DNA of 64,000 bases from Tolypothrix brevis GSE-NOS-MK-07-07A. GTDB taxonomy: Bacteria > Cyanobacteriota > Cyanobacteriia > Cyanobacteriales > Nostocaceae. Below are positions 1 to 64,000 of this stretch, in pieces. Position numbers and translations under genes: made by a program. The notes under the pieces are model-generated. The model had not been told where the DNA came from and did no database searches. It saw nothing but the letters and a program-made list of their open reading frames with translations. Location of the stretch: the NCBI GenBank assembly GCA_019358985.1, contig JAHHIJ010000004.1, positions 62,001 through 126,000 on the forward strand, in the 5' to 3' direction. Numbering within the stretch: the stretch's first letter is position 1; every line of letters starts with the position of its first letter.

Positions 1-153
1 CAATTCTCCATTAGCTGAAAATCGAGATAAATACTCTGCTGCATTATCGGGTTTTATAATTTCGCGTCCTTTATATTCATCTACAAGTCCATCAATAAAT
101 CCCTCTAAATAGCCTTTAATTTCGGCGCGAGTTTTAGAACTAATAGCTGTCAT
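1..153 (-). CDS. Partial gene, probable type II restriction endonuclease (N-terminus only)
   Basis: An open frame starts with ATG at 153 and runs off the left edge of the window after 51 codons. The visible protein begins MTAISSKTRAEIKGYLEGF and is hydrophilic, with no motif I recognise. It starts 11 bp after the stop codon of the cytosine-5 methyltransferase gene on the same strand, so the two are probably one transcript. Type II methyltransferase genes are commonly followed by the cognate endonuclease, which makes a restriction enzyme the best guess. That is inference from position; the catalytic part lies outside the window. Confidence 0.5.
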   Translation of the reverse strand, partial: MTAISSKTRAEIKGYLEGFIDGLVDEYKGREIIKPDNAAEYLSRFSANGEL

Positions 154-164
154 GTGTATGAAAA

Positions 165-1535
165 TTATAAAATTATTGTTAGCAAAGCTTTCGCCAAATG
201 GTAAACAACAGGTACTGATACAGCATTACCAAATTGATGCTTTGCAGTTGACTCGTTATTAGCAATCTGAAACCATTCGGGAAAGCCTTGCAATCTAGCG
301 TAATCTTGTGCTAATAAAGGTTTGAATTTTTTCTTTTGATAAATTTCTTTAATAAATGTTTGTTTATATGCTTCGGGTTCTTGACACTCTATCGAGATTG
401 TTGCTACAAAATCTCTCGTTCCAGTCGCGGTTAAAGTCCCAATAGCATCAGCATGAGGCAAGAAAATTTTAGATATACCGTTAATTCCCGAAGATATTTT
501 AGAGTTGACAAATTCATATCCTTGGTCTTCTACAAAACGCAGAATTTCTTTAGAAACCAAAGTCTGAATTTCTTCTTCTTGTAAATCGCTAATTAACGTT
601 TCTAATACTTTTAAACTTAATGGATTCCCATCTTTCAGTCCGTAAATTTTCTTTCTTCTGTTTTTTAAGATAGTTTGACAAATTAACTTTTCTCTTGTAT
701 TTGTTTCGATTAAGTCCCAAGAATGAATGGTAGTGTGTCCATCTCTGATGTCAGCAAATAAAAAGAAATCATTTAATTCATCTATTTTCTGAAATCTACC
801 TCTAGAAGCAGGTATTTTGCTATCAAATAAAACCTTTTTTGGAAACTTTTTTTTAATAAAATTAGCTTTTTGTAAACCAAGAACAACATCATACAGCTTT
901 AACTTTGTATTTACAGGTTTAGGAAAAGTAAAACCCCAGCAATTTTCTAGATCATTTCTAATTCCCACAATAAAAATTCTATCTCTATCTTGCGGCAATC
1001 CAAAATCATAGGAATTCAGCACCTGATATTTAATTACATAGCCAGATGCTGTCAAATTATCAATTATATATTGCAGGCTTGGTTTGTTTCTTGGTTCTGT
1101 TAAACCTTTGACATTTTCAAAAATAAAAGCTTTCGGTTGATTAGTTTTTACTACTCTAAAAACATCAAGCCATAATTTGCCTCTTGGGTCATCCAAGCCT
1201 TGTAATTTACCTGCAATAGACCAAGGTTGACAGGGAACTCCACCAACCATGACATCTATTTCAAAAGGTAGTTGATTGAGCTGGATAATATCTCCTAAAT
1301 AAGCTTCATCTGCATTATCAGATTTAATAAAATTATTTTGATAAACTTTAATGGCTTCTTTGTCAATTTCCGAATAGCCTAAACATTTTCCTCCTAACTC
1401 TTCTAGGGGAATTCTAAATCCACCTATGCCAGCAAACAAGTCTACAAACGTAAATTTAGATTTGCTAATTATGACATTTACAGGTTTAAATAATTGAAAT
1501 AATTCTAGTTGTTGACCATAAATACCTGGTTTCAT
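165..1535 (-). CDS. DNA (cytosine-5)-methyltransferase, type II restriction-modification
   Basis: This 456-residue protein transfers a methyl group from S-adenosylmethionine to C5 of cytosine in a DNA target. The family motifs are in order: motif I DLFAGIGGF (residues 32-40), motif IV PCQPWS (101-106, catalytic Cys102), motif VI ENVKGL (140-145), motif VIII QDRDR (182-186) and the closing motif X GNAVSVP (436-442). The long stretch between motifs VIII and IX is the target-recognition region, so specificity cannot be read directly. The gene is AT-rich compared with the chlH and cob genes, suggesting transfer. An open frame 11 bp downstream is the likely restriction partner. The family call is very secure; the recognition site is unknown. 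Confidence 0.95.
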   Translation of the reverse strand: MKPGIYGQQLELFQLFKPVNVIISKSKFTFVDLFAGIGGFRIPLEELGGKCLGYSEIDKEAIKVYQNNFIKSDNADEAYLGDIIQLNQLPFEIDVMVGGVPCQPWSIAGKLQGLDDPRGKLWLDVFRVVKTNQPKAFIFENVKGLTEPRNKPSLQYIIDNLTASGYVIKYQVLNSYDFGLPQDRDRIFIVGIRNDLENCWGFTFPKPVNTKLKLYDVVLGLQKANFIKKKFPKKVLFDSKIPASRGRFQKIDELNDFFLFADIRDGHTTIHSWDLIETNTREKLICQTILKNRRKKIYGLKDGNPLSLKVLETLISDLQEEEIQTLVSKEILRFVEDQGYEFVNSKISSGINGISKIFLPHADAIGTLTATGTRDFVATISIECQEPEAYKQTFIKEIYQKKKFKPLLAQDYARLQGFPEWFQIANNESTAKHQFGNAVSVPVVYHLAKALLTIIL

Positions 1536-1556
1536 TTGCCTTGCGATCGCTACAAT

Positions 1557-1780
1557 CTACCAAATTGCTTCTAAATTTAACACAAACCCAGGCAGCACGT
1601 CTTCGCCTGATAAAGTAATAGGCGATTCCATCACCTCAACTTCTTGCCCAATTCGATAAATCTCCACTTGCCGCGATTTACGATTAATTAACCAACCCAA
1701 ACGCACACCATTATCTATGTATTCCCTCATCTTTTCCTGTGCAACCTTCAAACTATCACTTGGTGAAAGTAACTCAATAA
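1557..1780 (-). pseudogene. 3' fragment of a Uma2-family gene
   Basis: The frame encodes only the last 64 or so residues of a Uma2 (DUF820) protein. It is almost identical in DNA and protein to the C-terminal part of the intact Uma2 gene at 3709-4284 (KVAQEKMREYIDNGVRLGWL is shared). The similarity stops abruptly near 1780, which corresponds to about 3930 in the intact copy; the upstream half with the SPD motif is missing. It is therefore a remnant of a duplication or of recombination between two copies, not a small gene. Confidence 0.85.
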
Positions 1781-1867
1781 GACTATTCTATCCCCTTCAT
1801 CCATTTTTCTGCTTACAGCGATACCTAACACATACAATACCACTTAAGCTACCTTAACGCACCTCTG

Positions 1868-1975
1868 CATATTCGCAAAAGCGATCGCACACTCTTCGAT
1901 ACAAGCGATCGCTTTCCAGAAGACCTCAAAAATAAAGCGTTTATTTGTTGTGGAAGAGTGAGTGCGATCGCTAAT
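1868..1975. repeat. HIP1-rich dispersed repeat, copy 1
   Basis: This intergenic stretch carries several gcgatcgc octamers and the phrases 'agacctcaaaaataaagcg' and 'gaagagtgagtgcgatcgct'. Close versions of both, in swapped order, occur at 2545-2625. It looks like a shuffled HIP1-containing repeat; no gene is visible between 1780 and 2017. Confidence 0.55.
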
Positions 1976-2016
1976 ACTATGATGAATCGGCAAGTAAAAG
2001 GGTTTGTTATACGGCG

Positions 2017-2277
2017 TTACAACTTATCGATCAACTTGTTATATTCTGCGTGTGTACCGATCCAAAACCACGAAATTCCGCCTTCTACCTCGACACCTAA
2101 AGCTCGGTAATTTAGCCCTGCTCGAACCGACCAATACTTGTTACCAATTTTTTTGAAGTGCAGGGATGGATGGGACGGATCTACTTTCAGTAACTCATAG
2201 CATTGATCAGCAGTTTGTTGCACATTTTCAGGCAGAGCGTTGTAGTATTGCCAGAAACGTCGTGTCGTATAGTGCAT
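2017..2277 (-). CDS. RelE/ParE-like type II toxin
   Basis: This 86-residue protein has the size and pattern of a RelE/ParE-superfamily toxin: an N-terminal helical part (FWQYYNALPENVQQTADQCY), the turn 'DPSHPSLHFKKIG', then 'YWSVRAGLNYRALG', the beta-strand region typical of these toxins, and a closing 'WFWIGTHAEYNKL' with His near the end. Family members cleave mRNA on the ribosome or poison gyrase; which applies here is not visible. Its ATG overlaps the stop codon of the upstream antitoxin in a TGATG junction, so translation is coupled. Confidence 0.8.
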   Translation of the reverse strand: MHYTTRRFWQYYNALPENVQQTADQCYELLKVDPSHPSLHFKKIGNKYWSVRAGLNYRALGVEVEGGISWFWIGTHAEYNKLIDKL

Positions 2278-2480
2278 CAGATTTCCTGACAGTGACCCGC
2301 TTTGAATTCAGCGATCGCCTCTTGTGCTAAAGCTTCCAATTTTCCATCAGCAATGTCTTTCTCTAATTGCTCATCCCAGCGTTGATAGTCCAAATCAGCA
2401 AACCACTCTATGAGTTTTTTATACTCATCAGGTGATAGTTGAAGAATGGCAGACTCAATTTGCTCAAGGGTTAACATCAA
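2277..2480 (-). CDS. Antitoxin of the RelE-like pair
   Basis: A 67-residue acidic protein (MLTLEQIESAILQLSPDEYK...) lying immediately upstream of the RelE-like toxin and sharing one base with it. Small cyanobacterial antitoxins of this kind start with a short helix containing 'L(S/P)xxE' and end in a charged, flexible tail, which is what is seen here (DIADGKLEALAQEAIAEFK). It should bind and neutralise the toxin and, like most such pairs, repress its own promoter. The first two codons are both Met; either may be used. Confidence 0.75.
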   Translation of the reverse strand: MMLTLEQIESAILQLSPDEYKKLIEWFADLDYQRWDEQLEKDIADGKLEALAQEAIAEFKAGHCQEI

Positions 2481-2544
2481 GGTACATCACCTTTACTCTG
2501 AACTAATTATAGCTTGCCTACCGATTATCCTTGTGTTGTAACTG

Positions 2545-2625
2545 ATGTTGCGATCGCATGTTGTAGAAGAGAGAGTGCGATCGCCTTACAGAAAACCTCA
2601 AAAACAAAGCGATCGCTTTATGTAT
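2545..2625. repeat. HIP1-rich dispersed repeat, copy 2
   Basis: Shares 'gaagagagagtgcgatcgcc' and 'aaaacctcaaaaacaaagcg' with 1868-1975 in a different order. A 66-codon open frame crosses the repeat on the plus strand but has no features of a gene. Confidence 0.5.
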
Positions 2626-2696
2626 ACATTCAATTATCAATTTTACAAATACGAAATTATCACAGTTTTATAGTCAACATAACTAACAAAATAGAA

Positions 2697-3386
2697 CTAT
2701 TTTTTTTGGCGTAGTGCTTTCTCAAATCTATCTGCCAAGATGACTGCCATGAATGGTTCTGCAAAACCTCCAAAGAAAGGAATTGAACGTACCAGAACCA
2801 ATGATACAAGTGTTGGATCAAGTGACTTATTAAAAACTCCTAAAAGAGCACTCTCTGCTGCTCTACGAGTATATGAGCGGCAGGTAACATTTACATTCTT
2901 CATATACACGTCAATCATACCAGATGCATTATTCACAGAAATTAATTCAAGGTAGACACGATCTCCTGGGTTCAACAATTCAATACTTAGATCAAGTTCA
3001 TTATTCTGACGTTGCAGTTCGCTTATCTTTCCAAAACCTACTTCTGGCTGAGTTTTCACGCTGTAGTCAACTATCTTCGCACTATTATCCAATCGTATCA
3101 AAATTGGATGATTGCTTACTGCTTGATTCCCAGAGTTGAAGACTTCGAGATTGAATAAAAATACGGAGTTTGCACGTTCCCCTGAATATGTAACCTCTAA
3201 TTGACTGCGAATTGCCTCTGAAAACGAAAGCAATGAAGATGCATCATTGATAACACAATCAACTCGCCTAACCTGATTAGTTTTTTTCCAGATAAATATA
3301 GATGCTGCTGCTGTGATCACTGCTCCAACGACAGCACCGATGATTGCAGCAATCGTAGCGTTCTGAGACCAATTCATATATTGCAT
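2697..3386 (-). CDS. Membrane-anchored protein of unknown function
   Basis: A 229-residue protein with one clear N-terminal transmembrane helix (residues about 10-34, ATIAAIIGAVVGAVITAAAS) followed by KK and a soluble region rich in beta-type sequence. Short Asn-terminated turns such as 'NLEVFNSGNQAVSNHPILI' resemble an immunoglobulin-like or CARDB-like fold, but I cannot name a family. It stands alone between a toxin-antitoxin pair and a Uma2 gene on the same strand. Accessory context, single membrane anchor and extracytoplasmic or cytoplasmic sensor-like body are all that can be said. Confidence 0.6.
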   Translation of the reverse strand: MQYMNWSQNATIAAIIGAVVGAVITAAASIFIWKKTNQVRRVDCVINDASSLLSFSEAIRSQLEVTYSGERANSVFLFNLEVFNSGNQAVSNHPILIRLDNSAKIVDYSVKTQPEVGFGKISELQRQNNELDLSIELLNPGDRVYLELISVNNASGMIDVYMKNVNVTCRSYTRRAAESALLGVFNKSLDPTLVSLVLVRSIPFFGGFAEPFMAVILADRFEKALRQKK

Positions 3387-3576
3387 TACTCCTATATTCT
3401 CAGGATTAAATTTTAATATATTTATTATACGAAAAAGTTACGTAATAATAATGAGCGGCATCATAAAGACTAGGTAAACAGTTTGCGAATAGCTTTTGCT
3501 AACCTGTCTTCTTTTGTTTGGTGAAAAAAGGCTTAAACCCCTTATCTGGACTAGATTACACATTCATTCAGCAAGC

Positions 3577-3665
3577 CCTACTTAATAATTTGGTTAATCT
3601 TATTTAGCATTGTCTAGCCACTTAATATCATATAAACACAGGAGTTAATGATAATCTTCAAGTTG
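3577..3665. repeat. Duplicated remnant of the higB 3' end and higB-higA spacer
   Basis: This stretch repeats 4674-4762 with few changes, including 'cttatttagcattgtctag' and 'gttaatgataatcttcaag'. The original spans the spacer between higB and higA plus the last codons of higB. The copy here is cut off after the higB tail, so a second higBA-like unit probably once stood here. The surrounding gap 3387-3708 holds nothing else I can identify. Confidence 0.8.
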
Positions 3666-3708
3666 CTACTGCGTCTAAATTTATCATGGCTCTTGTTTTG
3701 CTATTAAG

Positions 3709-4284
3709 TTACCAAATCGCCTTAATATTTAAAATAAACCCCTGTAAAACATCTTCCCCAGACAAAGTAATAGGCGATTCCAATACCTCAACTTCTTGCC
3801 CAATTCGATAAATCTCTACTTGCCGCGATTTACGATTAATTAACCAACCCAAACGCACACCATTATCTATGTATTCCCTCATCTTTTCCTGTGCAACCTT
3901 CAAACTATCACTTGGTGAAAGTAACTCAATGACAAAATCAGGACAAATGGGGGGAAACTTTTGTTTTTCTTCTTCAGTTAAAACATCCCATCGTTCTAAC
4001 TTTATCCAAGAAGCATCAGGTGAACGATCTGCACCATTAGGTAATTTAAAACAAGTAGAAGAATCAAAAGCGATGCCAGTACCATCAGCATCCGTCCAAT
4101 TCATTAATTGTTGAGTGATTCTGGCATTCTTATTTCCGGTTTCTCCCCCTGTAGGTGGCATAATAATTAATTCTCCCGTAGCAGTGCGTTCAAACCTCAA
4201 GTCACGGTTTGCCTGACATAAATTAAAAAACTGCTCATCTGTCAGTTCCAATACAGATTGAAGGTTGACGGTTAAAGCATTCAT
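3709..4284 (-). CDS. Uma2-family protein (DUF820, restriction-endonuclease-like fold)
   Basis: This 191-residue protein is an intact member of the Uma2 family, greatly expanded in cyanobacteria and assigned a PD-(D/E)XK nuclease-like fold; biological role unknown. Visible marks are 'GERTATGELIIMPPTG'-type N-terminal strands (RFERTATGELIIMPPTGGE), the 'RSPDASWI' motif near residue 89, 'PDFVIELLSPSD' near 115-126 and 'REYIDNGVRLGWLI' near 136-149. The Asp/Glu residues in SPD and IEL are the expected metal-binding positions. It follows higA by 66 bp on the same strand. A truncated near-copy lies at 1557-1780. Confidence 0.85.
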   Translation of the reverse strand: MNALTVNLQSVLELTDEQFFNLCQANRDLRFERTATGELIIMPPTGGETGNKNARITQQLMNWTDADGTGIAFDSSTCFKLPNGADRSPDASWIKLERWDVLTEEEKQKFPPICPDFVIELLSPSDSLKVAQEKMREYIDNGVRLGWLINRKSRQVEIYRIGQEVEVLESPITLSGEDVLQGFILNIKAIW

Positions 4285-4350
4285 GATGATATTCCAGAAC
4301 CTGAAATTTGCTGTAAATTTAAATCATTCAAAAATTCTTCGCAATTTATT

Positions 4351-4662
4351 CTAAACCAAAGTCATGACTTGCTCATATTCTTCTTTATGGCTTTGCAAAG
4401 CATCCCAAAGCTCAACTTTTTGCTGAAGATTAAGCCAAAGTCTTGGACCATTTCCTAAAGCTTTACCCAGACGTATTGCTATATCTACTGTAATTGCTCT
4501 TTGACCATTAATAACTTCGTGAATTATTTGATTAGATACTCCTAAAATTTCGGCAAATTTTGCGGTATTAATATCTAAATCATCTAAAATATCTGCAATT
4601 ACTTCGCCAGGATGTATTGGTCTTACTAATCTCTTATCAGTAATATCTTGCCAATTATCCAT
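4351..4662 (-). CDS. higA: HigA-like XRE-family antitoxin
   Basis: A 103-residue protein with the classic HigA opening 'RLVRPIHPGEVIADIL', followed by a helix-turn-helix (TAKFAEILGVSNQIIHEVINGQ, residues about 33-54) and 'ITVDIAIRLGKALGNGPRLWLNLQ'. HigA binds and neutralises HigB and represses the operon. It lies downstream of higB, the reversed gene order that characterises HigBA systems, with a 79-bp spacer. The antitoxin is intact over its usual length. Confidence 0.9.
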   Translation of the reverse strand: MDNWQDITDKRLVRPIHPGEVIADILDDLDINTAKFAEILGVSNQIIHEVINGQRAITVDIAIRLGKALGNGPRLWLNLQQKVELWDALQSHKEEYEQVMTLV

Positions 4663-4741
4663 AATTAATACATCTTACTTAATAATTTAGTTAACCTTAT
4701 TTAGCATTGTCTAGCTAATTAATATCATATTAACACAGCAG

Positions 4742-5020
4742 TTAATGATAATCTTCAAGATTGATATCATAAGCATCACCATCTTCAAATTTAAAAGTTA
4801 TACGCCAGTTTGCTGATACCTTAATTGACCAAGTTCCTTTCCTGTCTCCTTTTAATTCATGCAAATCATAACCCGGTAATCTAACATCTTCTACAATTAA
4901 GGCTGAGTCTATAACTTCAAGTCTGATTCTAATTTTCTTTTCTAAGTTTGCAGGAACTCCTTTATTAAAATTTTCTCTAAACAAATTTTCTAATGCTTTA
5001 TTTTGAAATGTTTGAATCAT
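4742..5020 (-). CDS. higB: HigB-like mRNA interferase toxin
   Basis: A 92-residue RelE-superfamily toxin of the HigB type. It shows 'IQTFQNKALENLFRE' at the N-terminus, 'LRLEVIDSA'-like helix (IRLEVIDSALIVEDVRLPG), 'DLHELKGDRKGTWSIKVSANWRITFKFEDG' and an ending 'DINLEDYH', which is the hallmark C-terminus of HigB proteins. The enzyme cleaves translated mRNA at the ribosome. It is the first gene of the pair; higA follows. Its last codons and the spacer are duplicated at 3577-3665. Confidence 0.9.
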   Translation of the reverse strand: MIQTFQNKALENLFRENFNKGVPANLEKKIRIRLEVIDSALIVEDVRLPGYDLHELKGDRKGTWSIKVSANWRITFKFEDGDAYDINLEDYH

Positions 5021-5099
5021 TTATATTTCATTTTTTTATCTTATCTCATTGTTAAGGCAGGCTTTATAGCGCTTCCCAGGTGCATGAAGTACATATCAA

Positions 5100-5165
5100 A
5101 ACCTCACCCCCAACCCCTCTCCTTACCAAGGAGAGGGGAGATAAAGCACAGCTTTATCGGGGTGA
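5100..5165. repeat. Dispersed 'cctcacccccaacccctctcc' hairpin repeat
   Basis: A near-perfect inverted repeat: 'aacctcacccccaacccc' is answered by 'ggggtgaggtt', and inside it 'ctctccttaccaaggagag' forms a second hairpin. The same phrase occurs at 31657-31680. This is a common cyanobacterial intergenic repeat and may also terminate transcription downstream of chlH. Confidence 0.7.
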
Positions 5166-5218
5166 GGTTAAACTGTACCTTACTAGATTAGGAAACGCTT
5201 TATGCCTGCCCATGAATC

Positions 5219-8200
5219 CTATTCTACGCCTTCAATCCGATCCTCAACTTCTTGGTACAACTCGCGCAACTTGTTCAAATTCTCTTCGCTAGTCTCCCAA
5301 TAACCACGACCATTAACTTCCAATAAAGTTGATACAACCTTGCGGAAAGAATGGGGATTCAGATTCATCAAACGTTTCTGCATTTCTTCATCTTTGATGA
5401 AGGTTTCGTTAGTATCCTCGTAAATCCAGTTATCAACGGCGCCGGCTGTCGCACTCCAACCCATCGTATTTACCAATCGCTTGGAAAGTTCCCGCACACC
5501 TTCGTAACCATGCGATAACATCCCCTCATACCACTTCGGATTTAACAACTTGGTACGAGCATCAAGACGCACAGTTTCTGATAATGTCCGCACTTGAGCA
5601 TTTGCGGTAGTCGTGTCGGCGATGTATGATGCTGGTGCTTTGCCATCATCGCGCAGACTTGCTACAAGCTTGGTGGGGTCAGAGTCGAAGTAGTGGGAAA
5701 CATCGGTCAAGCTAATCTCGGAAGAATCGAGATTTTGGAAAGTCGCTTCCGCAGTTTTCAGAGTGCTTTCAAAGATATTCCTCGATTCATCCATGATACC
5801 GGGGTTATCAGAATTGAAAGCGAAGGATTTGCGATTAAGGTACATTTCTTGTAACTCGGCTTCGCTGTCCCAAGTGCTGTTTTCCACCGCCAAATTGATG
5901 TTTGACGAGTAGGAACCAGAAGCATTGGAGAAAACGCGAGTTGCGGCTTGACGCAAGTTGATTCCCATGTCTTCAGCTTGTTGCAAAGCATGTTTGCGAA
6001 CAAAGTTCATCGATGACGGTTCATCCGCTTCAGCCGCCATTTTCACACCTTGGTCTAACAAATTCATCTGGTTGATGAACAAGTCGCGGAACACTCCCGA
6101 ACAGTTGATGACAACATCAATTCTCGGTCTTCCCAACTCTTGTAAAGGTATCAATTCCAGCTTGTTCACTCGTCCCAAAGCATCGGGAACTGGACGCACA
6201 CCAATCATCCACATAATTTGCGCTAGGGATTCACCGTAAGTTTTGATGTTATCGGTTCCCCAAAGGACGCAGGCGATGGTTTCGGGATACCTTCCATCGT
6301 TTTCAGACTTATTACGCGCCAGAAGCCTGTCTACGACGACTTTAGCTGATTGGACTGCGGCAGTAGTCGGGATGGATTGGGGGTCAAGTGCGTGTATATT
6401 TTTACCCGTCGGTAATACATCCGGGTTGCGTATCGGATCACCACCAGGACCGGGAAGGATGTATTCCCCTTCTAAACCTTTGAGTAAAGCACCTAATTCG
6501 TTATCTGCACAAACTTGCTGTAAACAGAATTCCAAATACTCAAACAACGGTTTAAGTGCTGTTGAATCAACTTTAGGATATCCTGCTTGATGCAATGCTT
6601 CTACCCAAGGTTCCTTTTTGCCCATGTTGAAGAAATTCAACTTGGAAACGAGGGAAACTCGTCCTTCGGCGTCGATTTGCTCTTTCACAAGAGCGCTAAC
6701 TGCTTCACGAGTTGCTAGGGTGATTTCTTGCAGCAGTTGAACATCTTCTAAAATACCACGATCGCTTGACTGATAAATCTCATCCAAATCGCGTCCGATG
6801 CTATTAGCGATAATTCGCGGCAAACCAACGATTTCTTCTTCTTGACGATCTAAACTAGCAATATTGACTAAAGTAGCGATCGCTTCTTCGGCAGTTGGTG
6901 GTTTACCAATTACGTGCAACCCGCAAGGCAACAACCTAGACTCAATTTCCATCAACTTGCGATATACGCTGCCAACTATATTATCCCGCTCCTCGGCGGT
7001 CATATCTTTAGCATCGGTTTCAGCAAAAATGATGTCTTTATCCAAGTTTACCAATCGGCACTTATCAATAATGCTGTTGACAATCGGAACACCGCGTCCG
7101 GTATCTTTCAAGGTTTGGTAAGATGCGATTAACTCGCTTAATTCTTTCAAACCTTTGTATAAACCAGCATTTTCCGCAGGTGGAGTTAGGTAAGAAATTG
7201 TCGCTGCATAACTGCGACGTTTGGCAATTGTCGCCTCGCTGGGGTTATTCGCTGCGTAATAATACAGATTGGGAATCATGCCAATCAAGTTATCTGGATA
7301 ACATTCCCCAGACATCCCCATTTGTTTACCGGGCATGAATTCTAACGAACCATGCGTACCGAAGTGGAGTACAGCATCTGCTCCCCAAATTTGCTCTAAG
7401 TATGTGTAGTATGCAGCGAAACCATGATGCGGACTTGCAGAACGTGAGAATAATAACCGCATCGGGTCGCCTTCGTAACCAAAGGTAGGCTGCACACCGA
7501 TAAACACGTTACCAAATTGCTTACCATAAATTAGCAGGTTTTGTCCATCGCTGTTGAGATTTCCGGGAGGTGGTCCCCAATTTTCTTCTAAGCGGTGGGA
7601 ATAAGGTGTCAGTGCTTCGTATTCTGGCACCGACATTTTGTAAGCGATGTTCAATTCTGGGCTGCTATACTGCGCTTGAGCATCGTGGATGACTTCTATC
7701 ATCAACGCTTCGGCTGATTCTGGCAATTCTGGTAAGTCATAGCCGTTATTTTTCAGCGCTTTCATCACTTCGTAGATGGAACCGAATACATCCAAGTACG
7801 CAGCGGTTCCCACATTTCCTTTATCTGGGGGAAAGCTGAAAACGGTGATGGCGACTTTTTTGTGTAGCTTTGGTTTGCGGCGGAGATTTGCCCATTTTAA
7901 AGCACGTTGGGCGATCGCTTCAATTCTATCTTGGAGTGCGATCGCTTTTCCTGTATTTCCATCCCTACCTGATAAAATTATCGGCTCAATTGCCCCATCC
8001 AACTCCGGAATCGCAATTTGCAACGCGACTTGAATCGGATGTAAACCCAAATCGCTATCTTGCCATTCTTCAGTAGTTTGAAACACCAAAGGCAGTGCTA
8101 CCATGTAAGGACGATTCAAACGCTTCAACGTCTCAATCGCTTTCGGATGGTCTTGTCTTGCTGGTCCACCTACCAAAGCGAAACCAGTCAGCGATACCAC

Positions 8201-9205
8201 AGCATCAACTAGCGCTGTTTTGGTAGTCGATTCTAAAAAATACGCTTCCACTGGTTTTGAAAAGTCCAAACCACTGGCAAATACTGGAACTACTTTTGCG
8301 CCGAGTGATTCCAATTCCTGTACCATTGCCACATAATGGGCATCATCACCGGTTACTAGGTGCGTGCGTTGCAGTACTAGTCCGACACACGGAGCTAACG
8401 GATCTTTCAAATCTGCGGAAATATCCTTGCGAGCCGTATACCAATTGAGGTATTCTTTTACATCCTCAAACATCGTCGGCGCTAAAGGATGCCAAATCCC
8501 CATATCCGGATAAACAACCGGCGCCTGATATTCTAAAGACGCGAAATTTCGTGTCTCTACACCTTTTAATACATACTTCTCAGTTAGCATCAGCAAGAAG
8601 TTTTCCAGATTTTCTGAAGAACCACCTAGCCAATACTGAAAACTAAGCATGAAATTTCGCGCATCCTGTGCTTTTTCCATTGGCAGAAACTTCAGGACTT
8701 GCGGCAGTGTTCGCAACAACTTCAGCATTCCGTCTTGGAATCCTGCCCCGGATTTCTCCTTGCGTTTTCGCATGAATTGTGCTATCACACTTTTCGACTG
8801 TCCCAACTGTGCTAGGGAGAAACTGCCCATTTTACTTAGGCGCATTACTTCCGGCATGGATGGGAAAACCACTGAAACATCCAGCTTATCTCGATGTGGT
8901 TGGACAGCTGCGACAACTTTCTGGGCTAAATCTTCAATAAAAATTAGTGAGGCGATAAAAATATTCGCAGTCTCGATTTCCCGCTTGAATTCTTCGTAAT
9001 TCTCTGGATCTCGAAGTTCTTCAATTAAGTACCCGCTGATTTCAATCGCCACGTTGGGATGTTGCGCGTTAATCGTGCGAACCGCTTGTGACAATGCGCT
9101 TTGGTACTGCGACTCTAGCACGACGTAGACCACCTTGATTAAATTACGTCCGCGTAAGTTATCTGGCGCAATATGTCGAATGGTGGACTTGACGTGGGTG
9201 AACAT
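5219..9205 (-). CDS. chlH: Magnesium chelatase subunit H
   Basis: This 1328-residue protein is the large, porphyrin-binding subunit of Mg-chelatase, which inserts Mg2+ into protoporphyrin IX with ChlI and ChlD at the first committed step of chlorophyll synthesis. Length matches the family. The N-terminal DUF3479-type region (residues about 10-170, '[17 protein letters not shown]') is followed by the CobN/Mg-chelatase core, with typical '[15 protein letters not shown]' near residue 625 and '[27 protein letters not shown]' near residue 990. The start ATG at 9205 fits the conserved [12 protein letters not shown] opening. The gene stands alone, divergent from the LpxB-like gene, with a 595-bp spacer that must hold both promoters. 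Confidence 0.97.
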
Positions 9206-9800
9206 GCTTATGAAGCTCCTTTAATGCGTGTTCTCATGGCGGAAGTTTCCACAGCAAAATATGCTCTTGGTAAACTTCCTCTCTTTAGGGATATGAATTG
9301 TTTTTATCAGAAAACGCTTACCAGGTGGCAGTTTTCTGGGTTATCTGACACAAATCGATACATAAAACAAAATATTTTTTAATAATTATTGACATATTTA
9401 AAAGTATTTACTCAGATTTTGTAACTAAAAGTTTACATTACAGTAAATGTCGGGTCAATACGGTTCGGATAAGAAAATTAGCTTGCAATTATATCGGTTA
9501 GAGAGACGCTCTTTGTATCGCCGTCTCTACATACCTAAATGCCCAATAAAAATCGTAGCGAATTCTCTGCGTACCTCTGCGCTTACCTTTGCGTTTAAAT
9601 TTCAATCCTCAATACGCCATGAATTTACGCAAAGCTTTCCAAAAAAATCGCATTCGGTTAGAGAGACGCGATTTATCGCGTCTCTACAGTAAATCTATCC
9701 GTCAATTAGTCCTTGATCCATTACTACCTATGTAACTTAGGAACGAATTAGGTAATAGTTGCCTCTTGACTTATAACCCCTAATTCTTCACCATTAACTC
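9206..9800. other. Divergent intergenic region chlH / LpxB-like gene, with palindromic repeats
   Basis: No gene is visible. It should contain the promoters of both divergent genes. Two hairpins share the phrase 'cggttagagagacg': 9496-9530 (arms gagacg.../...cgtctc around a ctttgtatcg loop) and 9655-9687 (gagacgcgatttatcgcgtctc, a perfect arm pair). Between them, 9568-9595 ('tctgcgtacctctgcgctta') matches, in reverse, a repeat at 14440-14482. The two ORFs called here on the plus strand have no gene character. Confidence 0.6.
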
Positions 9801-11090
9801 ATGAGTCAAGTAGATATTCTCATCCTCTCAAATGGTCCTGGGGAAGTAACGACCTGGGTACGTCCGGTAGTGCAAGCTTTGCGGCAACAATTGGGGAGCG
9901 ATCGCTCTGTTGTCCGAATTTCTGTAATATTATCACCATGCCCAAATGCTACTGGTAAAGAAGCTGCCATCGCTCGTTCTTATCCAGAAGTAGATAGAGT
10001 ACAGTCAGCAGAACATTTTTGGCAGTTTTTGCTTTGGGGAAAGACTTTTGAAAATTGGGATTGGAGAAGTCACGGTGTAGTAGTCTTTCTGGGAGGGGAT
10101 CAATTTTTCCCGGTGGTAATCGGCAAAAAGCTGAATTATCGCACTGTTGTTTACGCGGAATGGGAAGCTAGATGGCATAGTTTAATTGACCGATTCGCGG
10201 TAATGAAATCTGAAGTTGCGAACCGCGTTTCTCAGAAATATGCTGATAAATTTACCGTTGTCGGTGATTTGATGGTGGAAGCACAGCAAGAGGAGGGGGA
10301 GAGAGGGAGAGAGGGGGAGGGGGGGGAAGAAACCGAATTAATTGGACTGTTGCCGGGATCGAAAGCGGCAAAGTTGTCACAGGGAGTGCCTTTGATGTTG
10401 GCGATCGCAGAATACATTCACAGCAAAAGACCTCAAACTAAGTTTATCATTCCTGTGGCTCCAACTTTGGATTTACCAACTTTAGCTAGTTTTGCCAATC
10501 CCGAAAAAAACCCCTTTGTCAAAACCTTCGGCTTTAGCAATGCTTCTCTGTACAGACGTTCCGATGGAACGTCTCTACCTGAGTACAGACGTTCCGATGG
10601 AACGTCTCTCCTAACTGCCAAAGGTTTAAGTGTGGAACTTTACACCCAGACACCTGCTTATGATTTATTATCTCAATGTAGTATCTGCTTAACTACAGTC
10701 GGGGCAAACACCGCTGAACTCGGTTCTTTAGGGGTGCCGATGATTGTTTTGCTACCAACGCAACAACTTGACGCCATGCGTTCTTGGGATGGTTTACCCG
10801 GACTTTTGGCAAATATGCCTTTGCTTGGTTCCACCTTTGCTAAGTTAATTAATTGGCTGGTACTTAGACGAAAGGGTTTATTAGCATGGCCTAATATTTG
10901 GGCAAAGTCAATGATAGTCCCGGAATTGGTAGGAAAACTTCAACCGCAAGAGGTAGGGGAGATTGTTTTAGATTATTTGGCTCATCCAGAAAAATTGGCA
11001 GCAATTCAAGCGAAGTTGCGGAGTGTTCGAGGTGAAGCCGGCGCCGCGCAAAAATTAGCTCAAATGGTATGCGAAGAAATTGCCAGATAA
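9801..11090 (+). CDS. LpxB-like glycosyltransferase (lipid-A-disaccharide synthase-related)
   Basis: A 429-residue protein of the kind annotated in cyanobacteria as lipid-A-disaccharide synthase-related. The start 'DILILSNGPGEVTTWVRPVV' is the N-terminal Rossmann strand and loop of a GT-B fold; 'LIGLLPGSKAAKLSQGVPLML' (about residues 180-200) and 'CLTTVGANTAELGSLGVPMIVLLPTQ' (near 295-320) are the nucleotide-sugar-binding half. Substrate is unknown, because cyanobacteria such as Nostoc often lack canonical lipid A. Residues about 251-272 are an odd insertion encoded by two tandem 33-bp copies of a dispersed palindrome, reading YRRSDGTSL twice. A run of G/A at 10291-10329 encodes a Glu/Gly-rich stretch. 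A MITE begins at the base after the stop codon. Confidence 0.85.
   Translation: MSQVDILILSNGPGEVTTWVRPVVQALRQQLGSDRSVVRISVILSPCPNATGKEAAIARSYPEVDRVQSAEHFWQFLLWGKTFENWDWRSHGVVVFLGGDQFFPVVIGKKLNYRTVVYAEWEARWHSLIDRFAVMKSEVANRVSQKYADKFTVVGDLMVEAQQEEGERGREGEGGEETELIGLLPGSKAAKLSQGVPLMLAIAEYIHSKRPQTKFIIPVAPTLDLPTLASFANPEKNPFVKTFGFSNASLYRRSDGTSLPEYRRSDGTSLLTAKGLSVELYTQTPAYDLLSQCSICLTTVGANTAELGSLGVPMIVLLPTQQLDAMRSWDGLPGLLANMPLLGSTFAKLINWLVLRRKGLLAWPNIWAKSMIVPELVGKLQPQEVGEIVLDYLAHPEKLAAIQAKLRSVRGEAGAAQKLAQMVCEEIAR
10550..10615. repeat. Two tandem 33-bp palindrome units inside a coding region
   Basis: Units begin at 10550 and 10583 with 'gtacagacgttccgatgga' in both. Each contains the perfect-armed palindrome agacgttcc-gat-ggaacgtct. 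It is the same arm sequence as the MITE cores elsewhere in the window (gacgttccgccggaacgtc), here with loop GAT. The 33-bp period keeps the LpxB-like reading frame open. Confidence 0.9.
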
Positions 11091-11308
11091 TAGACATCTC
11101 CAGAAACTAATTATATCATGACAGGTTTATTACTTACAATTGTAAAGACGTTCCGCCGGATTGTAAAGACGTTCCGCCGGAACGTCTCTACGACGGTTGC
11201 CATGTTTTTATTACTGTTAATTAAACGGACATGATATTATGCGTTGCCCCAAACCCTTGATTAGACGTAGCAGTGCTACGTCTCTACATTGTTTTCTGGA
11301 GATGTCTA
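11091..11308. mobile_element. MITE, family A (TAGACATC ends), composite copy
   Basis: Starts tagacatctccagaaa and ends ttttctggagatgtcta, 16-bp perfect terminal inverted repeats flanked by TA on both sides. The interior holds two cores with gacgttccgccggaacgtc arms (11146-11190, the first cut short) and a gacgtagcagtgctacgtc hairpin at 11265-11286. Part of the inside ('cggacatgatatta', 11224-11238) belongs to the second MITE family, so this is a nested insertion. It fills the space between two convergent genes, directly abutting the TAA of the upstream one. Confidence 0.88.
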
Positions 11309-11313
11309 ATTAT

Positions 11314-11712
11314 CTACTCTGAAGACTTTCCATCTCTGCGTCCTAGTTCATAAACGCCGCAACCTATACAGGAAAGTATACCCATGCTGATTGACCAACT
11401 GCGACCTAAGCCTAGTTCTACGCCCCAGTTGCATAATGCGCCAAAAATTAGAAACGGCACTATACTGAAAACCGAGGCATAAAAGGCGTTTTGGGATTCT
11501 CTTGCTTGACGAGTCTTTTCAAATTCTGATTTACTCATGTAGAGCGATCGCTCGGCAAAGTTAAACCAGCGATTAAGAAGCAGAATTACCCACTCACTGA
11601 CTGGGGAAAAAGCTAAATATAGCGCCAATGACCACAAACTTGTCCCGGCGATGGCGATGGTGTCTAACTCAATTCTAAAAGGTATTATATCAGTCAGCAT
11701 GGGTTTTGTCAA
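11314..11712 (-). CDS. Small multi-pass membrane protein, function unknown
   Basis: A 132-residue protein with three likely membrane helices: residues about 16-42 (IAIAGTSLWSLALYLAFSPV), 80-97 (ASVFSIVPFLIFGALCNW) and 105-124 (SWSISMGILSCIGCGVYEL). The loop between the first two is charged and amphipathic (YMSKSEFEKTRQARESQ). I recognise no family. Its stop codon is 5 bp from the end of one MITE and its start is 62 bp from another, so the gene is bracketed by repeats. It lies in the same direction as ftsH, downstream of it. Confidence 0.6.
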   Translation of the reverse strand: MTKPMLTDIIPFRIELDTIAIAGTSLWSLALYLAFSPVSEWVILLLNRWFNFAERSLYMSKSEFEKTRQARESQNAFYASVFSIVPFLIFGALCNWGVELGLGRSWSISMGILSCIGCGVYELGRRDGKSSE

Positions 11713-11774
11713 TTCTGCAAAGCTAAATCAACCATATAAGCGATTTTTGACAGAAAGTCAACCACATTTGGGCT

Positions 11775-11900
11775 GATATCATGTCCGTTTAATTAGTAGA
11801 GACGTTCCGCCGGAACGTCTTTACAATACACGTAATATCATGTCCGATAAAGTAGAGACGTAGCAGTGCTACGTCTCTACGTCTTTTTTGGAGATGTCTA
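11775..11900. mobile_element. MITE, hybrid of families B (left) and A (right)
   Basis: Left part starts gatatcatgtccgtttaatt and carries a gacgttccgccggaacgtc hairpin (11800-11820); then a second 'atatcatgtccg' at 11836 and a gacgtagcagtgctacgtc hairpin (11856-11880); the right end is ggagatgtcta, the family A terminus. The last three bases, cta, read TAG on the minus strand and form the stop codon of ftsH. Confidence 0.8.
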
Positions 11901-13784
11901 TTGAGACACAACTAAAGTTGGCTCAGGTAGTTGAGTATATTCACCGACAATTTTTCGGAATAAATCTCCCTCAATTGTCTCTTGGTCTGACAACAAATCT
12001 ACCAGATGCTCCATTGCTGTGCGGTTTTCTTGCAAAAGTTCTTTTGATTTGATGTAGCAATGGTTGATAATTTCCCGCACTTGGGAATCAATTTTGGCGG
12101 CAATTTCTTCAGAATACTCTGATTTGTTCATCCAGTCACGTCCTAAGAACACCTCTCCACTGCTTTGATTTTCTAGGGAAAGTAAACCTAAGTCAGACAT
12201 GCCGAAACGTGTCACCATTTGCCGTGCCATTCCAGAGACTTTTTGCAAGTCATCTCCGGCACCGGTGGTTACTTCTGGTTTGCCGAAAACAATTTCTTCA
12301 GCGGCGCGACCTGCTAAAGTTGAGGTAATTCTGGATAGCAGTTGAGAACGAGAAATTAAGCCTTGTTCTTCGTTGGGAGTAAACCAAGTTAAACCTTGTG
12401 CTTGTCCCCGTGGGATAAGTGTAACTTTTTGCACTGGGTCATGGTCTTTAAGTAATGTCCCCACTAAAGCGTGTCCAACTTCATGGTAAGCAATTAAGCG
12501 CTTACTTTTGCTGTCTACTAAGGGTGTACCTTCCATCCCAGCAACAACGCGGTCAACCGCATCATCAATTTCTAAAAGGGTGATAGATTCTTTGCGGCGT
12601 CTGGCGGTGAGAATTGCGGCTTCATTGAGTAAATTGGCTAAATCAGCACCAGTGAATCCAGGAGTGCGGCGAGCGATCGCTTCTAATGATACACTCTTAT
12701 CAACTTTTTTATTCCGCGCATGGACTTGGAGAATTTCCAATCGTCCTTTCATGTCCGGTGCATCAACTATTACCTGCCGGTCAAAGCGTCCCGGACGCAA
12801 TAATGCTGAATCGAGTACATCTGGGCGGTTTGTGGCAGCAATAATAATGATGCCAGTGTTACCTTCAAAACCATCCATCTCAGTGAGGAGTTGGTTCAGG
12901 GTTTGTTCTCTCTCATCGTTACCACCACCAATACCGGCACCGCGTTGTCTGCCTACGGCGTCGATTTCATCGATAAAGATGATACAAGGAGCGTTATCTT
13001 TCGCTTTTTTGAACAAATCGCGCACACGGGATGCACCAACACCTACAAACATTTCCACAAATTCTGAACCGGAAATACTGAAGAATGGTACACCAGCTTC
13101 CCCAGCGATCGCTTTTGCGAGTAAAGTTTTACCAGTGCCTGGAGGTCCAACTAACAGCACTCCTTTGGGAATGCGGGCACCGACTGCGGTAAATTTTTCT
13201 GGTAGTTTGAGGAAGGTAACGACTTCTTGCAGTTCTTCTTTTGCTTCTTCAATGCCTGCAACATCGTTAAATGTTACTCCTGTTTTTGCCTCCATTTGAA
13301 AACGCGCTTTAGATTTGCCGAAGTTCATCGCTTGGCTAGAGGCATTAGTCGAGCGTCGCAGGAATAATAACATTAACGCCAGTAGTGGCAAAATCCACAT
13401 TAAGTTAATTAAAAGCCCAACAGCTGCTCTACTATTAGCTGAGGAAACCTCCCCAAAATTAACTTTATTCTCTTTGAGCTTGTTAATTAACTCTGTATTA
13501 TTCTCCAAAAGCCTTACTTTTTGCGGTGTCTCTTTTTTGCCTTTGAAATAAACCGTGGCAATTTGTTCAGCTTCGTCAAGTTCTACTTTATCAACTTGGT
13601 TGTTTTTAGTCGCTTTCAGCAAGTCACCATACTCTAGAGTTTGCCGCTCTACTTTTTGCGCGAATGCGGGACTACTGCCGAAAATTCCCGGCAACATGAT
13701 TAAACTCGCTGCTAGCGCTCCAGTCAATGCTATGCGCTTTGACGAGTGCTGTTTGCTCAATGCCTTTTTCTGAAAATTTGTCAT
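11898..13784 (-). CDS. ftsH: ATP-dependent zinc metalloprotease FtsH
   Basis: A 628-residue membrane-bound AAA+ protease. In photosynthetic cells, FtsH complexes in the thylakoid remove damaged D1 of photosystem II, and this length and layout match the thylakoid type (FtsH2-like). Two membrane helices (about 19-42, with a possible signal-peptide role, and 121-142) flank the small lumenal domain; Walker A is GPPGTGKT (213-220), Walker B FIDEID follows, then the 'SRH' region, and the zinc site HEVGH sits in '[11 protein letters not shown]', with the third ligand expected in '[10 protein letters not shown]'. The stop codon TAG is the outer end of an adjacent MITE, so the natural C-terminus may have been slightly changed. 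Confidence 0.96.
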
Positions 13785-13924
13785 AATAATTACCTTTTGT
13801 CTGCTGCTACATACTGGAGCGCTAGTTTTATGTCTATTCTTTTAGCAAGAATTGAAATCACTGTTTTCTTAATCTAGTGTAACTTTCAGTTTCAGGCATT
13901 TCCAATTCTGTTTTGGCTGGGAGA

Positions 13925-13998
13925 CAAGGAAGCATTTTAGCCCACGAAGGTGGGCTTTGTTCGTAGAGCCAGCGGCTTATAGCCTGAGGGCTTTTCGG
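13925..13998. repeat. Dispersed 'agcccacgaaggtgggct' repeat
   Basis: The hairpin agcccac-gaag-gtgggct is followed by 'ttgttcgtagagccagcggctt', a layout shared with the repeat at 19487-19552 ('agtccgcgattaggcggactttgtttgtgtagccgcga'). Both belong to a widespread cyanobacterial intergenic family. Located between ftsH and the small membrane protein gene. Confidence 0.6.
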
Positions 13999-14017
13999 AA
14001 AGGGAAAACATCCCCCT

Positions 14018-14302
14018 CTACTTCTCGCTGTCGTTTATTTCTGCTAAAACCTTGTCAAGTCTATCGTTTGCGTCTTTAGCGAGAGATATGCAACAGACAT
14101 TTGAAGCTAAACCTCCAGCAGCGGCAACTGTTCCTTCTGGAACTTGATTTGACAAAATTAGTCCAGCACCTATAAGTCCAATGAAGAAAGATACTGAGGT
14201 GGCAATCAAGGCTAGGTTAAAGCTGTAACGTCCTTGTCGCAAGCGTTCTTGGGCAATGCTTAATTCGATTGTAGAGTGGTTCGGGGTTAGTTTGTTATTC
14301 AT
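14018..14302 (-). CDS. Small two-helix membrane protein, CyanoTRADD-associated type
   Basis: A 94-residue protein with two predicted membrane helices: residues about 28-51 (SFNLALIATSVSFFIGLIGAGLIL) and 57-75 (GTVAAAGGLASNVCCISLA), separated by a short 'SNQVPEG' turn, and a C-terminal 'AKDANDRLDKVLAEI'. The pattern 'A..R...SFNLAL.AT...F...G...L..G...EGT....GG......C...AKDANDRLD' is the one I know from the cyanobacterial TRADD-N-associated two-transmembrane domain, described as a membrane partner in large NTP-dependent conflict systems. Here it stands alone, next to a DNA methyltransferase module. The family call is from memory of the pattern; a role in defence is inference. Confidence 0.6.
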   Translation of the reverse strand: MNNKLTPNHSTIELSIAQERLRQGRYSFNLALIATSVSFFIGLIGAGLILSNQVPEGTVAAAGGLASNVCCISLAKDANDRLDKVLAEINDSEK

Positions 14303-14439
14303 GGATTTTGCTCGCGGATTTAAGTTTCATACTTCTACTGTCGAGCCAAATCCTGGAAATACTGACTAGGCAATGATTGTGTTGTAAATCACTTGTGTGT
14401 TTTCTATGATTGTCGTATGCCTTAGTAAAGCCTTTTTTA

Positions 14440-14482
14440 ACGCAGAGGAGCGCGGAGGTAAGCGCAGAGTGACGCAGAGTTT
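14440..14482. repeat. Dispersed 'cgcagaggagcgcggaggta' repeat
   Basis: The sequence 'aacgcagaggagcgcgga' plus 'ggtaagcgcagagtgacgcagag' is a common cyanobacterial intergenic repeat. Its reverse complement, slightly diverged, is at 9568-9595. Confidence 0.6.
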
Positions 14483-14569
14483 TTGTGAGAAATTTTCGTC
14501 ATGAATTTATGCAATATTGTACTTAGTTGCGATCGCGTAAATACTCGCTGATAAAAAATTAGCTAAACC

Positions 14570-14869
14570 ATGACAGACTCTAGCCTTGCCAAGAAAAAGA
14601 AGAAAGTAACTTACACAGCCTCTACACAAGGCATAGATAGGGCAGAAAATGCCTTAAAAAGGCTAGGGTTTGAGTCAAAAAGTAACTTTGCAGAATCTCA
14701 ACTTTTATCTCGTAGTACAGTTACAAAATTTTTTCAATGTCAGCCTATTCAGCTTGATTCTTTTAAAAGAATATGTAAGGCACTGAAGTTGAATTGGGCA
14801 GAAATTGCGGAGAGAATAGAAGAAGGACAATCATACCATAATGCGGACAGCAGACAAAGCCAAAATTGA
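14570..14869 (+). CDS. Stand-alone effector-associated HTH protein
   Basis: A 99-residue protein with a lysine-rich start (KKKKK at 8-12) and one helical DNA-binding-like domain, 'GIDRAENALKRLGFESKSNFAESQLLSRSTVTKFFQCQPIQLDSFKRICKALKLNWAEIAE' in outline (residues about 21-82). This pattern is known to me as the N-terminal HTH that cyanobacteria normally fuse to NACHT or NB-ARC ATPases and other effector domains. Here it is separate and its last 29 bp overlap the start of the methyltransferase gene, so the two are translationally coupled. It may repress the operon or guide its partner; neither is shown by the sequence. Confidence 0.7.
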   Translation: MTDSSLAKKKKKVTYTASTQGIDRAENALKRLGFESKSNFAESQLLSRSTVTKFFQCQPIQLDSFKRICKALKLNWAEIAERIEEGQSYHNADSRQSQN

Positions 14870-16298
14870 ATATGGAGATTTTCAAACACCTATAGAACTA
14901 GCAGATAAAATATGTCAAAAGTTAGTAGAACTAGGCGTAAAACCTGATGTGGTGATTGAACCAACATGCGGAATTGGCGCTTTTATTAAAGCATCAGCGT
15001 GTTCTTTTAAATCTCTCAGGAAAATTATAGGTATTGAAATAAATACGGAATATATATGTAAGATTAATCAAAATAACTCTATTTTTGAACATTTATCTCT
15101 GGAAGTAAGTCAAGGAAACTTTTTTGAAATTAATTGGTTCTCATTAATTGAACATTTTTCAGAACCAATCTTAGTTATTGGTAATTTTCCTTGGGTAACT
15201 AATTCACAGCAGGGAATAATTAACGGCTTAAACATGCCAGAAAAAAATAATTTTCAAAATTATGCTGGACTTGATGCAATTACAGGAAAAAGTAATTTTG
15301 ATATATCAGAATGGATGTTAATACAAGTTGTTGAATGGCTACAAAACCGCAATGGTTATTTAGCAATGATTTGCAAGACATCTGTTGCCAGAAAATTACT
15401 AAAATATATTTATACCAACAAACGGCAACTGGATCGTGCAGGTATCTTCGGAATTGATGCCAAGAAATACTTTGGTGTTTCTGTTGAGGCTTGTTTATTA
15501 TTTTGTAAATTTGATTCTGGTTCACATAATTATTTATTTGATGTTTTTGATAATCTAGAAACTAAAACAAGTTATCGAATTGGATATAAAAATGGCATTA
15601 CTATTAGAAATTTACCTGACTTTGAAGAATTAAGTAATTTGTATGGTAGCAATGAAATTAAGTGGCGTTCTGGTATTAAGCATGATTGTTCACAAATCAT
15701 GGAGTTTCATCAGGTAAACGATAATCTTATCAATGGATTGGGTGAAATAGTAGATATAGAAAAAAATTACCTTTTTCCGCTGCTTAAAGGTTCGGACGTA
15801 GCAAATAATCGAATAACATATACAAAGCGTTATGTTCTCGTTACTCAACAATATATTGGTGAGTCTACAGACCTTATAAAAAATGTTGCTCCTAAAACTT
15901 GGTACTATTTAGAAAGTCATGCTAATTACTTAGATAGGAGAAAAAGTAAAATTTATGAGAATAATCCACGCTTCTCTATTTTTGGAGTTGGAAACTATAC
16001 TTTTGCACCTTGGAAAATTGCAATTTGTGGACTTTACAAAAGCCTGGATTTTCGGTTGATAAACCAAATAAACAATAAACCTGTAGTTTTTGACGATACT
16101 ATTTACTTTCTCAGTTTTTGTGATGAGCAAGTTGCACGTCAAACATTCCAGCTTTTGACTTCTTCTTCAGCTATTAGATTTTTTTCATCATTAATTTTTT
16201 GGGATGAAAAGCGTCCGATCAAAGCTAGTATTCTCAACAGCTTAAACTTAAGAGAACTTGAGAAAGTAGAAACGTTTACCTTATTTGGTAATTCATAA
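14841..16298 (+). CDS. N6-adenine-type DNA methyltransferase (Eco57I/HsdM-like)
   Basis: A 485-residue SAM-dependent DNA methyltransferase. Motif I is 'VVIEPTCGIGAFI' (37-49), an acidic residue follows in 'GIEIN' (64-68), and the catalytic motif IV is NFPW (115-118), an (N/D)PP(Y/F/W) variant used by amino-methyltransferases. The first residues 'EYGDFQTP' are the usual lead-in of these enzymes. The remaining 350 residues should recognise the target. No endonuclease gene follows; the next genes are toxin-antitoxin pairs on the other strand. Base composition is clearly more AT-rich than the housekeeping genes, pointing to transfer. It could be a solitary methyltransferase, or the modification part of an unrecognised defence unit with the overlapping HTH gene. 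Confidence 0.85.
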   Translation: MRTADKAKIEYGDFQTPIELADKICQKLVELGVKPDVVIEPTCGIGAFIKASACSFKSLRKIIGIEINTEYICKINQNNSIFEHLSLEVSQGNFFEINWFSLIEHFSEPILVIGNFPWVTNSQQGIINGLNMPEKNNFQNYAGLDAITGKSNFDISEWMLIQVVEWLQNRNGYLAMICKTSVARKLLKYIYTNKRQLDRAGIFGIDAKKYFGVSVEACLLFCKFDSGSHNYLFDVFDNLETKTSYRIGYKNGITIRNLPDFEELSNLYGSNEIKWRSGIKHDCSQIMEFHQVNDNLINGLGEIVDIEKNYLFPLLKGSDVANNRITYTKRYVLVTQQYIGESTDLIKNVAPKTWYYLESHANYLDRRKSKIYENNPRFSIFGVGNYTFAPWKIAICGLYKSLDFRLINQINNKPVVFDDTIYFLSFCDEQVARQTFQLLTSSSAIRFFSSLIFWDEKRPIKASILNSLNLRELEKVETFTLFGNS

Positions 16299-16337
16299 GT
16301 AATATCTGTGTTACGGTGGGAAGGGTGCGATCGCTCC

Positions 16338-16670
16338 TCAAACCAACACCAAAATACTTTCTTGCTCTGTGTTCCCAAACTGACTTATGATGGCGTAATT
16401 ATTCCGCAAGATTTGCACAATTGTGGTGGTTGGACAATTGCCAATGCGAAGATAGATGAATTTTGGAGGATGACTGTAGAGAAGACTACGTTGATGGAAA
16501 TCAGAGTCTTTAGAAACGATTATAAAATCATTTGCTTTGGCATATTCCCAAATCATCACATCCTCACTCTGTATGAGTGCCAATGTTTTAACGTGTGCTG
16601 AATTGGGATACAGATCCGTTATTTGCGAAATGATTCTGTCGGAAAGGTTTTCGTCTAAAAGCAGTTTCAC
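16338..16670 (-). CDS. DUF5615 (PIN-like) toxin, pair 1
   Basis: A 110-residue PIN-like protein. The start 'KLLLDENLSDRI' carries the first acidic pair (Asp6, Glu7), and 'IVSKDSDFHQRSLL' in the middle carries the second (DSDF), as expected for the DUF5615/Mut7-C-like nuclease fold. Family members are paired with DUF433 proteins and are thought to be toxins acting on RNA. It overlaps the DUF433 gene by four bases (ATGA). Length is normal and both acidic motifs are intact. Confidence 0.85.
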   Translation of the reverse strand: MKLLLDENLSDRIISQITDLYPNSAHVKTLALIQSEDVMIWEYAKANDFIIVSKDSDFHQRSLLYSHPPKFIYLRIGNCPTTTIVQILRNNYAIISQFGNTEQESILVLV

Positions 16671-16930
16671 AGAGATGCCACGAATAACTTTTTCTCACGA
16701 TCTGCGGCAAAAGCCAGACAAGCTTTGATATCTTCTGAGGTAAGTTCAGAAAAGTCTGCCAAAATCTCTTCTTCGCTCATGCCGCTTGCAAGATATTCTA
16801 AGATATCGTAGACTGTGATTCGCATTCCGCGAATGCAGGGTTTACCACTGCGTTTGCCCGGTTCAATTGTAATGATGTCGTGGTAGTTCATATTGCGGGG
16901 ATGTTTGCTTGTGTCTATATTAATAGACAT
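16667..16930 (-). CDS. DUF433 antitoxin, pair 1
   Basis: A DUF433 protein with the family signature 'GKRSGKPCIRGMRITVYDILEYLASGMSEEEILADF' in outline (residues about 27-62). DUF433 proteins have a helix-turn-helix core and act as the antitoxin of DUF5615 toxins. The upstream start at 16930 lies inside the terminal repeat of a neighbouring MITE (its ATGTCTA), giving 13 extra residues; the second Met at 16891 gives MNYHDIITIEPG, the usual family start, and is more likely. Overlaps its toxin by ATGA. Confidence 0.85.
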   Translation of the reverse strand: MSINIDTSKHPRNMNYHDIITIEPGKRSGKPCIRGMRITVYDILEYLASGMSEEEILADFSELTSEDIKACLAFAADREKKLFVASL

Positions 16931-17012
16931 AGGAGTGAAAATTAATTATGCATTGTCCAAAACCCTTGTAGAGACGCGAAATTTCGCGTCTCTACATTGT
17001 TTTCCATAATAA
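16923..17012. mobile_element. MITE, family A, with one degraded end
   Basis: Left end tagacataggagtgaaaatt, the usual inner phrase 'aattatgcattgtccaaaac', then a hairpin with arms gagacgcga/tcgcgtctc around aatt (16972-16995). The right end fades into 'ttgttttccataat' with no clear GATGTCTA. Confidence 0.75.
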
Positions 17013-17088
17013 AGTTACTTCACCAACCTCGGCAACCTCTCCAGGGCTTTCGTCCGTCCGCTGCATTTTGCCGTGTTAGCCTGCACGG

Positions 17089-17427
17089 CTAGTCTCCGCT
17101 GATTTCTACTAATGTCTCACCAGCCGCTAAAAGTTCTAAGGCTCTAGGTAACGTCTCGCTCAGAATCTCGCACAACCGAGCATTAGAGGTATTGCCACAA
17201 GTCAACCAAATAATTTGTGGCGGCGAACCAAGCCGCTCAACCAAATCCACAAAGTCGCCGTCCTTAGTCATCACAATGCATTTCTGGGCTTTTGCTGAAG
17301 AGAAAATTTCCGGATCTTCAGCATCTCTTAGCCCAAGATCACGTAAGGCTACTGCTTCAACCCCAAATGTGCTGGTAATCCAGGTTGTAATTGCCGGAGA
17401 TAGGTGTGCATCTACCCAGATTGTCAT
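17089..17427 (-). CDS. DUF5615 (PIN-like) toxin, pair 2
   Basis: A 112-residue PIN-like protein. 'TIWVDAHLSPAI' carries the first acid (Asp5) and 'CIVMTKDGDFVDLVERLG' the second motif (DGDF), followed by 'PPQIIWLTCGNTSNARLCEIL', which resembles 'PPKFIYLRIGNCPTTTIVQIL' in pair 1. The two toxins are therefore paralogues, though clearly diverged in sequence. ATGA overlap with its DUF433 partner. Confidence 0.87.
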   Translation of the reverse strand: MTIWVDAHLSPAITTWITSTFGVEAVALRDLGLRDAEDPEIFSSAKAQKCIVMTKDGDFVDLVERLGSPPQIIWLTCGNTSNARLCEILSETLPRALELLAAGETLVEISGD

Positions 17428-17648
17428 GCCACTAAAATCGGGTGATTAAGTTTTCGTGAGGCATATAAAAGTGATGCCTTCAGATCATCCGCCTCAAGAT
17501 CAGGCATTTCTTCTAAAATTTCTCCTGCACTTAGACCTGCTGCAAATAAATCGAGTATATCTGATACTCGAATTCTCATGCCTCGGATGCAGGGGCGACC
17601 GCCGCACTGTCGAGGATTAACTGTAATTCTTGAAAGTAGTTCTGCCAT
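17424..17648 (-). CDS. DUF433 antitoxin, pair 2
   Basis: A 74-residue DUF433 protein: 'ITVNPRQCGGRPCIRGMRIRVSDILDLFAAGLSAGEILEEM' in outline, with a C-terminal 'ADDLKASLLYASRKLNHPILVA' that should contact the toxin. Same order and same four-base overlap with the toxin as pair 1, 160 bp away. Sequence divergence between the pairs argues for two separate acquisitions or an old duplication and probably for separate specificity. Confidence 0.88.
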   Translation of the reverse strand: MAELLSRITVNPRQCGGRPCIRGMRIRVSDILDLFAAGLSAGEILEEMPDLEADDLKASLLYASRKLNHPILVA

Positions 17649-17837
17649 TAAAGGTAGCTCTCACAACATTTATCTCTATTTTGACACTCTGCGGTCTGTT
17701 CGCCCTTGGCGTCTCCCCTTGGCAGAAGACACGCAGATTCTCTAATACTCGCTTAAAAGGGATAGTCAAATATCCCCCTACACGCTCAAAACAACTACCA
17801 GTACTATCCGGGGGGTGCAATTGCGCTTACTTAGGAT

Positions 17838-17966
17838 TTAATTAATGCTTTCCGAGTTCATCACAAAGCCAGTTCGGTACGCTCCATGTTTTTCCATTAC
17901 TTGTTTACCCAGAGTCGCAACTTGTGCGGGTGCGAGGTAAATCAGGGGTTGCTCCTTACAAAACAC
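17838..17966 (-). pseudogene. Short open frame, probably the 3' end of a lost gene
   Basis: A 42-codon frame with protein-like sequence (EQPLIYLAPAQVATLGKQVM, then HGAYRTGFVMNSESIN and a TAA stop). It has only a possible GTG start and an in-frame stop just upstream. The composition looks like the C-terminus of a larger soluble protein, but I cannot place it in a family. The rest of 17649-18215 holds the palindrome gccgggggaagcttcccccggt (18042-18062) and 'ccaaggggcttccgtgccgttcggcg' (18106-18131), and nothing else recognised. Confidence 0.35.
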
Positions 17967-18041
17967 TTCTTAACGTAGATGATTATTCCTACTTGCGCTT
18001 TAATTCTATCATTTTTGACGGTGCTTAAAACGCAAAATGCG

Positions 18042-18062
18042 CCGGGGGAAGCTTCCCCCGGT
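18042..18062. repeat. Perfect palindrome ccgggggaagcttcccccgg
   Basis: Twenty-base perfect palindrome downstream of cobL on its 3' side; a stable hairpin without a following T-run. It belongs to a common intergenic repeat type and may act as an mRNA 3' end. Confidence 0.6.
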
Positions 18063-18215
18063 CACTTTCGCCACCGTTGGCACTTCCTCCCCGCATCTTT
18101 AAGCCAAGGGGCTTCCGTGCCGTTCGGCGAGTTTCTTGTGAACCAGAGATAAATGGGTTTCAACTGACAGTATTAAATGATTATCTTATTGCTGATTTTC
18201 TTTTTTAGAAGTCCC

Positions 18216-19421
18216 TTACTTCACCACTACCCACTGTGTAACAGGCGCCATCGCTTTCCAACCCAAAAATTTACCGACGGGTTCCGCTCGTTGAATTGCG
18301 ATGCGAGTTAATGTCCCACCGACTTGATTGTGCCATTGTAGCAGCTTTTGTTCGCTTTCGACGGTGACAGCGTTAGCAACGAAGCGTCCACCAGATTTAA
18401 GGGAATGCCAACAAATATCAAATATTCCCTCTGCTGTAGCACCACCACCAATAAATATGGCATCGGGTGCTTCTAAATTTTGAAGTGCAGCAGGAGCCTC
18501 ACCTTGAATTATACACAAATTTGGTGTACCCAGAGCAGCGGCATTATCATTAATATATCGCAATCGTGATGGATTTTGTTCGATCGCGATCGCTCGACAA
18601 CGATAATGACTCCGCATCCATTCAATCCCAATTGAACCACAACCCGCACCCACATCCCACAATAATTGTCCTGGTATCGGTGCAAGTGCAGCTAAAGTAA
18701 TTGCCCTAACTTCGTGTTTGGTAAGTTGTCCGTCGTGATGATAAGCTGTATCCGGTAATCCGGGAGTGCGTTTAAGAAGCACTACTGGGGAATCTGCAAT
18801 ACATTCAACGGCAATTGTATTTAAATGGGCAAGTTCGCTGATATTCCAAGATGCAGCGATACCCTTAACGATGCGTTCGTGAGTTCCTCCCATGCGTTCT
18901 AAAACTGTAATTTGGCTATTACCAAAGCCGCGTTTTACCAAGATTTCGGCGACAATAGCGGGAGTTTTTCTGCCTTCACTGAGAATCAAAAGACGTGCTG
19001 CTGGATAAATCACCGGATGTAATAAAGAAGGATCGCGCCCTGTTAAACTTAAAGTTTCTACCTCTGTTAACGACCATCCCAAACGAGCGCAAGCAAGGCT
19101 GAAGGCTGAGGGACTAGGAATGATCGTCATCTCTGCAATGGGAATTCGCCGTAGTAGCGTTACTCCAATTCCAAAACACATGGGATCACCGCTAGCGAGA
19201 ACACAAAGCGATCGCCCGCGACGAGAGATAATTTCTTCTATAGTATCATTTATAGGTGAAGCCCAAACTAGTTTTTCGCGATGGTCACTTTGTGGGAGCA
19301 TATTTAAATGGCGATCGCCTCCAACTAACACCTCTGCTTGCTCCACCAAGGTGCGTGCAACCAGATTTAACCCCAAAATTCCATCTTCACCAATTCCGAC
19401 TACAGACAGCCATTTTTGCAT
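18216..19421 (-). CDS. cobL: Precorrin-6Y C5,15-methyltransferase (decarboxylating), CobL / CbiET
   Basis: A 401-residue fusion of two corrin methyltransferases. The N-terminal half (to about residue 200) is the CbiE-type tetrapyrrole methylase: 'WLSVVGIGEDGILGLN', then 'RSLCVLASGDPMCFGIG' (the GDP loop) and 'IIPSPSAFSLACARLGW'. The C-terminal half is CbiT: 'LLWDVGAGCGSIGIEWMR' is SAM motif I, followed by 'AIAIEQNP' and 'PDAIFIGGGAT'. The enzyme methylates C5 and C15 and decarboxylates the acetate side chain on C12 in cobalamin synthesis. It lies apart from and opposite to the cobGHI operon. A decayed copy of part of its 5' region is found at 19866-19961. Confidence 0.95.
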   Translation of the reverse strand: MQKWLSVVGIGEDGILGLNLVARTLVEQAEVLVGGDRHLNMLPQSDHREKLVWASPINDTIEEIISRRGRSLCVLASGDPMCFGIGVTLLRRIPIAEMTIIPSPSAFSLACARLGWSLTEVETLSLTGRDPSLLHPVIYPAARLLILSEGRKTPAIVAEILVKRGFGNSQITVLERMGGTHERIVKGIAASWNISELAHLNTIAVECIADSPVVLLKRTPGLPDTAYHHDGQLTKHEVRAITLAALAPIPGQLLWDVGAGCGSIGIEWMRSHYRCRAIAIEQNPSRLRYINDNAAALGTPNLCIIQGEAPAALQNLEAPDAIFIGGGATAEGIFDICWHSLKSGGRFVANAVTVESEQKLLQWHNQVGGTLTRIAIQRAEPVGKFLGWKAMAPVTQWVVVK

Positions 19422-19486
19422 GTTATCGCCTGTTGATTATCGCTCTTTTATTACTCTCGCCAGATTAAATTTGAAACCCTATTTTC

Positions 19487-19552
19487 AGATTAGTCCGCGA
19501 TTAGGCGGACTTTGTTTGTGTAGCCGCGATTTTAATCGTCGGGGTTTCATGA
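19487..19552. repeat. Dispersed 'agtccgcgattaggcggact' repeat
   Basis: Hairpin agtccgc-gatta-ggcggact followed by 'ttgtttgtgtagccgcgatttt' and 'aatcgtcgggg'. This is a widespread cyanobacterial intergenic repeat related to that at 13925-13998. Lies upstream of cobL. Confidence 0.65.
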
Positions 19553-19584
19553 GTTTATTCTCTGCCCAAAGTCATAGAAGAGCG

Positions 19585-19860
19585 TTATTCTTGCTTTGGT
19601 GTACCGTAAAGATAATGATCAACTTGTGCTGAACCGTCTACGGGTAGCTGAGAAATTACTTCCTCTGGTAAGTCTTTAGTGAATTCCTCAAATATTTCCC
19701 AAATAGGTTTACTATTTTGCTCAGGTAGAGTAGTAGGTTCAGAGACACTAATGTTTTGCTCTCGTATGAGCTTAGAGAATAACAAAAAGTCCAAAACCTC
19801 TTCAACCAAAAAGTCTGGTGCTTGGGCAATTTCTTGAATTAATTGTTCTCTAGCAGTCAT
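19585..19860 (-). CDS. DUF2281-like small protein, possible antitoxin
   Basis: A 91-residue acidic protein starting 'TAREQLIQEIAQAPDFLVEEVLDFLLFSKL', the pattern of DUF2281 proteins: a leucine-rich helix pair with 'P..L..EVLDFL.FL' in its centre. DUF2281 proteins are often found as antitoxin-like partners or with Uma2 and PIN genes. No toxin is adjacent on the same strand. The C-terminal 'PEEVISQLPVDGSAQVDHYLYG' resembles that of other cyanobacterial members with 'LP.DGS...DHYLYG'. It is real but the function is not shown. Confidence 0.7.
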   Translation of the reverse strand: MTAREQLIQEIAQAPDFLVEEVLDFLLFSKLIREQNISVSEPTTLPEQNSKPIWEIFEEFTKDLPEEVISQLPVDGSAQVDHYLYGTPKQE

Positions 19861-19865
19861 TGGAT

Positions 19866-19961
19866 TATCTCGCTTGCCCGCGACGCCGGATAATTTATTC
19901 TATAGTATCATTTACAGCTGAAGCCGAAATTAATTTTTTGCGATCGCCTTTTGGGAGCATG
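19866..19961. pseudogene. Decayed duplicate of an internal cobL segment
   Basis: The stretch 'attctatagtatcatttac' followed by 'agctgaagccgaaattaatttt' and 'tgggagcat' repeats 19213-19300 of cobL ('cttctatagtatcatttataggtgaagcccaaactagttttt', '...tgggagcat') with about 20 changes and small indels. No frame remains open. It is evidence of a local duplication around the DUF2281 gene. Confidence 0.75.
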
Positions 19962-20020
19962 AAGACATCTGTGCTAGTTGCGCTCATTCCTGAAGCGGTC
20001 TAAAATAGAGTTTAACATTA

Positions 20021-20791
20021 TTAGACATCACTGGGTAAATTATCAGGATCAACACCAAGCGATCGCAAATACTGTTCCAACTTTTCTGCACGTTGTCGTT
20101 CTTGTTCTGCACGTTGTCGTTCTTGTTCTGCACGTTGCCTTTCTTGTTCTGCACGTTGCCGTTCTTGTTGAGCAATTTCTTCTGCGTTCAAATAGCGATT
20201 ACCTTGCTCATCGTACCAAGATAATAGCTCTTGCTCAATACCACTTACAACACCTTGATATCTTCCTATACCTAGCTTAACTTCTGGCATCCAATAAGGT
20301 TCGCCAATTTGCAACTGATAGTTTTTATCTACAAGCTTATATACTTCAAAGGGTTGATGTTGGTCGCGGCGCCAATATTCTCTATTGTAAATAACATAGT
20401 ACAAAACGCCGAGCTTTGCATAAATCGCCATCTTTTCGTCGTATTCGTCTCCTGGGGTATAAGACACCATCTCCAATGCGAGTATAGGTACTATTCCCGA
20501 TTCTTCCCAAACTGCATAGCTTTTACGCGACTTTCCATTTTTTTTGCGTTCAACACCTAAACTTAAAAAGCCATCAGGTACTACAGGTACTTTCGGACTA
20601 ACTCCTGTAGTGTGATAAACAGCCATATCGACACCAAAGTACCAATCCATGCGATTTGCCCATATCAACGAGAGCAAAAATAGCAAAACGTTGGGCAAAA
20701 AATTCTGATCCTCGTTATCCACTGGTGTATCGTCTGAACATGGTAGTTCGTCGGTGCTTGGCAGGGCAATTTTGAGATGATCTGACAGCAT
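20021..20791 (-). CDS. Uma2-family protein with C-terminal coiled-coil repeats
   Basis: A 256-residue member of the Uma2 family. The core shows 'FGVDMAVYHTTGVSPKVPVVPDGFLSLGV' (about 52-80, with the PD position), 'GIVPILALEMVSYTPGDEYDEKMAIYAKLGVLYYVIYNRE' (about 100-140) and 'PFEVYKL'. After residue 205, four copies of the heptad QERQRAE make a short coiled coil, ending 'LRSLGVDPDNLPSDV', a tail typical of this subgroup. The heptads are encoded by a 21-bp tandem DNA repeat, so copy number may vary. Function is unknown; the nuclease-like fold is family knowledge. Confidence 0.85.
   Translation of the reverse strand: MLSDHLKIALPSTDELPCSDDTPVDNEDQNFLPNVLLFLLSLIWANRMDWYFGVDMAVYHTTGVSPKVPVVPDGFLSLGVERKKNGKSRKSYAVWEESGIVPILALEMVSYTPGDEYDEKMAIYAKLGVLYYVIYNREYWRRDQHQPFEVYKLVDKNYQLQIGEPYWMPEVKLGIGRYQGVVSGIEQELLSWYDEQGNRYLNAEEIAQQERQRAEQERQRAEQERQRAEQERQRAEKLEQYLRSLGVDPDNLPSDV
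20075..20175. repeat. 21-bp tandem repeat inside the Uma2 gene
   Basis: About four units of 'gcacgttgtcgttcttgttct' with third-position changes. Each unit encodes one coiled-coil heptad on the minus strand. On the opposite strand it also stays open, which explains the false ORF of repeated 'NKNGNVQ' type. Confidence 0.85.
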
Positions 20792-20916
20792 AGCTGTTAT
20801 CAGGCGTGGCTTTTAGTTCTTTAATTATAAGTGAGATGTTGATAATGCAAACATTCATTTCTTCCTTTGCGACTTTGCGTGAGATAAAAGAAGAAAGATT
20901 AGGCATCCGCGATGCA

Positions 20917-21045
20917 CTAACGTGGTATGCTAAATAAGCTTAAAGTTAGGAAACTCCGGTGGAATTCCGGGACTGTGCCGCAGCTGTAAAAGGTTTACCT
21001 GAGTCAGAATGCTAACTTAAAGCGGTGTCTAACTGACACTTACAT
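20917..21045 (+). promoter_or_regulatory. Cobalamin riboswitch
   Basis: The conserved B12-box region is clear: 'ggaaactccggtggaattcc' continuing 'gggactgtgccgcagctgtaa' (20949-20989), then 'gagtcagaatgct' (21001-21013). The flanking 'taaagttag' and 'ctaactta' pair and close the core. It ends about 40 bp ahead of cobG. The family binds adenosyl- or methylcobalamin and turns the downstream operon down when the vitamin is abundant, so cobGHI should be feedback-controlled. The exact expression platform cannot be decided by eye; the stretch 'attccctgcgttgcacggggag' just before the start could hide the ribosome binding site. Confidence 0.92.
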
Positions 21046-21080
21046 TATCTATTCCCTGCGTTGCACGGGGAGTTACTGCT

Positions 21081-22529
21081 ATGTTATGTCCAACTGAACC
21101 AATCACCGATTTTCTACCTGTATGTCCAGGTTTATTTTACGCTACCCCCGCACGAGATGGAATTCTTTCTCGGATTCGGATTCCTGGGGGAATTATTAAT
21201 AGTCAACAAGGACATGCGATCGCACAATTTGCTGAACAATTTGGTGAAGGATATGTTCATGTAACCAACCGAGCAAATTTACAAATACGCAAAACTCAAG
21301 GTGTTACTTCAGAAGTTTTCACAAGGTTGCAACAAGTTGGACTTGCATCAACTTTAACAGAAGTCGATCATCTCCGCAACATTATGGCGAGTCCGACAGC
21401 GGGAATTGATTCGTTAGAGTTGATTGATACGCGTCCAATGGTGAGAGAATTAGATGCATACATCTGTGGACATCCAGAGTTAAAAGGATTATCACCTAAG
21501 TTTAGTGTAGCCTTTGATGGGGGTGGGGCAGTATCAATATGCGAGCAGAAAAATGAAGTTGTGTTTCGAGCGATCGCTTTAGAAAACAATGTTTACTTTC
21601 AGCTTATACTAGGCGATGCAACAAATATCTTGCTTCAACCAGAAGAATGTTTAAGTGTGGTGGTAGCGATCGCTCAAGTTTATCTGGATAATGTAGATCA
21701 AACTTTGCCTCGCAAACCGCGTTTGAAGCACATAATGCAAGATAAAGGTGTTGAATGGTATTTACAGCAAGCTGAACCCTATCTTCCTTTTTCTTTATTA
21801 AAGCGGTCAAAACCAACTTTAGATCAAAGTGTAAATTCCCAAAAATATCATCATCTGGGAGTTCATCCCCAGCGACAGCCAGGATTTTCCTATATTGGAA
21901 TTATCTTACCGTTAGGACAACTTCTAACCAAACAGTTACATTCTTTAACAGATTTAGCCCAGACATATGGCAGCGGAACCTTAAGATTAACACCTTGGCA
22001 AAATTTATTAATTTCCGATATTCCTCACTCAAACATTCCCCAGGTCAAAGATGAAATTGAACGCTTGGGTTTACATTGGAATGCAAATCACATTCAAAGT
22101 TCTCTCGTAGCTTGCACAGGTAAAACAGGCTGTGCATCTTCAGCTACCGATACCAAAGGACAAGCTTTAGCTTTAACAGATTATTTAAAAAAGTATATCA
22201 CCTTAGATGTACCTGTAAAAATTCACTTTAGCGGTTGCGCGAAATCCTGCGCTTATCATGGCAAAAGTGATATCACTTTATTGGGTACTTTAGTTGAGAA
22301 GAACAAAACATTAGTTGAAGGTTATCACATCTACGTGGGCAATGAAGAACAAGCATTTGGGCGTGAGTTATATACTAACGTCTCTATTCCTGAACTGCCT
22401 CACCTGATTTTACAGATGTTGCAAGTATACCAAATTAAGCGTGCCGAGTTTGATGAAACTTTGGGAGAATTTACTAATCGATACACAATTGCCAAATTGC
22501 GGCAACTATTTGATGAGGAAGGGCAATAG
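21081..22529 (+). CDS. cobG: Precorrin-3B synthase CobG
   Basis: A 482-residue member of the nitrite/sulfite reductase-like family that hydroxylates precorrin-3A to precorrin-3B (oxygen-dependent route), preparing ring contraction. The N-terminal ferredoxin-like half has 'ILSRIRIPGGIINSQQGHAIAQFAEQFGEGYVHVTNRANLQIR' in outline (28-70). The 4Fe-4S ligands are Cys345 and Cys351 ('CTGKTGC') and Cys386 and Cys390 ('CAKSC'), the CX5C...CX3C pattern of the family. The start at 21081 follows a good 'ggggag' ribosome binding site and the cobalamin riboswitch. First gene of cobG-cobH-cobI, with spacers of only 3 and 2 bases. Confidence 0.93.
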   Translation: MLCPTEPITDFLPVCPGLFYATPARDGILSRIRIPGGIINSQQGHAIAQFAEQFGEGYVHVTNRANLQIRKTQGVTSEVFTRLQQVGLASTLTEVDHLRNIMASPTAGIDSLELIDTRPMVRELDAYICGHPELKGLSPKFSVAFDGGGAVSICEQKNEVVFRAIALENNVYFQLILGDATNILLQPEECLSVVVAIAQVYLDNVDQTLPRKPRLKHIMQDKGVEWYLQQAEPYLPFSLLKRSKPTLDQSVNSQKYHHLGVHPQRQPGFSYIGIILPLGQLLTKQLHSLTDLAQTYGSGTLRLTPWQNLLISDIPHSNIPQVKDEIERLGLHWNANHIQSSLVACTGKTGCASSATDTKGQALALTDYLKKYITLDVPVKIHFSGCAKSCAYHGKSDITLLGTLVEKNKTLVEGYHIYVGNEEQAFGRELYTNVSIPELPHLILQMLQVYQIKRAEFDETLGEFTNRYTIAKLRQLFDEEGQ

Positions 22530-22532
22530 CCG

Positions 22533-23159
22533 ATGATAGACTATATACGTGATGGTGATGAAATTTATCGGCGCTCTTTCGCGATTATTCGCTCAGAGGC
22601 AAATTTAAACCAATTATCTGCCGATTTGGTATCTGTGGCAGTACGTCTGATTCATACTTGCGGCATGACTGATATTATCACAGACTTAGCCGCTTCAGTC
22701 GATGCCGTAGCCGCAGGACGAGCAGCATTGATTGCAGGAAAGCCGATTTTATGCGATTCGCAAATGGTAGCAGAAGGTATCACCCGCAAGCGATTACCAG
22801 CAGAAAATCCTGTAATTTGTACGCTTCACCATCCAGAAGTACCAGCTTTAGCCAAAAAAGTCGGAAATACACGTTCCGCAACAGCAATGGAAATGTGGTA
22901 TCCACATATGGAAAATGCAGTAATTGCTATAGGTAATGCACCAACGGCACTTTTTCGGTTACTAGAAATGCTTGATGCTGGAGCGCCAAAACCAGCGGTA
23001 ATTCTCGGTTTTCCGGTTGGTTTTGTCGGTGCCGCAGAATCAAAAGCGGCTTTAGCAGAAGATAGCCGGGGCGTGCCTTTTATTACTATACATGGTCGGC
23101 GCGGTGGAAGTGCAATGGCAGCAGCAGCCGTGAATGCGATCGCCAAAGAGGAGCAATAA
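22533..23159 (+). CDS. cobH: Precorrin-8X methylmutase
   Basis: A 208-residue protein that moves a methyl group from C11 to C12 to give hydrogenobyrinic acid. Signature sequences are 'RLIHTCGMTDI' (about 37-47, with the catalytic His), 'GKPILCDSQMVAEGITRKRLPAENPVICTLHHPEV' and 'AVIAIGNAPTALFRLLEM', and the end 'PFITIHGRRGGSAMAAAAVNA'. The length matches the family. It follows cobG by 3 bp and precedes cobI by 2 bp, so the three are one operon under the riboswitch. Confidence 0.96.
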   Translation: MIDYIRDGDEIYRRSFAIIRSEANLNQLSADLVSVAVRLIHTCGMTDIITDLAASVDAVAAGRAALIAGKPILCDSQMVAEGITRKRLPAENPVICTLHHPEVPALAKKVGNTRSATAMEMWYPHMENAVIAIGNAPTALFRLLEMLDAGAPKPAVILGFPVGFVGAAESKAALAEDSRGVPFITIHGRRGGSAMAAAAVNAIAKEEQ

Positions 23160-23161
23160 TT

Positions 23162-23860
23162 ATGGTAAAATCTGGTTGTCTATATGGTATAGGTGTCGGT
23201 CCTGGCGATCCAGAATTGATCACCTTAAAAGCATTGCGGCTTTTGCGAACTACCCCTGTAATCGCTTATCCGATGTCCTTTGGTAAAAGCCTCGCTCGCT
23301 CAATTGTCGCCGAATATCTGCCTGAAGGTCAAATTGAGATTCCGATGCTCTTTCCCTTCAAAATTGACGAATCCGCCCAACCTTATTATGACAGCGCTGC
23401 CGAAAAACTCGCCTATTATCTCAGCGCTGGACAAGATGTAGTTGTGCTATGTGAAGGCGACCCGTTTTTTTACGGTACATTTATGTATCTGTATACTCGT
23501 CTTTCAGAACGATTTACTACGCAAGTTATTCCCGGTGTATCCTCTGTAATGGCGAGTGCATCAGCTTTAGGCGTACCACTGACTTATCGCAACGATGCTT
23601 TTATGGTGTTATCGGCGATACTAACCGCTGAAGAACTATTGCCAAAGTTAGCAGTTGCCGATGCTGCTGTCATCATTAAGTTAGGTAAACACTTTACAAA
23701 AGTTTACGACGTGTTAAAAGAATTAGGATTAGCTGAAAGAGCAAGATTTATTGAAAAAGCCACAATGCCGAATCAGCGAATTGTACCGTTGAGCAAAGTT
23801 GATCCAACTACAGTGCCATATTTTTCATTAATTATGATACCAAGTCAATGGCAGCCATAA
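23162..23860 (+). CDS. cobI: Precorrin-2 C20-methyltransferase
   Basis: A 232-residue tetrapyrrole methylase that adds the C20 methyl group to precorrin-2. The family marks are 'LYGIGVGPGDPELITLKALRLL' (8-29), 'DVVVLCEGDPFFYGTFMYLY' (about 98-117) and 'VIPGVSSVMASASALGVPLTYRNDAFMVL' (about 125-153). The gene ends with TAA at 23860, and an 11-unit 21-bp tandem repeat begins 9 bp later. It is the last gene of the riboswitch-controlled operon. Confidence 0.96.
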   Translation: MVKSGCLYGIGVGPGDPELITLKALRLLRTTPVIAYPMSFGKSLARSIVAEYLPEGQIEIPMLFPFKIDESAQPYYDSAAEKLAYYLSAGQDVVVLCEGDPFFYGTFMYLYTRLSERFTTQVIPGVSSVMASASALGVPLTYRNDAFMVLSAILTAEELLPKLAVADAAVIIKLGKHFTKVYDVLKELGLAERARFIEKATMPNQRIVPLSKVDPTTVPYFSLIMIPSQWQP

Positions 23861-23869
23861 TCTTATCAA

Positions 23870-24100
23870 CATCGGGACATTGATAAGCAATATTACGACC
23901 TTCATCATTAACATCGGGACATTGATAAGCAATATCGCGACTTTCATCATCAATATCGCGACCTTCATTATCAACATTGGGACATTGATAAGCAATATCG
24001 CGACTTTCATCATCAATATCGCGATGTTCATTATCAACATCGGGACATTGATAAGCAATATCGCGACTTTCATCATCAATATCGCGATGTTCATTAGACA
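23870..24100. repeat. Eleven-unit 21-bp tandem array after cobI
   Basis: Eleven contiguous 21-bp modules on one loose consensus, each ending in 'tcaa' or 'gcaa'. Three kinds alternate: catcgggacattgataagca(a), tatcgcgactttcatcatca(a) and tatcgcgatgttcattatca(a); from 23912 to 24100 they follow a strict 63-bp higher-order order. The last module ends inside the TAGACATC end of a MITE. All three minus-strand frames and one plus frame are open through the array because a 21-bp unit without stop codons repeats cleanly; I do not call these genes. Confidence 0.93.
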
Positions 24101-24186
24101 TCTCCAAAAATTAATTATGCGTTGCCCAAAACCCTTGTAGAGACGTAGCACTGCTACGTCTTTACCTCTTTTCCAACAGATGTCTA
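24095..24186. mobile_element. MITE, family A, complete 92-bp copy
   Basis: Ends tagacatctcc and cagatgtcta; inner phrase 'aattatgcgttgcccaaaac'; hairpin gacgtagca-ctgctacgtc at 24140-24161. TA flanks both ends. It cuts into the last unit of the 21-bp array. Confidence 0.9.
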
Positions 24187-24236
24187 TTATCAATACCGCG
24201 ATTCTTGTCACTAACGTTACAGCGATTGATGCCAAT

Positions 24237-24327
24237 ATAGCGTTTCCTAGTCTGCTGAGGTACAAATTTATCTGCGTCCATCGGCGTTTATCTATCTTCA
24301 TCTGCGGTTAATTCAATATTCTGCTAT
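24237..24327 (+). repeat. Dispersed repeat C, copy 1
   Basis: Begins tatagcgtttcctagtctgc, then gaggtacaaatttatctgcg and the unit 'tccatcggcgtttatctatc', ending near 'aatattctgctat'. The same approximately 95-bp sequence is at 25164-25273 and, reversed, at 27245-27342. The outer 'tatagcg...cgctata' and inner 'gaggtac...gtacctc' pairs are inverted repeats, so this is another MITE-like element. Confidence 0.8.
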
Positions 24328-24473
24328 GTAAAATCAGCTAAATAAGAAAAATTACTCAGATTAATTAGCTAACATTGTTTAATAAATTACAATAATTCAA
24401 TAATATTACTGTACCAAAAAACAGCTTTATGAGGTGAGAATAGCTCTTAATCCCCCTCTGTTAAGATATATTT

Positions 24474-24857
24474 ATGCCTCGTCAAAAACGCACATCCCGT
24501 GTTATGGAAAAAGCTGAATTCAGAACCGCTGGACTGAAAGCGATTGATTCAAGTATGGATTTTGGTGATAATTGCAGTTTGCAAAACCTGACTCAATCAA
24601 TTGAGCAGTTACGCACTATGATTGATGCTTATAATACCGCTCTAGCTGTGATTGACTCTTCCAAAACTAAAATTGATGATATGGAAAAAAGCTTGAATAA
24701 TCTTTCAGACAAGTTGGTGAGGGGAGTTGCTTTCAAGTATGGCACAGACAGCAGCGAATATGAGATAGTCGGTGGTGTTCGTCAGAGCGATCGCGTCCGT
24801 AAAAGCAGGTTAACTCGTTTGAAAAGTAGTATACCACACAGCGCTCAAACCCCTTAA
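24474..24857 (+). CDS. Conserved cyanobacterial protein, coiled coil, function unknown
   Basis: A 127-residue, highly charged soluble protein. It begins 'PRQKRTSRVMEKAEFR', continues 'GLKAIDSSMDFGDNCSLQNLTQSIEQLRTMIDAYNTALAVIDSSKTKIDDMEKSLNNLSDKL' in outline, a helical coiled-coil stretch (about 42-85), and has 'FKYGTDSSEYEIVGGVRQSDR.RKS' near the end. I know similar proteins from many Nostoc genomes, usually as multiple copies near repeats, but no function is assigned. It stands alone in a repeat-rich gap. Confidence 0.7.
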   Translation: MPRQKRTSRVMEKAEFRTAGLKAIDSSMDFGDNCSLQNLTQSIEQLRTMIDAYNTALAVIDSSKTKIDDMEKSLNNLSDKLVRGVAFKYGTDSSEYEIVGGVRQSDRVRKSRLTRLKSSIPHSAQTP

Positions 24858-24904
24858 TATTATTAATAGTAAACTGCCCACCATGCTCAGGGAGTATCGG
24901 CGCT

Positions 24905-25154
24905 ATGATAACTTTAGCTGAATGGACAATAGAAGAATATCATCGCATGATTGCCGCAGGCATTTTAGATCATCGGCGTGTGGAATTATTGAAGGGAGAA
25001 ATTGTTGAAATGTCACCCGAAGGAGCTTATAGTGTTTAGAGATCCCCAAGATGGGGAATATGCTTCAAAATCTACACTCTTGGGAGGGACGACAATTAAC
25101 CCATTAGCATTTCCAGATGCAATTACATCGATAGATTCGATTGTCAGCGTTTAA
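24905..25154 (+). pseudogene. Uma2-family pseudogene with internal deletion and frameshift
   Basis: The first 44 codons (MITLAEWTIEEYHRMIAAGI..., then RRVELLKGEIVEMSPEG) are the N-terminus of a Uma2 protein and stop at a TAG at about 25039. One base shifted, the frame continues 'VFRDPQDGEYASKS' to 'INPLAFPDAITS' and stops at 25152, which is the C-terminus of the same family. About 110 residues of the middle are missing. The gene is therefore dead, with both ends recognisable. Confidence 0.85.
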
Positions 25155-25163
25155 TTCAAACTA

Positions 25164-25273
25164 TATAGCGGATAAATTCGAGGTACAAATTTATCTGCGT
25201 CCATCTGCGTTTATCTATCTTCATCTGCGGTTAATTCAATATTCTGTACCTCATGAATGTGGGAATCGCTATA
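25164..25273 (+). repeat. Dispersed repeat C, copy 2
   Basis: Starts tatagcggataaattc and gaggtacaaatttatctgcg, ends attctgtacctcatgaatgt and cgctata. Best copy for the inverted ends (tatagcg/cgctata and gaggtac/gtacctc). It separates the Uma2 pseudogene from the cbiG-cobJ gene and may hold part of its promoter region. Confidence 0.82.
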
Positions 25274-25313
25274 CTACATGTGAGAGAATAAACATTGCCG
25301 CATTATAATTAAT

Positions 25314-27020
25314 ATGACTGCTTGTGCAATTATTGTTCTCGGTCAAAATAGTGTAAACTTGGCTCTTCAAATAAAAACAGTTTTGCCGAATGCTACTATT
25401 TACGGTTTGGCAGAACGTACATCAAATGTCGATGTCAGTTTCACTAACTTTGGTGCTACACTGCGAGAATTATTTGCAAAGGGAACCCCAATAATCGGTA
25501 TCTGTGCAGCGGGAATTCTCATCCGCACCCTTGCGCCAATTATATCTGATAAGCGTCAAGAACCACCTGTTTTAGCTGTGGCGGAAGATGGTAGCGCTGT
25601 TGTCCCCTTGTTGGGAGGACTTCACGGTGTAAATGATTTAGCACGACAAATTGCCGCAATCCTTCAGGTAAAAGCCGCAATTACCACAACCGGAGATATC
25701 CGCTTTCACACTGCCCTCTTAGCTCCTCCCCCAGGATACCATTTAGCGAATCCAGATGATGCAAAAAAGTTTATTTCTGATTTACTTGCTCTTACAACAG
25801 TTAAACTAGAAGGAACTGCACCTTGGTTAATTAATAGTAAACTGCCTTTTGACGAAGAAGGAAAGCTAACTATTCGCATTACAGAATATGAAGTGCCGCT
25901 TACACCACACTGTTTGGTTTATCATCCAGCAACTCTGGCAATTGGAGTTAGTAATGCTGCAAAAATCAGCTTAGAGGATGCGATATCCTGCATTCAGCAA
26001 ATGCTAGCTGATGCTGGACTTTCAATTTTCTCTGTTGCAGGTGTATTTGCCTTAGACGAAGAAGCCGCAGAATCAGTAATTGAGGAAATTGCCGATACTC
26101 TAAGTGTACCAGTTCGTTGGTTAAATTGTGAAAGTGAGAAAAATGCAGTTGCGATCGCTTTAACTGCAACCGGTGCTAATGGTAAATTACTTCTGCAACA
26201 AGAATCTGGTATAAATCTTGCTGTTGCCGTTTCTGATGAAGTCATCGATATTAACACAATTGGCAAGGCAAGGGGACAATTATTTATTGTGGGTACTGGT
26301 CCAGGTGCCGCAAATTGGATGTCTCCCGAAGTCAAGCAAATCCTCAGTGAAGCCACAGATCTTGTAGGTTATAGCTTTTACCTGGATTTAGCGGGAACGT
26401 TGCGAGAAGGACAGCGACGACATGAGTTTGATAATCGTGAGGAACTCGCACGCGCAGAGATGGCTTTAGATTTAGCGGCAGAGGGGCGAATAGTTGCGGT
26501 GGTTTCGTCTGGCGATCCTGGTATATATGCAATGGCAGCAGCAGTATTTGAGGTGCTGGATTGTAACTTTCAACCAAAATGGCAAAGTATCAAAATTCAT
26601 GTTGCCCCTGGAATTTCCGCTATCCAAGCTGCCGCAGCGAGAATTGGCGCACCTATCGGTCATGATTTCTGCGTAATTTCTCTGTCGGATATTCTCAAAC
26701 CTTGGTTTATTATCGAACGTCGGATTATTGCCGCTGCTGAAGCTGATTTTGCGATCGCTTTCTACAACCCTGCATCCAAACAACGCACCTCACAACTTGC
26801 ATCTGCACGTGACATATTACTACAGTATCGTTCGCCACAAACTATAGTTGTACTTGCCCGGAATGTTGGACGTGTGGGAGAATCAGTTGTAGTGCGGACT
26901 TTAGCTGATTTATCCCCCCAAGAGGTAGATATGCGAACTTTGGTGTTAGTTGGTTCAAGTAAGACGCGCACAGTGCCGCATCCTGGAGGTGTTTGGGTTT
27001 ATACTCCACGCACATATTAA
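25314..27020 (+). CDS. cobJ: CbiG-CobJ fusion: cobalt-precorrin hydrolase-like / precorrin-3B C17-methyltransferase
   Basis: A 568-residue fusion. The first 300 or so residues are CbiG-like: 'GTPIIGICAAGILIRTLAPII' near 62-82, 'PVLAVAEDGSAVVPLLGGLHGVNDLARQIA' near 90-120, and the C-terminal CbiG domain 'LAIGVSNAAKISLEDAISCIQQML'. From about 322 on it is CobJ/CbiH: 'RGQLFIVGTGPGAANWMSPEV', 'GRIVAVVSSGDPGIYAMAAAVFEVL', 'VAPGISAIQAAAARIGAPIGHDFCVISLSDILKPW' and 'FYNPASKQRTSQL'. CobJ methylates C17 and contracts the ring. Such fusions are usual in cyanobacteria. CobG (oxygen-dependent route) plus CbiG (anaerobic route) in one organism is a mixed set, also usual in this group. Confidence 0.94.
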   Translation: MTACAIIVLGQNSVNLALQIKTVLPNATIYGLAERTSNVDVSFTNFGATLRELFAKGTPIIGICAAGILIRTLAPIISDKRQEPPVLAVAEDGSAVVPLLGGLHGVNDLARQIAAILQVKAAITTTGDIRFHTALLAPPPGYHLANPDDAKKFISDLLALTTVKLEGTAPWLINSKLPFDEEGKLTIRITEYEVPLTPHCLVYHPATLAIGVSNAAKISLEDAISCIQQMLADAGLSIFSVAGVFALDEEAAESVIEEIADTLSVPVRWLNCESEKNAVAIALTATGANGKLLLQQESGINLAVAVSDEVIDINTIGKARGQLFIVGTGPGAANWMSPEVKQILSEATDLVGYSFYLDLAGTLREGQRRHEFDNREELARAEMALDLAAEGRIVAVVSSGDPGIYAMAAAVFEVLDCNFQPKWQSIKIHVAPGISAIQAAAARIGAPIGHDFCVISLSDILKPWFIIERRIIAAAEADFAIAFYNPASKQRTSQLASARDILLQYRSPQTIVVLARNVGRVGESVVVRTLADLSPQEVDMRTLVLVGSSKTRTVPHPGGVWVYTPRTY

Positions 27021-27102
27021 GGAGGTGGGGTATGGAAAATACCTTTTGCAAGAATCTGAAGAATATTATAATAAATTATATTATGTCCACCTTTATAAAC
27101 AC

Positions 27103-27204
27103 TAGACATAGGCGTAAAAATGAACTATGCGTTGTCCCCAACCCATGTAGAGACGTAGCATTGCTACGTCTCTACATAATATGTAATTTATCGGACGTGA
27201 TATC
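27103..27204. mobile_element. MITE, family A left end with family B right end
   Basis: Left end tagacataggcgtaaaaatg, inner 'tatgcgttgtccccaaccc', hairpin gacgtagca-ttgctacgtc (27152-27172), right part 'gtaatttatcggacgtgatatcac' as in family B. Lies after the cbiG-cobJ gene. Confidence 0.75.
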
Positions 27205-27244
27205 ACAGATAAACACAGATTTACTCAAACGGGAGTATTACCAT

Positions 27245-27342
27245 TCATGAGGTACAGAATATTGAATTAACCGCAGATGAAGATAGATAAACGCAGATGG
27301 ACGCAGATAAATTTGTACCTCAGCAGAGTAGGAAACGCTATA
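27245..27342 (-). repeat. Dispersed repeat C, copy 3 (reversed)
   Basis: Reverse complement of the element at 24237 and 25164: catgaggtacagaatattga, the middle 'taaccgcagatgaagatagat', ending ggtacctcagcagagtagga-style sequence 'cagagtaggaaacgctata'. The remnant 'gattaggaaacgcttta' at 5187-5203 matches its end. Confidence 0.82.
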
Positions 27343-27369
27343 ACTAATTGATTATTAAATAAAGAAATC

Positions 27370-28149
27370 ATGCAAAATATAGGTATGTTGAACACAACAT
27401 TGAGTTTAGAACTTTTTCATCTTCAAAGTAATACGTCTTTGGAGTTACCAGCGAATGTTTCTGTAATTCGTATTGGTAAGCCAAATGAGCAAGTTCCAAT
27501 TGATATTGATGTTTCCGGCTTAAGTAATGCTGATGTTGTTTCTCGACTTCATGCAGAGATTCATCTGGAAGGAAATAGTTATTATATTGAAGATTTAGAA
27601 AGCACTAACGGTACATTTATTAACAACATAAAGTTAATACCTAAAACTCGTTATCAGCTGAACTTAGGAGATAAAATAGACCTTGGTCAGGCAAGCCAAG
27701 TAACGTTTATTTTTCAACACAAACAACATAGAGCAAATATTGTTTCTCCGGCAAATCCTACAGCACTTCAACAAGAAAATGCTGAAAACGGTAAATCGTA
27801 TCAAATAGATCGTCCAAGTAAGTTTGTCGGCTTGGCATTAATGGTTGCAGGAATTATAATTTTTGCAGCAAATACTCAAGTTGGTCTTTTTGTGCGTATT
27901 CCTGGTGTATTGCTATGTATTGCCGGCGTCGTAGTTTTAATGCAGCAGCGAATAAAACGTGATTTCGGATGGATTTTGATCGCGTTGGGAATAGCAGTCA
28001 TGGTTTTCACGAGCAATGTCTTCGCATCAGTGAATTTTCTTGCTATTCTCGCATCATCAGCTTTATTATTTGCTGGATATAAGCTTTTTAGTACTGGAAA
28101 AGTGTTTAATTATAGTTTGCGATCGCTTTCAGGATTATTAAAGAAATAA
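27370..28149 (+). CDS. FHA-domain membrane protein
   Basis: A 259-residue protein with an N-terminal forkhead-associated domain (about 25-120) that should bind phosphothreonine: 'VIRIGKPNE', 'VSRLHAEIHLEGNSYYIEDLESTNGTFINN' with the conserved SRLHAEI and TNGT loops. After a linker, four hydrophobic helices follow (about residues 153-172, 175-193, 200-218, 222-240), so the FHA domain faces the cytoplasm on a membrane base. Partner kinases are not adjacent; the large Ser/Thr kinase at 37.8-43.4 kb is a distant candidate only. A hairpin terminator follows. Confidence 0.87.
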   Translation: MQNIGMLNTTLSLELFHLQSNTSLELPANVSVIRIGKPNEQVPIDIDVSGLSNADVVSRLHAEIHLEGNSYYIEDLESTNGTFINNIKLIPKTRYQLNLGDKIDLGQASQVTFIFQHKQHRANIVSPANPTALQQENAENGKSYQIDRPSKFVGLALMVAGIIIFAANTQVGLFVRIPGVLLCIAGVVVLMQQRIKRDFGWILIALGIAVMVFTSNVFASVNFLAILASSALLFAGYKLFSTGKVFNYSLRSLSGLLKK

Positions 28150-28152
28150 ATT

Positions 28153-28182
28153 AGGGTGGAGTAATCTACCCACCCTTTTATT
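28153..28182 (+). terminator. Hairpin terminator between convergent genes
   Basis: agggtgg, an 8-base loop region, then ccaccct followed by ttttattg. It lies 4 bp after the FHA gene and serves the plus strand; the convergent GlsB-like gene ends at 28250. Confidence 0.8.
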
Positions 28183-28249
28183 GTCTCCAGATAACATCAA
28201 GTAACAATTCAGATTATCATTGTTGCTTGATTTCCAGTATGATAAATTA

Positions 28250-28519
28250 TTATGCAGTGCGACGGTTAAACCAGTTCCATAGAAACACGGCAATGATTGC
28301 ACCGAGTACAGCTACAGCAACCCCAGGAATGCTCAAACTTGTAGCAGTCAGTTGTAAAGTTCCCGTACTGAGAAAAGTTGCCAACGTACCACCAAGGAAA
28401 GCACCGATAATACCTAATATCATTGTGCCGAGAATACCACCACCTTGATGACCGGGATAAATAGCTTTAGCGATCGCACCAGCCAACAAACCTAAAACAA
28501 TCCATGCAACTATATTCAT
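28250..28519 (-). CDS. GlsB/YeaQ/YmgE-family stress-response membrane protein
   Basis: An 89-residue protein with three hydrophobic segments. 'NIVAWIVLGLLAGAIAKAIYPGHQGGGILGTMILGIIGAFLGG' in outline is the family signature, with its glycine-rich second helix. Members belong to the transglycosylase-associated protein family and are induced by stress in several bacteria; the molecular role is not known. C-terminal 'VAVLGAIIAVFLWNWFNRR' is the third helix. Stands alone. Confidence 0.9.
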   Translation of the reverse strand: MNIVAWIVLGLLAGAIAKAIYPGHQGGGILGTMILGIIGAFLGGTLATFLSTGTLQLTATSLSIPGVAVAVLGAIIAVFLWNWFNRRTA

Positions 28520-28659
28520 TGTCTTATCCCTTTTCGTTTATGCTTGATGAATACAGAATATCAATGTCCTGATTGAAAGCCAATCTATCAAGCGAAAGAA
28601 ATGTCAAATTTCCACTATTCCTTTTGGTTCGCTGCCTTCAAGTAACTTGTCTTCTTGTA

Positions 28660-28690
28660 GTAACGGCTACCCTACGGGAAAGCTCCGCTA
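28660..28690. repeat. Imperfect hairpin 'aacggctaccctacgggaaagctccgctaacagccgtt'
   Basis: Arms aacggct and agccgtt frame 'accctacgggaaagctccgcta'. A common intergenic repeat; next to it 'gagcggtaaaccgctc' (28710-28725) is a second hairpin. Both precede the stop of the PBP4 gene and may end its transcript. Confidence 0.55.
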
Positions 28691-28748
28691 ACAGCCGTTA
28701 AATTACCATGAGCGGTAAACCGCTCACTACGAAAGTAAATTTTACTAA

Positions 28749-30218
28749 TCAACAGCCTTGTAGTTGAGTTAACAACACAACAATCTCATCAATTCCTTCC
28801 CGTAAAGCTTTTGCTTTCTGTTCACTTTGATTAACAATAATACTAAAAACCAAAGGGTCATATTTAGAACTATTTACATATCCAGATAAAGAAACAACAC
28901 CTGTCACCGTACCCGTTTTTGCTTGTACAATACCTTCAGCAGGTGTATTTTGAAAGCGAGTTTTCAGAGTACCGCTTTTGCCAGCAATCGGTAAAGATGC
29001 ACGATAAACTGATGAGGAAGGTGTTTTTGCCATTCCTTGCAAAACTTGCACTAAAGCTTCTGGACTGATTAAATTATGACGCGATAACCCGGAACCATCT
29101 ACAATAACGTAACCTGTGGAATTGACTCCCAATTGAGTTAAAGTTGTTTTAAGAACTTCTAAAGCAGTATTTACGGTAGTTTGATCTGGTTTTTTGGGTT
29201 GTGATGCGATCGCTCTCAACAATGCTTCAGCGTATAAATTGTTACTATTCTGATTTGTCTCCATCACCAAATCTGATAACAAAGGTGACTCGACAAAAGC
29301 TAATTCTTCTTGATTAATACCCCCAGATACTACCGCTGTTTCTCGCAAGCGAATTTTTTTCCCAATCAAAGCGATGCGAAAACGTCGCAAAAAGTAATTA
29401 TTAGGATCAACCACAGGCACCTTAACTAAAAATGGATCGGCTTTCGCTGCTAGTTGCCCTTGAATTCGCAGCACATTTCCTGATAATTTGCGAGTAACAT
29501 TGATAAAAGCTGGTTGTTTTTCCTCAACTGTCACCGATTGATTAATAATCTGCCACAATCTTGCTTCGCTAAAATCAGTCCACGCAACTTGTAAAGGTTT
29601 ACCCACAACTTGCGGTATTAACTTGATACTAAACACATTTTGATTGACAATTAAGTTGTTAACTGGTGCGCCATAATCAGAGTAAACATCTTCCCATTCC
29701 CAGCTAGGATGTACAATATCCCCTTGAAAATAGCTATCATCGGCAATCAACTTTTCAATTTGGGTAATTCCCTTTACTTTCAACTGTCTTGCCAATGCTA
29801 CAAGCTGAGTATCGTTGAAGCTAGGATCTCCCCTACCCAGCACACGCACAACATTATTACCATCTTGATAAACAGAAGTGCGAATGCGAAAATTTGCCCC
29901 CAATTGCTGTAAAGCCGCAGCCGTTGTCAGCAGTTTAGTATTAGAAGCTGGAGTAAAATATTTCTGGGCATCTCGACTATAAAGATTTTGCCCTTTATAT
30001 AAAGGTTGCACTAAAATACCCCAACGGACTCGGCTATATTGAGGACGATTTATCACTTCATCCACTGCTGCTGCTAGTTGATTGGGGCAAATATTTTTAG
30101 TTTTGGTTGCCGGTGCGACTTTTATTTGTGCCTGAGCAACTCTAGAATTAAATCCTATCTGGGTAGTCAAAAATAGCAGCAAACAACCCAGTGCTTTATT
30201 GAATGCCTTAATTTTCAC
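28749..30218 (-). CDS. dacB: D-alanyl-D-alanine carboxypeptidase/endopeptidase, PBP4 (DacB) type
   Basis: A 489-residue periplasmic peptidase that trims or cuts peptidoglycan cross-links. An N-terminal signal peptide (1-30, 'LGCLLLFLTTQIGFNSRVAQA') is followed by the S13 catalytic motifs: SNTK (Ser92, Lys95), SNN in 'NQNSNNLYAEALL' (about 331) and KTG in 'VQAKTGTVTG' near the C-terminus. The large insert between the first two motifs is normal for PBP4. The start codon is GTG, preceded by a purine-rich 'gaagagaga'. Monocistronic. Confidence 0.93.
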   Translation of the reverse strand: MKIKAFNKALGCLLLFLTTQIGFNSRVAQAQIKVAPATKTKNICPNQLAAAVDEVINRPQYSRVRWGILVQPLYKGQNLYSRDAQKYFTPASNTKLLTTAAALQQLGANFRIRTSVYQDGNNVVRVLGRGDPSFNDTQLVALARQLKVKGITQIEKLIADDSYFQGDIVHPSWEWEDVYSDYGAPVNNLIVNQNVFSIKLIPQVVGKPLQVAWTDFSEARLWQIINQSVTVEEKQPAFINVTRKLSGNVLRIQGQLAAKADPFLVKVPVVDPNNYFLRRFRIALIGKKIRLRETAVVSGGINQEELAFVESPLLSDLVMETNQNSNNLYAEALLRAIASQPKKPDQTTVNTALEVLKTTLTQLGVNSTGYVIVDGSGLSRHNLISPEALVQVLQGMAKTPSSSVYRASLPIAGKSGTLKTRFQNTPAEGIVQAKTGTVTGVVSLSGYVNSSKYDPLVFSIIVNQSEQKAKALREGIDEIVVLLTQLQGC

Positions 30219-30315
30219 TCTCTTCTCCTCATCCCAATGATAGATTTTAGCACCCTGATATCAAACTTATTTCCTCACAGACAAGCAACCTATCGCTCTA
30301 ATCGAATATACCTAA

Positions 30316-30345
30316 CAGACGTAGCACTGCTACGTCTCTACAAAG
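30316..30345. repeat. Isolated MITE core hairpin
   Basis: cagacgtagca-ctgctacgtctctac, the core of the family A element without recognisable ends. In the 294-bp gap between the divergent PBP4 gene and the next gene; otherwise nothing is seen there. Confidence 0.7.
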
Positions 30346-30512
30346 AGCATGTAACTGCTAAACCTGAAATCTGCTGATAAGTACGTCTAATTTATTAGGA
30401 TATGGAAAGATGCTGACATTTTTAGATACGCAGTTCAAAATAATTCATGGCATGATAAAATCGCCATGTTAACCAACCTGTACATACAGACTTACGGAAT
30501 AGAGGTAAAAGT

Positions 30513-31124
30513 GTGAATACATTCTTGTCTGGTGTGGCTGTATTACTCTCTACTTTGGCTTTGATGTGTAGTGGCTATACAGCTTATCAAGTTTTCACGT
30601 TACAGCAGACACTGAATAGTAGCAAAATACCGACTAATATCACTCCTATTCTCATACCATCATCTCCCCCAACTCCCGAAACTCCCACAACAGCACCATC
30701 GCCGGTAACGACACCACCAACCACCGCTACAACCTCAACATTTACCCCCGGTCAATTTGTGCAACCTGCTTTTGGTAATAAAGCAAAAGTAGAGTTACTC
30801 TCACTTAAACGGATTAAAGATCCCGGAACTGGAAACCGTGATGTAGTGAATTTGCGTGTTCGGGTGCGTCGCGTCGCCGCAGATGAAGTTGCTGATAGTG
30901 ATATAATATCGATTGGGAGTACAACATCTCGTAATCCTGATACCAGTGAAACATACAAAGCAGTTGCCTTAGAACGCTCAACGGGAAGCGTTTCTTTGTT
31001 TCAGCTACGTGCAAATTCCTCAGCTGATGCGTATGTCTGGTTAAGGGTTCCCGAAGCTGTGAATAATTTAGATATCTTTGTACCAGATACAGCAGCTTTT
31101 CAAAACGTACCAATTTCTAATTAG
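30513..31124 (+). CDS. Membrane-anchored or secreted protein with Pro/Thr-rich linker, function unknown
   Basis: A 203-residue protein with one N-terminal hydrophobic helix (about 6-27, SGVAVLLSTLALMCSGYTAY), a linker rich in Pro and Thr (residues about 45-78, 'SSPPTPETPTTAPSPVTTPPTTA'), and a beta-rich domain of about 120 residues ('VELLSLKRIKDPGTGNRDVVNLRVRVRRVA...'), similar in style to DUF4352/immunoglobulin-like domains. The start is GTG with 'agaggt' upstream. I recognise no family with certainty. Location is probably periplasmic. Confidence 0.65.
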   Translation: MNTFLSGVAVLLSTLALMCSGYTAYQVFTLQQTLNSSKIPTNITPILIPSSPPTPETPTTAPSPVTTPPTTATTSTFTPGQFVQPAFGNKAKVELLSLKRIKDPGTGNRDVVNLRVRVRRVAADEVADSDIISIGSTTSRNPDTSETYKAVALERSTGSVSLFQLRANSSADAYVWLRVPEAVNNLDIFVPDTAAFQNVPISN

Positions 31125-31163
31125 TTGATAAATCCGTAGTGAGGACTTTAGCCCTCATATTTG

Positions 31164-31234
31164 TAGAGACGTAGCACTGCTACGTCTGTTGGGGTTCTGG
31201 ATAACGCATATTTAATTTCTACTTCTTATGTCTA
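31164..31234. mobile_element. MITE, family A, reversed partial copy
   Basis: Hairpin gacgtagca-ctgctacgtc (31168-31187), 'ttctggataacgcatattta' (the reversed inner phrase), and the terminus 'ttatgtcta' at 31226-31234. The other end is lost. It abuts the 99-bp tandem array. Confidence 0.7.
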
Positions 31235-31626
31235 TTCTGCTATATCATGACAATGTAAAGACGTTCCGCCGGAACGTCTCTACGAGGGTTGCGATATTTT
31301 TATTAATATTAAATTATCATGACATATAGTCTATTCTGCTATATCATGACAATGTAAAGACGTTCCGCCGGAACGTCTCTACGAGGGTTGCGATATTTTT
31401 ATTAATATTAAATTATCATGACATATAGTCTATTCTGCTATATCATGACAATGTAAAGACGTTCCGCCGGAACGTCTCTACAAGGGTTGCGATATTTTTA
31501 TTAATATTAAATTATCATGACATATAGTCTATTCTGCTATATCATGACAATGTAAAGACGTTCCGCCGGAACGTCTCTACGAGGGTTGCGATATTTTTAT
31601 TAATATTAAATTATCATGACATATAG
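31231..31626. repeat. Four tandem 99-bp repeats built on a family B MITE
   Basis: Units start with 'tctattctgctatatcatga' at 31231, 31330, 31429 and 31528 and run exactly 99 bp each. Every unit contains the gacgttccgccggaacgtc hairpin, 'gggttgcgatatttttatta' and the closing 'attatcatgacatatag', whose end inverts the start (ctatat/atatag). The four copies are almost identical (one a/g difference in 'tctacgaggg' vs 'tctacaaggg'). There are no unique spacers. Confidence 0.95.
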
Positions 31627-31656
31627 CAGTTCCCAATAAGAGTGAAGTACACCCTT

Positions 31657-31690
31657 AAAACCTCACCTCCAACCCCTCTCCGATACTACA
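31657..31690. repeat. Partial 'cctcacctccaacccctctcc' repeat
   Basis: Matches the left arm of the hairpin repeat at 5100-5165 and ends abruptly at 'gatactac'. The adjacent 'agggtgagcaatgcccaccct' (31694-31714) is an 8-bp-stem hairpin that can terminate the convergent transcripts. Confidence 0.6.
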
Positions 31691-31743
31691 AAATAGGGTG
31701 AGCAATGCCCACCCTAATAGTTAACCATTAATTTAATGTGGCT

Positions 31744-33633
31744 CTACAATTTAGTGCCGCAATCACCGCAGAAGTTCTGATTGGGGGCATTTTTCGCACC
31801 GCAATGGCTGCAAGAAATTGGTTCTATTGCGGCTTTCGAGGCTTGTTTTGGCAAACCAATCATTTGCCCGTTGCTTTTGCCTGGAGCTACCATTGGGTAA
31901 CAATTTTCGTCTCTGGTGACACGCGCATCAACGATTACAGGTCCGTTGTGTGCTATCATTTGGGCGATCGCATCCTTCAACTCTTCACTGTTGCGAATCA
32001 CCATCCCCTTTATGCCGTAAGCTTTACCCAACAACTCAATATCTGGCATTCCTACTTCCATATTTGAGCATGAGTAACGCTCCCCATAAAAGGCTTGCTG
32101 CCATTGACGTACCATTCCCTGCCAGCCATTATTCAAAATCACAGTCTTGACATTTATGCCATACTGTGCAAGTGTGCCTAATTCTTGCAAGCACATTTGG
32201 AAACTAGCATCACCGCTGATACAAATAACTTCTTCATCAGGAAATGCCACTTTAGCACCCATTGCCGCAGGTAAACCAAAACCCATCGTTCCTAACCCAG
32301 CACTGGAAATCCAGCGACGGGGACCATTTTTGAGGAATTGTGCTGCCCACATTTGATGTTGACCCACATCCGTGGTGTAGTAGGCGTGGGGTGCTTGGCT
32401 GCCGATTTCCACAATGACTTCTTGTGGTGACATACTGTCAGCATAATGTGGCACTACTAAAGGATATTCTTCCCGCCAGCGGTTAACTAAATTCAGCCAT
32501 TCTTGGGTTTGATTGGGTGTCCCCGTGACACCTGTTTGCTTGCAACGACGCAACAAGTCAATTAACACATTCCGGACATCACCGACAATTGGCACTTCGG
32601 GAACGCGATTTTTACCGACTTCTGCCGGATCGATGTCGATGTGAATCACTTTTGCGCGGGATGCGAATTCATCTAACTTGCCGGTCACGCGATCGTCAAA
32701 TCTTGCACCAACGCAAATTAGCAAATCGCAATCACTCACCGCAAAGTTAGCGTAAGCTGTGCCATGCATCCCTAACATTCCCAAAGCTAGGGGATGATGT
32801 TCGTCAAAAGCACCGATACCCATCAACGTGGTAGTGACGGGGATATTAAATAATTCTGCGAGTTGTTTAACTTCTTCGTGGGCACTTGAAGCGATCGCCC
32901 CACCACCGACATACAATAGTGGACGGCGACTTTCACGAATCAAGTTAATTGCTGCATTGATCTGACGGGGATTTCCCTTCACCGTGGGACGATATCCGGG
33001 TAACTTTATCGAACCCGGTTCCACAGGCACATAATCAAATTCTTCTAACGCCACATCTTTGGGCACATCAATTAAAACGGGTCCCGGACGCCCAGTACTG
33101 GCGATGTGGAACGCTTCCGCGACAATTCGCGCCATATCTTGGGTGTCGCGCACTACATAGGAATGCTTGACAATTGGTAGGGTAATTCCGTAGATATCCG
33201 TTTCTTGGAATGCATCTGTACCAATTGATGCCCGTGATACTTGCCCGGTGACAATAATCATCGGGATCGAGTCCATATAGGCGTTGGCGATGCCCGTCAC
33301 CAAATTAGTTGCTCCTGGTCCTGATGTACCAAAGCACACCCCTACCCTTCCAGTAGCGCGGGCGTAACCGTCGGCGGCGTGGGATGCACCTTGTTCGTGT
33401 CTCACCAATATGTGCTTCATCGCACCAGTGGCTTCTACTTTATATAAGTCGTCGTAAATTGGCAGAATTGCACCGCCAGGGTAGCCAAAAATATACTCAA
33501 CGCCGTGACGACGTAAACTGTCCAGCAAAGCGAAACCACCACTGGCACGCTTGGGCGTGACTAAAGGTTCGGAGATATTCGGCTGGACGTGATTCTCAGT
33601 TTGTGGGGAAGTAATTGGGGAAGGCGATCGCAC
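31744..33633 (-). CDS. ilvB: Acetolactate synthase large subunit with C-terminal zinc ribbon
   Basis: A 629-residue thiamine-diphosphate enzyme that joins two pyruvates (or pyruvate and 2-ketobutyrate) in valine, leucine and isoleucine synthesis. '[12 protein letters not shown]' (about 54) and '[20 protein letters not shown]' (about 77-96, catalytic Glu) lie in the N-terminal domain; '[30 protein letters not shown]' (about 481-510) binds ThDP. After the enzyme ends, residues 606-629 form a CX2C-X10-CX2C zinc ribbon with Cys608, 611, 622 and 625. The start codon is GTG. The small regulatory subunit is not in the window. The gene is alone, ahead of a 1.5-kb gap. Confidence 0.95.
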
Positions 33634-34680
33634 TCTTAAACCTCAGACTATAACTAAGTTGATGTTTAAATTCTGTAGTTAAGAATTCATTTTAATAGAA
33701 AAGCTCAAAACATTTGTCAAGAAACGATAATTAAAATTGAGAATTTGGCATTAGACCCCACATTCCGCAGTCCGCGCTCAACTAAAGTTCTATTGCCCGA
33801 GTAGTTGACACTCCTCAGCCTGAAGGCGTATTGACAGGTTTTCCTAAACCTACACTGATTTTCACTATCACCCCAATCTATCACGATTTGAGAGCGATCG
33901 CTCTTTCTTTAGCTTGTAGTTAATGCATTACTTCAAATTAGTTAATTTGTCATCATTAATTAAGCTCATCTTTGCTTGTTTTTAATTTCATACTTGCTGA
34001 ATGTTAAATTTGTTACCTAGGGAGGTGGTGCATACCTTTGCATCTGCCAATAGATAGAAAATTGGTAAATCTTAGGTTATAGATTCTCTGCTTTTGCTAG
34101 ATAAAAAGACCTTTTCTTATGTTTAAATGTCAGGAAATCTTAATAAACAAGTAAATATACTGCCAAAACTAATTATAATAGTTACAAACTTGATATTAAA
34201 AGTGTAAACTTTAAAGCTGGCGTTTTCAATTGTTGTAAACAGCCCTAACTGTATTGAAATCAGGCTTATTAAGTCAAAAAAATTTTGGCGCTGCTGTTTT
34301 ATTCTGAAATAAACAACAGTGATTATGAGAATAAATGCAATACTTTATACTAAGCACTCTAGTTTAGTATATGTCTTTTATATGACGATGTATATTTATG
34401 TGTAAAATTAACCTTACGATTAAGCTTAATTACTGATATATTTTTTTATAAAAACATTATTTAATAACAACATTACGATTAAACGATACACCACATTTAG
34501 TAGGATAAAAAAAGTACAGTTTTACGCGCTCAAAAAATGTCGTGTAATTGATTTAGGTCAAAATTGAATCATTGAAATATTGGGCAAAAAACATAAAACA
34601 AATCTTCGCATTCAGTGAGAACAAGAGGTAATAATTTGCCCTCTTCTATTACCGAAAATTTGACAACACAAAAGCATTAA

Positions 34681-34824
34681 TACCAATTTAATGTGAAGTT
34701 GCACATATCTAGATCCCCCTAAATCCCCCTTAAAAAGGGGGACTTTGATAGATGTTTTCTAGTTCCCCTTAATAAGGGGGGCTAGGGGGGATTGAATTCT
34801 ATGCAGCTTCATAAAGAATTGGTA
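34681..34824. mobile_element. MITE-like element with taccaatt ends
   Basis: Ends taccaatttaatgtgaagtt and the inverse gcttcataaagaattggta pair over about 22 bp (tgcacatat... is answered by ...tatgca). Inside are two hairpins of 'ccccctaaatcccccttaaa' type: 34712-34742 and 34764-34790 (arms ccccctta / taagggggg). This is a widespread cyanobacterial element. Confidence 0.75.
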
Positions 34825-34864
34825 TAACCGAAAAGATTAACTTGTCTTCTCTGCGTTTCTCTAT

Positions 34865-34956
34865 TAGACATCGACCGAATTTAAATGTGCGTTATCCACA
34901 ACCCTTGTAAAGAGGCAAAATTTCGCGTCTTTACATTATTTTTCACTAGATGTCTA
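34865..34956. mobile_element. MITE, family A, complete 92-bp copy
   Basis: Ends tagacatc and gatgtcta with TA flanks; inner 'atgtgcgttatccacaaccc'; core gtaaagaggcaaaatttcgc-gtctttac with partly matched arms. Confidence 0.85.
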
Positions 34957-35206
34957 TTGTAATGAGTTTCGCACCAGATGAACAAATATTTCTTCAAATT
35001 AGGTTCAGTTTTTGTGAACTTATGTTGTGGCTAACGAGGAATATGTGCGTTGCCAGAATTCAAATTGTGGATGTCCACAATTGAAAATACCAGCTTTTGG
35101 TATTTTCAACTTTTTGCAGTGAAATGCCATCTGCCAAGCATTAACAAGAAGTCAATTTCTTGTGTTTCCCTTCGTAGTGTGTTTACCTTTGATTTCTGGA
35201 GTTTTT

Positions 35207-36202
35207 ATGAACGAATTCATTCTGCCTGAGTTATACTGCCCATTTCCATCGCAAATCAACAAGTCTGCTGACGTTTTGGAAGATTATAGCCTCGAATGGG
35301 TGTTGCACTTCAACCTGTTGGCAAATGAGTCATCATATCAGCGTTTCTGCAAGTCAAAATTTTTTTTGTTAACTGCGTCTGCCTACCCTGACTGTCAAGT
35401 TGAAGAATTGAAAATTATAAATCATTGGATAAGCTGGCTGTTTATTTGGGACGACCAATGCGATATGTCAGATTTAGGAAAACAACCGGAAGTACTGGAG
35501 AATTTTCACAAGAGATTTCTAGAAATATTAAACGGATCAGAAATTAAAAGCAAGGATATACCGCTTGGTCGTGCCTTAAACGACTTACGACAGCAGATGC
35601 TTGAAAGAGTAAGTGCAGAATGGTTCCATTACTTCGTCCGGTCAGTTGAAAGCTACTTTAATGGATGTGTTCGAGAAGCAAACAATCGCATACAGGAAAT
35701 TGTACCTGATATTGAAAGTTATGCAATGATACGTAGATTAAGCGGGGCAATGTATTCGGTTTTTGACTTAATTGAATTTTGCAATCAGTGGATACTTCCC
35801 AGTTATCTCCGAGAACACAACATTGTGAAAAGCCTAAAATACATGGCAAATAACATAGTTTGCTGGTCTAATGATCTAATATCAGTATCTAAGGAAATGG
35901 CAAGAGGTGATGTTCACAATTTAGTACTGGTACTGTATTATCAACAGCAGATATCTCTTGATAAAGCGATTAAGCGCGCAGTAGAAATCCATAATAATGA
36001 GCTACTAGCAATGATTAATTTAGAAGCATCTATTCCCTCTTATGGAGAAGAAGTAGATACAGAATTTGCCAAATATATATCAGGAATACATGCCTGGATA
36101 AGTGGCAACTACAATTGGGGTTCTCAATCTGCTCGCTATCAGACTATACAAAAGCTGGAGGTAGTGACAAATCAGAAAATCCTATCGCGTGCTTCTGATT
36201 AA
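35207..36202 (+). CDS. Class I terpene (sesquiterpene) synthase
   Basis: An enzyme that ionises a prenyl diphosphate, most likely farnesyl diphosphate, and cyclises it. I choose ATG 35207, behind 'tctggag', rather than the upstream GTG 35162; this gives 331 residues, the normal bacterial length. The metal sites are present: 'FIWDDQCD' (Asp82-Asp83...Asp86) and the NSE triad in 'NDLISVSKE' (Asn222, Ser226, Glu230), with the C-terminal 'ARY' pair near 309. A P450 gene follows 134 bp downstream with a hairpin in between. Terpene synthases next to CYP110-type P450 and a hybrid kinase are known from Nostoc strains. The exact product cannot be predicted. Confidence 0.92.
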   Translation: MNEFILPELYCPFPSQINKSADVLEDYSLEWVLHFNLLANESSYQRFCKSKFFLLTASAYPDCQVEELKIINHWISWLFIWDDQCDMSDLGKQPEVLENFHKRFLEILNGSEIKSKDIPLGRALNDLRQQMLERVSAEWFHYFVRSVESYFNGCVREANNRIQEIVPDIESYAMIRRLSGAMYSVFDLIEFCNQWILPSYLREHNIVKSLKYMANNIVCWSNDLISVSKEMARGDVHNLVLVLYYQQQISLDKAIKRAVEIHNNELLAMINLEASIPSYGEEVDTEFAKYISGIHAWISGNYNWGSQSARYQTIQKLEVVTNQKILSRASD

Positions 36203-36240
36203 GAGTTATACTCACCGATTATTTACCACACTTAAAAAAA

Positions 36241-36267
36241 GCAATTGCCCTTAACAAGGGCAATTGC
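36241..36267. terminator. Hairpin between terpene synthase and P450
   Basis: gcaattgccctt-aac-aagggcaattgc is a 12-bp perfect stem with a 3-base loop. The A7 run lies on its left, so as a rho-independent terminator it would work on the minus strand; on the plus strand it lacks a T-run and could act as a processing site or partial stop between the two genes. Confidence 0.75.
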
Positions 36268-36336
36268 TGGTAACTTAAATTTTGCAGCTTAAAGTGAAAT
36301 GGTATTACTTGAGAAGCGAAGGTTAGAAACAGTAAA

Positions 36337-37749
36337 ATGAAAGCAAGAGAAAATCAGATGCGATTACCTCACACTCTGAAAACCCCCCCTTTTCTTCAAA
36401 AATTTCAGTGGGCTGCTGACCCTATTCAATATATGGAAAAAGCCGCTCGGCAATATCCCGATATTTTCACGGGTGAGGTAGTTGGTTTTGGGGATACCGT
36501 GGTATTTGTGAATCATCCTCAGGGAATCCAGGAAATTTTTACCAACGAAAAAAAAATTGCTGCCCTTGGTAAACTAAATGGAATTTTACAACCCCTGATA
36601 GGGGACAATTCCCTATTCATGCTGGACGGCGATCGCCACAAACAGCATCGAAAAATTTTAATGCCCCCCTTTCATGGAGAGCGGATGCAAACCTATGGTA
36701 AGCTAATTCCTAATCTCACCGGAAAAGTCTTTAGTCAGTTACCCATAGACCAGCCCTTCTTGGCTCTTACTGCCATGCAAGAGATTTCTTTGCAAGTAAC
36801 TTTACAGACTGTCTTCGGTTTGTATAAGGGAGAACGTTGCCAACAACTCAAGCATCTATTTCCGGTATTTATCTCGAATGTGTTTCGCTCACCGCTCACG
36901 TCTAGCTTACTGTTGTTTCCCTTCCTGCAACAGGATTTAGGAGCTTGGAGTCCTTGGGGAAAGTTTCTGCGCCAACGGCAGGAAGTTGATAAATTGCTCT
37001 ACGCTGAAATTGCTGAACGTCGGCAGCAACCCGATCCAGATCGCACTGATATTTTATCCTTGCTAATGTCATGTCGGGACGAAGCAGGTAACCTCATGAC
37101 GGATCGAGAGTTGCGCGATGAGTTGATCACCCTGATGCTTGCCGGATATGAAACCACGGCAACGGCAATGGCTTGGGGATTGTATTGGATTCACCAAAAG
37201 CCTCAAGTTCGTAAAAAACTGCTTCAAGAATTGGATACTCTGGGTGATTCTCCTGACCCAATGAGCATTTTCCGACTGCCTTATCTCACCGCTGTTTGTA
37301 ATGAAACTTTGCGAATTCATCCCGTGTCGATGTTCACTTTGCCCAGAGTAGTGCAAGAATCTGTTGAACTACTAGGACACACCTTAGAGCCTGGTACAGT
37401 AACGCAAGGCTGCATTTATCTCACTCATCACCGAGAGGATTTATATCCAGAACCTGAGCAGTTTAAACCAGAGCGCTTTTTAGAACGCCAATTTTCCCCC
37501 TATGAATTTCTGCCCTTTGGTGGTGGTGCCCGTGGCTGTATTGGTCAAGCTTTAGCTATGTTTGAAATGAAGCTAGTGTTAGCAACTATGGTGTCAAACT
37601 ATCAATTAGCGCTCGTAGATAAGCGACCAGAGAAACTTCAGCGTCGAGGTTTTACACTTGCGCCTGCTAATGGGGTCAAAATGATAATTACAGGGCAGCG
37701 TGCGCGTCAAGAGTCGAGAGTGACTATGGCAACTACATCTGCCCTTTAG
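36337..37749 (+). CDS. Cytochrome P450, CYP110-like
   Basis: A 470-residue soluble P450 that should oxidise the product of the upstream terpene synthase or a fatty acid or alkane. The oxygen-activation helix is 'MLAGYETTATA' (267-277), the ExxR motif is ETLR (323-326), 'PERF' follows at 378-381, and the heme loop is 'FGGGARGCIG' (394-403) with the ligand Cys401. The N-terminus 'RLPHTLKTPPFLQKFQW..DPI.YME' is like that of cyanobacterial CYP110 enzymes. No ferredoxin or reductase gene is near. Ends 11 bp before the convergent stop of the hybrid kinase. Confidence 0.94.
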   Translation: MKARENQMRLPHTLKTPPFLQKFQWAADPIQYMEKAARQYPDIFTGEVVGFGDTVVFVNHPQGIQEIFTNEKKIAALGKLNGILQPLIGDNSLFMLDGDRHKQHRKILMPPFHGERMQTYGKLIPNLTGKVFSQLPIDQPFLALTAMQEISLQVTLQTVFGLYKGERCQQLKHLFPVFISNVFRSPLTSSLLLFPFLQQDLGAWSPWGKFLRQRQEVDKLLYAEIAERRQQPDPDRTDILSLLMSCRDEAGNLMTDRELRDELITLMLAGYETTATAMAWGLYWIHQKPQVRKKLLQELDTLGDSPDPMSIFRLPYLTAVCNETLRIHPVSMFTLPRVVQESVELLGHTLEPGTVTQGCIYLTHHREDLYPEPEQFKPERFLERQFSPYEFLPFGGGARGCIGQALAMFEMKLVLATMVSNYQLALVDKRPEKLQRRGFTLAPANGVKMIITGQRARQESRVTMATTSAL

Positions 37750-37760
37750 AAATTACCATC

Positions 37761-40700
37761 TCACTGTTGCTGTGGAATCTCAATTACAAACTCAGTTCCC
37801 TTTCCGGGGGTGGAATCACAGGTTAACTGACCTTTGTGTTTGTCAACTACAACCTGATAGCTAATTGACAACCCCAATCCCGTACCACTTCCTACCGGTT
37901 TAGTGGTAAAAAATGGGTCAAAGATTTTCTGACGCACCTTGTCACTCATGCCAGAACCATTATCAGCAATTTGAATTTTTAAGGTATTAGAATCTACTAG
38001 AGATGTGCGAATGCAAATTTGTCCTACCTTGGGGGAAGTAGCGATCGCATCTGTGTTATTTGACTCTTGTAAAGCATCGATGGCATTACTGAGAATATTC
38101 ATAAAAGCCTGATTGAGTTGACCTGCATAACAACTAATCAAAGGTAGTTCTCCGTATTGTTTAATAACCTCAATTTCTGGGCGATCGCTCTTTTCCTTCA
38201 GTCGGTGCTGCAAAATCATCAGGGTATTATCGATTCCCTCATGAATATCTACAGGCTTCATTTCCGATTCATCTAAGCGAGAGAAATTGCGTAAGCTCAA
38301 TACAATATTCCGAATCCGCGAACTACCAACATTCATTGATTCTAGAAGTTTTGGCAGGTCTTTTATGAGGAAATCTAGGTCTAATTCTTCTGCTTTTACT
38401 TCAACCAGAGGGGAAGGATTAGGATATTCCTGCTGATAGATAGCAACCAAATCTAGTAAGTCTTCAACATAAGCACTAGCGTAAGAAATATTGGCATGAA
38501 TAAAGTTAATGGGATTATTGATTTCATGAGCAATTCCTGCTACCATCTGTCCCAAACTCGACATTTTTTCACTTTGAATCAAGTGGGTTTGAGCATTTTT
38601 TAATTCTGAAAGTGTTTGTTGCAAATTTTGATTTATTTGGTTAAGTTCTTGGGTTCTTTCCTCTACTTTTTCCTCTAAAGTATGGCTGTATTCCTCCAAG
38701 GTTTCATTTGCCTGTGCCAAATTTTTATAGAGGATGGCATTCTCTAGAGAAATTGCGGCTTGGGTGGTGAGGAGTTTGAGAATTTCTACGCGATCGCTTG
38801 TAAATGCTCCCGTTGTTAAATTATTTTCTAGATAAAGAATGCCGAGTAACTTGCCTTGATTGATAATTGGGATGCACAAAAGGCTCTTGGGTTGCTGACG
38901 AATAATGTAGCGATCGCCTACTAAAAAGTCAACAGTCTTAGCATCATCAATAACAAAGATTTCTAGAGTGCGTTTGACGTAGTTAATTAAAGTAACAGGA
39001 ATATCAGAACTAGACTCTAAATCAACTGATGGAAACTTTGTAGAAATAGGTGCTTCATTTGAACTAGAACCGACTGCGCTAACAGTTAAATCTAAATTAT
39101 TTCCTTCGCTCAAAATCAGACCACACTTAGAAGCTCCTGCATTCTCCATCACAACTGCTATTAATATAGAAAGCAATTGCTCTAGCTCAATTTCCCCAGA
39201 AAGTGCTTGAGAAGCTTTAATGATAGACCTGAAGTCTAGCATTTGTGAGATGCTGGTATTAGAGCTAATATAAGTTTCTTTAGTGTTAGGGGCAGATAAT
39301 AATATGCCACTAGAAATGGTGCTTTTTTCGTTGAGATGAAAGCTAAGTTTTTCTTGCTGGATAATCGGAGCAAGTAGTTGAGGATACCGTTTTTGCAAGT
39401 CTTCAACTTTAGCTAATGCTCCCCAGCGGATGTAGCAATAGTAGGCATCAGTAAGGTAGGTTTGGGCAATTTTGTGTTTGCCCCATTCTAAATAGAATTT
39501 AGCAGCAAGTTCGTGAGCGAGAGCTTCTTCATTGATGTACCCGTTTTCTTTGGCATTGCTGATAGCGCGATCGTAATCATTCATTGCTTCTAAATATTCA
39601 CCAAAAATCCGATGCCTTTCTGCCTCCACCAAATAAAATTTATGCAGATAATTCATGGGAGCATGATTTGCCCAATGCCGCATCTTTTCTTGATTGGCTT
39701 GTACTTTATCAAGAATGCACTTTTTATCAGACAAAATTACATTAGAATACAGTGCAAGCTGTGCCAGAGAATCATAAAAATGGAAAAAAGGAACAATCGG
39801 TTGTCCTGTAGAGCTATCTAAATATTTTTCTGCCAAGGTCGCATTTTCAACCGCTTGATGATAATCCCCAAATAGGTAACACAGATGTAGTTTGCCCAAA
39901 TATAAATTTAAAAGACTCACTGCATCCTTGCTTTCAACGTGAACCACCAGCATTTTTTCTTCGTCGTATGCTTCACCGATTAAACAACAGGGATTTTCCT
40001 TAGTTTCTAACAAGTTCAAGACCATCTGCCGATATATTTCATGCCAGTGATATACTCTTTGTTGCTTGATTTGAATGATGGCACTGCTGTAAATTGCCAT
40101 CTCAGCTTTTAGCCCTGTTAGTTCCTTACCGATGAAATATGAAAAGTAGGAATAAGTATAAAGGGAATAAGCTGCATATTCTAAATCTCCCGTTTCCAGT
40201 CCGGTAGAGTAAACCGTTAGCAACTGTTTCAATATTTCCTTAATATGTTCTTTCCAATGTCGGACAACTGCATTAATTGAAATCAGAATCTTAGTTGTAA
40301 CTTCTTTAGCATTGAACTTATCCAACATACTTGAAGCCAAGTTGCCAAATTGATAGCCAGACTCAATGTCTCCCACCATACAACAAAGGATTATCCCGTA
40401 ATTAACGTATGCAAAGCCAGACAACGGAGCATTACCATGTTTAAGCGATAAATTAATTTGTTTAAAAATAATCAGTGGAAATAGTTGATGAACACTTTGA
40501 TAGGCAGGACTAATTGTACTCGATAGGATACGCATAGTTGCTAACGGTCGAGCTTCCGTCATCTCCGGTAGATTAACTAAGTCTTCAATGCTCCTTTGTG
40601 TCAAAGCTGATCTTATTTCTGCTATTGCTAGTTGAACATCAGATTGGCTCGGATTCTCAGGAAACTCTACCCCCAATTGCTTTAAAACTATTAGCGCAGT

Positions 40701-43400
40701 ATTGATTGCTTTTAATGCTTGATTTTGCGCTCCATAAGCTTGAATTTTTACTTCATAAACTTTTATTTTCTCTAATAGTGTTTTCGCTTGTGTCAACACT
40801 ACCTCTGCTAATTGCTCTGTTTGTTCAAAATCTCCACCCAAATATGCTGCCTCTGCTGCTGTCTCATACAAACCTAGAGTTAGCTCATATTTTCTCTGCC
40901 AACTATCATCTGTTAATAGTTTAATTCCAGTAGTTAAATATTTAACCGCAGCTAGATAAGCCGTTGATGTCAAAGCTTTACGTCCAGCAATCAAATTCAT
41001 TATTGCTAATCTATCACGTTCAGCCTGAAGAGTAATTAATGGCAGTGCCATATTAAACTGATTGACTAAATCAAAAATCTTTTCTTCCTGTTCAGCTACT
41101 GGAATATTCCTTAACAGTAGTTCTCCAATTTTTAAGTGAATTGATTGCTTATTATCTTCCGTAATCAAAGAATAAGCCGCTTGTTGTACACGGTCGTGTA
41201 CAAATTTATATTTAGGTAAGCTTAATTCTTTATCATGATTTATTGCCTCGTGACTATTAGCATCTTTGTCAAATAATTTGTAAAATTCAGCTTGAGAAAA
41301 AACTAGTCCTTCAATTAATGCTTGCCACAAGTCTGACGCTGTATCAACAGCAAATTTTTCATGGATAATAGCTAGAGTTTTTAGATCAAATTCGTTACCA
41401 ATAGAAGCAGCGAGTTTCAATACTTTTTGAGTATGTGATGGCAACTTCATTAGTTGTAGTGCCATAAATTCTACTACATCATCTGTGAGAGCTAATGCTT
41501 TTACTTGAGGAATATCACACTGCCAATAACCGAGTTCAAAGTTAAATTCAATTAGTCCATCACTATGCAGACTTTTGATAAATTGATTGGTAAAAAATGG
41601 ATTACCTTTGATTTTAGCAAATACCATTTGTGTGAGAGGGATAGCAACTTTTTCTTCACAACGCATGGTATCAGCAATCAATAGATTTAAATCACTCTGA
41701 TTTAATGGCTCTAGAGTAATAGTATTAATGGTTGCTTTGTCAAGTTCAATTTCTTTGATTGTCAATTCAAGCGGATGTGCTTTGTCAACTTCATTATCCC
41801 GATAAGCACCAATCAGCAGCAGACCACCATCTCTTTCTCTATCTTTATTTGTTTCACCTAAAAGGAGAGGAGACAAAGAAAAATTTTGATTTACTGTTGT
41901 GCTTCCGCTCATTAATAATTCAATAAATTTCAAAGAGGCAGCATCTGCCCATTGCAAATCATCCAGAAAAATTACTAAAGGCTGGTCTTTTGTGGTAAAG
42001 ACACGGATAAAATTTTGAAACAATAAATTGAAACGATTTTGAATAGCATTGCCAGAAAGTTCAGTAATTGGCTGTTGCCTACCAATAATGCTTTCGAGTT
42101 CGGGAATTACATCAGTAATGACTTGACCTTGTTCACCTAGTACTGAGAGAATTTTAATTTTCCAATATTCAATTTGGGCATCAGTTTCACTTAACAGTTG
42201 ACCGATTAAATCGCGAAATGCTTGTACTAATGCTGAAAAGGGAATGTCTCGTTGAAACTGGTCAAATTTGCCTTTAATAAAGTAGCTGCGCTGCCGGACT
42301 ATAGGTTTATGAACTTCGTTGACAACAGCGGTTTTGCCAATACCAGAGGAACCCGCGACTAATATCATTTCCGTGGTTCCACTTGTTACGCGATCAATTG
42401 CAGCGAGTAGAGTTTCAACTTCACGTTGACGACCATAGAGTTTTTCGGGAATGAGGAAGCGATCGCAAATATCCTGTTGTGCTAACTTGAAGAATGCTAT
42501 ATTTCTTGTCTCTTGCCATTGCTGTCTACACAGTTCTAAGTCATGCTTTAATCCCAAAGCACTCTGATAGCGATCTTCGGCATTTTTTGCCATCAACTTG
42601 CTAATAATTTCCGACAAAATAGGGGGAATATCGGGGTTAATTGAGTTTGCTTTTGGTGGCTCTTTGGCAATATGACAATAAACTAATTCTATTGAGTCAG
42701 CGGTGATAAAAGGTAATTTGCCTGTGAGGAGTTCAAAAAAGGTGACACCAAGGGAATAAAAGTCACTGCGATAATCTATACCTCTATTCATTCGTCCGGT
42801 TTGTTCAGGAGAAATGTAAGCCAAGGTGCCTTCTAGGACGTTGGGATTGGTGAGAAATTGAATTTCTCTTGGCAAAAGTGAGGCTATACTAAAGTCGATG
42901 ATTTTTACTTCTAGGGTGCTTGGATTAATTAGGATGTTGGCGGGTTTGATATCTTTATGAATGACGCGATGTTTAGCGATAACCCCCTCCGGTTGTACGC
43001 GATGCATTCCTTCAAGAGTGGAAGTAATTTCTATGCCGATATGAAAAAACTGATCGAGAAAATTCGGATTTCTTCTGTCTTGATATCTAACATCAAACGC
43101 ATCTTTAAGGGAAATACCGCCAAAATCTTCTAATATTAAAGCATAGCCGTTGCGGTAGGTTTCCAATCCATAAGATTTGACTATACCAGGAAGGTTAAGA
43201 TTTTTGCTGATGGTATATTGATTACGGAATTGGGCAATTTCATAGAATGTAGGATATTCATTCCGCATCAGTTTGATAATGACTGACTTTTGGTCTTGTT
43301 CTCTGATGCCACGACAAACTATGGTTTTACTGCTTGAGTAGATTTGCTCAGTGAAGCTATAGCCAGTTAAGGGAAATAATGTATCTAATAATGGCAGCAT
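37761..43400 (-). CDS. HstK-like Ser/Thr kinase - ATPase - GAF - histidine kinase
   Basis: An 1879-residue signalling protein. Order: N-terminal Ser/Thr kinase (about 8-280; 'VIHKDIKPANILI' catalytic loop, 'IDFSIAS' as the DFG-like site, 'GTLAYISPEQTGRMNRGIDYRSDFYSLGVT'), AAA/STAND-type ATPase (P-loop 'AGSSGIGKT' near 350, Walker B 'LVIFLDDLQWAD'), a long helical TPR-like middle (about 800-1380), GAF domain (about 1430-1590), coiled coil, histidine kinase with 'GIAHEINNPINFI' H-box and an HATPase with 'NAIDAL', 'DNGSGM' and 'GTGLGLSISYQVV'. The layout matches HstK-type proteins of heterocystous cyanobacteria. It converges on the P450 gene, so a link to terpene synthesis is suggested by position only. 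No receiver domain is included. Confidence 0.93.
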   Translation of the reverse strand: MLPLLDTLFPLTGYSFTEQIYSSSKTIVCRGIREQDQKSVIIKLMRNEYPTFYEIAQFRNQYTISKNLNLPGIVKSYGLETYRNGYALILEDFGGISLKDAFDVRYQDRRNPNFLDQFFHIGIEITSTLEGMHRVQPEGVIAKHRVIHKDIKPANILINPSTLEVKIIDFSIASLLPREIQFLTNPNVLEGTLAYISPEQTGRMNRGIDYRSDFYSLGVTFFELLTGKLPFITADSIELVYCHIAKEPPKANSINPDIPPILSEIISKLMAKNAEDRYQSALGLKHDLELCRQQWQETRNIAFFKLAQQDICDRFLIPEKLYGRQREVETLLAAIDRVTSGTTEMILVAGSSGIGKTAVVNEVHKPIVRQRSYFIKGKFDQFQRDIPFSALVQAFRDLIGQLLSETDAQIEYWKIKILSVLGEQGQVITDVIPELESIIGRQQPITELSGNAIQNRFNLLFQNFIRVFTTKDQPLVIFLDDLQWADAASLKFIELLMSGSTTVNQNFSLSPLLLGETNKDRERDGGLLLIGAYRDNEVDKAHPLELTIKEIELDKATINTITLEPLNQSDLNLLIADTMRCEEKVAIPLTQMVFAKIKGNPFFTNQFIKSLHSDGLIEFNFELGYWQCDIPQVKALALTDDVVEFMALQLMKLPSHTQKVLKLAASIGNEFDLKTLAIIHEKFAVDTASDLWQALIEGLVFSQAEFYKLFDKDANSHEAINHDKELSLPKYKFVHDRVQQAAYSLITEDNKQSIHLKIGELLLRNIPVAEQEEKIFDLVNQFNMALPLITLQAERDRLAIMNLIAGRKALTSTAYLAAVKYLTTGIKLLTDDSWQRKYELTLGLYETAAEAAYLGGDFEQTEQLAEVVLTQAKTLLEKIKVYEVKIQAYGAQNQALKAINTALIVLKQLGVEFPENPSQSDVQLAIAEIRSALTQRSIEDLVNLPEMTEARPLATMRILSSTISPAYQSVHQLFPLIIFKQINLSLKHGNAPLSGFAYVNYGIILCCMVGDIESGYQFGNLASSMLDKFNAKEVTTKILISINAVVRHWKEHIKEILKQLLTVYSTGLETGDLEYAAYSLYTYSYFSYFIGKELTGLKAEMAIYSSAIIQIKQQRVYHWHEIYRQMVLNLLETKENPCCLIGEAYDEEKMLVVHVESKDAVSLLNLYLGKLHLCYLFGDYHQAVENATLAEKYLDSSTGQPIVPFFHFYDSLAQLALYSNVILSDKKCILDKVQANQEKMRHWANHAPMNYLHKFYLVEAERHRIFGEYLEAMNDYDRAISNAKENGYINEEALAHELAAKFYLEWGKHKIAQTYLTDAYYCYIRWGALAKVEDLQKRYPQLLAPIIQQEKLSFHLNEKSTISSGILLSAPNTKETYISSNTSISQMLDFRSIIKASQALSGEIELEQLLSILIAVVMENAGASKCGLILSEGNNLDLTVSAVGSSSNEAPISTKFPSVDLESSSDIPVTLINYVKRTLEIFVIDDAKTVDFLVGDRYIIRQQPKSLLCIPIINQGKLLGILYLENNLTTGAFTSDRVEILKLLTTQAAISLENAILYKNLAQANETLEEYSHTLEEKVEERTQELNQINQNLQQTLSELKNAQTHLIQSEKMSSLGQMVAGIAHEINNPINFIHANISYASAYVEDLLDLVAIYQQEYPNPSPLVEVKAEELDLDFLIKDLPKLLESMNVGSSRIRNIVLSLRNFSRLDESEMKPVDIHEGIDNTLMILQHRLKEKSDRPEIEVIKQYGELPLISCYAGQLNQAFMNILSNAIDALQESNNTDAIATSPKVGQICIRTSLVDSNTLKIQIADNGSGMSDKVRQKIFDPFFTTKPVGSGTGLGLSISYQVVVDKHKGQLTCDSTPGKGTEFVIEIPQQQ

Positions 43401-43554
43401 TGCAACTTAATTTTCTTTATTTTGGTTTACTGGTGTTAGTCTTCCCATTATCGGGCTGTTTTTATCATGTGTTAGCAGAAAAGGTTTGATATCTTGCATG
43501 TTTTTATTGTTAATAACTATAGCGGTTCTGATTTTAATCACATATGTGTTCAAA

Positions 43555-43614
43555 AAAAATGTAGAGACGCTAAATTTAGCGTCTCTACATTTTTTTGCAC
43601 TCCTATGTCTAATT
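43555..43614. mobile_element. MITE, family A, partial
   Basis: Core gtagagacgctaaatttagcg-tctctac is a perfect hairpin (43561-43588), followed by 'ttttttgcactcctatgtcta', the right end. The left end is missing. In the 296-bp gap upstream of the hybrid kinase. Confidence 0.75.
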
Positions 43615-43696
43615 TAAAAGCGAATTTGAGATTTTCCTAAACCGTAGCAAAAAGTGAAAGCCTTAGCGACGGAGATTTTGAGATGAGAAACGATCG

Positions 43697-44287
43697 CTAT
43701 TTTATTTTCTGTTTAATAAAAGTCACAACTTGAGTTAACTGTTTCTTTAAACCATCAATTTCCGCTTGCATCTTGACAATTTTATCATTTAGTGCATAAA
43801 TTTCAGAATTAGGTGCGATCGCCAAAGACCCGCTGGGAGCGATCGCACTAGAATTTACAACTCCATTTTTCCCAGCAACAGCTGCTACAGAAGCGGGTTC
43901 CGGACGCGGCTGTTTCGCTTTTGTCATTGCCAACTTAATTGAGGCAATTAGTTGCTTTTGGTCAAAAGGCTTTCCGAGAAACTCAAAATATTCAAAGGGT
44001 TCGGGGATTTTCTCCGTCACCTCTTCTTTCCGACCAGACATAAGAACTAAGGGAATCTTTCTTAGTTCTGGTTGAGCTTGAATCTGCTGGAAAACTTCCC
44101 AGCCACTCATTTTCGGCAAAAGGAAATCCAACATAATCAGGCTGAGTTTTTCCTGAAGAATGAAATTTAATCCTTCTAAGCCGTCTTTTGCTTCCAGTAC
44201 CTCAAAATTGCCCGGAGGCAACATTTCCCGTACTTTCACCCTGACAACTGTAGTGTCATCGATAACTAGAATCTTGTTACTTGCCAC
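43697..44287 (-). CDS. Response regulator (CheY-like) with C-terminal coiled coil
   Basis: A 196-residue protein with one receiver domain (about 4-125): acidic pocket 'VIDDT' (Asp10-Asp11), phosphoacceptor Asp54 in 'LIMLDFLLPKMSGWEV', the conserved Ser/Thr and Lys in 'LVLMSGRKEEV' and 'FLGKPFD'. There is no DNA-binding domain. A Pro/Ala-rich linker leads to a C-terminal helix 'LNDKIVKMQAEIDGLKKQLTQVVTFI' (about 166-191) that should form a coiled coil for dimerisation or partner binding. It stands 297 bp upstream of the hybrid kinase, same direction; it may be, but need not be, its partner. Confidence 0.92.
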   Translation of the reverse strand: MASNKILVIDDTTVVRVKVREMLPPGNFEVLEAKDGLEGLNFILQEKLSLIMLDFLLPKMSGWEVFQQIQAQPELRKIPLVLMSGRKEEVTEKIPEPFEYFEFLGKPFDQKQLIASIKLAMTKAKQPRPEPASVAAVAGKNGVVNSSAIAPSGSLAIAPNSEIYALNDKIVKMQAEIDGLKKQLTQVVTFIKQKIK

Positions 44288-44593
44288 GACTAATTACTCT
44301 AACAGAAACTTTAGGTTGAAATGGCGGCTTTGCCAATTAAGTTTGAGAATCCTCCCACTATATATGACATTTATATTGATTGGGGGATAGTAATTTCTGG
44401 GAGAAGCGACAATAATTTAGGTATCTGACAGAGCATATACTGATGTTTTGTAAGATTAGTGTAAATGTGATATTTAAATTACAGGCGATTGGACATTGGG
44501 CATTGGTAATAATTCTTTCCCCTTTCCCTTTTCCCCTTTCCCCTTTTCCCCTCTTCAAAAAGCCCCTGCTCCCCCTAAATTATTGAATTATTT
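44288..44593. other. Intergenic region with CT-rich low-complexity tract
   Basis: Divergent promoters of the response regulator and lipA should lie here. The stretch 44514-44563 consists of runs of 'ccccttttccccttt' type. Similar tracts occur at 45650-45675, 49736-49756 and, reversed, at 47331-47372. No gene seen. Confidence 0.55.
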
Positions 44594-45496
44594 ATGACCT
44601 ATAAGCAACCAGCGCAACTCAAATCAGAGATTATAGCAATGCCAACGTGGTTACGTCGTCCGATTGGCAAAGCTAGTGAACTCTCGACGGTACAACGCAT
44701 TATTAAGCAACGCCAAATTCACACGATTTGTGAAGAAGGACGTTGCCCCAATCGCGGGGAATGCTACTCCCAAAAAACGGCAACTTTTTTACTCATGGGT
44801 CCCACATGTACGCGGTCTTGCGCTTTTTGTCAAGTAGATAAAGGTCATGCACCTATGCCTCTGGATTCCTCAGAACCGCTGCATGTGGCAGAATCAGTGC
44901 AGCTTTTGGGATTACGTTATGTGGTATTGACTTCTGTGGCTCGTGATGACCTACCAGATCAAGGAGCGGGTCATTTTGTCAAGACGATGGAAACTATCCG
45001 CGCTTTGAACCCAGAAGCTCAAATCGAAGTGCTAACACCTGACTTTTGGGGTGGGGTTGTTGGTGAAGAAGGTCAACGCCAACGGATAGAAATGATTGTC
45101 AAAGCGCACCCTGCTTGTTACAACCACAATATTGAAACGGTGCGACGGTTGCAAGGTCCTGTGCGACGAGGTGCGAAGTACGATCGCTCGCTAAGGGTGC
45201 TTTCTCTAGTCAAAGAGATTCAGCCGACAATTCCCACCAAATCAGGTTTGATGCTGGGACATGGTGAAACCATTGAGGAAGTCATTGAAACAATGGCGGA
45301 TCTGAGAACTGTAAGATGCGATCGCCTCACTATCGGTCAGTATATGCGTCCTTCATTAGAACATCTGCCAGTACAAAAATATTGGACACCCAAAGAATTT
45401 GATGAGCTTGCTATTATAGCACAAGAAATGGGATTTAGCCACGTTCGTTCTGCTCCTCTAGTTCGCAGTTCCTACCACGCCGGCGAAAGCCCTTGA
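44594..45496 (+). CDS. lipA: Lipoyl synthase
   Basis: A 300-residue radical-SAM enzyme that inserts two sulfur atoms into protein-bound octanoyl chains to make lipoyl groups. The auxiliary cluster ligands are in '[12 protein letters not shown]' (CX4CX5C, about 46-57) and the radical-SAM ligands in 'CTRSCAFC' (CX3CX2C, about 73-80). '[17 protein letters not shown]' and 'HNIETVRRL' and the C-terminal 'VRSSYHAGE', which donates the serine ligand of the auxiliary cluster, are all present. A MITE begins at the base following the TGA stop codon. Confidence 0.96.
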
Positions 45497-45594
45497 TAGA
45501 CATAGACGTGAAAATGAATGTAGAGACGTAGCACTGCTACGTCTCTACATGGGTTTCAGATAACGCATCATTAATTTCTGGCTGGAGATGTCTA
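45497..45594. mobile_element. MITE, family A, complete 98-bp copy
   Basis: Left end tagacatagacgtgaaaatg, hairpin gacgtagca-ctgctacgtc (45527-45546), inner phrase reversed 'cagataacgcatcattaatt', right end ctggagatgtcta. TA at both ends. Starts directly after the lipA stop codon. Confidence 0.88.
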
Positions 45595-45740
45595 ATAAAA
45601 TGGGGGGGATGGGGCAGGGGAGGAGGGGCAAATTATTTCTTCTTTCTTGCCCCTTTCCCCTTTTCCCCTCTTCAAATGCCCTATAATACATTTTGTTGAC
45701 TGGTGCTGTTTTAGGGTACAAAATCCACAAAAATATTTTT

Positions 45741-46150
45741 GATGAGTGTCGCTAAATGTCAGGAACCCTAGCCGTCATGCATAGGGCTTGCATGAGAAAT
45801 CATCAAGCCATTCTGACCCGACCACCTAGTAATAGGTAGCCGTTATTTGAGTCACGACACCTTGGGATACGCAGCCAGTCCCCCGCTTTGTCGCTTGTAA
45901 TTAAATAGTTCTAAGGTCACTGGAACAGTGTTACAAGCCCAACAAGCTCTTATAACTGGTCAAGGCTAACTTTACCCCGGAAGGGAGGGACGAAAGTCCA
46001 AACATTATGCGTACAGGATTGGGAGACTTGAAACGGTAATTGTCCCGTTGAAAGTGCAACACAAAAGCACACCGAACTAACCTTTTCCCTTGGCGGTAAT
46101 GGAGTAAATATAAAGTCGTCCTATAAGGACGGGGTTTCTACCCATTTTTT
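45741..46150 (+). ncRNA. Structured RNA element, candidate ORF-less HEARO / IscB omega-RNA
   Basis: About 410 bp with dense base-pairing potential and no open frame. A long-range stem gtgtcg (45746)/cgacac (45855) closes a domain containing ccta-gccgtcatgca-tagg and acctagtaataggt hairpins; then cttgtaa/ttacaag (45895/45930) around cactg-gaa-cagtg; ggac-gaaa-gtcc (45988); acgg...ccgt; gtgc...gcac; and at the 3' end cgtcc-tataa-ggacg and ggg-tttct-accc. Both borders are 'tttttgatga' (45736-45745 and 46147-46156), giving a direct repeat typical of the GATGA-type target of HEARO elements. The closest known class is the RNA that guides IscB; the nuclease gene is missing here. Class assignment is from memory. 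Confidence 0.5.
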
Positions 46151-46203
46151 TGATGACGACACTTTGCTATTTGTTAAGAAGAGTGTAATTAGGAGAGGAA
46201 ACT

Positions 46204-46365
46204 ATGACAGCTCAAGCCAAGAAACCTACAAATCCAAAAGTCGGTGCAGAAGTAGCTCAAACCGGCGCTAAAGCTCCATTTCCCTTTCGCACCGGAATCA
46301 GTTTATTTCTCCTAGCTGGTAATTTCCTGATAGCAGCAATTTACTTCCATCTGGTTGACTTTTAA
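46204..46365 (+). CDS. psaX: Photosystem I subunit PsaX-like protein
   Basis: A 53-residue protein too short for usual ORF lists. A polar N-terminal part rich in Ala, Lys and Pro is followed by 'FPFRTGISLFLLAGNFLIAA' and 'IYFHLVDF', one membrane helix. The 'FRT...LLLA.NFL.AA.YF' pattern is that of PsaX, a peripheral one-helix subunit of photosystem I that binds a chlorophyll. 'aggagagg' sits 7 bp ahead of the ATG, an excellent ribosome binding site. It follows the structured RNA element by 54 bp, so that element may lie in its leader. Confidence 0.75.
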   Translation: MTAQAKKPTNPKVGAEVAQTGAKAPFPFRTGISLFLLAGNFLIAAIYFHLVDF

Positions 46366-46456
46366 TCATTAGGCTCTTGTCAAGAGTGAGGAGTCAAGAG
46401 TCAAGAGTTAAAATTTTGACCATTGACTTTTGACTCTTAATTGGATTTGGTGTTGC

Positions 46457-47329
46457 TCAAATCGTACCTTTGAATAAACCTTTGGGACGAATTAGCAGCA
46501 CCAAAATCATAATGAACAGCGCTACACCTTGTTTATACTGAGAACCTAGTCCAGGGATGATGGTGCTGACTTCTTGAACTATACCGATGATAAAAGCTGC
46601 TGCGATCGCTCCATAAGGATTGCCAATTCCCCCCAGAATCACTGAGGCAAACATAGGTAAAATTAAAAACCAGCCCATGTTCGGACGCACAGCTGTAATT
46701 AACCCGTACATACTGCCTCCCAAAGATGTGAGCGTCCCGGCAATTATCCAAGTCCAGACAATTACAGAGTCAACATTAATACCAGAAACTCTCGCCAAAT
46801 CCAAATCGTCTGCAACCGCTCGCATAGCTTTACCAATTTTGGTATTTTGTAAAAGATAATGCAGCGCCAAAATTGCCAACGTCGCTAAGAACAAAACCAG
46901 CAATTGATTTTGCGGCACTTTTAAACCTGCAATATCTAAAGCAGGAGTAATGGGTAAATTGTAATTTTGGTTACTACCACCCCAAACCAAGATAATGGCA
47001 TTGCGAAGAAATAATGCCAGTCCAATGGACATAATAATCAGAGTAGTAGAGGTAGCACGGATAGAGCGCATCCTTGACCACAGAAGCTTTTCCGACAACA
47101 CCATTACTGCTACTGTTCCGAAGCTCGCTAGTACCATCGACAGCCAAATATTTATGCCAAGATTATTTAAGAGCCATGTAAAATAAGCTCCCAATGTGAG
47201 AAAATCACCGTGGGCAAAGTTAGATAACCGTAAAATCCCATAGGTTAAAGTCAGTCCAACGGCTGCCAGAGCAATAATGCTCCCTACAGCAATTCCATTA
47301 ACAATTAATTGAGCTAGTTGTGCATTCAT
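46457..47329 (-). CDS. Branched-chain amino acid ABC transporter permease (LivH / NatD type)
   Basis: A 290-residue inner-membrane permease with about eight helices. Family marks are 'NGIAVGSIIALAAVGLTLTYGILRLSNFAHGDFLTLGAY' at the N-terminus, 'AVADDLDLARVSGINVDSVIVWTWIIAGTLTSLGGSMYGL' (the EAA-like coupling loop) and 'ASVILGGIGNPYGAIAAAFIIGIVQE'. In Anabaena the related NatC/NatD permeases take up neutral amino acids. I start at ATG 47329; an upstream Met at 47413 would add 28 residues encoded by a low-complexity purine tract and is unlikely. No other transporter subunit is adjacent, so the other subunits must be encoded elsewhere. Confidence 0.92.
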   Translation of the reverse strand: MNAQLAQLIVNGIAVGSIIALAAVGLTLTYGILRLSNFAHGDFLTLGAYFTWLLNNLGINIWLSMVLASFGTVAVMVLSEKLLWSRMRSIRATSTTLIIMSIGLALFLRNAIILVWGGSNQNYNLPITPALDIAGLKVPQNQLLVLFLATLAILALHYLLQNTKIGKAMRAVADDLDLARVSGINVDSVIVWTWIIAGTLTSLGGSMYGLITAVRPNMGWFLILPMFASVILGGIGNPYGAIAAAFIIGIVQEVSTIIPGLGSQYKQGVALFIMILVLLIRPKGLFKGTI

Positions 47330-47861
47330 AGTGAAGGGGAAAGGGGAAAGGGGGAAAGGAAAAGGGGGAAAAATTTTATTTCTAGGACTTACGCACTCGT
47401 TACCAGAAAACAAGTTTTTGAGATTGCTTCCTGCCGTCGCAATGACGGAAATACGTAATCTGTGCGTAAGTCCTGATTTCTTGGGTGCAACCTTTTTCCC
47501 TCATGAAATTCCCTACTTCCCAGTCTTTCTTGTAAAAAAAATGCCATTTTTTCGATTTATGTGTTAAAACCACATGAGTGACCAAAGAGAATGAGTGACC
47601 AAAGAGACAGGGGAGCAAAGGGGAAAACTCCGGATTCCCCTGCCAAAAGGGATTCAGAGCAACTACATTTATGTATGGGGTTCTCCCTTCTGCCCCTTGT
47701 CCTGTTCAATGATTGTGTTTCTACTAATGTCATTTATGCATACTGTTACACTAGACGCTACTAGTTATGAGTTATGAATCAAAATAATTCGTATCTAAGT
47801 ATACATAAAACCTTATTCGCACCTTGATCAAAACTATATTTCTTGAGCGGTCTAGTTGACC
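47330..47861. other. Intergenic region: purine tract, MITE and promoters
   Basis: Positions 47333-47372 are G/A only apart from few bases. Then follows a MITE (47384-47474). 'catgagtgaccaaagagaa' and 'atgagtgaccaaagagac' at 47571-47608 form an 18-bp direct repeat. The remaining sequence up to 47861 holds the divergent promoters; no gene is seen. Confidence 0.55.
47384..47474. mobile_element. MITE with aggacttacgca ends
   Basis: Ends aggacttacgcact and the inverse tgtgcgtaagtcct, 12-13 bp inverted, 91 bp in total; centre 'attgcttcctgccgtcgcaat'. This is a common Nostocales element and the only copy in the window. Confidence 0.85.
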
Positions 47862-49628
47862 ATGCAGCAGTATTCAAGCTTACCAGAACAGAACTCTCAG
47901 GTAGATACAAGTACAAAACTTTTGACCTCAATTGAGCAACTTCGCGCCGATTTGTGGCTCGAATGCACTTTAAATAACTTGCAAAGTCGGCTCAACGATT
48001 ATCTGCTTTCTAGTTGTACTATAGAAGCAGAAATTTTCCAGATAGTTGTAAACGAACTCAATAGTGCTTTAAATATTGATGAAGTAGCGATCGCTTTGTT
48101 TCAACCACTAGAAACAGTTGGCAAAATTTGCTATACTTCTCGGTCATCATCCAGGCTGATTTCCAACACCGTAAAAAAGCTACAATTTAGCTTGCAAGAA
48201 GCGATAGACATTGAAGATTTACAGAAATTAGAAAACCAACAACCGCCGAATGCTTGGCGGTTAGCTGAGGATTTTGACGGTGTTGCGAGCTGGTTAATTA
48301 TCGTCACAGAATTACAAGAACCTAGTAGCGAATCACTAAAAACAGCACAAGTTAAACTTACATCAAAATTGATGGCTCGCGCCGCCAATCAATGTACGGT
48401 AGCTTTGGCACAACTGCAACAAATAAAATCTTTGCAGGAATGTTCTCAACATCTAGAAAGCTTTAATCAGCAACTAGAGCGCACTAATCAACTAAAAAAC
48501 CAGTTTCTCGCAAATACCAGCCACGAAATTCGCACACCGCTTAGTTCTATTATCGGTTTCACTCAGCTACTCTTAGCCCAAGGCTACGATCCCACAAGAG
48601 AACGTCACCAAGAGTATTTAAATATTATTCAGTCCAGCGGCAAGCACCTGCTAGCTTTAATTAACGATATTTTGGATCTGTCAAAAATTGAAGCAAATCA
48701 GCTAGAGGTGCAATGGGAAACCGTAAATGTCGCAACACTATGTAGTAATATTTTCGCTTTACTGAAAGAAAAAGCCGCTAATAAAAATTTGAAACTGCGT
48801 CTAGAGATAGATCCGAATGTCACAACTCTCGTAGGCGATTCTTTGCGACTCAAGCAAATGCTGTTAAACTTGCTGTTCAACGCGCTCAAGTTTACAACCA
48901 CAGGAAGCGTTGGGTTAAAGGTAGCTGTCAAAGGTGAATTTATGTATTTTACAGTTTGGGACACTGGTGCTGGCATCTCTAAAGAAAACCAAACTGAACT
49001 TTTTCAACCTTATTTCCAAATTCCAAATGCTGCTACCGATCGCGATGAAGGTACTGGTTTAGGATTAGCACTAACTCGGAAACTCGTCGAAATTCACAGT
49101 GGCTGGTTGAAAGTAGAATCTAAAGTTAATGAAGGTTCCCATTTTACCATCGTACTTCCCTTGATGCAGAAACAGGAAGAGGGGGTAGAGACGTTCCGGC
49201 GGAACGTCTCTAGGTCAGACAAGGGAAATGGGGTTAATTTCAATATTACCTCATCATCAAAGATTTTGCTAGTGGAAGATGATTTGCCCAATGCCAAACT
49301 GATAAAAACTTATTTAGAAAAATTGGGTTATCAAGTAACTTGGGTAAAAAAAGCTACCCAAATGTGGCAAGCTATCACACAGTTGCAGCCTGCGTTGATT
49401 TTAATGGATGTGTATTTACCAGATGAAAATGGCTTGAAACTAGTACGGCAACTACGAGAAAATCAGCAGTATAAAACGATTCCGATAATAGCCCAAACAG
49501 CAATGGCAATGAAAGGCGATCGCGAAATCTGTCTCGCTGCTGGAGTCAATGACTATATTTCTAAACCGATTGATTTGCCACTTTTAGCAACTTTGGTAGC
49601 AAAATACAGCAGATTAGGGAATGGGTAA
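47862..49628 (+). CDS. Hybrid histidine kinase with C-terminal receiver
   Basis: A 588-residue soluble sensor. The first 185 residues resemble a degenerate GAF domain (helix, 'EIFQIVVNELNSALNIDEVAIALFQPL'). Then HisKA with 'NTSHEIRTPLSSIIGFTQLL' (phospho-His221), HATPase_c with 'NLLFNALKFT', 'VWDTGAGI' and 'DEGTGLGLALTRKLVEIHSG', and a C-terminal receiver with 'LLVEDD', phosphoacceptor Asp in 'LILMDVYLPDENGL' and 'YISKPID'. ATG 47862 is preferred over the TTG two codons upstream. Between ATPase and receiver, the linker contains a MITE core hairpin (ETFRRNVS), inserted in frame. A MITE abuts the stop codon. Input signal unknown. Confidence 0.93.
   Translation: MQQYSSLPEQNSQVDTSTKLLTSIEQLRADLWLECTLNNLQSRLNDYLLSSCTIEAEIFQIVVNELNSALNIDEVAIALFQPLETVGKICYTSRSSSRLISNTVKKLQFSLQEAIDIEDLQKLENQQPPNAWRLAEDFDGVASWLIIVTELQEPSSESLKTAQVKLTSKLMARAANQCTVALAQLQQIKSLQECSQHLESFNQQLERTNQLKNQFLANTSHEIRTPLSSIIGFTQLLLAQGYDPTRERHQEYLNIIQSSGKHLLALINDILDLSKIEANQLEVQWETVNVATLCSNIFALLKEKAANKNLKLRLEIDPNVTTLVGDSLRLKQMLLNLLFNALKFTTTGSVGLKVAVKGEFMYFTVWDTGAGISKENQTELFQPYFQIPNAATDRDEGTGLGLALTRKLVEIHSGWLKVESKVNEGSHFTIVLPLMQKQEEGVETFRRNVSRSDKGNGVNFNITSSSKILLVEDDLPNAKLIKTYLEKLGYQVTWVKKATQMWQAITQLQPALILMDVYLPDENGLKLVRQLRENQQYKTIPIIAQTAMAMKGDREICLAAGVNDYISKPIDLPLLATLVAKYSRLGNG
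49183..49213. repeat. MITE core hairpin inside the hybrid kinase gene
   Basis: ggtagagacgttccggcgg-aacgtctct: arms gagacgttcc and ggaacgtctc around ggc. It codes for VETFRRNVSR in the linker between HATPase and receiver, without breaking the frame. Confidence 0.88.
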
Positions 49629-49721
49629 TAAACATCTGTTGGAAAAGAGGTAAAGACTATTCTGTGCTACGTCTCTACAAGGGTTTGGGGCAACGCAAAA
49701 TAAAAGAGCGGTCGATGTCTA
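49629..49721. mobile_element. MITE, family A, complete 93-bp copy
   Basis: Ends taaacatctgttgg and gatgtcta (one mismatch to the usual tagacatc). Inside, a decayed core 'gtaaagactattctgtgcta' / 'cgtctctac' and the reversed inner phrase 'tttggggcaacgcaaaata'. Starts directly after the stop codon of the hybrid kinase. Confidence 0.8.
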
Positions 49722-49833
49722 ATGGGTAATTGTTCCTTTCCCTTTTCCCCTCTGAAAATCCCCAATTCCTTCTACCACATGCCTACAATAGAATTTGTTA
49801 GGCTGAATACGGTTTTGGGTGGATCTGCAAATG

Positions 49834-50661
49834 ATGCTGACAGAGAAACTTGAGCAACTAAGAACTTTGTTTAAAGAAATGGAGCAGGCTTTAATTGCCT
49901 ACTCTGGTGGGATTGATAGCACTTTGGTTGCTAAGATTGCTTATGATGTTTTAGGCGATCGCGCAATGGCAGTGACGGCTGTTTCTCCGAGTCTTTTGCC
50001 AGAGGAGTTGGAAGACGCGATTCTTCAAGCGGCAACTATTGGGATTTCTCATCAAATCGTCCAGACGCACGAGATGGAAAATCCTAATTACACATCTAAC
50101 CCCGTCAACCGGTGTTATTTTTGTAAAAGTGAATTGCACGACACTCTCAAACCTTTAGCTTTGAAGTTGGGTTATCCCTATGTTGTGGATGGTGTGAATG
50201 CTGATGATTTACATGATTATCGTCCAGGAATTCGTGCCGCAAAAGAAAGAGGTGCGCGATCGCCTTTAGCAGAAGTTAATATTTCTAAAGTTGAAGTTCG
50301 CCAACTTTCGCAACAACTAAGTTTACCTTGGTGGGATAAACCTGCTCAACCTTGTCTGAGTTCGCGTTTTCCCTATGGTGAAGAAATTACTGTTGCTAAG
50401 TTGCAAAGAGTAGGAAGAGCGGAAATTTACTTGCGGAAGTTAGGTTTGAAGAATTTGCGGGTACGTTCTGATGGAGATACCGCACGAATTGAATTATCAC
50501 CAGAACAAATCAAAGAGTTTGTCTTAACGACAGATTTACCAACAATTGTTTCTGCATTTCAAAACTTGGGATTTCTCTATGTAACTTTGGATTTAGAAGG
50601 TTATCGTAGCGGTAAGTTAAATCAAGTTTTAAATCGCGAAACTTTGAGTCTTAAAGTTTAG
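49834..50661 (+). CDS. larE: ATP-dependent sacrificial sulfur transferase LarE
   Basis: A PP-loop ATPase of about 275 residues. The ATP loop is 'AYSGGIDSTLVAK' near the N-terminus. 'VNRCYFCKSELHDTL' and 'KPAQPCLSSRFPYGEEIT' carry conserved cysteines; the Cys of PCLSSR corresponds to the residue that is sacrificed as sulfur donor in LarE of lactobacilli. The enzyme makes the nickel-pincer nucleotide with LarB and LarC, which are not in this window. Starts possible at 49819 (GTG), 49831 and 49834 (ATG); an ATG at 49831 or 49834 is likeliest. Confidence 0.9.
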   Translation: MLTEKLEQLRTLFKEMEQALIAYSGGIDSTLVAKIAYDVLGDRAMAVTAVSPSLLPEELEDAILQAATIGISHQIVQTHEMENPNYTSNPVNRCYFCKSELHDTLKPLALKLGYPYVVDGVNADDLHDYRPGIRAAKERGARSPLAEVNISKVEVRQLSQQLSLPWWDKPAQPCLSSRFPYGEEITVAKLQRVGRAEIYLRKLGLKNLRVRSDGDTARIELSPEQIKEFVLTTDLPTIVSAFQNLGFLYVTLDLEGYRSGKLNQVLNRETLSLKV

Positions 50662-50667
50662 ATTTTG

Positions 50668-50702
50668 ATTCGTAGTAAGCACAAAGCGTGCTTACTACGA
50701 AA
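50668..50702. terminator. Long hairpin between convergent genes
   Basis: ttcgtagtaagca-caaagcg-tgcttactacgaa is a 13-bp perfect stem, directly after larE and at the end of the Uma2 gene on the other strand. It can terminate either transcript; no long T-run follows. Confidence 0.7.
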
Positions 50703-51269
50703 TCAATTAACTTTTAGCCAGTCAAATATATCTGCTGCTCGTATCTGCCAATCTGCTAAAACATCAAGAACAGGTAATTTATCATTATCATATTTTACTA
50801 CTGGCAATTGATTAGGTTGAAATACCATCACTGATTTATCATTATTGTCAATGAACCAACCTAGTTTTGTTCCCTGGTTAATACAAAAAATAATTTTATC
50901 AATGACGCGGTTAGGATATTGGTCAGGTGATAAAATTTCAATTGTCCAATCTGGATAGCTTTCAAATCTGTTAGCAATCTCTCCATTTTCATCAGTTGGG
51001 ATGCGTGACCATTCAAATACAGTAATATCTGGAACTAAAGAACGTCCCCCAAATGTGCAGCGTAACTCGGTTAATGCTAATGCTAGCTTTTGTGATTCAC
51101 TTACCTGATTAATAGCAGTTGATAAACGGGTTTGGATTATGCTATGTTTACCCTGAGCCATTGGTTTTTGGTAGATTTTACCGTCAACATATTCGCTAGC
51201 TGGTTTGGTTTCTGGCAATTGCAGAAATTCTTCTAAGGAAAGTTTGGATGATAACTGAGTTGATACCAT
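50703..51269 (-). CDS. Uma2-family protein
   Basis: A 188-residue, full-length Uma2 protein. 'SLEEFLQLPETKPASEYVDGKIYQKP' is the N-terminal part of this subgroup, 'SLVPDITVFEW' has the PD motif (about 82-92), and 'YPDWTIEILSPDQYPNRVIDKIIFCINQGTKLGWFIDNNDKSVMVF' in outline is the core (about 105-150). It is diverged from the other Uma2 proteins in the window, so it was not produced by the local duplication at 1.5-4.3 kb. The function of the family is unknown. Confidence 0.87.
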   Translation of the reverse strand: MVSTQLSSKLSLEEFLQLPETKPASEYVDGKIYQKPMAQGKHSIIQTRLSTAINQVSESQKLALALTELRCTFGGRSLVPDITVFEWSRIPTDENGEIANRFESYPDWTIEILSPDQYPNRVIDKIIFCINQGTKLGWFIDNNDKSVMVFQPNQLPVVKYDNDKLPVLDVLADWQIRAADIFDWLKVN

Positions 51270-51288
51270 TAGTAATTTTTTTATAAAT

Positions 51289-52419
51289 TTACTTAAGCGA
51301 TCGCTTACTTTTATTCGCTGTAATTTTAGTTTCTACTTGCTGTAGTGCCGATCGCCAAACATCATATCCACTGGTTGACAAATGTAACCCATCTGTGGTT
51401 AAATCTTCTCGCAAATTACCTTCAGAATCTGTAAACCAATTATGGATATTCAGATAATTTACTTGTTGTTCTTTGGCAATTTCGGCAAGTTGCTCGTTAA
51501 TATGGCGAATTCGGCTATTAGGAATTTTCGCCTGACGAGTAGGCAAAATTGATTGGATAATAATTAAACTTTCTGGGTGACTCTGCTTCAGAGTACGAAT
51601 AATCCGGCGATGATTACGTAAAATTGTTTCATCACTAGCACCATTGCGTAAATCGTTGATTCCCGCCATGACGTAAATCACATCAGGTCGAGTTTTAGAG
51701 AAGAAAGATAATCTTTTTAATATACCACTGGAAGTATCTCCAGATATTCCTTGATTCAGCCATAATTTCCCGGTAGGTAATTTTCGAGCGGGAAACCACA
51801 TGCTCAAAGAATCACCAACTAAAACATTAAGATGATTTGCTCCTTGACCATGAGCGATCGCTTTCGCTTCTAAGGCTAATAAAGTTTTCCAGTCTTCATA
51901 AGTTAGTTGATGTTTGTTTCTTGAGCGGACAAGGGATTCACCTGATGGCGATCGCTTGTCTGCGATCCGCTCTGCGATCGCGGAGCGTACGTTATCATCA
52001 TCGAAACGGGTGTAAATCTGACCTGTTTTCAGAGCAGCTAATCTTTGGTAATAAAGTTCTTTACCCGATACCAGCGTGGGTTCTAATGGTTCGGAATCTA
52101 TTCTAAATGAAGACTCTCTTTGTGCCGACAATACCTGATTGCTGAACTCTGGTGGGGAGATTTCCGCACTAGGGGCGATTTTCTCTTCTACAGTTCGTGG
52201 CAAACTTTCTAAATAAGGCGATAACGGGTTGCTAAATTCTGGTAAGGAGATTTCCACAACAGGGATAATTTTCTCACCTACACTTGGCAGCGAACCTTGT
52301 TTTAAATTCCACAGCACTGGATGATTTTCTAGTTGAATCATCGATAACTGTGGAAGACCCGACGCTGGTATTGCCAATCCTGTCAACAAGCTTGCTGCCA
52401 AAAGATAAGAATCCCTCAT
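51289..52419 (-). CDS. Secreted SGNH/GDSL hydrolase
   Basis: A 376-residue protein with a signal peptide (about 1-22, 'LLAASLLTGLAIPASG') and a C-terminal SGNH esterase domain (about 195-365): block I 'VLVGDSLSMWFP' with the nucleophilic Ser, block III 'VMAGINDLRNG' with the Asn, and block V 'TTDGLHLSTSGY' with Asp and His. Likely a lipase, esterase or acyl-sugar hydrolase in the periplasm; substrate unknown. The spacer region holds a tandem duplication: 'SLPSVGEKIIPVVEISLPEF' and 'SLPRTVEEKIAPSAEISPPEF'. A HIP1-rich repeat (51944-51993) encodes 'RSAIAERIADKRSPSGE' in frame. Confidence 0.9.
   Translation of the reverse strand: MRDSYLLAASLLTGLAIPASGLPQLSMIQLENHPVLWNLKQGSLPSVGEKIIPVVEISLPEFSNPLSPYLESLPRTVEEKIAPSAEISPPEFSNQVLSAQRESSFRIDSEPLEPTLVSGKELYYQRLAALKTGQIYTRFDDDNVRSAIAERIADKRSPSGESLVRSRNKHQLTYEDWKTLLALEAKAIAHGQGANHLNVLVGDSLSMWFPARKLPTGKLWLNQGISGDTSSGILKRLSFFSKTRPDVIYVMAGINDLRNGASDETILRNHRRIIRTLKQSHPESLIIIQSILPTRQAKIPNSRIRHINEQLAEIAKEQQVNYLNIHNWFTDSEGNLREDLTTDGLHLSTSGYDVWRSALQQVETKITANKSKRSLK
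51944..51993. repeat. HIP1-containing repeat inserted in the SGNH hydrolase gene
   Basis: 'ctgatggcgatcgcttgtct' then 'gcgatccgctctgcgatcgc' 'ggagcgtacg': two HIP1 sites and a 'cgctctgcgatcgcggagcg' hairpin. Similar phrases are common intergenic repeats in Nostocales. Read in frame it adds a charged stretch between the spacer and the catalytic domain. Confidence 0.7.
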
Positions 52420-52694
52420 AGTTTTTATCTCTCCTCTAGTCGCTGCTTTTCTTTAAGACAGCCAGGAAATGCTATCTTCAGGATAATTTTAGTTTTATTC
52501 AGAAACAATTGTACAGCGGTAGACAAGCTTTATTTCTCCCAATCTCGCTTACCCTAAGCAACTCGTTTATTAACTACAATATCTCAGAATTTACAGTTTT
52601 TCTGCAACCCTGTCAATATCGAGTTCCACAAGTTTTGATTTTTGAACAGATACGTCGGGTTGTTTGCAACTTACTTAACCAAAAGTTGCGGCAC

Positions 52695-52727
52695 AGATAC
52701 CCGACTTCTTCAAGAAGTCGGGTATCT
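52695..52727. repeat. Palindrome acccgacttcttcaagaagtcgggt
   Basis: A 16-bp perfect stem with one central base. A half copy, 'agaagtcgggtatct', lies 80 bp further on. A known repeat type in cyanobacterial genomes. Confidence 0.75.
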
Positions 52728-52934
52728 AAATCCAGCGATTTAGTGCATGGGGAATTTGTACAAAAGGATACATAGAATTGGCATAACACACCCTTGGATC
52801 TTAGAAGTCGGGTATCTTGAGCGGGATCTTGTTTTTTCACGAATCCTAAACGGGCGTAATCAAACGTAACTTAAAAATTTAGCCTTTACAAATTATACTG
52901 AACCATAAAGATAAACCTTTTGTGGGTTTATTAA

Positions 52935-53034
52935 TAGACATCTGGTAAAAAAGTAGAGACGTAGCAGTGCTACGTCTCATCAAGGGTTTCCGGCAACGCA
53001 TAATTAATTTATACCAGATGTCTAATAGAGTGTA
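52935..53034. mobile_element. MITE, family A, complete 100-bp copy
   Basis: Ends tagacatctggtaaaa and ttataccagatgtcta (inverted over about 13 bp); hairpin gacgtagca-gtgctacgtc (52957-52976); reversed inner phrase 'cggcaacgcataattaattt'. TA at both ends. Confidence 0.9.
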
Positions 53035-53120
53035 ATTTGGGCTTTAGCGCTAAAGCCCAAACTAAAAACGCATCATATCAATTTTGAAAAAGGCAAAATC
53101 GTGTAAATAAGGTTTTAGTT

Positions 53121-56100
53121 ATGACTCAGGACTGTAAAAAATTGGCGCTAGGGTTTATTTTCGCTCTCGGTGGAGCAACTTGCTCTATTAACAGCGCCTT
53201 TGCTCAACAAATTACCATAGATGGTACTCTGAGTCCTGGGCGAACTTTAAGTGGACCAAACTACATCATTCCTCAAGCCGATGGTCAAACTGTAGGCAAT
53301 AATTTATTTCAAAGTTTCGGACGCTTCAACCTCAACGCAGGTGAAAGTGCGAATTTTCAGAGTGACGTCAACATTAGAAATATTCTCTCACGCGTCACCG
53401 GTGGCTTTTCTTCTACGATTGATGGTAGAATTTTTACCCAAAGTGCTAATGTAAATCTTTTCTTCATCAATCCCAGTGGAATTATCTTTGGTCCCAACGC
53501 AGTCATCAATGTGGGAAGTGCAACCAGAGGTTCTTTTATCGCTACAACTGCTGATGCTTTAGTTTGGGCAAATGGTGGACAGTTCAGCGCAACCAATCCT
53601 TCTGGAGCGAGTCCCTTACTGACCATAGTAGGCGATCCTAGCGGATTTTTATCTTCCCTCAGACCACCGCAACCGATCGCTAGTTCGGGTAATAATCTCA
53701 CAGTCTTTGATGGTCAAAGTTTGTTGCTGCTAGGAGGAAATCTCACCTTTGATAACAGCAACTTGCAAACACCGGGAGGACGAGTAGAATTAGCAGGGAT
53801 AGCGGGAACTGGAACTGTCGGGCTTGAAGCAAATGGTAACATTTTCAGCTTGAATATCCCAGATAATTTAGCCCGTGCTGATGTGTCGCTACAAAATCGC
53901 TCTTCAATCGATGTAACCGCAGCAAATCAAGGTAATATTGCTATTGTCGGTCGCAATGTGGATTTTATCGGCGGAAGTCAACTCAGAACCGGAATCGGCT
54001 CTGGTTTAGGTGCGGTAAATAGTCAAGCTGGAGATATTACCGTTAATGCCACAGGAAGAGTAACAATCAATCAAAGTAGCAGACTAAGCAATACAGTTGC
54101 CACTCGTGCTACAGGTAATGCTGGTAATATCAGCATCAAGGCTGGTGAGATTTTGATTAATAATCAAGGAAGCGATGCCGCAATAAGTACTAATCGTAGT
54201 GTACAAGGACGCGGTGGAAACGTTTTATTAGAATCGAGCGGCTCAATTTTTGTCACTGGGGAAAGTCTCAATTCAGTCGAATCGGTAATTTCCACTTTCG
54301 CGGGGCAAGCATCAACAGATAGCGGAGATATATCACTGAATGCAAGTGGTGCTATCAAGTTAGATAATGCCTTTTTTGTCACCAGTAGGATTGGGGGAAA
54401 TGGGGGAAACATATCACTGCAAGGGAATGAAATCTCATTAGCAAATAATAGCTCCCTGGTTAGTCAAGCTTTTTCGCGGGGAAATTCTGGAAGCATTACA
54501 CTCAACTCAACAGGTCCAATCTCGATTCAAAATACCTTGGTGAATACTGCTGTCGGTAACCAAGACAGCAACACTCCTAATCCGCAAGTAGGTAATGCTG
54601 GTAATATAAATATTAGTGGACGATCTGTTTCTCTAACTGGTGGCTCAGAAATATCTTCTAGATCGTTTACGGGCGTTAACTCCGGAAATATAAACGTTAA
54701 TGCCACAGAATTCGTATCAATTTCAGGTAATGCACCACGAATTCCTCGACCAAGGAGCGATCGCGCTTCCAACTTCACAAATACTATACTGACAACAACC
54801 GCAGGAAGGAATTCTAGAGGCAATGCAGGTAACATCAGCATCAAGGCTGGTGAAATTTTTATCAATAATCAGGCAAACAATCCAGCAGTAAGTACTACTA
54901 GTCAAGGACTTGGACGCGGTGGAAATGTATCTTTACAAGCTAGCGGCTCAATTTCTTTAATCGGACGGGATAGGCAAGCTAACGACCTGGTGATTTCTAC
55001 CTCTGGTGAAAGAAACTCACTAGGTAGCGGAGATATATCTCTCAACGCTAATGGCTCTATCTCCTTAGATAATGCTTTCTTAAGAGCCAGCACTAATGGA
55101 GGTGACGCAGGAAGTATATTAGTGCGAGGCAATGAGAGAGTATCTTTCGCAAATAATAGTGCCTTGACAACAGAAGCTTTATTAGGACGGGGCAATGCAG
55201 GTCCGATTACAGTTGAATCTTTTGGTCCGATCTCTTTACAGAATAGCTTGATTGCCACAAATGTTGGAAGTCCATCTGACAGAATCTCTAGACCAGAACT
55301 AGGCAATGCTGGTAATATTAAAATCGAGGGGCGATCTGTTGCTCTAACTGCCGGCTCAGAAATATCATCTAGATCCTTTAGCGGTGTTAACTCCGGCAAT
55401 ATTGAAGTGAATGGCACCCAATTCGTAGACATCTCCGGGAGAGCATCGCAATTTCCACGACGAGGGAGCGATCGCGCTAACAGTTTTCCCTACACTACAC
55501 TAGCGACAACCAGCGAGCAATTAGCTAGAGGTGTCAGTGGAGACATCACAGTCAACACCAATAATTTACGTATCTCAGACGGGGCAAGCGTTAGAGCAGA
55601 CACTAGAAGTAACTTTAGTGGTGGCAGTGTAAATATTAATGCGAATGTCGTTGATATAACTAACGGGGGACAAATTTTCACCACAGCTTTTAGCAGTGGC
55701 AATGCAGGTGATATCCTACTCAATGTGAGCGATCGGCTGAATATTTCCGGTAGTAACCCAGGCAAAGCTGATATATTTAACCAAATAGCTCAAAACAGTG
55801 ATAGAACCCAAGCTGAGTTTCAATTAGGTTCCCCTAATTCAGAAGCCGGAATATTCGCCAATACTTCCCTTAACTCAACGGCTCAGGGAGGTGACTTAAC
55901 AATTAACACTCCTTTGTTGCGAGTTCAAGATGGTGCAACAATCTCAGTCAGCAGTCCCCAAGGACAAGCAGGTAATTTGAATATTACCGCCAAAACCATT
56001 CTTCTCAACCAAGGAAGCTTGACTGCGAAAACCGGAATTACACCCACTCAAGAAGGACAATCAGGAGCAAACATCCAGCTAAAAGATGTAGATTTGTTAT

Positions 56101-56765
56101 TATTGCAAAATAATAGCTTCATCAGCGCTCAAGCAAGGGACACAGCCACGGGTGGTAATATCACCATTGATGCTAAGAAAGGTTTTGTAATTGCCCCTTT
56201 GGGAGAAAATAGTGATATAATAGCAAGTGCTTCTGTTGATAGAGGCGGTAATATTACAATCAATACTCAAGGGATTTTTGGCTTCTTTGAAGGTCGAGCC
56301 ACTCCCGGAAACGGTACTAACGATATTGATGTTAGTTCCGATTTTAACGACCCAGGTACGGTAGATATTAACACACTCGATATAGATCCCCGCCGTGGTT
56401 TGCTGGAATTGCCTGCAAGTGTAGTTGAAGTTTCCAGGCTGATTGCCTCTAATTGTGGTGGTTTAGCTGGCAAAGATGGTAGTAGCTTCACTTATACCGG
56501 ACGTAGTGGTTTACCGGATAGCCCTGATGATTTTCTGAGTAGTGATGTAGTTTGGTCAGATACACGGCTAACCAATATCCCCAGTGAGGTAATGTATAAC
56601 GCACCTACTTCAAAGCCTTTCAATCAAACAAAAGACGGCATTGCGATCGTACCTGCTATCGGTTGGATATTCAATAATAAAGGCGAAGTTACCCTAATTG
56701 CATCACAAAGCGAAACACCCAGCCGTATCTATTCCCCTACTACCTGCCAAAACGAAACTGATTAG
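53121..56765 (+). CDS. Two-partner-secretion exoprotein (filamentous haemagglutinin N-terminal domain)
   Basis: A 1214-residue secreted protein. Signal peptide 1-29 (cut after AFA-Q), TPS secretion domain about 30-170 with 'NLFQSFGRFNLNAGESANF' and 'LFFINPSGIIFGPNAVINVG', then a very long Asn/Gly/Ser-rich right-handed beta-helix with recurring 'GNAGNI.I.' and 'NNS.L...' rungs. Residues about 332-565 and 567-798 are an obvious tandem duplication, both beginning 'GNAGNISIKAGEI'. The C-terminal 'ASNCGG' and 'FTYTGRSGLPDSPDDFLSSD' are typical of cyanobacterial members. No TpsB (Omp85) transporter gene is in the window. Expected at the cell surface as adhesin or matrix protein. Confidence 0.93.
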   Translation: MTQDCKKLALGFIFALGGATCSINSAFAQQITIDGTLSPGRTLSGPNYIIPQADGQTVGNNLFQSFGRFNLNAGESANFQSDVNIRNILSRVTGGFSSTIDGRIFTQSANVNLFFINPSGIIFGPNAVINVGSATRGSFIATTADALVWANGGQFSATNPSGASPLLTIVGDPSGFLSSLRPPQPIASSGNNLTVFDGQSLLLLGGNLTFDNSNLQTPGGRVELAGIAGTGTVGLEANGNIFSLNIPDNLARADVSLQNRSSIDVTAANQGNIAIVGRNVDFIGGSQLRTGIGSGLGAVNSQAGDITVNATGRVTINQSSRLSNTVATRATGNAGNISIKAGEILINNQGSDAAISTNRSVQGRGGNVLLESSGSIFVTGESLNSVESVISTFAGQASTDSGDISLNASGAIKLDNAFFVTSRIGGNGGNISLQGNEISLANNSSLVSQAFSRGNSGSITLNSTGPISIQNTLVNTAVGNQDSNTPNPQVGNAGNINISGRSVSLTGGSEISSRSFTGVNSGNINVNATEFVSISGNAPRIPRPRSDRASNFTNTILTTTAGRNSRGNAGNISIKAGEIFINNQANNPAVSTTSQGLGRGGNVSLQASGSISLIGRDRQANDLVISTSGERNSLGSGDISLNANGSISLDNAFLRASTNGGDAGSILVRGNERVSFANNSALTTEALLGRGNAGPITVESFGPISLQNSLIATNVGSPSDRISRPELGNAGNIKIEGRSVALTAGSEISSRSFSGVNSGNIEVNGTQFVDISGRASQFPRRGSDRANSFPYTTLATTSEQLARGVSGDITVNTNNLRISDGASVRADTRSNFSGGSVNINANVVDITNGGQIFTTAFSSGNAGDILLNVSDRLNISGSNPGKADIFNQIAQNSDRTQAEFQLGSPNSEAGIFANTSLNSTAQGGDLTINTPLLRVQDGATISVSSPQGQAGNLNITAKTILLNQGSLTAKTGITPTQEGQSGANIQLKDVDLLLLQNNSFISAQARDTATGGNITIDAKKGFVIAPLGENSDIIASASVDRGGNITINTQGIFGFFEGRATPGNGTNDIDVSSDFNDPGTVDINTLDIDPRRGLLELPASVVEVSRLIASNCGGLAGKDGSSFTYTGRSGLPDSPDDFLSSDVVWSDTRLTNIPSEVMYNAPTSKPFNQTKDGIAIVPAIGWIFNNKGEVTLIASQSETPSRIYSPTTCQNETD

Positions 56766-57007
56766 AGTCGATGGCTGGTATTACCCAGCGAACCTCTCTT
56801 ACAGAGCCGTGCGTGCCACTTTTTTTCAGTCTACATGAAGTACCGTACCGTATTTCAGGTATTTTCCCCAGTCAGGGCAGTCTTGACTGGGGATTATTTT
56901 GGGAATGTAAATGATTGTTACTTAGTTTCTCATAACTGAGACTTACTTAGCCATCATCTTTTATGTTCTATATTGTCTTGTTCAAGGAACAGGCAATCAC
57001 GTTTTAG

Positions 57008-57589
<582 letters not shown>

Positions 57590-57665
57590 TTAATTGCAAT
57601 TCGCAATTAACTCAACAGATTGACATGCAACACAGTTTAAATTATAAGCCTTTTGGGAGATTTAA

Positions 57666-58163
<498 letters not shown>

Positions 58164-58346
58164 TCAATTGCTGGACTTGTGATTTGCTGACACGGGTACA
58201 TTGTTACCCTACAAACCTGGAGCTTCTTGGCTCTTTGCTTTGCCTGTTAAGGTTGAGTAATGGCAAAGAATCTCTGGGTTTATTTTGTTTTAAACTATCA
58301 GTATCTGCCCAAAGCTAACTGCTGACGGCTTATCTATGTATATAAT

Positions 58347-59618
58347 ATGGATAAACGCTTTTTTAATTTCTTTAATCTCACAGAAGACCAGGCGATCGCT
58401 CTTTTGGATACGCCCCAAGACCAGTTGAGTGAGGATGATTCACGCTATATAGCGGCTTCTCATTTGGTGAACTTCCCCACGGAGCAATCAATAAACGCAC
58501 TGATGCGGGCTGTGCAGCAAACTGATCCCGCCTTGGATAACCGCATTGTCCGTCGCAAGTCGGTGGAGACTTTGGGACGATTGCAAGCCGAGGTAGCCTT
58601 GTCAGTAATTCGCACATGTTTGAGTGATGAAGACTGCTATATGGTGGAAAATGCCGCTTGGGCGATCGGTGAAATTGGGACTCAGGATGCCGATATCCTC
58701 GAAGATGTAGCTCAATTGCTGGATAAGCCTGGGCAGACATACCGCGTAATTATCCATACACTAACAAAGTTTAATTATCAGCCTGCCCTAGAACGAATTC
58801 GCAGATTTGTAGATGATACTGACCCACCCACAGCAAGTGCGGCAATGGCGGCAGTTTGCCGTTTAACTAGGGACTATTCCCAGATGGGGAAGGTGGTGGC
58901 GATGTTGCAACACCCGAATGTGTTAGGACGGCGGTTGTCCATCCAAGATTTGATGGATGCCCGTTATTATGACGCGATTCCCCATATAGCCCGATGTCCA
59001 GTATCTTTGGTCTTTCGGCTGCGAGGAATTCGGACGTTGGCAGAAGCGGGAATCTCTGCGGGAGCAATCACCTTTGCAACGATTCAACCCTATTTAGAGC
59101 AGACGTTACGCGACCACCCGAAGGATCTGGGTTTGGTGCATAGTTACCAAAGTCCCCCTACTTTGCCAGTTCTGATCCGGGGGTTGTACGAAACTGACTT
59201 TGGACGGTGCTATTTAGCAAGCAAAACCATTCTTGACCATCACACCGATGCTGCTCCTGAGGCTTTGTTTGCTACCTACGCCGAAGAGGGAAATAATGAT
59301 TATGGTGCCCATTTCCATGTAATGAAGCTGTTCGGCTGGTTGAAACACGCCCCAGCATACGATTTGCTGGTTGAAGCATTGTATAACAAACAACCACAAT
59401 TTCAAAAATCACGCGCAGCAGCTGCGATCGCTCTCGGTGAACTCGGCGAACCACGGGCTATTCCCGAACTGAAAGCCTGCCTAGAAACCAAAATCTGGGA
59501 TCTGAAATATGCCGCTTTGATGGCACTGGAAAAATTGGGTGATACTAGTGGTTATGAGATAGTCGTCAACGATACCGATTGGCTGATTCGAGAAAAAGCC
59601 AAGTCAGCTAAAGTATGA
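58347..59618 (+). CDS. cpeY: Phycoerythrobilin lyase CpeY (E/F type)
   Basis: A 423-residue HEAT-repeat protein of the E/F lyase class. Repeats of about 30 residues are seen from about 50 ('IVRRKSVETLGRLQAEVALSVIRTCLSDEDCYMVENAAWAIGEIG') and again at the end ('KSRAAAAIALGELGEPRAIPELKACLETKIWDLKYAALMALEKLGD'). In Fremyella diplosiphon CpeY attaches phycoerythrobilin to alpha-Cys82, helped by CpeZ. Context right behind cpeBA supports the same job. It was probably followed directly by cpeZ before a TnpB element moved in. Confidence 0.92.
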   Translation: MDKRFFNFFNLTEDQAIALLDTPQDQLSEDDSRYIAASHLVNFPTEQSINALMRAVQQTDPALDNRIVRRKSVETLGRLQAEVALSVIRTCLSDEDCYMVENAAWAIGEIGTQDADILEDVAQLLDKPGQTYRVIIHTLTKFNYQPALERIRRFVDDTDPPTASAAMAAVCRLTRDYSQMGKVVAMLQHPNVLGRRLSIQDLMDARYYDAIPHIARCPVSLVFRLRGIRTLAEAGISAGAITFATIQPYLEQTLRDHPKDLGLVHSYQSPPTLPVLIRGLYETDFGRCYLASKTILDHHTDAAPEALFATYAEEGNNDYGAHFHVMKLFGWLKHAPAYDLLVEALYNKQPQFQKSRAAAAIALGELGEPRAIPELKACLETKIWDLKYAALMALEKLGDTSGYEIVVNDTDWLIREKAKSAKV

Positions 59619-59876
59619 AGTAATTTGCATAGTTCATTTTAAAAGCCCTGGTATTAGAAAACTTTAAATAAAGCATAGTCAAGTCTAGTCTTCTATAGTC
59701 TTTTTGGTCGGTTTACCTAGTTGTGCAATCCATGCCCTAACCACATCAGAACTAGACACTCCCCTGGTATCCGCAACGTGATTGCAGCTGTAATAATTCA
59801 TATTCTGTTACCCGCACTACTAGCCTTTTATCTCTCATTTGGTGTTACCATTTGGTCATACATCTAAGATAGCAAA
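59619..59876. other. Spacer at the left side of the tnpB element
   Basis: Contains the left flank of the insertion. 'gtcaagtctagtcttctatagtct' at 59678-59701 may be part of the left end hairpin, and similar 'tctgactatatttgactata' lies at 61200-61219 near the other side. I cannot fix the exact left end by eye. Confidence 0.4.
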
Positions 59877-61152
59877 ATGCAGTTTGTAGAGCAGCGAGTC
59901 ATCAAGAAAAGTAATCCAGCGTGGGAGGAGATAGATGCGATGTCCTTTGCGTCTAAGAACTTGTGGAACGCAGCTAACTACTGTATTCGTCAATCATTCG
60001 TGTATGGTCATGGTGTGCCGTCCTACAACTCAATGGACAAGTTAATGCAGTCAACTTTGGAGTATAAAGCGCTCCCAGCTAAAGTTGCACAGCAAGTCCT
60101 CAAGTTGTTAGACAAATCATGGAAGAGCTACTTTGCAGCAATTGCACAGTACAAGTTAGATTCCTCCAAGTTTACTGGTTTTCCCAAAATACCCGGATAC
60201 AAACCCAAAGATGGACGCGGTGTTTTAATTTTCACCTCTCAAGCAACTTCTAAAAAAGTATTTAAAGAGTCAGGGCAAATTAAACTCAGCAGTATTGATT
60301 ACAACTTTGACACTCAGGTAGAGCAATCAGATTATTGTCAGTCTCGGATTGTGCCAAAAATTGACCATTATGTTTTAGAAATAGTCTATGAGGTTAGTAA
60401 CTATGAATTAAGTGAAAATACAGAGCGCATTGCTGCGATTGACTTGGGGATTGATAATTTGATGGCGATAACATCAAACGTGCCAGGGTTTAAACCTGTT
60501 CTCGTTAACGGTCGTCCACTCAAGAGTATGAATCAATTCTTTAATAAAAAACGTGCTACATTGCAACGGTGCAGTGGTTTAAAGACATCCAGAAGGATTA
60601 AACACCTGACTACTAAACGTAATTTCAAAGTCAGAAATTATTTGCATCGAGCATCTAATTATGTAATTCAACTATTGGTTGAGTTGGGAGTTACGAAATT
60701 AGTCATTGGTCAAAATCATGACTGGAAACGCGGCGTTAATATTGGCAGTAGAAACAATCAATCATTTGTCTTAATACCTCACGGACAGTTGACTGATATG
60801 CTCACCTACAAAGGCATCTTAGTAGGGATTTAGTGTAATTGTGCGCGAGGAATCATACACCAGCAAATCGAGTTTTCTTGATGGTGATTTTATTCCTGAC
60901 TATGGGAGTAAACCTATTGAGTGGAAACCATCAGGTAAACGAGTATGTCGGGGATTGTACCGCACGAAGTCAGGACGACTCTGTAACGCTGATATCAATG
61001 GCAGTTACAACATAATGGTAAAAGAATTCCCCAATGCCTTCTCCCAAGGGAAGACGCTAAAAGCGATTGGGACAGGGGATAGCGAGGTCTTAGTTGACCC
61101 AATTCGGGTAAATCTAGGTGGTTTTATGGCTAAAAGCTTGACCCCATTCTAG
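59877..61152 (+). pseudogene. tnpB: TnpB (IS200/IS605 orfB) split by a frameshift
   Basis: Two frames together make one TnpB, the RNA-guided nuclease of IS200/IS605 elements. Part one (59877-60833, 318 residues) contains 'RIAAIDLGIDNLMAITSN', the first RuvC Asp, and 'LVIGQNHDWKRG'. It stops at a TAG where one extra base breaks the frame. Part two (60841-61152) begins 'VREESYTSKSSFLDGD' and holds the last RuvC Asp in 'CNADINGSYNIM'. The usual zinc-finger cysteines are absent; the Glu in REESYTS may serve as the relocated catalytic acid seen in some TnpB groups. No tnpA. The element separates cpeY from cpeZ, and its 3' end with the following bases probably holds the guide RNA. Confidence 0.9.
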
Positions 61153-61190
61153 ATGCCTTTAAGGTTCTGTGAAAGAAGTGGTAATTTCTC
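61030..61190 (+). ncRNA. Possible tnpB-derived omega-RNA region
   Basis: In TnpB elements the guide RNA is made from the 3' end of the gene and the right end. Here 61040-61140 has pairing potential ('ccaattcgggtaaatc', 'gcttgaccccattc', 'ttgggacagggg') and is followed by an unpaired tail at 'agatgcctttaaggttctg'. This is inference from element architecture only; no boundary or function can be shown by eye. Confidence 0.3.
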
Positions 61191-61232
61191 AAAAGCCATG
61201 TCTGACTATATTTGACTATACAGAATTGAACT

Positions 61233-61847
61233 ATGTCTACAGAAGAGCTATTCCAACAACTGAAACATCCTAACCCCCACCTACGCGACCAAGCAATGTG
61301 GGAACTAGCTGAAAATCCAGATGAAACAACCATCCCCCGACTGATGAGTATTCTAGATGAAGAGGATACCACCTATCGACGAGCGGCAGTCAAAGCCTTA
61401 GGAGCGATCGGTCTTGATACGGTGACTCCTCTGGTTGAAGCCTTGCTGCATAGTGAAAATGTCACCGTGCGGGGAAGTGCGGCAAAAGCACTAGCCCAAG
61501 TCGCCATTAATTATTCAGATGTTCCCTTTCCTATAGAAGGGGTGCAAGGATTAAAGACTGCCCTCAATGACCCCAATCCCGTGGTGCATATTGCCGCTGT
61601 GATGGCGTTGGGTGAGATTGGTTCTCCCGTTGTGGATGTTTTAATTGAGGCATTGCAAACCACGGATAACCCAGCACTGGGAATCTCCCTGGTGAATGCC
61701 CTTGGCTCAATAGGCGATCGCCGAGGTGTGGAGGTGCTGACATCCCTAATTCAGGATGAATCTACCGACTCCTATGTGCGCGAGTCCGCCACTAGTGCAT
61801 TATCTCGCCTGGAGATGACGGTGAAGTTTCAGAGGGGAGAAAATTAA
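61233..61847 (+). CDS. cpeZ: CpeZ, phycoerythrin lyase helper (HEAT repeats)
   Basis: A 204-residue HEAT-repeat protein: 'LFQQLKHPNPHLRDQAMWELAENPDETTIPRLMSILDEEDTTYRRAAVKALGAIG' in outline, with more repeats to about residue 195. Size and place match CpeZ, which in Fremyella acts as a chaperone-like partner that improves bilin attachment by CpeY. It is separated from cpeY by 1.6 kb of tnpB element, so it may now depend on read-through or a new promoter; 'gaattgaact' lies ahead of the ATG instead of a clear ribosome binding site. Confidence 0.9.
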   Translation: MSTEELFQQLKHPNPHLRDQAMWELAENPDETTIPRLMSILDEEDTTYRRAAVKALGAIGLDTVTPLVEALLHSENVTVRGSAAKALAQVAINYSDVPFPIEGVQGLKTALNDPNPVVHIAAVMALGEIGSPVVDVLIEALQTTDNPALGISLVNALGSIGDRRGVEVLTSLIQDESTDSYVRESATSALSRLEMTVKFQRGEN

Positions 61848-61861
61848 TACCGATTACTCAC

Positions 61862-61945
61862 TAGACATCTGGTAGAAAAGACGTAGAGACGTTCCGCCGG
61901 AACGTCTTTACACTGTAAGTAATTTACCGGACATAGCATAACATT
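61862..61945. mobile_element. MITE, family A left end with family B right end
   Basis: Left tagacatctggtagaaaaga, hairpin gacgttccgcc-ggaacgtc (61887-61907), then 'gtaatttaccggacatagca' as in family B. It lies between cpeZ and the glycosidase gene. Confidence 0.78.
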
Positions 61946-61950
61946 AGGCG

Positions 61951-64000
61951 ATGACAAATCAATCTTCCCCAAAAATTCCTGCTTGCGCTTGGAGCCGTCC
62001 CATTGGTAAGGGGTGGGACAAACCTTATACTGTTCGTTATGCCAGTAATATTGATGATGGTCCCTGGCATGGAATGCCTCTAGGAGGTTTCGGTGCTGGT
62101 TGTATCGGTCGTTCTTCGCGGGGAGATTTCAACCTTTGGCATATTGATGGGGGGGAACATACTTTCCAAACTATCCCCGCTTGTCAATTTAGTGTATTTG
62201 AGTCAGATGGCACATCTTCTCAAGCATACGCTTTGTGTACGCAACTCCCTGAGGATGGTAGTTTGGCAGCGTGGAAGTGGTATCCAAAAGGGGACGCGAT
62301 GAATCGCGTCACTACGGGGAATTATCACGCTTTATATCCGCGCAGCTGGTTTGTGTATGAAAATGTGTTTCAAGCACAGTTAACTTGCGAGCAGTTTTCA
62401 CCTGTATGGGCAAATAATTATCAACAAACTAGCTATCCAGTAGCAATGTTTATCTGGACTGCTCATAATCCAAGCGATGCACCTATTACTCTCAGCATTA
62501 TGCTCACCTGGCAAAATATGGTGGGCTGGTTTACTAATGCTCTCAAATCGCCTGAAGTCCGGGTGCGCGATGATGGCAGTCCGGTTTACGAGTATCAACC
62601 GCGCTTGGGCGAAAGTGAATATAATTTTAACACAATAGTTGAAGAAACACTAGATGAAGAAAGTGAATATATCGCGTTTGAGTTGGATCAGGATTGGCTC
62701 GAACAACCTGTAAAAGAAGGTGAAGGGCAATGGTGCATTGCTACCAAAAAACATCCCCAAGTTGAATTATTCTACCATAGCCGCTGGAACCCATCTGGGA
62801 CGGGTGAGGATGTGTGGCAAAGCTTCGCGGAAGATGGTTCTTTGTCGAATTATATTGATGAAACATCGGCAGCTGTGGGGGAACAAATAGGAGTTGCCCT
62901 TGCGGTTCGTTTTACTCTGCAACCTGGGGAAACTTTAGAAATTCCCTTTGTTCTTAGTTGGGATTTTCCGGTGACAGAATTTGCATCTGGAATCAACTAT
63001 TGCCGCAGATATACAGATTTTTTTGGTCGCGATGGTAAGAATGCTTGGGCGATCGCTTCTATTGCTCTTCAACAATACCAAAGTTGGCGATCGCAAATTC
63101 AAACTTGGCAACAACCAATTCTCAACCGCCAAGATTTGCCAAACTGGTTTAAAATGGCTTTGTTTAATGAGCTTTACAACCTCACCAGCGGTGGTACTCT
63201 CTGGAGTGCAGCGTCAGAACTTGATCCTATCGGTCAATTTGCAGTCTTAGAATGCTTAGATTACCGCTGGTATGAAAGTCTAGATGTGCGGTTGTATGGT
63301 TCTTTTGCTTTGTTGATGCTGTTTCCGGAACTGGAAAAAGCGGTAATTCGTGCCTTTGCAAGAGCTATTCCTAAAAGTGACGAAACTGAGCGTATCATTG
63401 GCTACTATTTTACTATCAAGGCAGAAAGTCCGAGAGCTATCCGTAAAGCCGCAGGGGCGACACCCCACGATTTAGGCGCACCGAATGAACACGTTTGGGA
63501 GAAAACAAATTATACCAGCTATCAAGATTGTAATTTATGGAAGGATTTAGGCTGTGATTTTGTCTTGCAAGTATACCGTGACTTTTTGTTTACGGGTTCT
63601 AATGATATAGAATTCTTAACTGATTGCTGGAATGCGATGGTGCAGACTCTTGATTATGTGAAAGATTTTGATCGAGATGGCGATGGTATTCCAGAAAATT
63701 CCGGTGCCCCTGACCAAACTTTTGATGATTGGCGGTTGCTAGGTGTAAGTGCTTATTGTGGTGGATTGTGGTTGGCAGCTTTAGAGGCAGCGATCGCAAT
63801 CAGTGATATTTTGATAAGATACCCAACAGACAACCACGATTCTAGAGAATTCGCAGATCAAAAATCTGTCTACGAAAGTTGGTTAGAACAATCTCGCCTT
63901 ATCTACGAAGAAAAACTCTGGAATGGTCAATATTACCGACTTGATAGTGAAAGCGGTTCTGATGTGGTTATGGCAGATCAATTGTGCGGTCAATTTTATG
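61951..64000 (+). CDS. GH116-family glycosidase (GBA2-like), 3' end outside the window
   Basis: 683 codons are visible from ATG 61951 to the window edge; family members have about 800 residues. It belongs to the non-lysosomal glucosylceramidase/beta-glucosidase group: N-terminal beta-sandwich opening 'GWDKPYTVRYASNIDDGPWHGMPLGGFGAGCIGRSSRGDFNLWHIDGGEH', then the (alpha/alpha)6 barrel with 'WFKMALFNELYNLTSGGTLW' (likely nucleophile Glu, equivalent to Glu441 of the Thermoanaerobacterium enzyme), 'LDYRWYESLDVRLYGSFAL' and 'SGAPDQTFDDWRLLGVSAYCGGLWLAAL' with the acid/base Asp in DQTFDDW. It should cut beta-glucosidic bonds of glycolipids or glycosides. No signal peptide. The frame is intact throughout. 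Confidence 0.92.
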   Translation, partial: MTNQSSPKIPACAWSRPIGKGWDKPYTVRYASNIDDGPWHGMPLGGFGAGCIGRSSRGDFNLWHIDGGEHTFQTIPACQFSVFESDGTSSQAYALCTQLPEDGSLAAWKWYPKGDAMNRVTTGNYHALYPRSWFVYENVFQAQLTCEQFSPVWANNYQQTSYPVAMFIWTAHNPSDAPITLSIMLTWQNMVGWFTNALKSPEVRVRDDGSPVYEYQPRLGESEYNFNTIVEETLDEESEYIAFELDQDWLEQPVKEGEGQWCIATKKHPQVELFYHSRWNPSGTGEDVWQSFAEDGSLSNYIDETSAAVGEQIGVALAVRFTLQPGETLEIPFVLSWDFPVTEFASGINYCRRYTDFFGRDGKNAWAIASIALQQYQSWRSQIQTWQQPILNRQDLPNWFKMALFNELYNLTSGGTLWSAASELDPIGQFAVLECLDYRWYESLDVRLYGSFALLMLFPELEKAVIRAFARAIPKSDETERIIGYYFTIKAESPRAIRKAAGATPHDLGAPNEHVWEKTNYTSYQDCNLWKDLGCDFVLQVYRDFLFTGSNDIEFLTDCWNAMVQTLDYVKDFDRDGDGIPENSGAPDQTFDDWRLLGVSAYCGGLWLAALEAAIAISDILIRYPTDNHDSREFADQKSVYESWLEQSRLIYEEKLWNGQYYRLDSESGSDVVMADQLCGQFY

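Follow-up and report, generated by a model that had tools for sequence, protein, structure and literature searches.

An ORF-less HEARO element with a second structured RNA domain ahead of psaX in Tolypothrix brevis

Introduction

What occupies the approximately 400 bp without a long open reading frame that lie upstream of psaX in the genome of Tolypothrix brevis GSE-NOS-MK-07-07A? The locus is part of a 64,000-nt stretch of contig JAHHIJ010000004.1 that was analyzed as a whole; this stretch is called the window here, and coordinates are window positions. An initial annotation, made from the sequence alone, had placed a multi-hairpin, orphan HEARO/IscB-type RNA at 45736-46156 and had considered either a non-autonomous element mobilised in trans or a captured guide RNA. 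HEARO elements insert directly 5' of ATGA or GTGA, and the guide of an omega-RNA is 16-20 nt long and is located on the 5' side of its scaffold. PATE-like elements are non-autonomous derivatives of IS200/IS605. ISC transposons were reportedly the subject of Kapitonov 2015, and the first OMEGA paper is said to be that of Altae-Tran et al. 2021.

The insertion in the psaX leader

The features of the locus are these:

45696..45724, + strand: promoter-like TTGACT-17-CAAAAT (prediction; 9/12 consensus matches, identical letters in four same-genus genomes)
45738..45757, + strand: host psaX leader abutting the omega-RNA 5' end, putative guide (present in the empty sites)
45758..46152, + strand: complete ORF-less HEARO (ISC-type, IscB-family) element, 395 bp (ends from empty psaX leaders)
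45758..45975, + strand: HEARO / IscB omega-RNA scaffold (RF02033, 120.4 bits, model positions 1-211 of 211)
45964..46116, + strand: conserved 3' RNA domain, located where iscB starts in autonomous elements (model R1, 160.7 bits, not an independent score since the psaX copy is one of the 16 sequences used to build the model)
46117..46131, + strand: palindrome CGTCC-TATAA-GGACG at the right end (seen in the sequence and in other copies with the same right-end type)
46132..46152, + strand: terminal sequence of the right end, GGGTTTCTACCCATTTTTTTG (seen in the sequence and in the right ends of other copies)
46153..46156, + strand: ATGA right flank, host DNA, insertion motif and candidate TAM (right of the junction in 3 of 4 empty sites)
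46204..46365, + strand: psaX, photosystem I subunit PsaX, 53 aa (PF08078, 67.9 bits; Shine-Dalgarno-like AGGAGAGG ahead)

The description of a stretch without a long ORF upstream of psaX is borne out, as the only ORFs of at least 35 aa inside the element are of 40 and 43 aa, both on the minus strand. A gene for a radical-SAM protein, which we take to be lipoyl synthase, precedes the element, and no nuclease ORF (HNH/RuvC) was found behind the HEARO between this gene and psaX. The corresponding leader is empty in all four same-genus genomes compared (L077, L079, L080, L081), and both ends of the element are fixed thereby. With a slash at the junction, the empty-site join reads ...GCTAAAT/ATGACGAC..., the left junction falling after 45757 and the right before 46153; the element is therefore 45758-46152, 395 bp, and comparison with the four empty sites reveals no target duplication. 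The exception among them is L080 (G002), which has ATAA, not ATGA, at the right junction (ATAACGAC).

An element is thus present where the initial annotation had placed it, but its borders differ from those proposed. The tttttgatga taken as the left border (45736-45745) is host leader DNA, found in all four empty sites, and the supposed right border is composed of the element's own end, TTTTTTTG, and the host ATGA; the insertion motif stands on the right side only. Nor is the proposed 6-bp gtgtcg/cgacac stem a feature of the element, since its left arm (45746-45751) is host DNA that stands in the empty sites; only the right arm (45855-45860) belongs to the element.

A further 80 loci from named genomes, fetched via the neighbouring gene, contain psaX in 70 cases and the element in none; at least three of the 80 appear to come from genomes already among the four of the genus. 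The nearest by the neighbouring gene are an uncultured cyanobacterium, Plectonema radiosum, Hassallia byssoidea and Spirirestis rafaelensis (91-95%). The psaX leader pattern was recovered from 67 of the 80 (L152-L231), giving 57 distinct leaders with conserved blocks at nearly fixed spacing under an extraction pattern that itself required AAATATT and the ribosome site. RNAalifold predicted no helix on the 57 distinct leaders. The insertion parts the two halves of this conserved leader by 395 bp (host parts in 45722-46206).

Promoter-like sites on both strands of the region number 3, against 1.2 in shuffles, and a scan of the plus strand of 45480-46420 for terminators found none. The element lies downstream of the promoter-like site and upstream of the psaX ribosome site, so the omega-RNA may be present as a 5' leader on psaX messages. 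The element may plausibly affect psaX. The ATG at the junction opens 11 codons; to the right of the insert, psaX retains an intact ribosome site. A palindrome with a 15-bp stem (ATGTAGAGACGTAGC...GCTACGTCTCTACAT) is located at 45518-45550, between the upstream gene and psaX; similar stretches occur behind L030 and L034 in the same genome. Elsewhere in the window, an AdoCbl-II (cobalamin) riboswitch was found at 20932-21022 on the plus strand (RF01689, 42.4 bits against a cut-off of 36.5).

HEARO RNAs and IscB genes in the genome

The assignment to HEARO is based on a full-length covariance-model match (120.4 bits) above the RF02033 gathering score of 83 bits, although several pairs are broken in the model alignment of the psaX copy. 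Single-sequence folding on its own provides little support (z = -2.02; an equal or better fold came from 6 of 100 shuffles). It is the covariance-model match and covariation over many copies that support a structured RNA: across 31 copies (30 R1 elements and one iscB element; alignment A4, leaving out the R1 copies L013 and L031 of this genome), RNAalifold found compensatory change in 23 of 37 pairs. The multi-hairpin RNA of the initial annotation is therefore upheld as a structured RNA, but not by its single-sequence fold. Its identity as a HEARO/IscB-type RNA is supported by the RF02033 match, by copies with the same ends and by the empty sites in relatives.

The 5' 'spacer' region of HEARO RNAs has been reprogrammed (PMC9755519), and on this basis we infer that the 16-20 bases of host DNA immediately left of the element serve as guide. 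A search for the 16 nt of flank adjoining the element, allowing up to one mismatch, gave a single occurrence in the genome, namely their own site. A captured guide RNA with a second genomic target was rejected on this result, and the proposal of a captured guide thus found no support, the insertion being absent from relatives as well.

Twenty-six HEAROs score over the cut-off in this genome and 39 are found at E up to 0.001; 14 control genomes gave no HEARO match, and the number is thus more than chance would give. A DNA search of the genome with the element listed 42 matches: the psaX place, a further 15 of 300-428 bp, and others that are shorter. Copies with the same ends exist elsewhere in the genome. 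Six plasmid records match the element, one of them over 80% of it. Ten short matches (33-56 bp) cover the right end only, for example C57:24529, C58:32426, C70:77824 and C46:82629; some are beside weak HEARO matches, and other elements may share that end.

Ten matches to RRXRR (PF14239) were found in the genome. Three of these proteins, of 423-430 aa, are IscB by NCBIfam NF040563 (443-467 bits, cut-off 175); each of their genes lies 28-36 bases behind a HEARO, and the C3 IscB matches solved IscB structures. The other seven, of 171-386 aa, look IsrB-like by their length, and most carry the PLMP motif, a feature of the IscB/IsrB family according to PMC9581776. HEARO matches stand beside four of these seven genes, at 30.6-41.6 bits, far below the R1 copies (102.7-160.9 bits, n=18); the HEAROs behind IscB score 96.8-138.5 bits (n=3). 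Y1 transposase (PF01797) is represented by six rows, three of them strong (143-145 aa). The absence of a nuclease gene at the locus, from which a non-autonomous element had been proposed, fits with IscB genes and Y1 transposases elsewhere in the genome, which would allow mobilisation in trans.

It had also been asked whether a full-length iscB copy with the same ends exists elsewhere. The psaX-copy HEARO has closer relatives than the HEAROs of the three IscB genes, among which that of C15 is the closest by eye. The left end of the psaX element aligns with the C15 iscB element, but its right end is of another type; some R1 copies have right ends that by eye resemble that of C15.

A conserved RNA domain in the place of iscB

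Approximately 150 nt behind the HEARO, ending at the right-end hairpin, are common to 18 of the 26 elements over the cut-off in this genome, the psaX copy included. The first 12 nt of this domain, R1, overlap the HEARO end. The initial annotation had not distinguished it as a separate domain. With 16 of these copies (alignment A1, which leaves out L019 and L026 with their extra 50 nt), RNAalifold predicted 27 pairs, 13 of them with compensatory change. Much the same nested fold was obtained from 24 sequences of other genomes alone, with compensatory change in 18 of 28 pairs (alignment A3: 24 of the 27 places scanned for HEARO, leaving out L106, L115 and L110); the small first hairpin is missing from this prediction.

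In an alignment of 45 distinct R1 sequences (A2), 95.4% of cells are paired and both partners vary in 19 of 27 pairs. Two-sided cells number 145 against 33 in shuffles, none of 500 shuffles matched the alignment on any of five measures, and pairing falls to 34-44% when the partners are slid. Since A2 is a model-fitted alignment in which L016 (an iscB element, 27.3 bits) is present, this test leans towards structure, and kinship among the sequences can itself beat shuffles. The table for the other genomes holds 103 G-U cells and 8 A-C cells, an excess that favours an RNA read on the HEARO strand, although G-U pairs, unlike A-C, are permitted by the folding program to begin with.

No Rfam 15 family reached its cut-off over the R1 domain; in a permissive scan of 45500-46400, the sole match that overlapped R1, apart from the HEARO tail, was COG2908 (minus strand, 14.4 bits against a cut-off of 58.7). 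Two other identities for R1 were rejected. A remnant of iscB is ruled out by the covariation, including the similar fold from other genomes alone, and a part of an IsrB omega-RNA by the lack of any R1 match beside IsrB-like genes among the matches listed.

Two further ORF-less HEAROs of this genome, L010 (C38) and L011 (C14), have a different and shorter 3' structure, with compensatory differences between both copies and, by eye, a possible pseudoknot. L011 is shortly upstream of a frame that resembles chlL. Elements of this kind are known. The literature searched (including PMC9755519, PMC8131839, PMC6452270 and PMC9581776, the founding papers lying outside that set) gave no mention of ORF-less HEAROs with a dedicated 3' domain that excludes iscB.

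Occurrence of R1 and iscB behind HEAROs

The R1 domain is found in at least 16 of 59 relatives, in at least 77 places; in a sample of 386 genomes from across the phylum, at least 25 carry it, all of them belonging to one cyanobacterial order among the matches listed. The tallies of R1, HEARO and RRXRR are lower bounds because the genome-wide searches score part of the candidates, with stricter filters above 40 genomes; in the 386-genome search 7 candidates were scored per genome, and T. brevis itself has 7 there against 18 in the search of the 59 relatives. A scan of 27 of the 59 R1 places outside this genome found a HEARO over the cut-off immediately 5' in 24; there is none in that position at L100, L111 and L102.

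The 159 HEAROs tallied are the listed ones plus the 26 of this genome, with 150 RRXRR rows among the matches listed. R1 is next in 57, RRXRR in at least 46, neither in 56 and both in none, where 16.5 would be expected if the two were independent; the tally is the same with fewer RRXRR rows. The 46 are to be read as RRXRR genes, mostly IscB by score, since RRXRR also covers IsrB. Likewise, none of the 77 R1 matches has any of the 150 listed RRXRR rows inside 2.5 kb. The 56 HEAROs with neither are a mixed group, in which seven loci were inspected: L124 has an iscB start that the tally overlooked, L130 is already in the RRXRR count, L136 has a shortened R1-like stretch, L120 and L139 have no R1, L134 is at a contig end, and L121 (G027:C72) is an internal deletion derivative of an iscB element, with the ORF start joined to the ORF end. 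Nine listed HEAROs of G027 are without R1 and without RRXRR. One genome, G005, has three HEARO+R1 elements and no RRXRR match among the matches listed, so a resident IscB is not needed for persistence of the copies.

Insertion sites and right ends of other copies

For the 16 other R1-type copies, 90 + 90 flanking bases were joined and searched in the genus. In 13 of the 16 a junction-spanning empty site was found in at least one same-genus genome; none was found in the genus for L015, L018 and L025. Since these sites are empty in relatives, the copies have spread. The insertion L022 is shared with G003 (L089) at the same place, and some insertions are therefore older; this is the sole sharing across species among the loci compared by eye. 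With ends as we assigned them, the right junction is ATGA in 17 of the 18 R1 copies of this genome, the other being L022 (ATAT). Different HEARO elements are found at the same start codon ATG in two species, L013 in T. brevis and L091 in G004, the gene presumably being ndhO; G004 is without approximately 64 bases of the left flank at L091.

Several types of right end occur among the copies of this genome. In one, to which the psaX copy belongs (TTTTTTTG), ...CCCATTTTTCTG precedes ATGA. In another, AAGGAGTTT(C)G or a close variant stands just before ATGA (L012, L017, L018, L023 and L027, and also L091 of G004). A third is longer and by eye like the right end of the C15 iscB element; it is our own assignment, backed by empty sites for L013, L019 and L031 and not for L025. 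The AAGGAGTTT-type end reads as a Shine-Dalgarno sequence at start-codon distance, and the element may bring its own to a gene start.

The ATG at the right junction opens a frame of at least 60 codons in 10 of the 18 copies, whereas the control ATGA sites, counted together with in-frame internal Met codons, do so in 69 of 362 cases in nearby flanks and 95 of 524 in the window (binomial P = 6e-4 for 10/18 against the flank sites). Purging of insertions inside genes could account for part of this enrichment. Among the five AAGGAGTTT-type copies, three open at least 60 codons; L012 and L027 open only 7 and 8.

Discussion

The HEARO match, the empty sites, the other HEAROs of the genome, its IscB genes and its Y1 tnpA genes together lead us to a non-autonomous ISC-type element that is probably served in trans. 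We regard as the likely reading an IS200/IS605-like (ISC) element with a full-length IscB omega-RNA scaffold, no protein and a second structured RNA in the iscB slot. Like HEARO RNA (RF02033) and the IscB omega-RNA, it has a full-length scaffold, host flank directly 5' and ATGA on the right; it differs in having no iscB behind, with the second structured domain instead. With PATE-like elements it shares the lack of an ORF, a hairpin end, the lack of target duplication, a fixed short motif and Y1 tnpA in the genome, but it differs in belonging to the IscB branch of the family and in having R1 as well as a long omega-RNA; its mobilisation by TnpA is presumed. Standalone omega-RNAs of IscB, which according to PMC9581776 can work with IscB and are credited there to the first OMEGA paper (its reference 4), likewise have no nuclease of their own and an IscB elsewhere in the genome. 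The IsrB system, with its omega-RNA of ~300 nt, is of the same superfamily and has an NTGA-type TAM, DtIsrB cleaving targets with TTGA or ATGA according to the same source; no IsrB-type ORF, however, lies downstream at the psaX locus, and the IsrB-like genes of this genome have weak HEAROs at 4 of 7 and no R1 beside them among the matches listed.

A mechanism can be proposed. Y1 TnpA would act on the hairpin ends and move the element in trans, and RNA transcribed through the left flank would carry that flank as guide. IscB, supplied in trans, would cut copies of the site without the element, with the left flank as target and ATGA as TAM; such targets could be sister chromosomes after excision, and repair from the occupied copy would restore the element. 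Where no iscB message follows the omega-RNA, the 3' domain probably serves to stabilise it, to end it or to aid its loading.

Three other explanations were weighed. The position of the stretch might suggest a normal conserved structure of the psaX leader, but the empty leaders of all four same-genus genomes and the named-genome loci, with psaX in 70 of 80 and the element in none, rule this out, and we give it practically no credence. It is unlikely, too, that the element is a defunct deletion derivative that arose when an autonomous iscB element lost its ORF and that now only drifts, without RNA function. Such derivatives do exist, as L121 of G027 demonstrates, some HEAROs of this genome score low, and the HEARO of the psaX copy has broken pairs. 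R1, however, is a separate conserved RNA of at least 16 of 59 genomes, with covariation beyond all 500 shuffles and a similar fold elsewhere; moreover, the scaffolds of the R1 copies score like those of IscB genes, and sites empty in relatives indicate that the copies have spread.

We hold a mobile gene-control leader, in which R1 would act on the downstream gene by leader regulation or terminator control and not in mobility, to be improbable as well. The frequent opening of long frames at the junction and the Shine-Dalgarno-like AAGGAGTTT(C)G variant of the right end speak for it. Nevertheless, 8 of the 18 copies are away from such starts, two of the five AAGGAGTTT-type copies open only 7 or 8 codons, the psaX junction opens 11 and psaX retains its own ribosome site. 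Purging of insertions within genes would by itself enrich for starts, and a single insertion (L022/L089) is shared across species among the loci compared by eye.

Returning to the non-autonomous ISC-type element, we suggest more tentatively that HEARO+R1 may form a distinct RNA-only class, so far of one cyanobacterial order, in which the 3' domain replaces iscB and the guide RNA exploits the IscB and TnpA of its host or of neighbouring elements. R1 would in that case be a functional partner, acting in stability, in recruitment of IscB or in control of the downstream gene, and not a leftover. If this is true, HEARO+R1 would be the omega-RNA counterpart of a SINE. The R1 domain combines strong covariation with the lack of an Rfam 15 match at cut-off; it stands behind HEAROs and never with iscB in the tallied loci. 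Occurring naturally in many copies, these elements can be used to ask whether guide RNAs are served in trans by IscB nucleases and whether elements without genes take advantage of these enzymes. The strong covariation of R1, together with its separation from iscB in the tallied loci, therefore makes the question testable in cyanobacteria.
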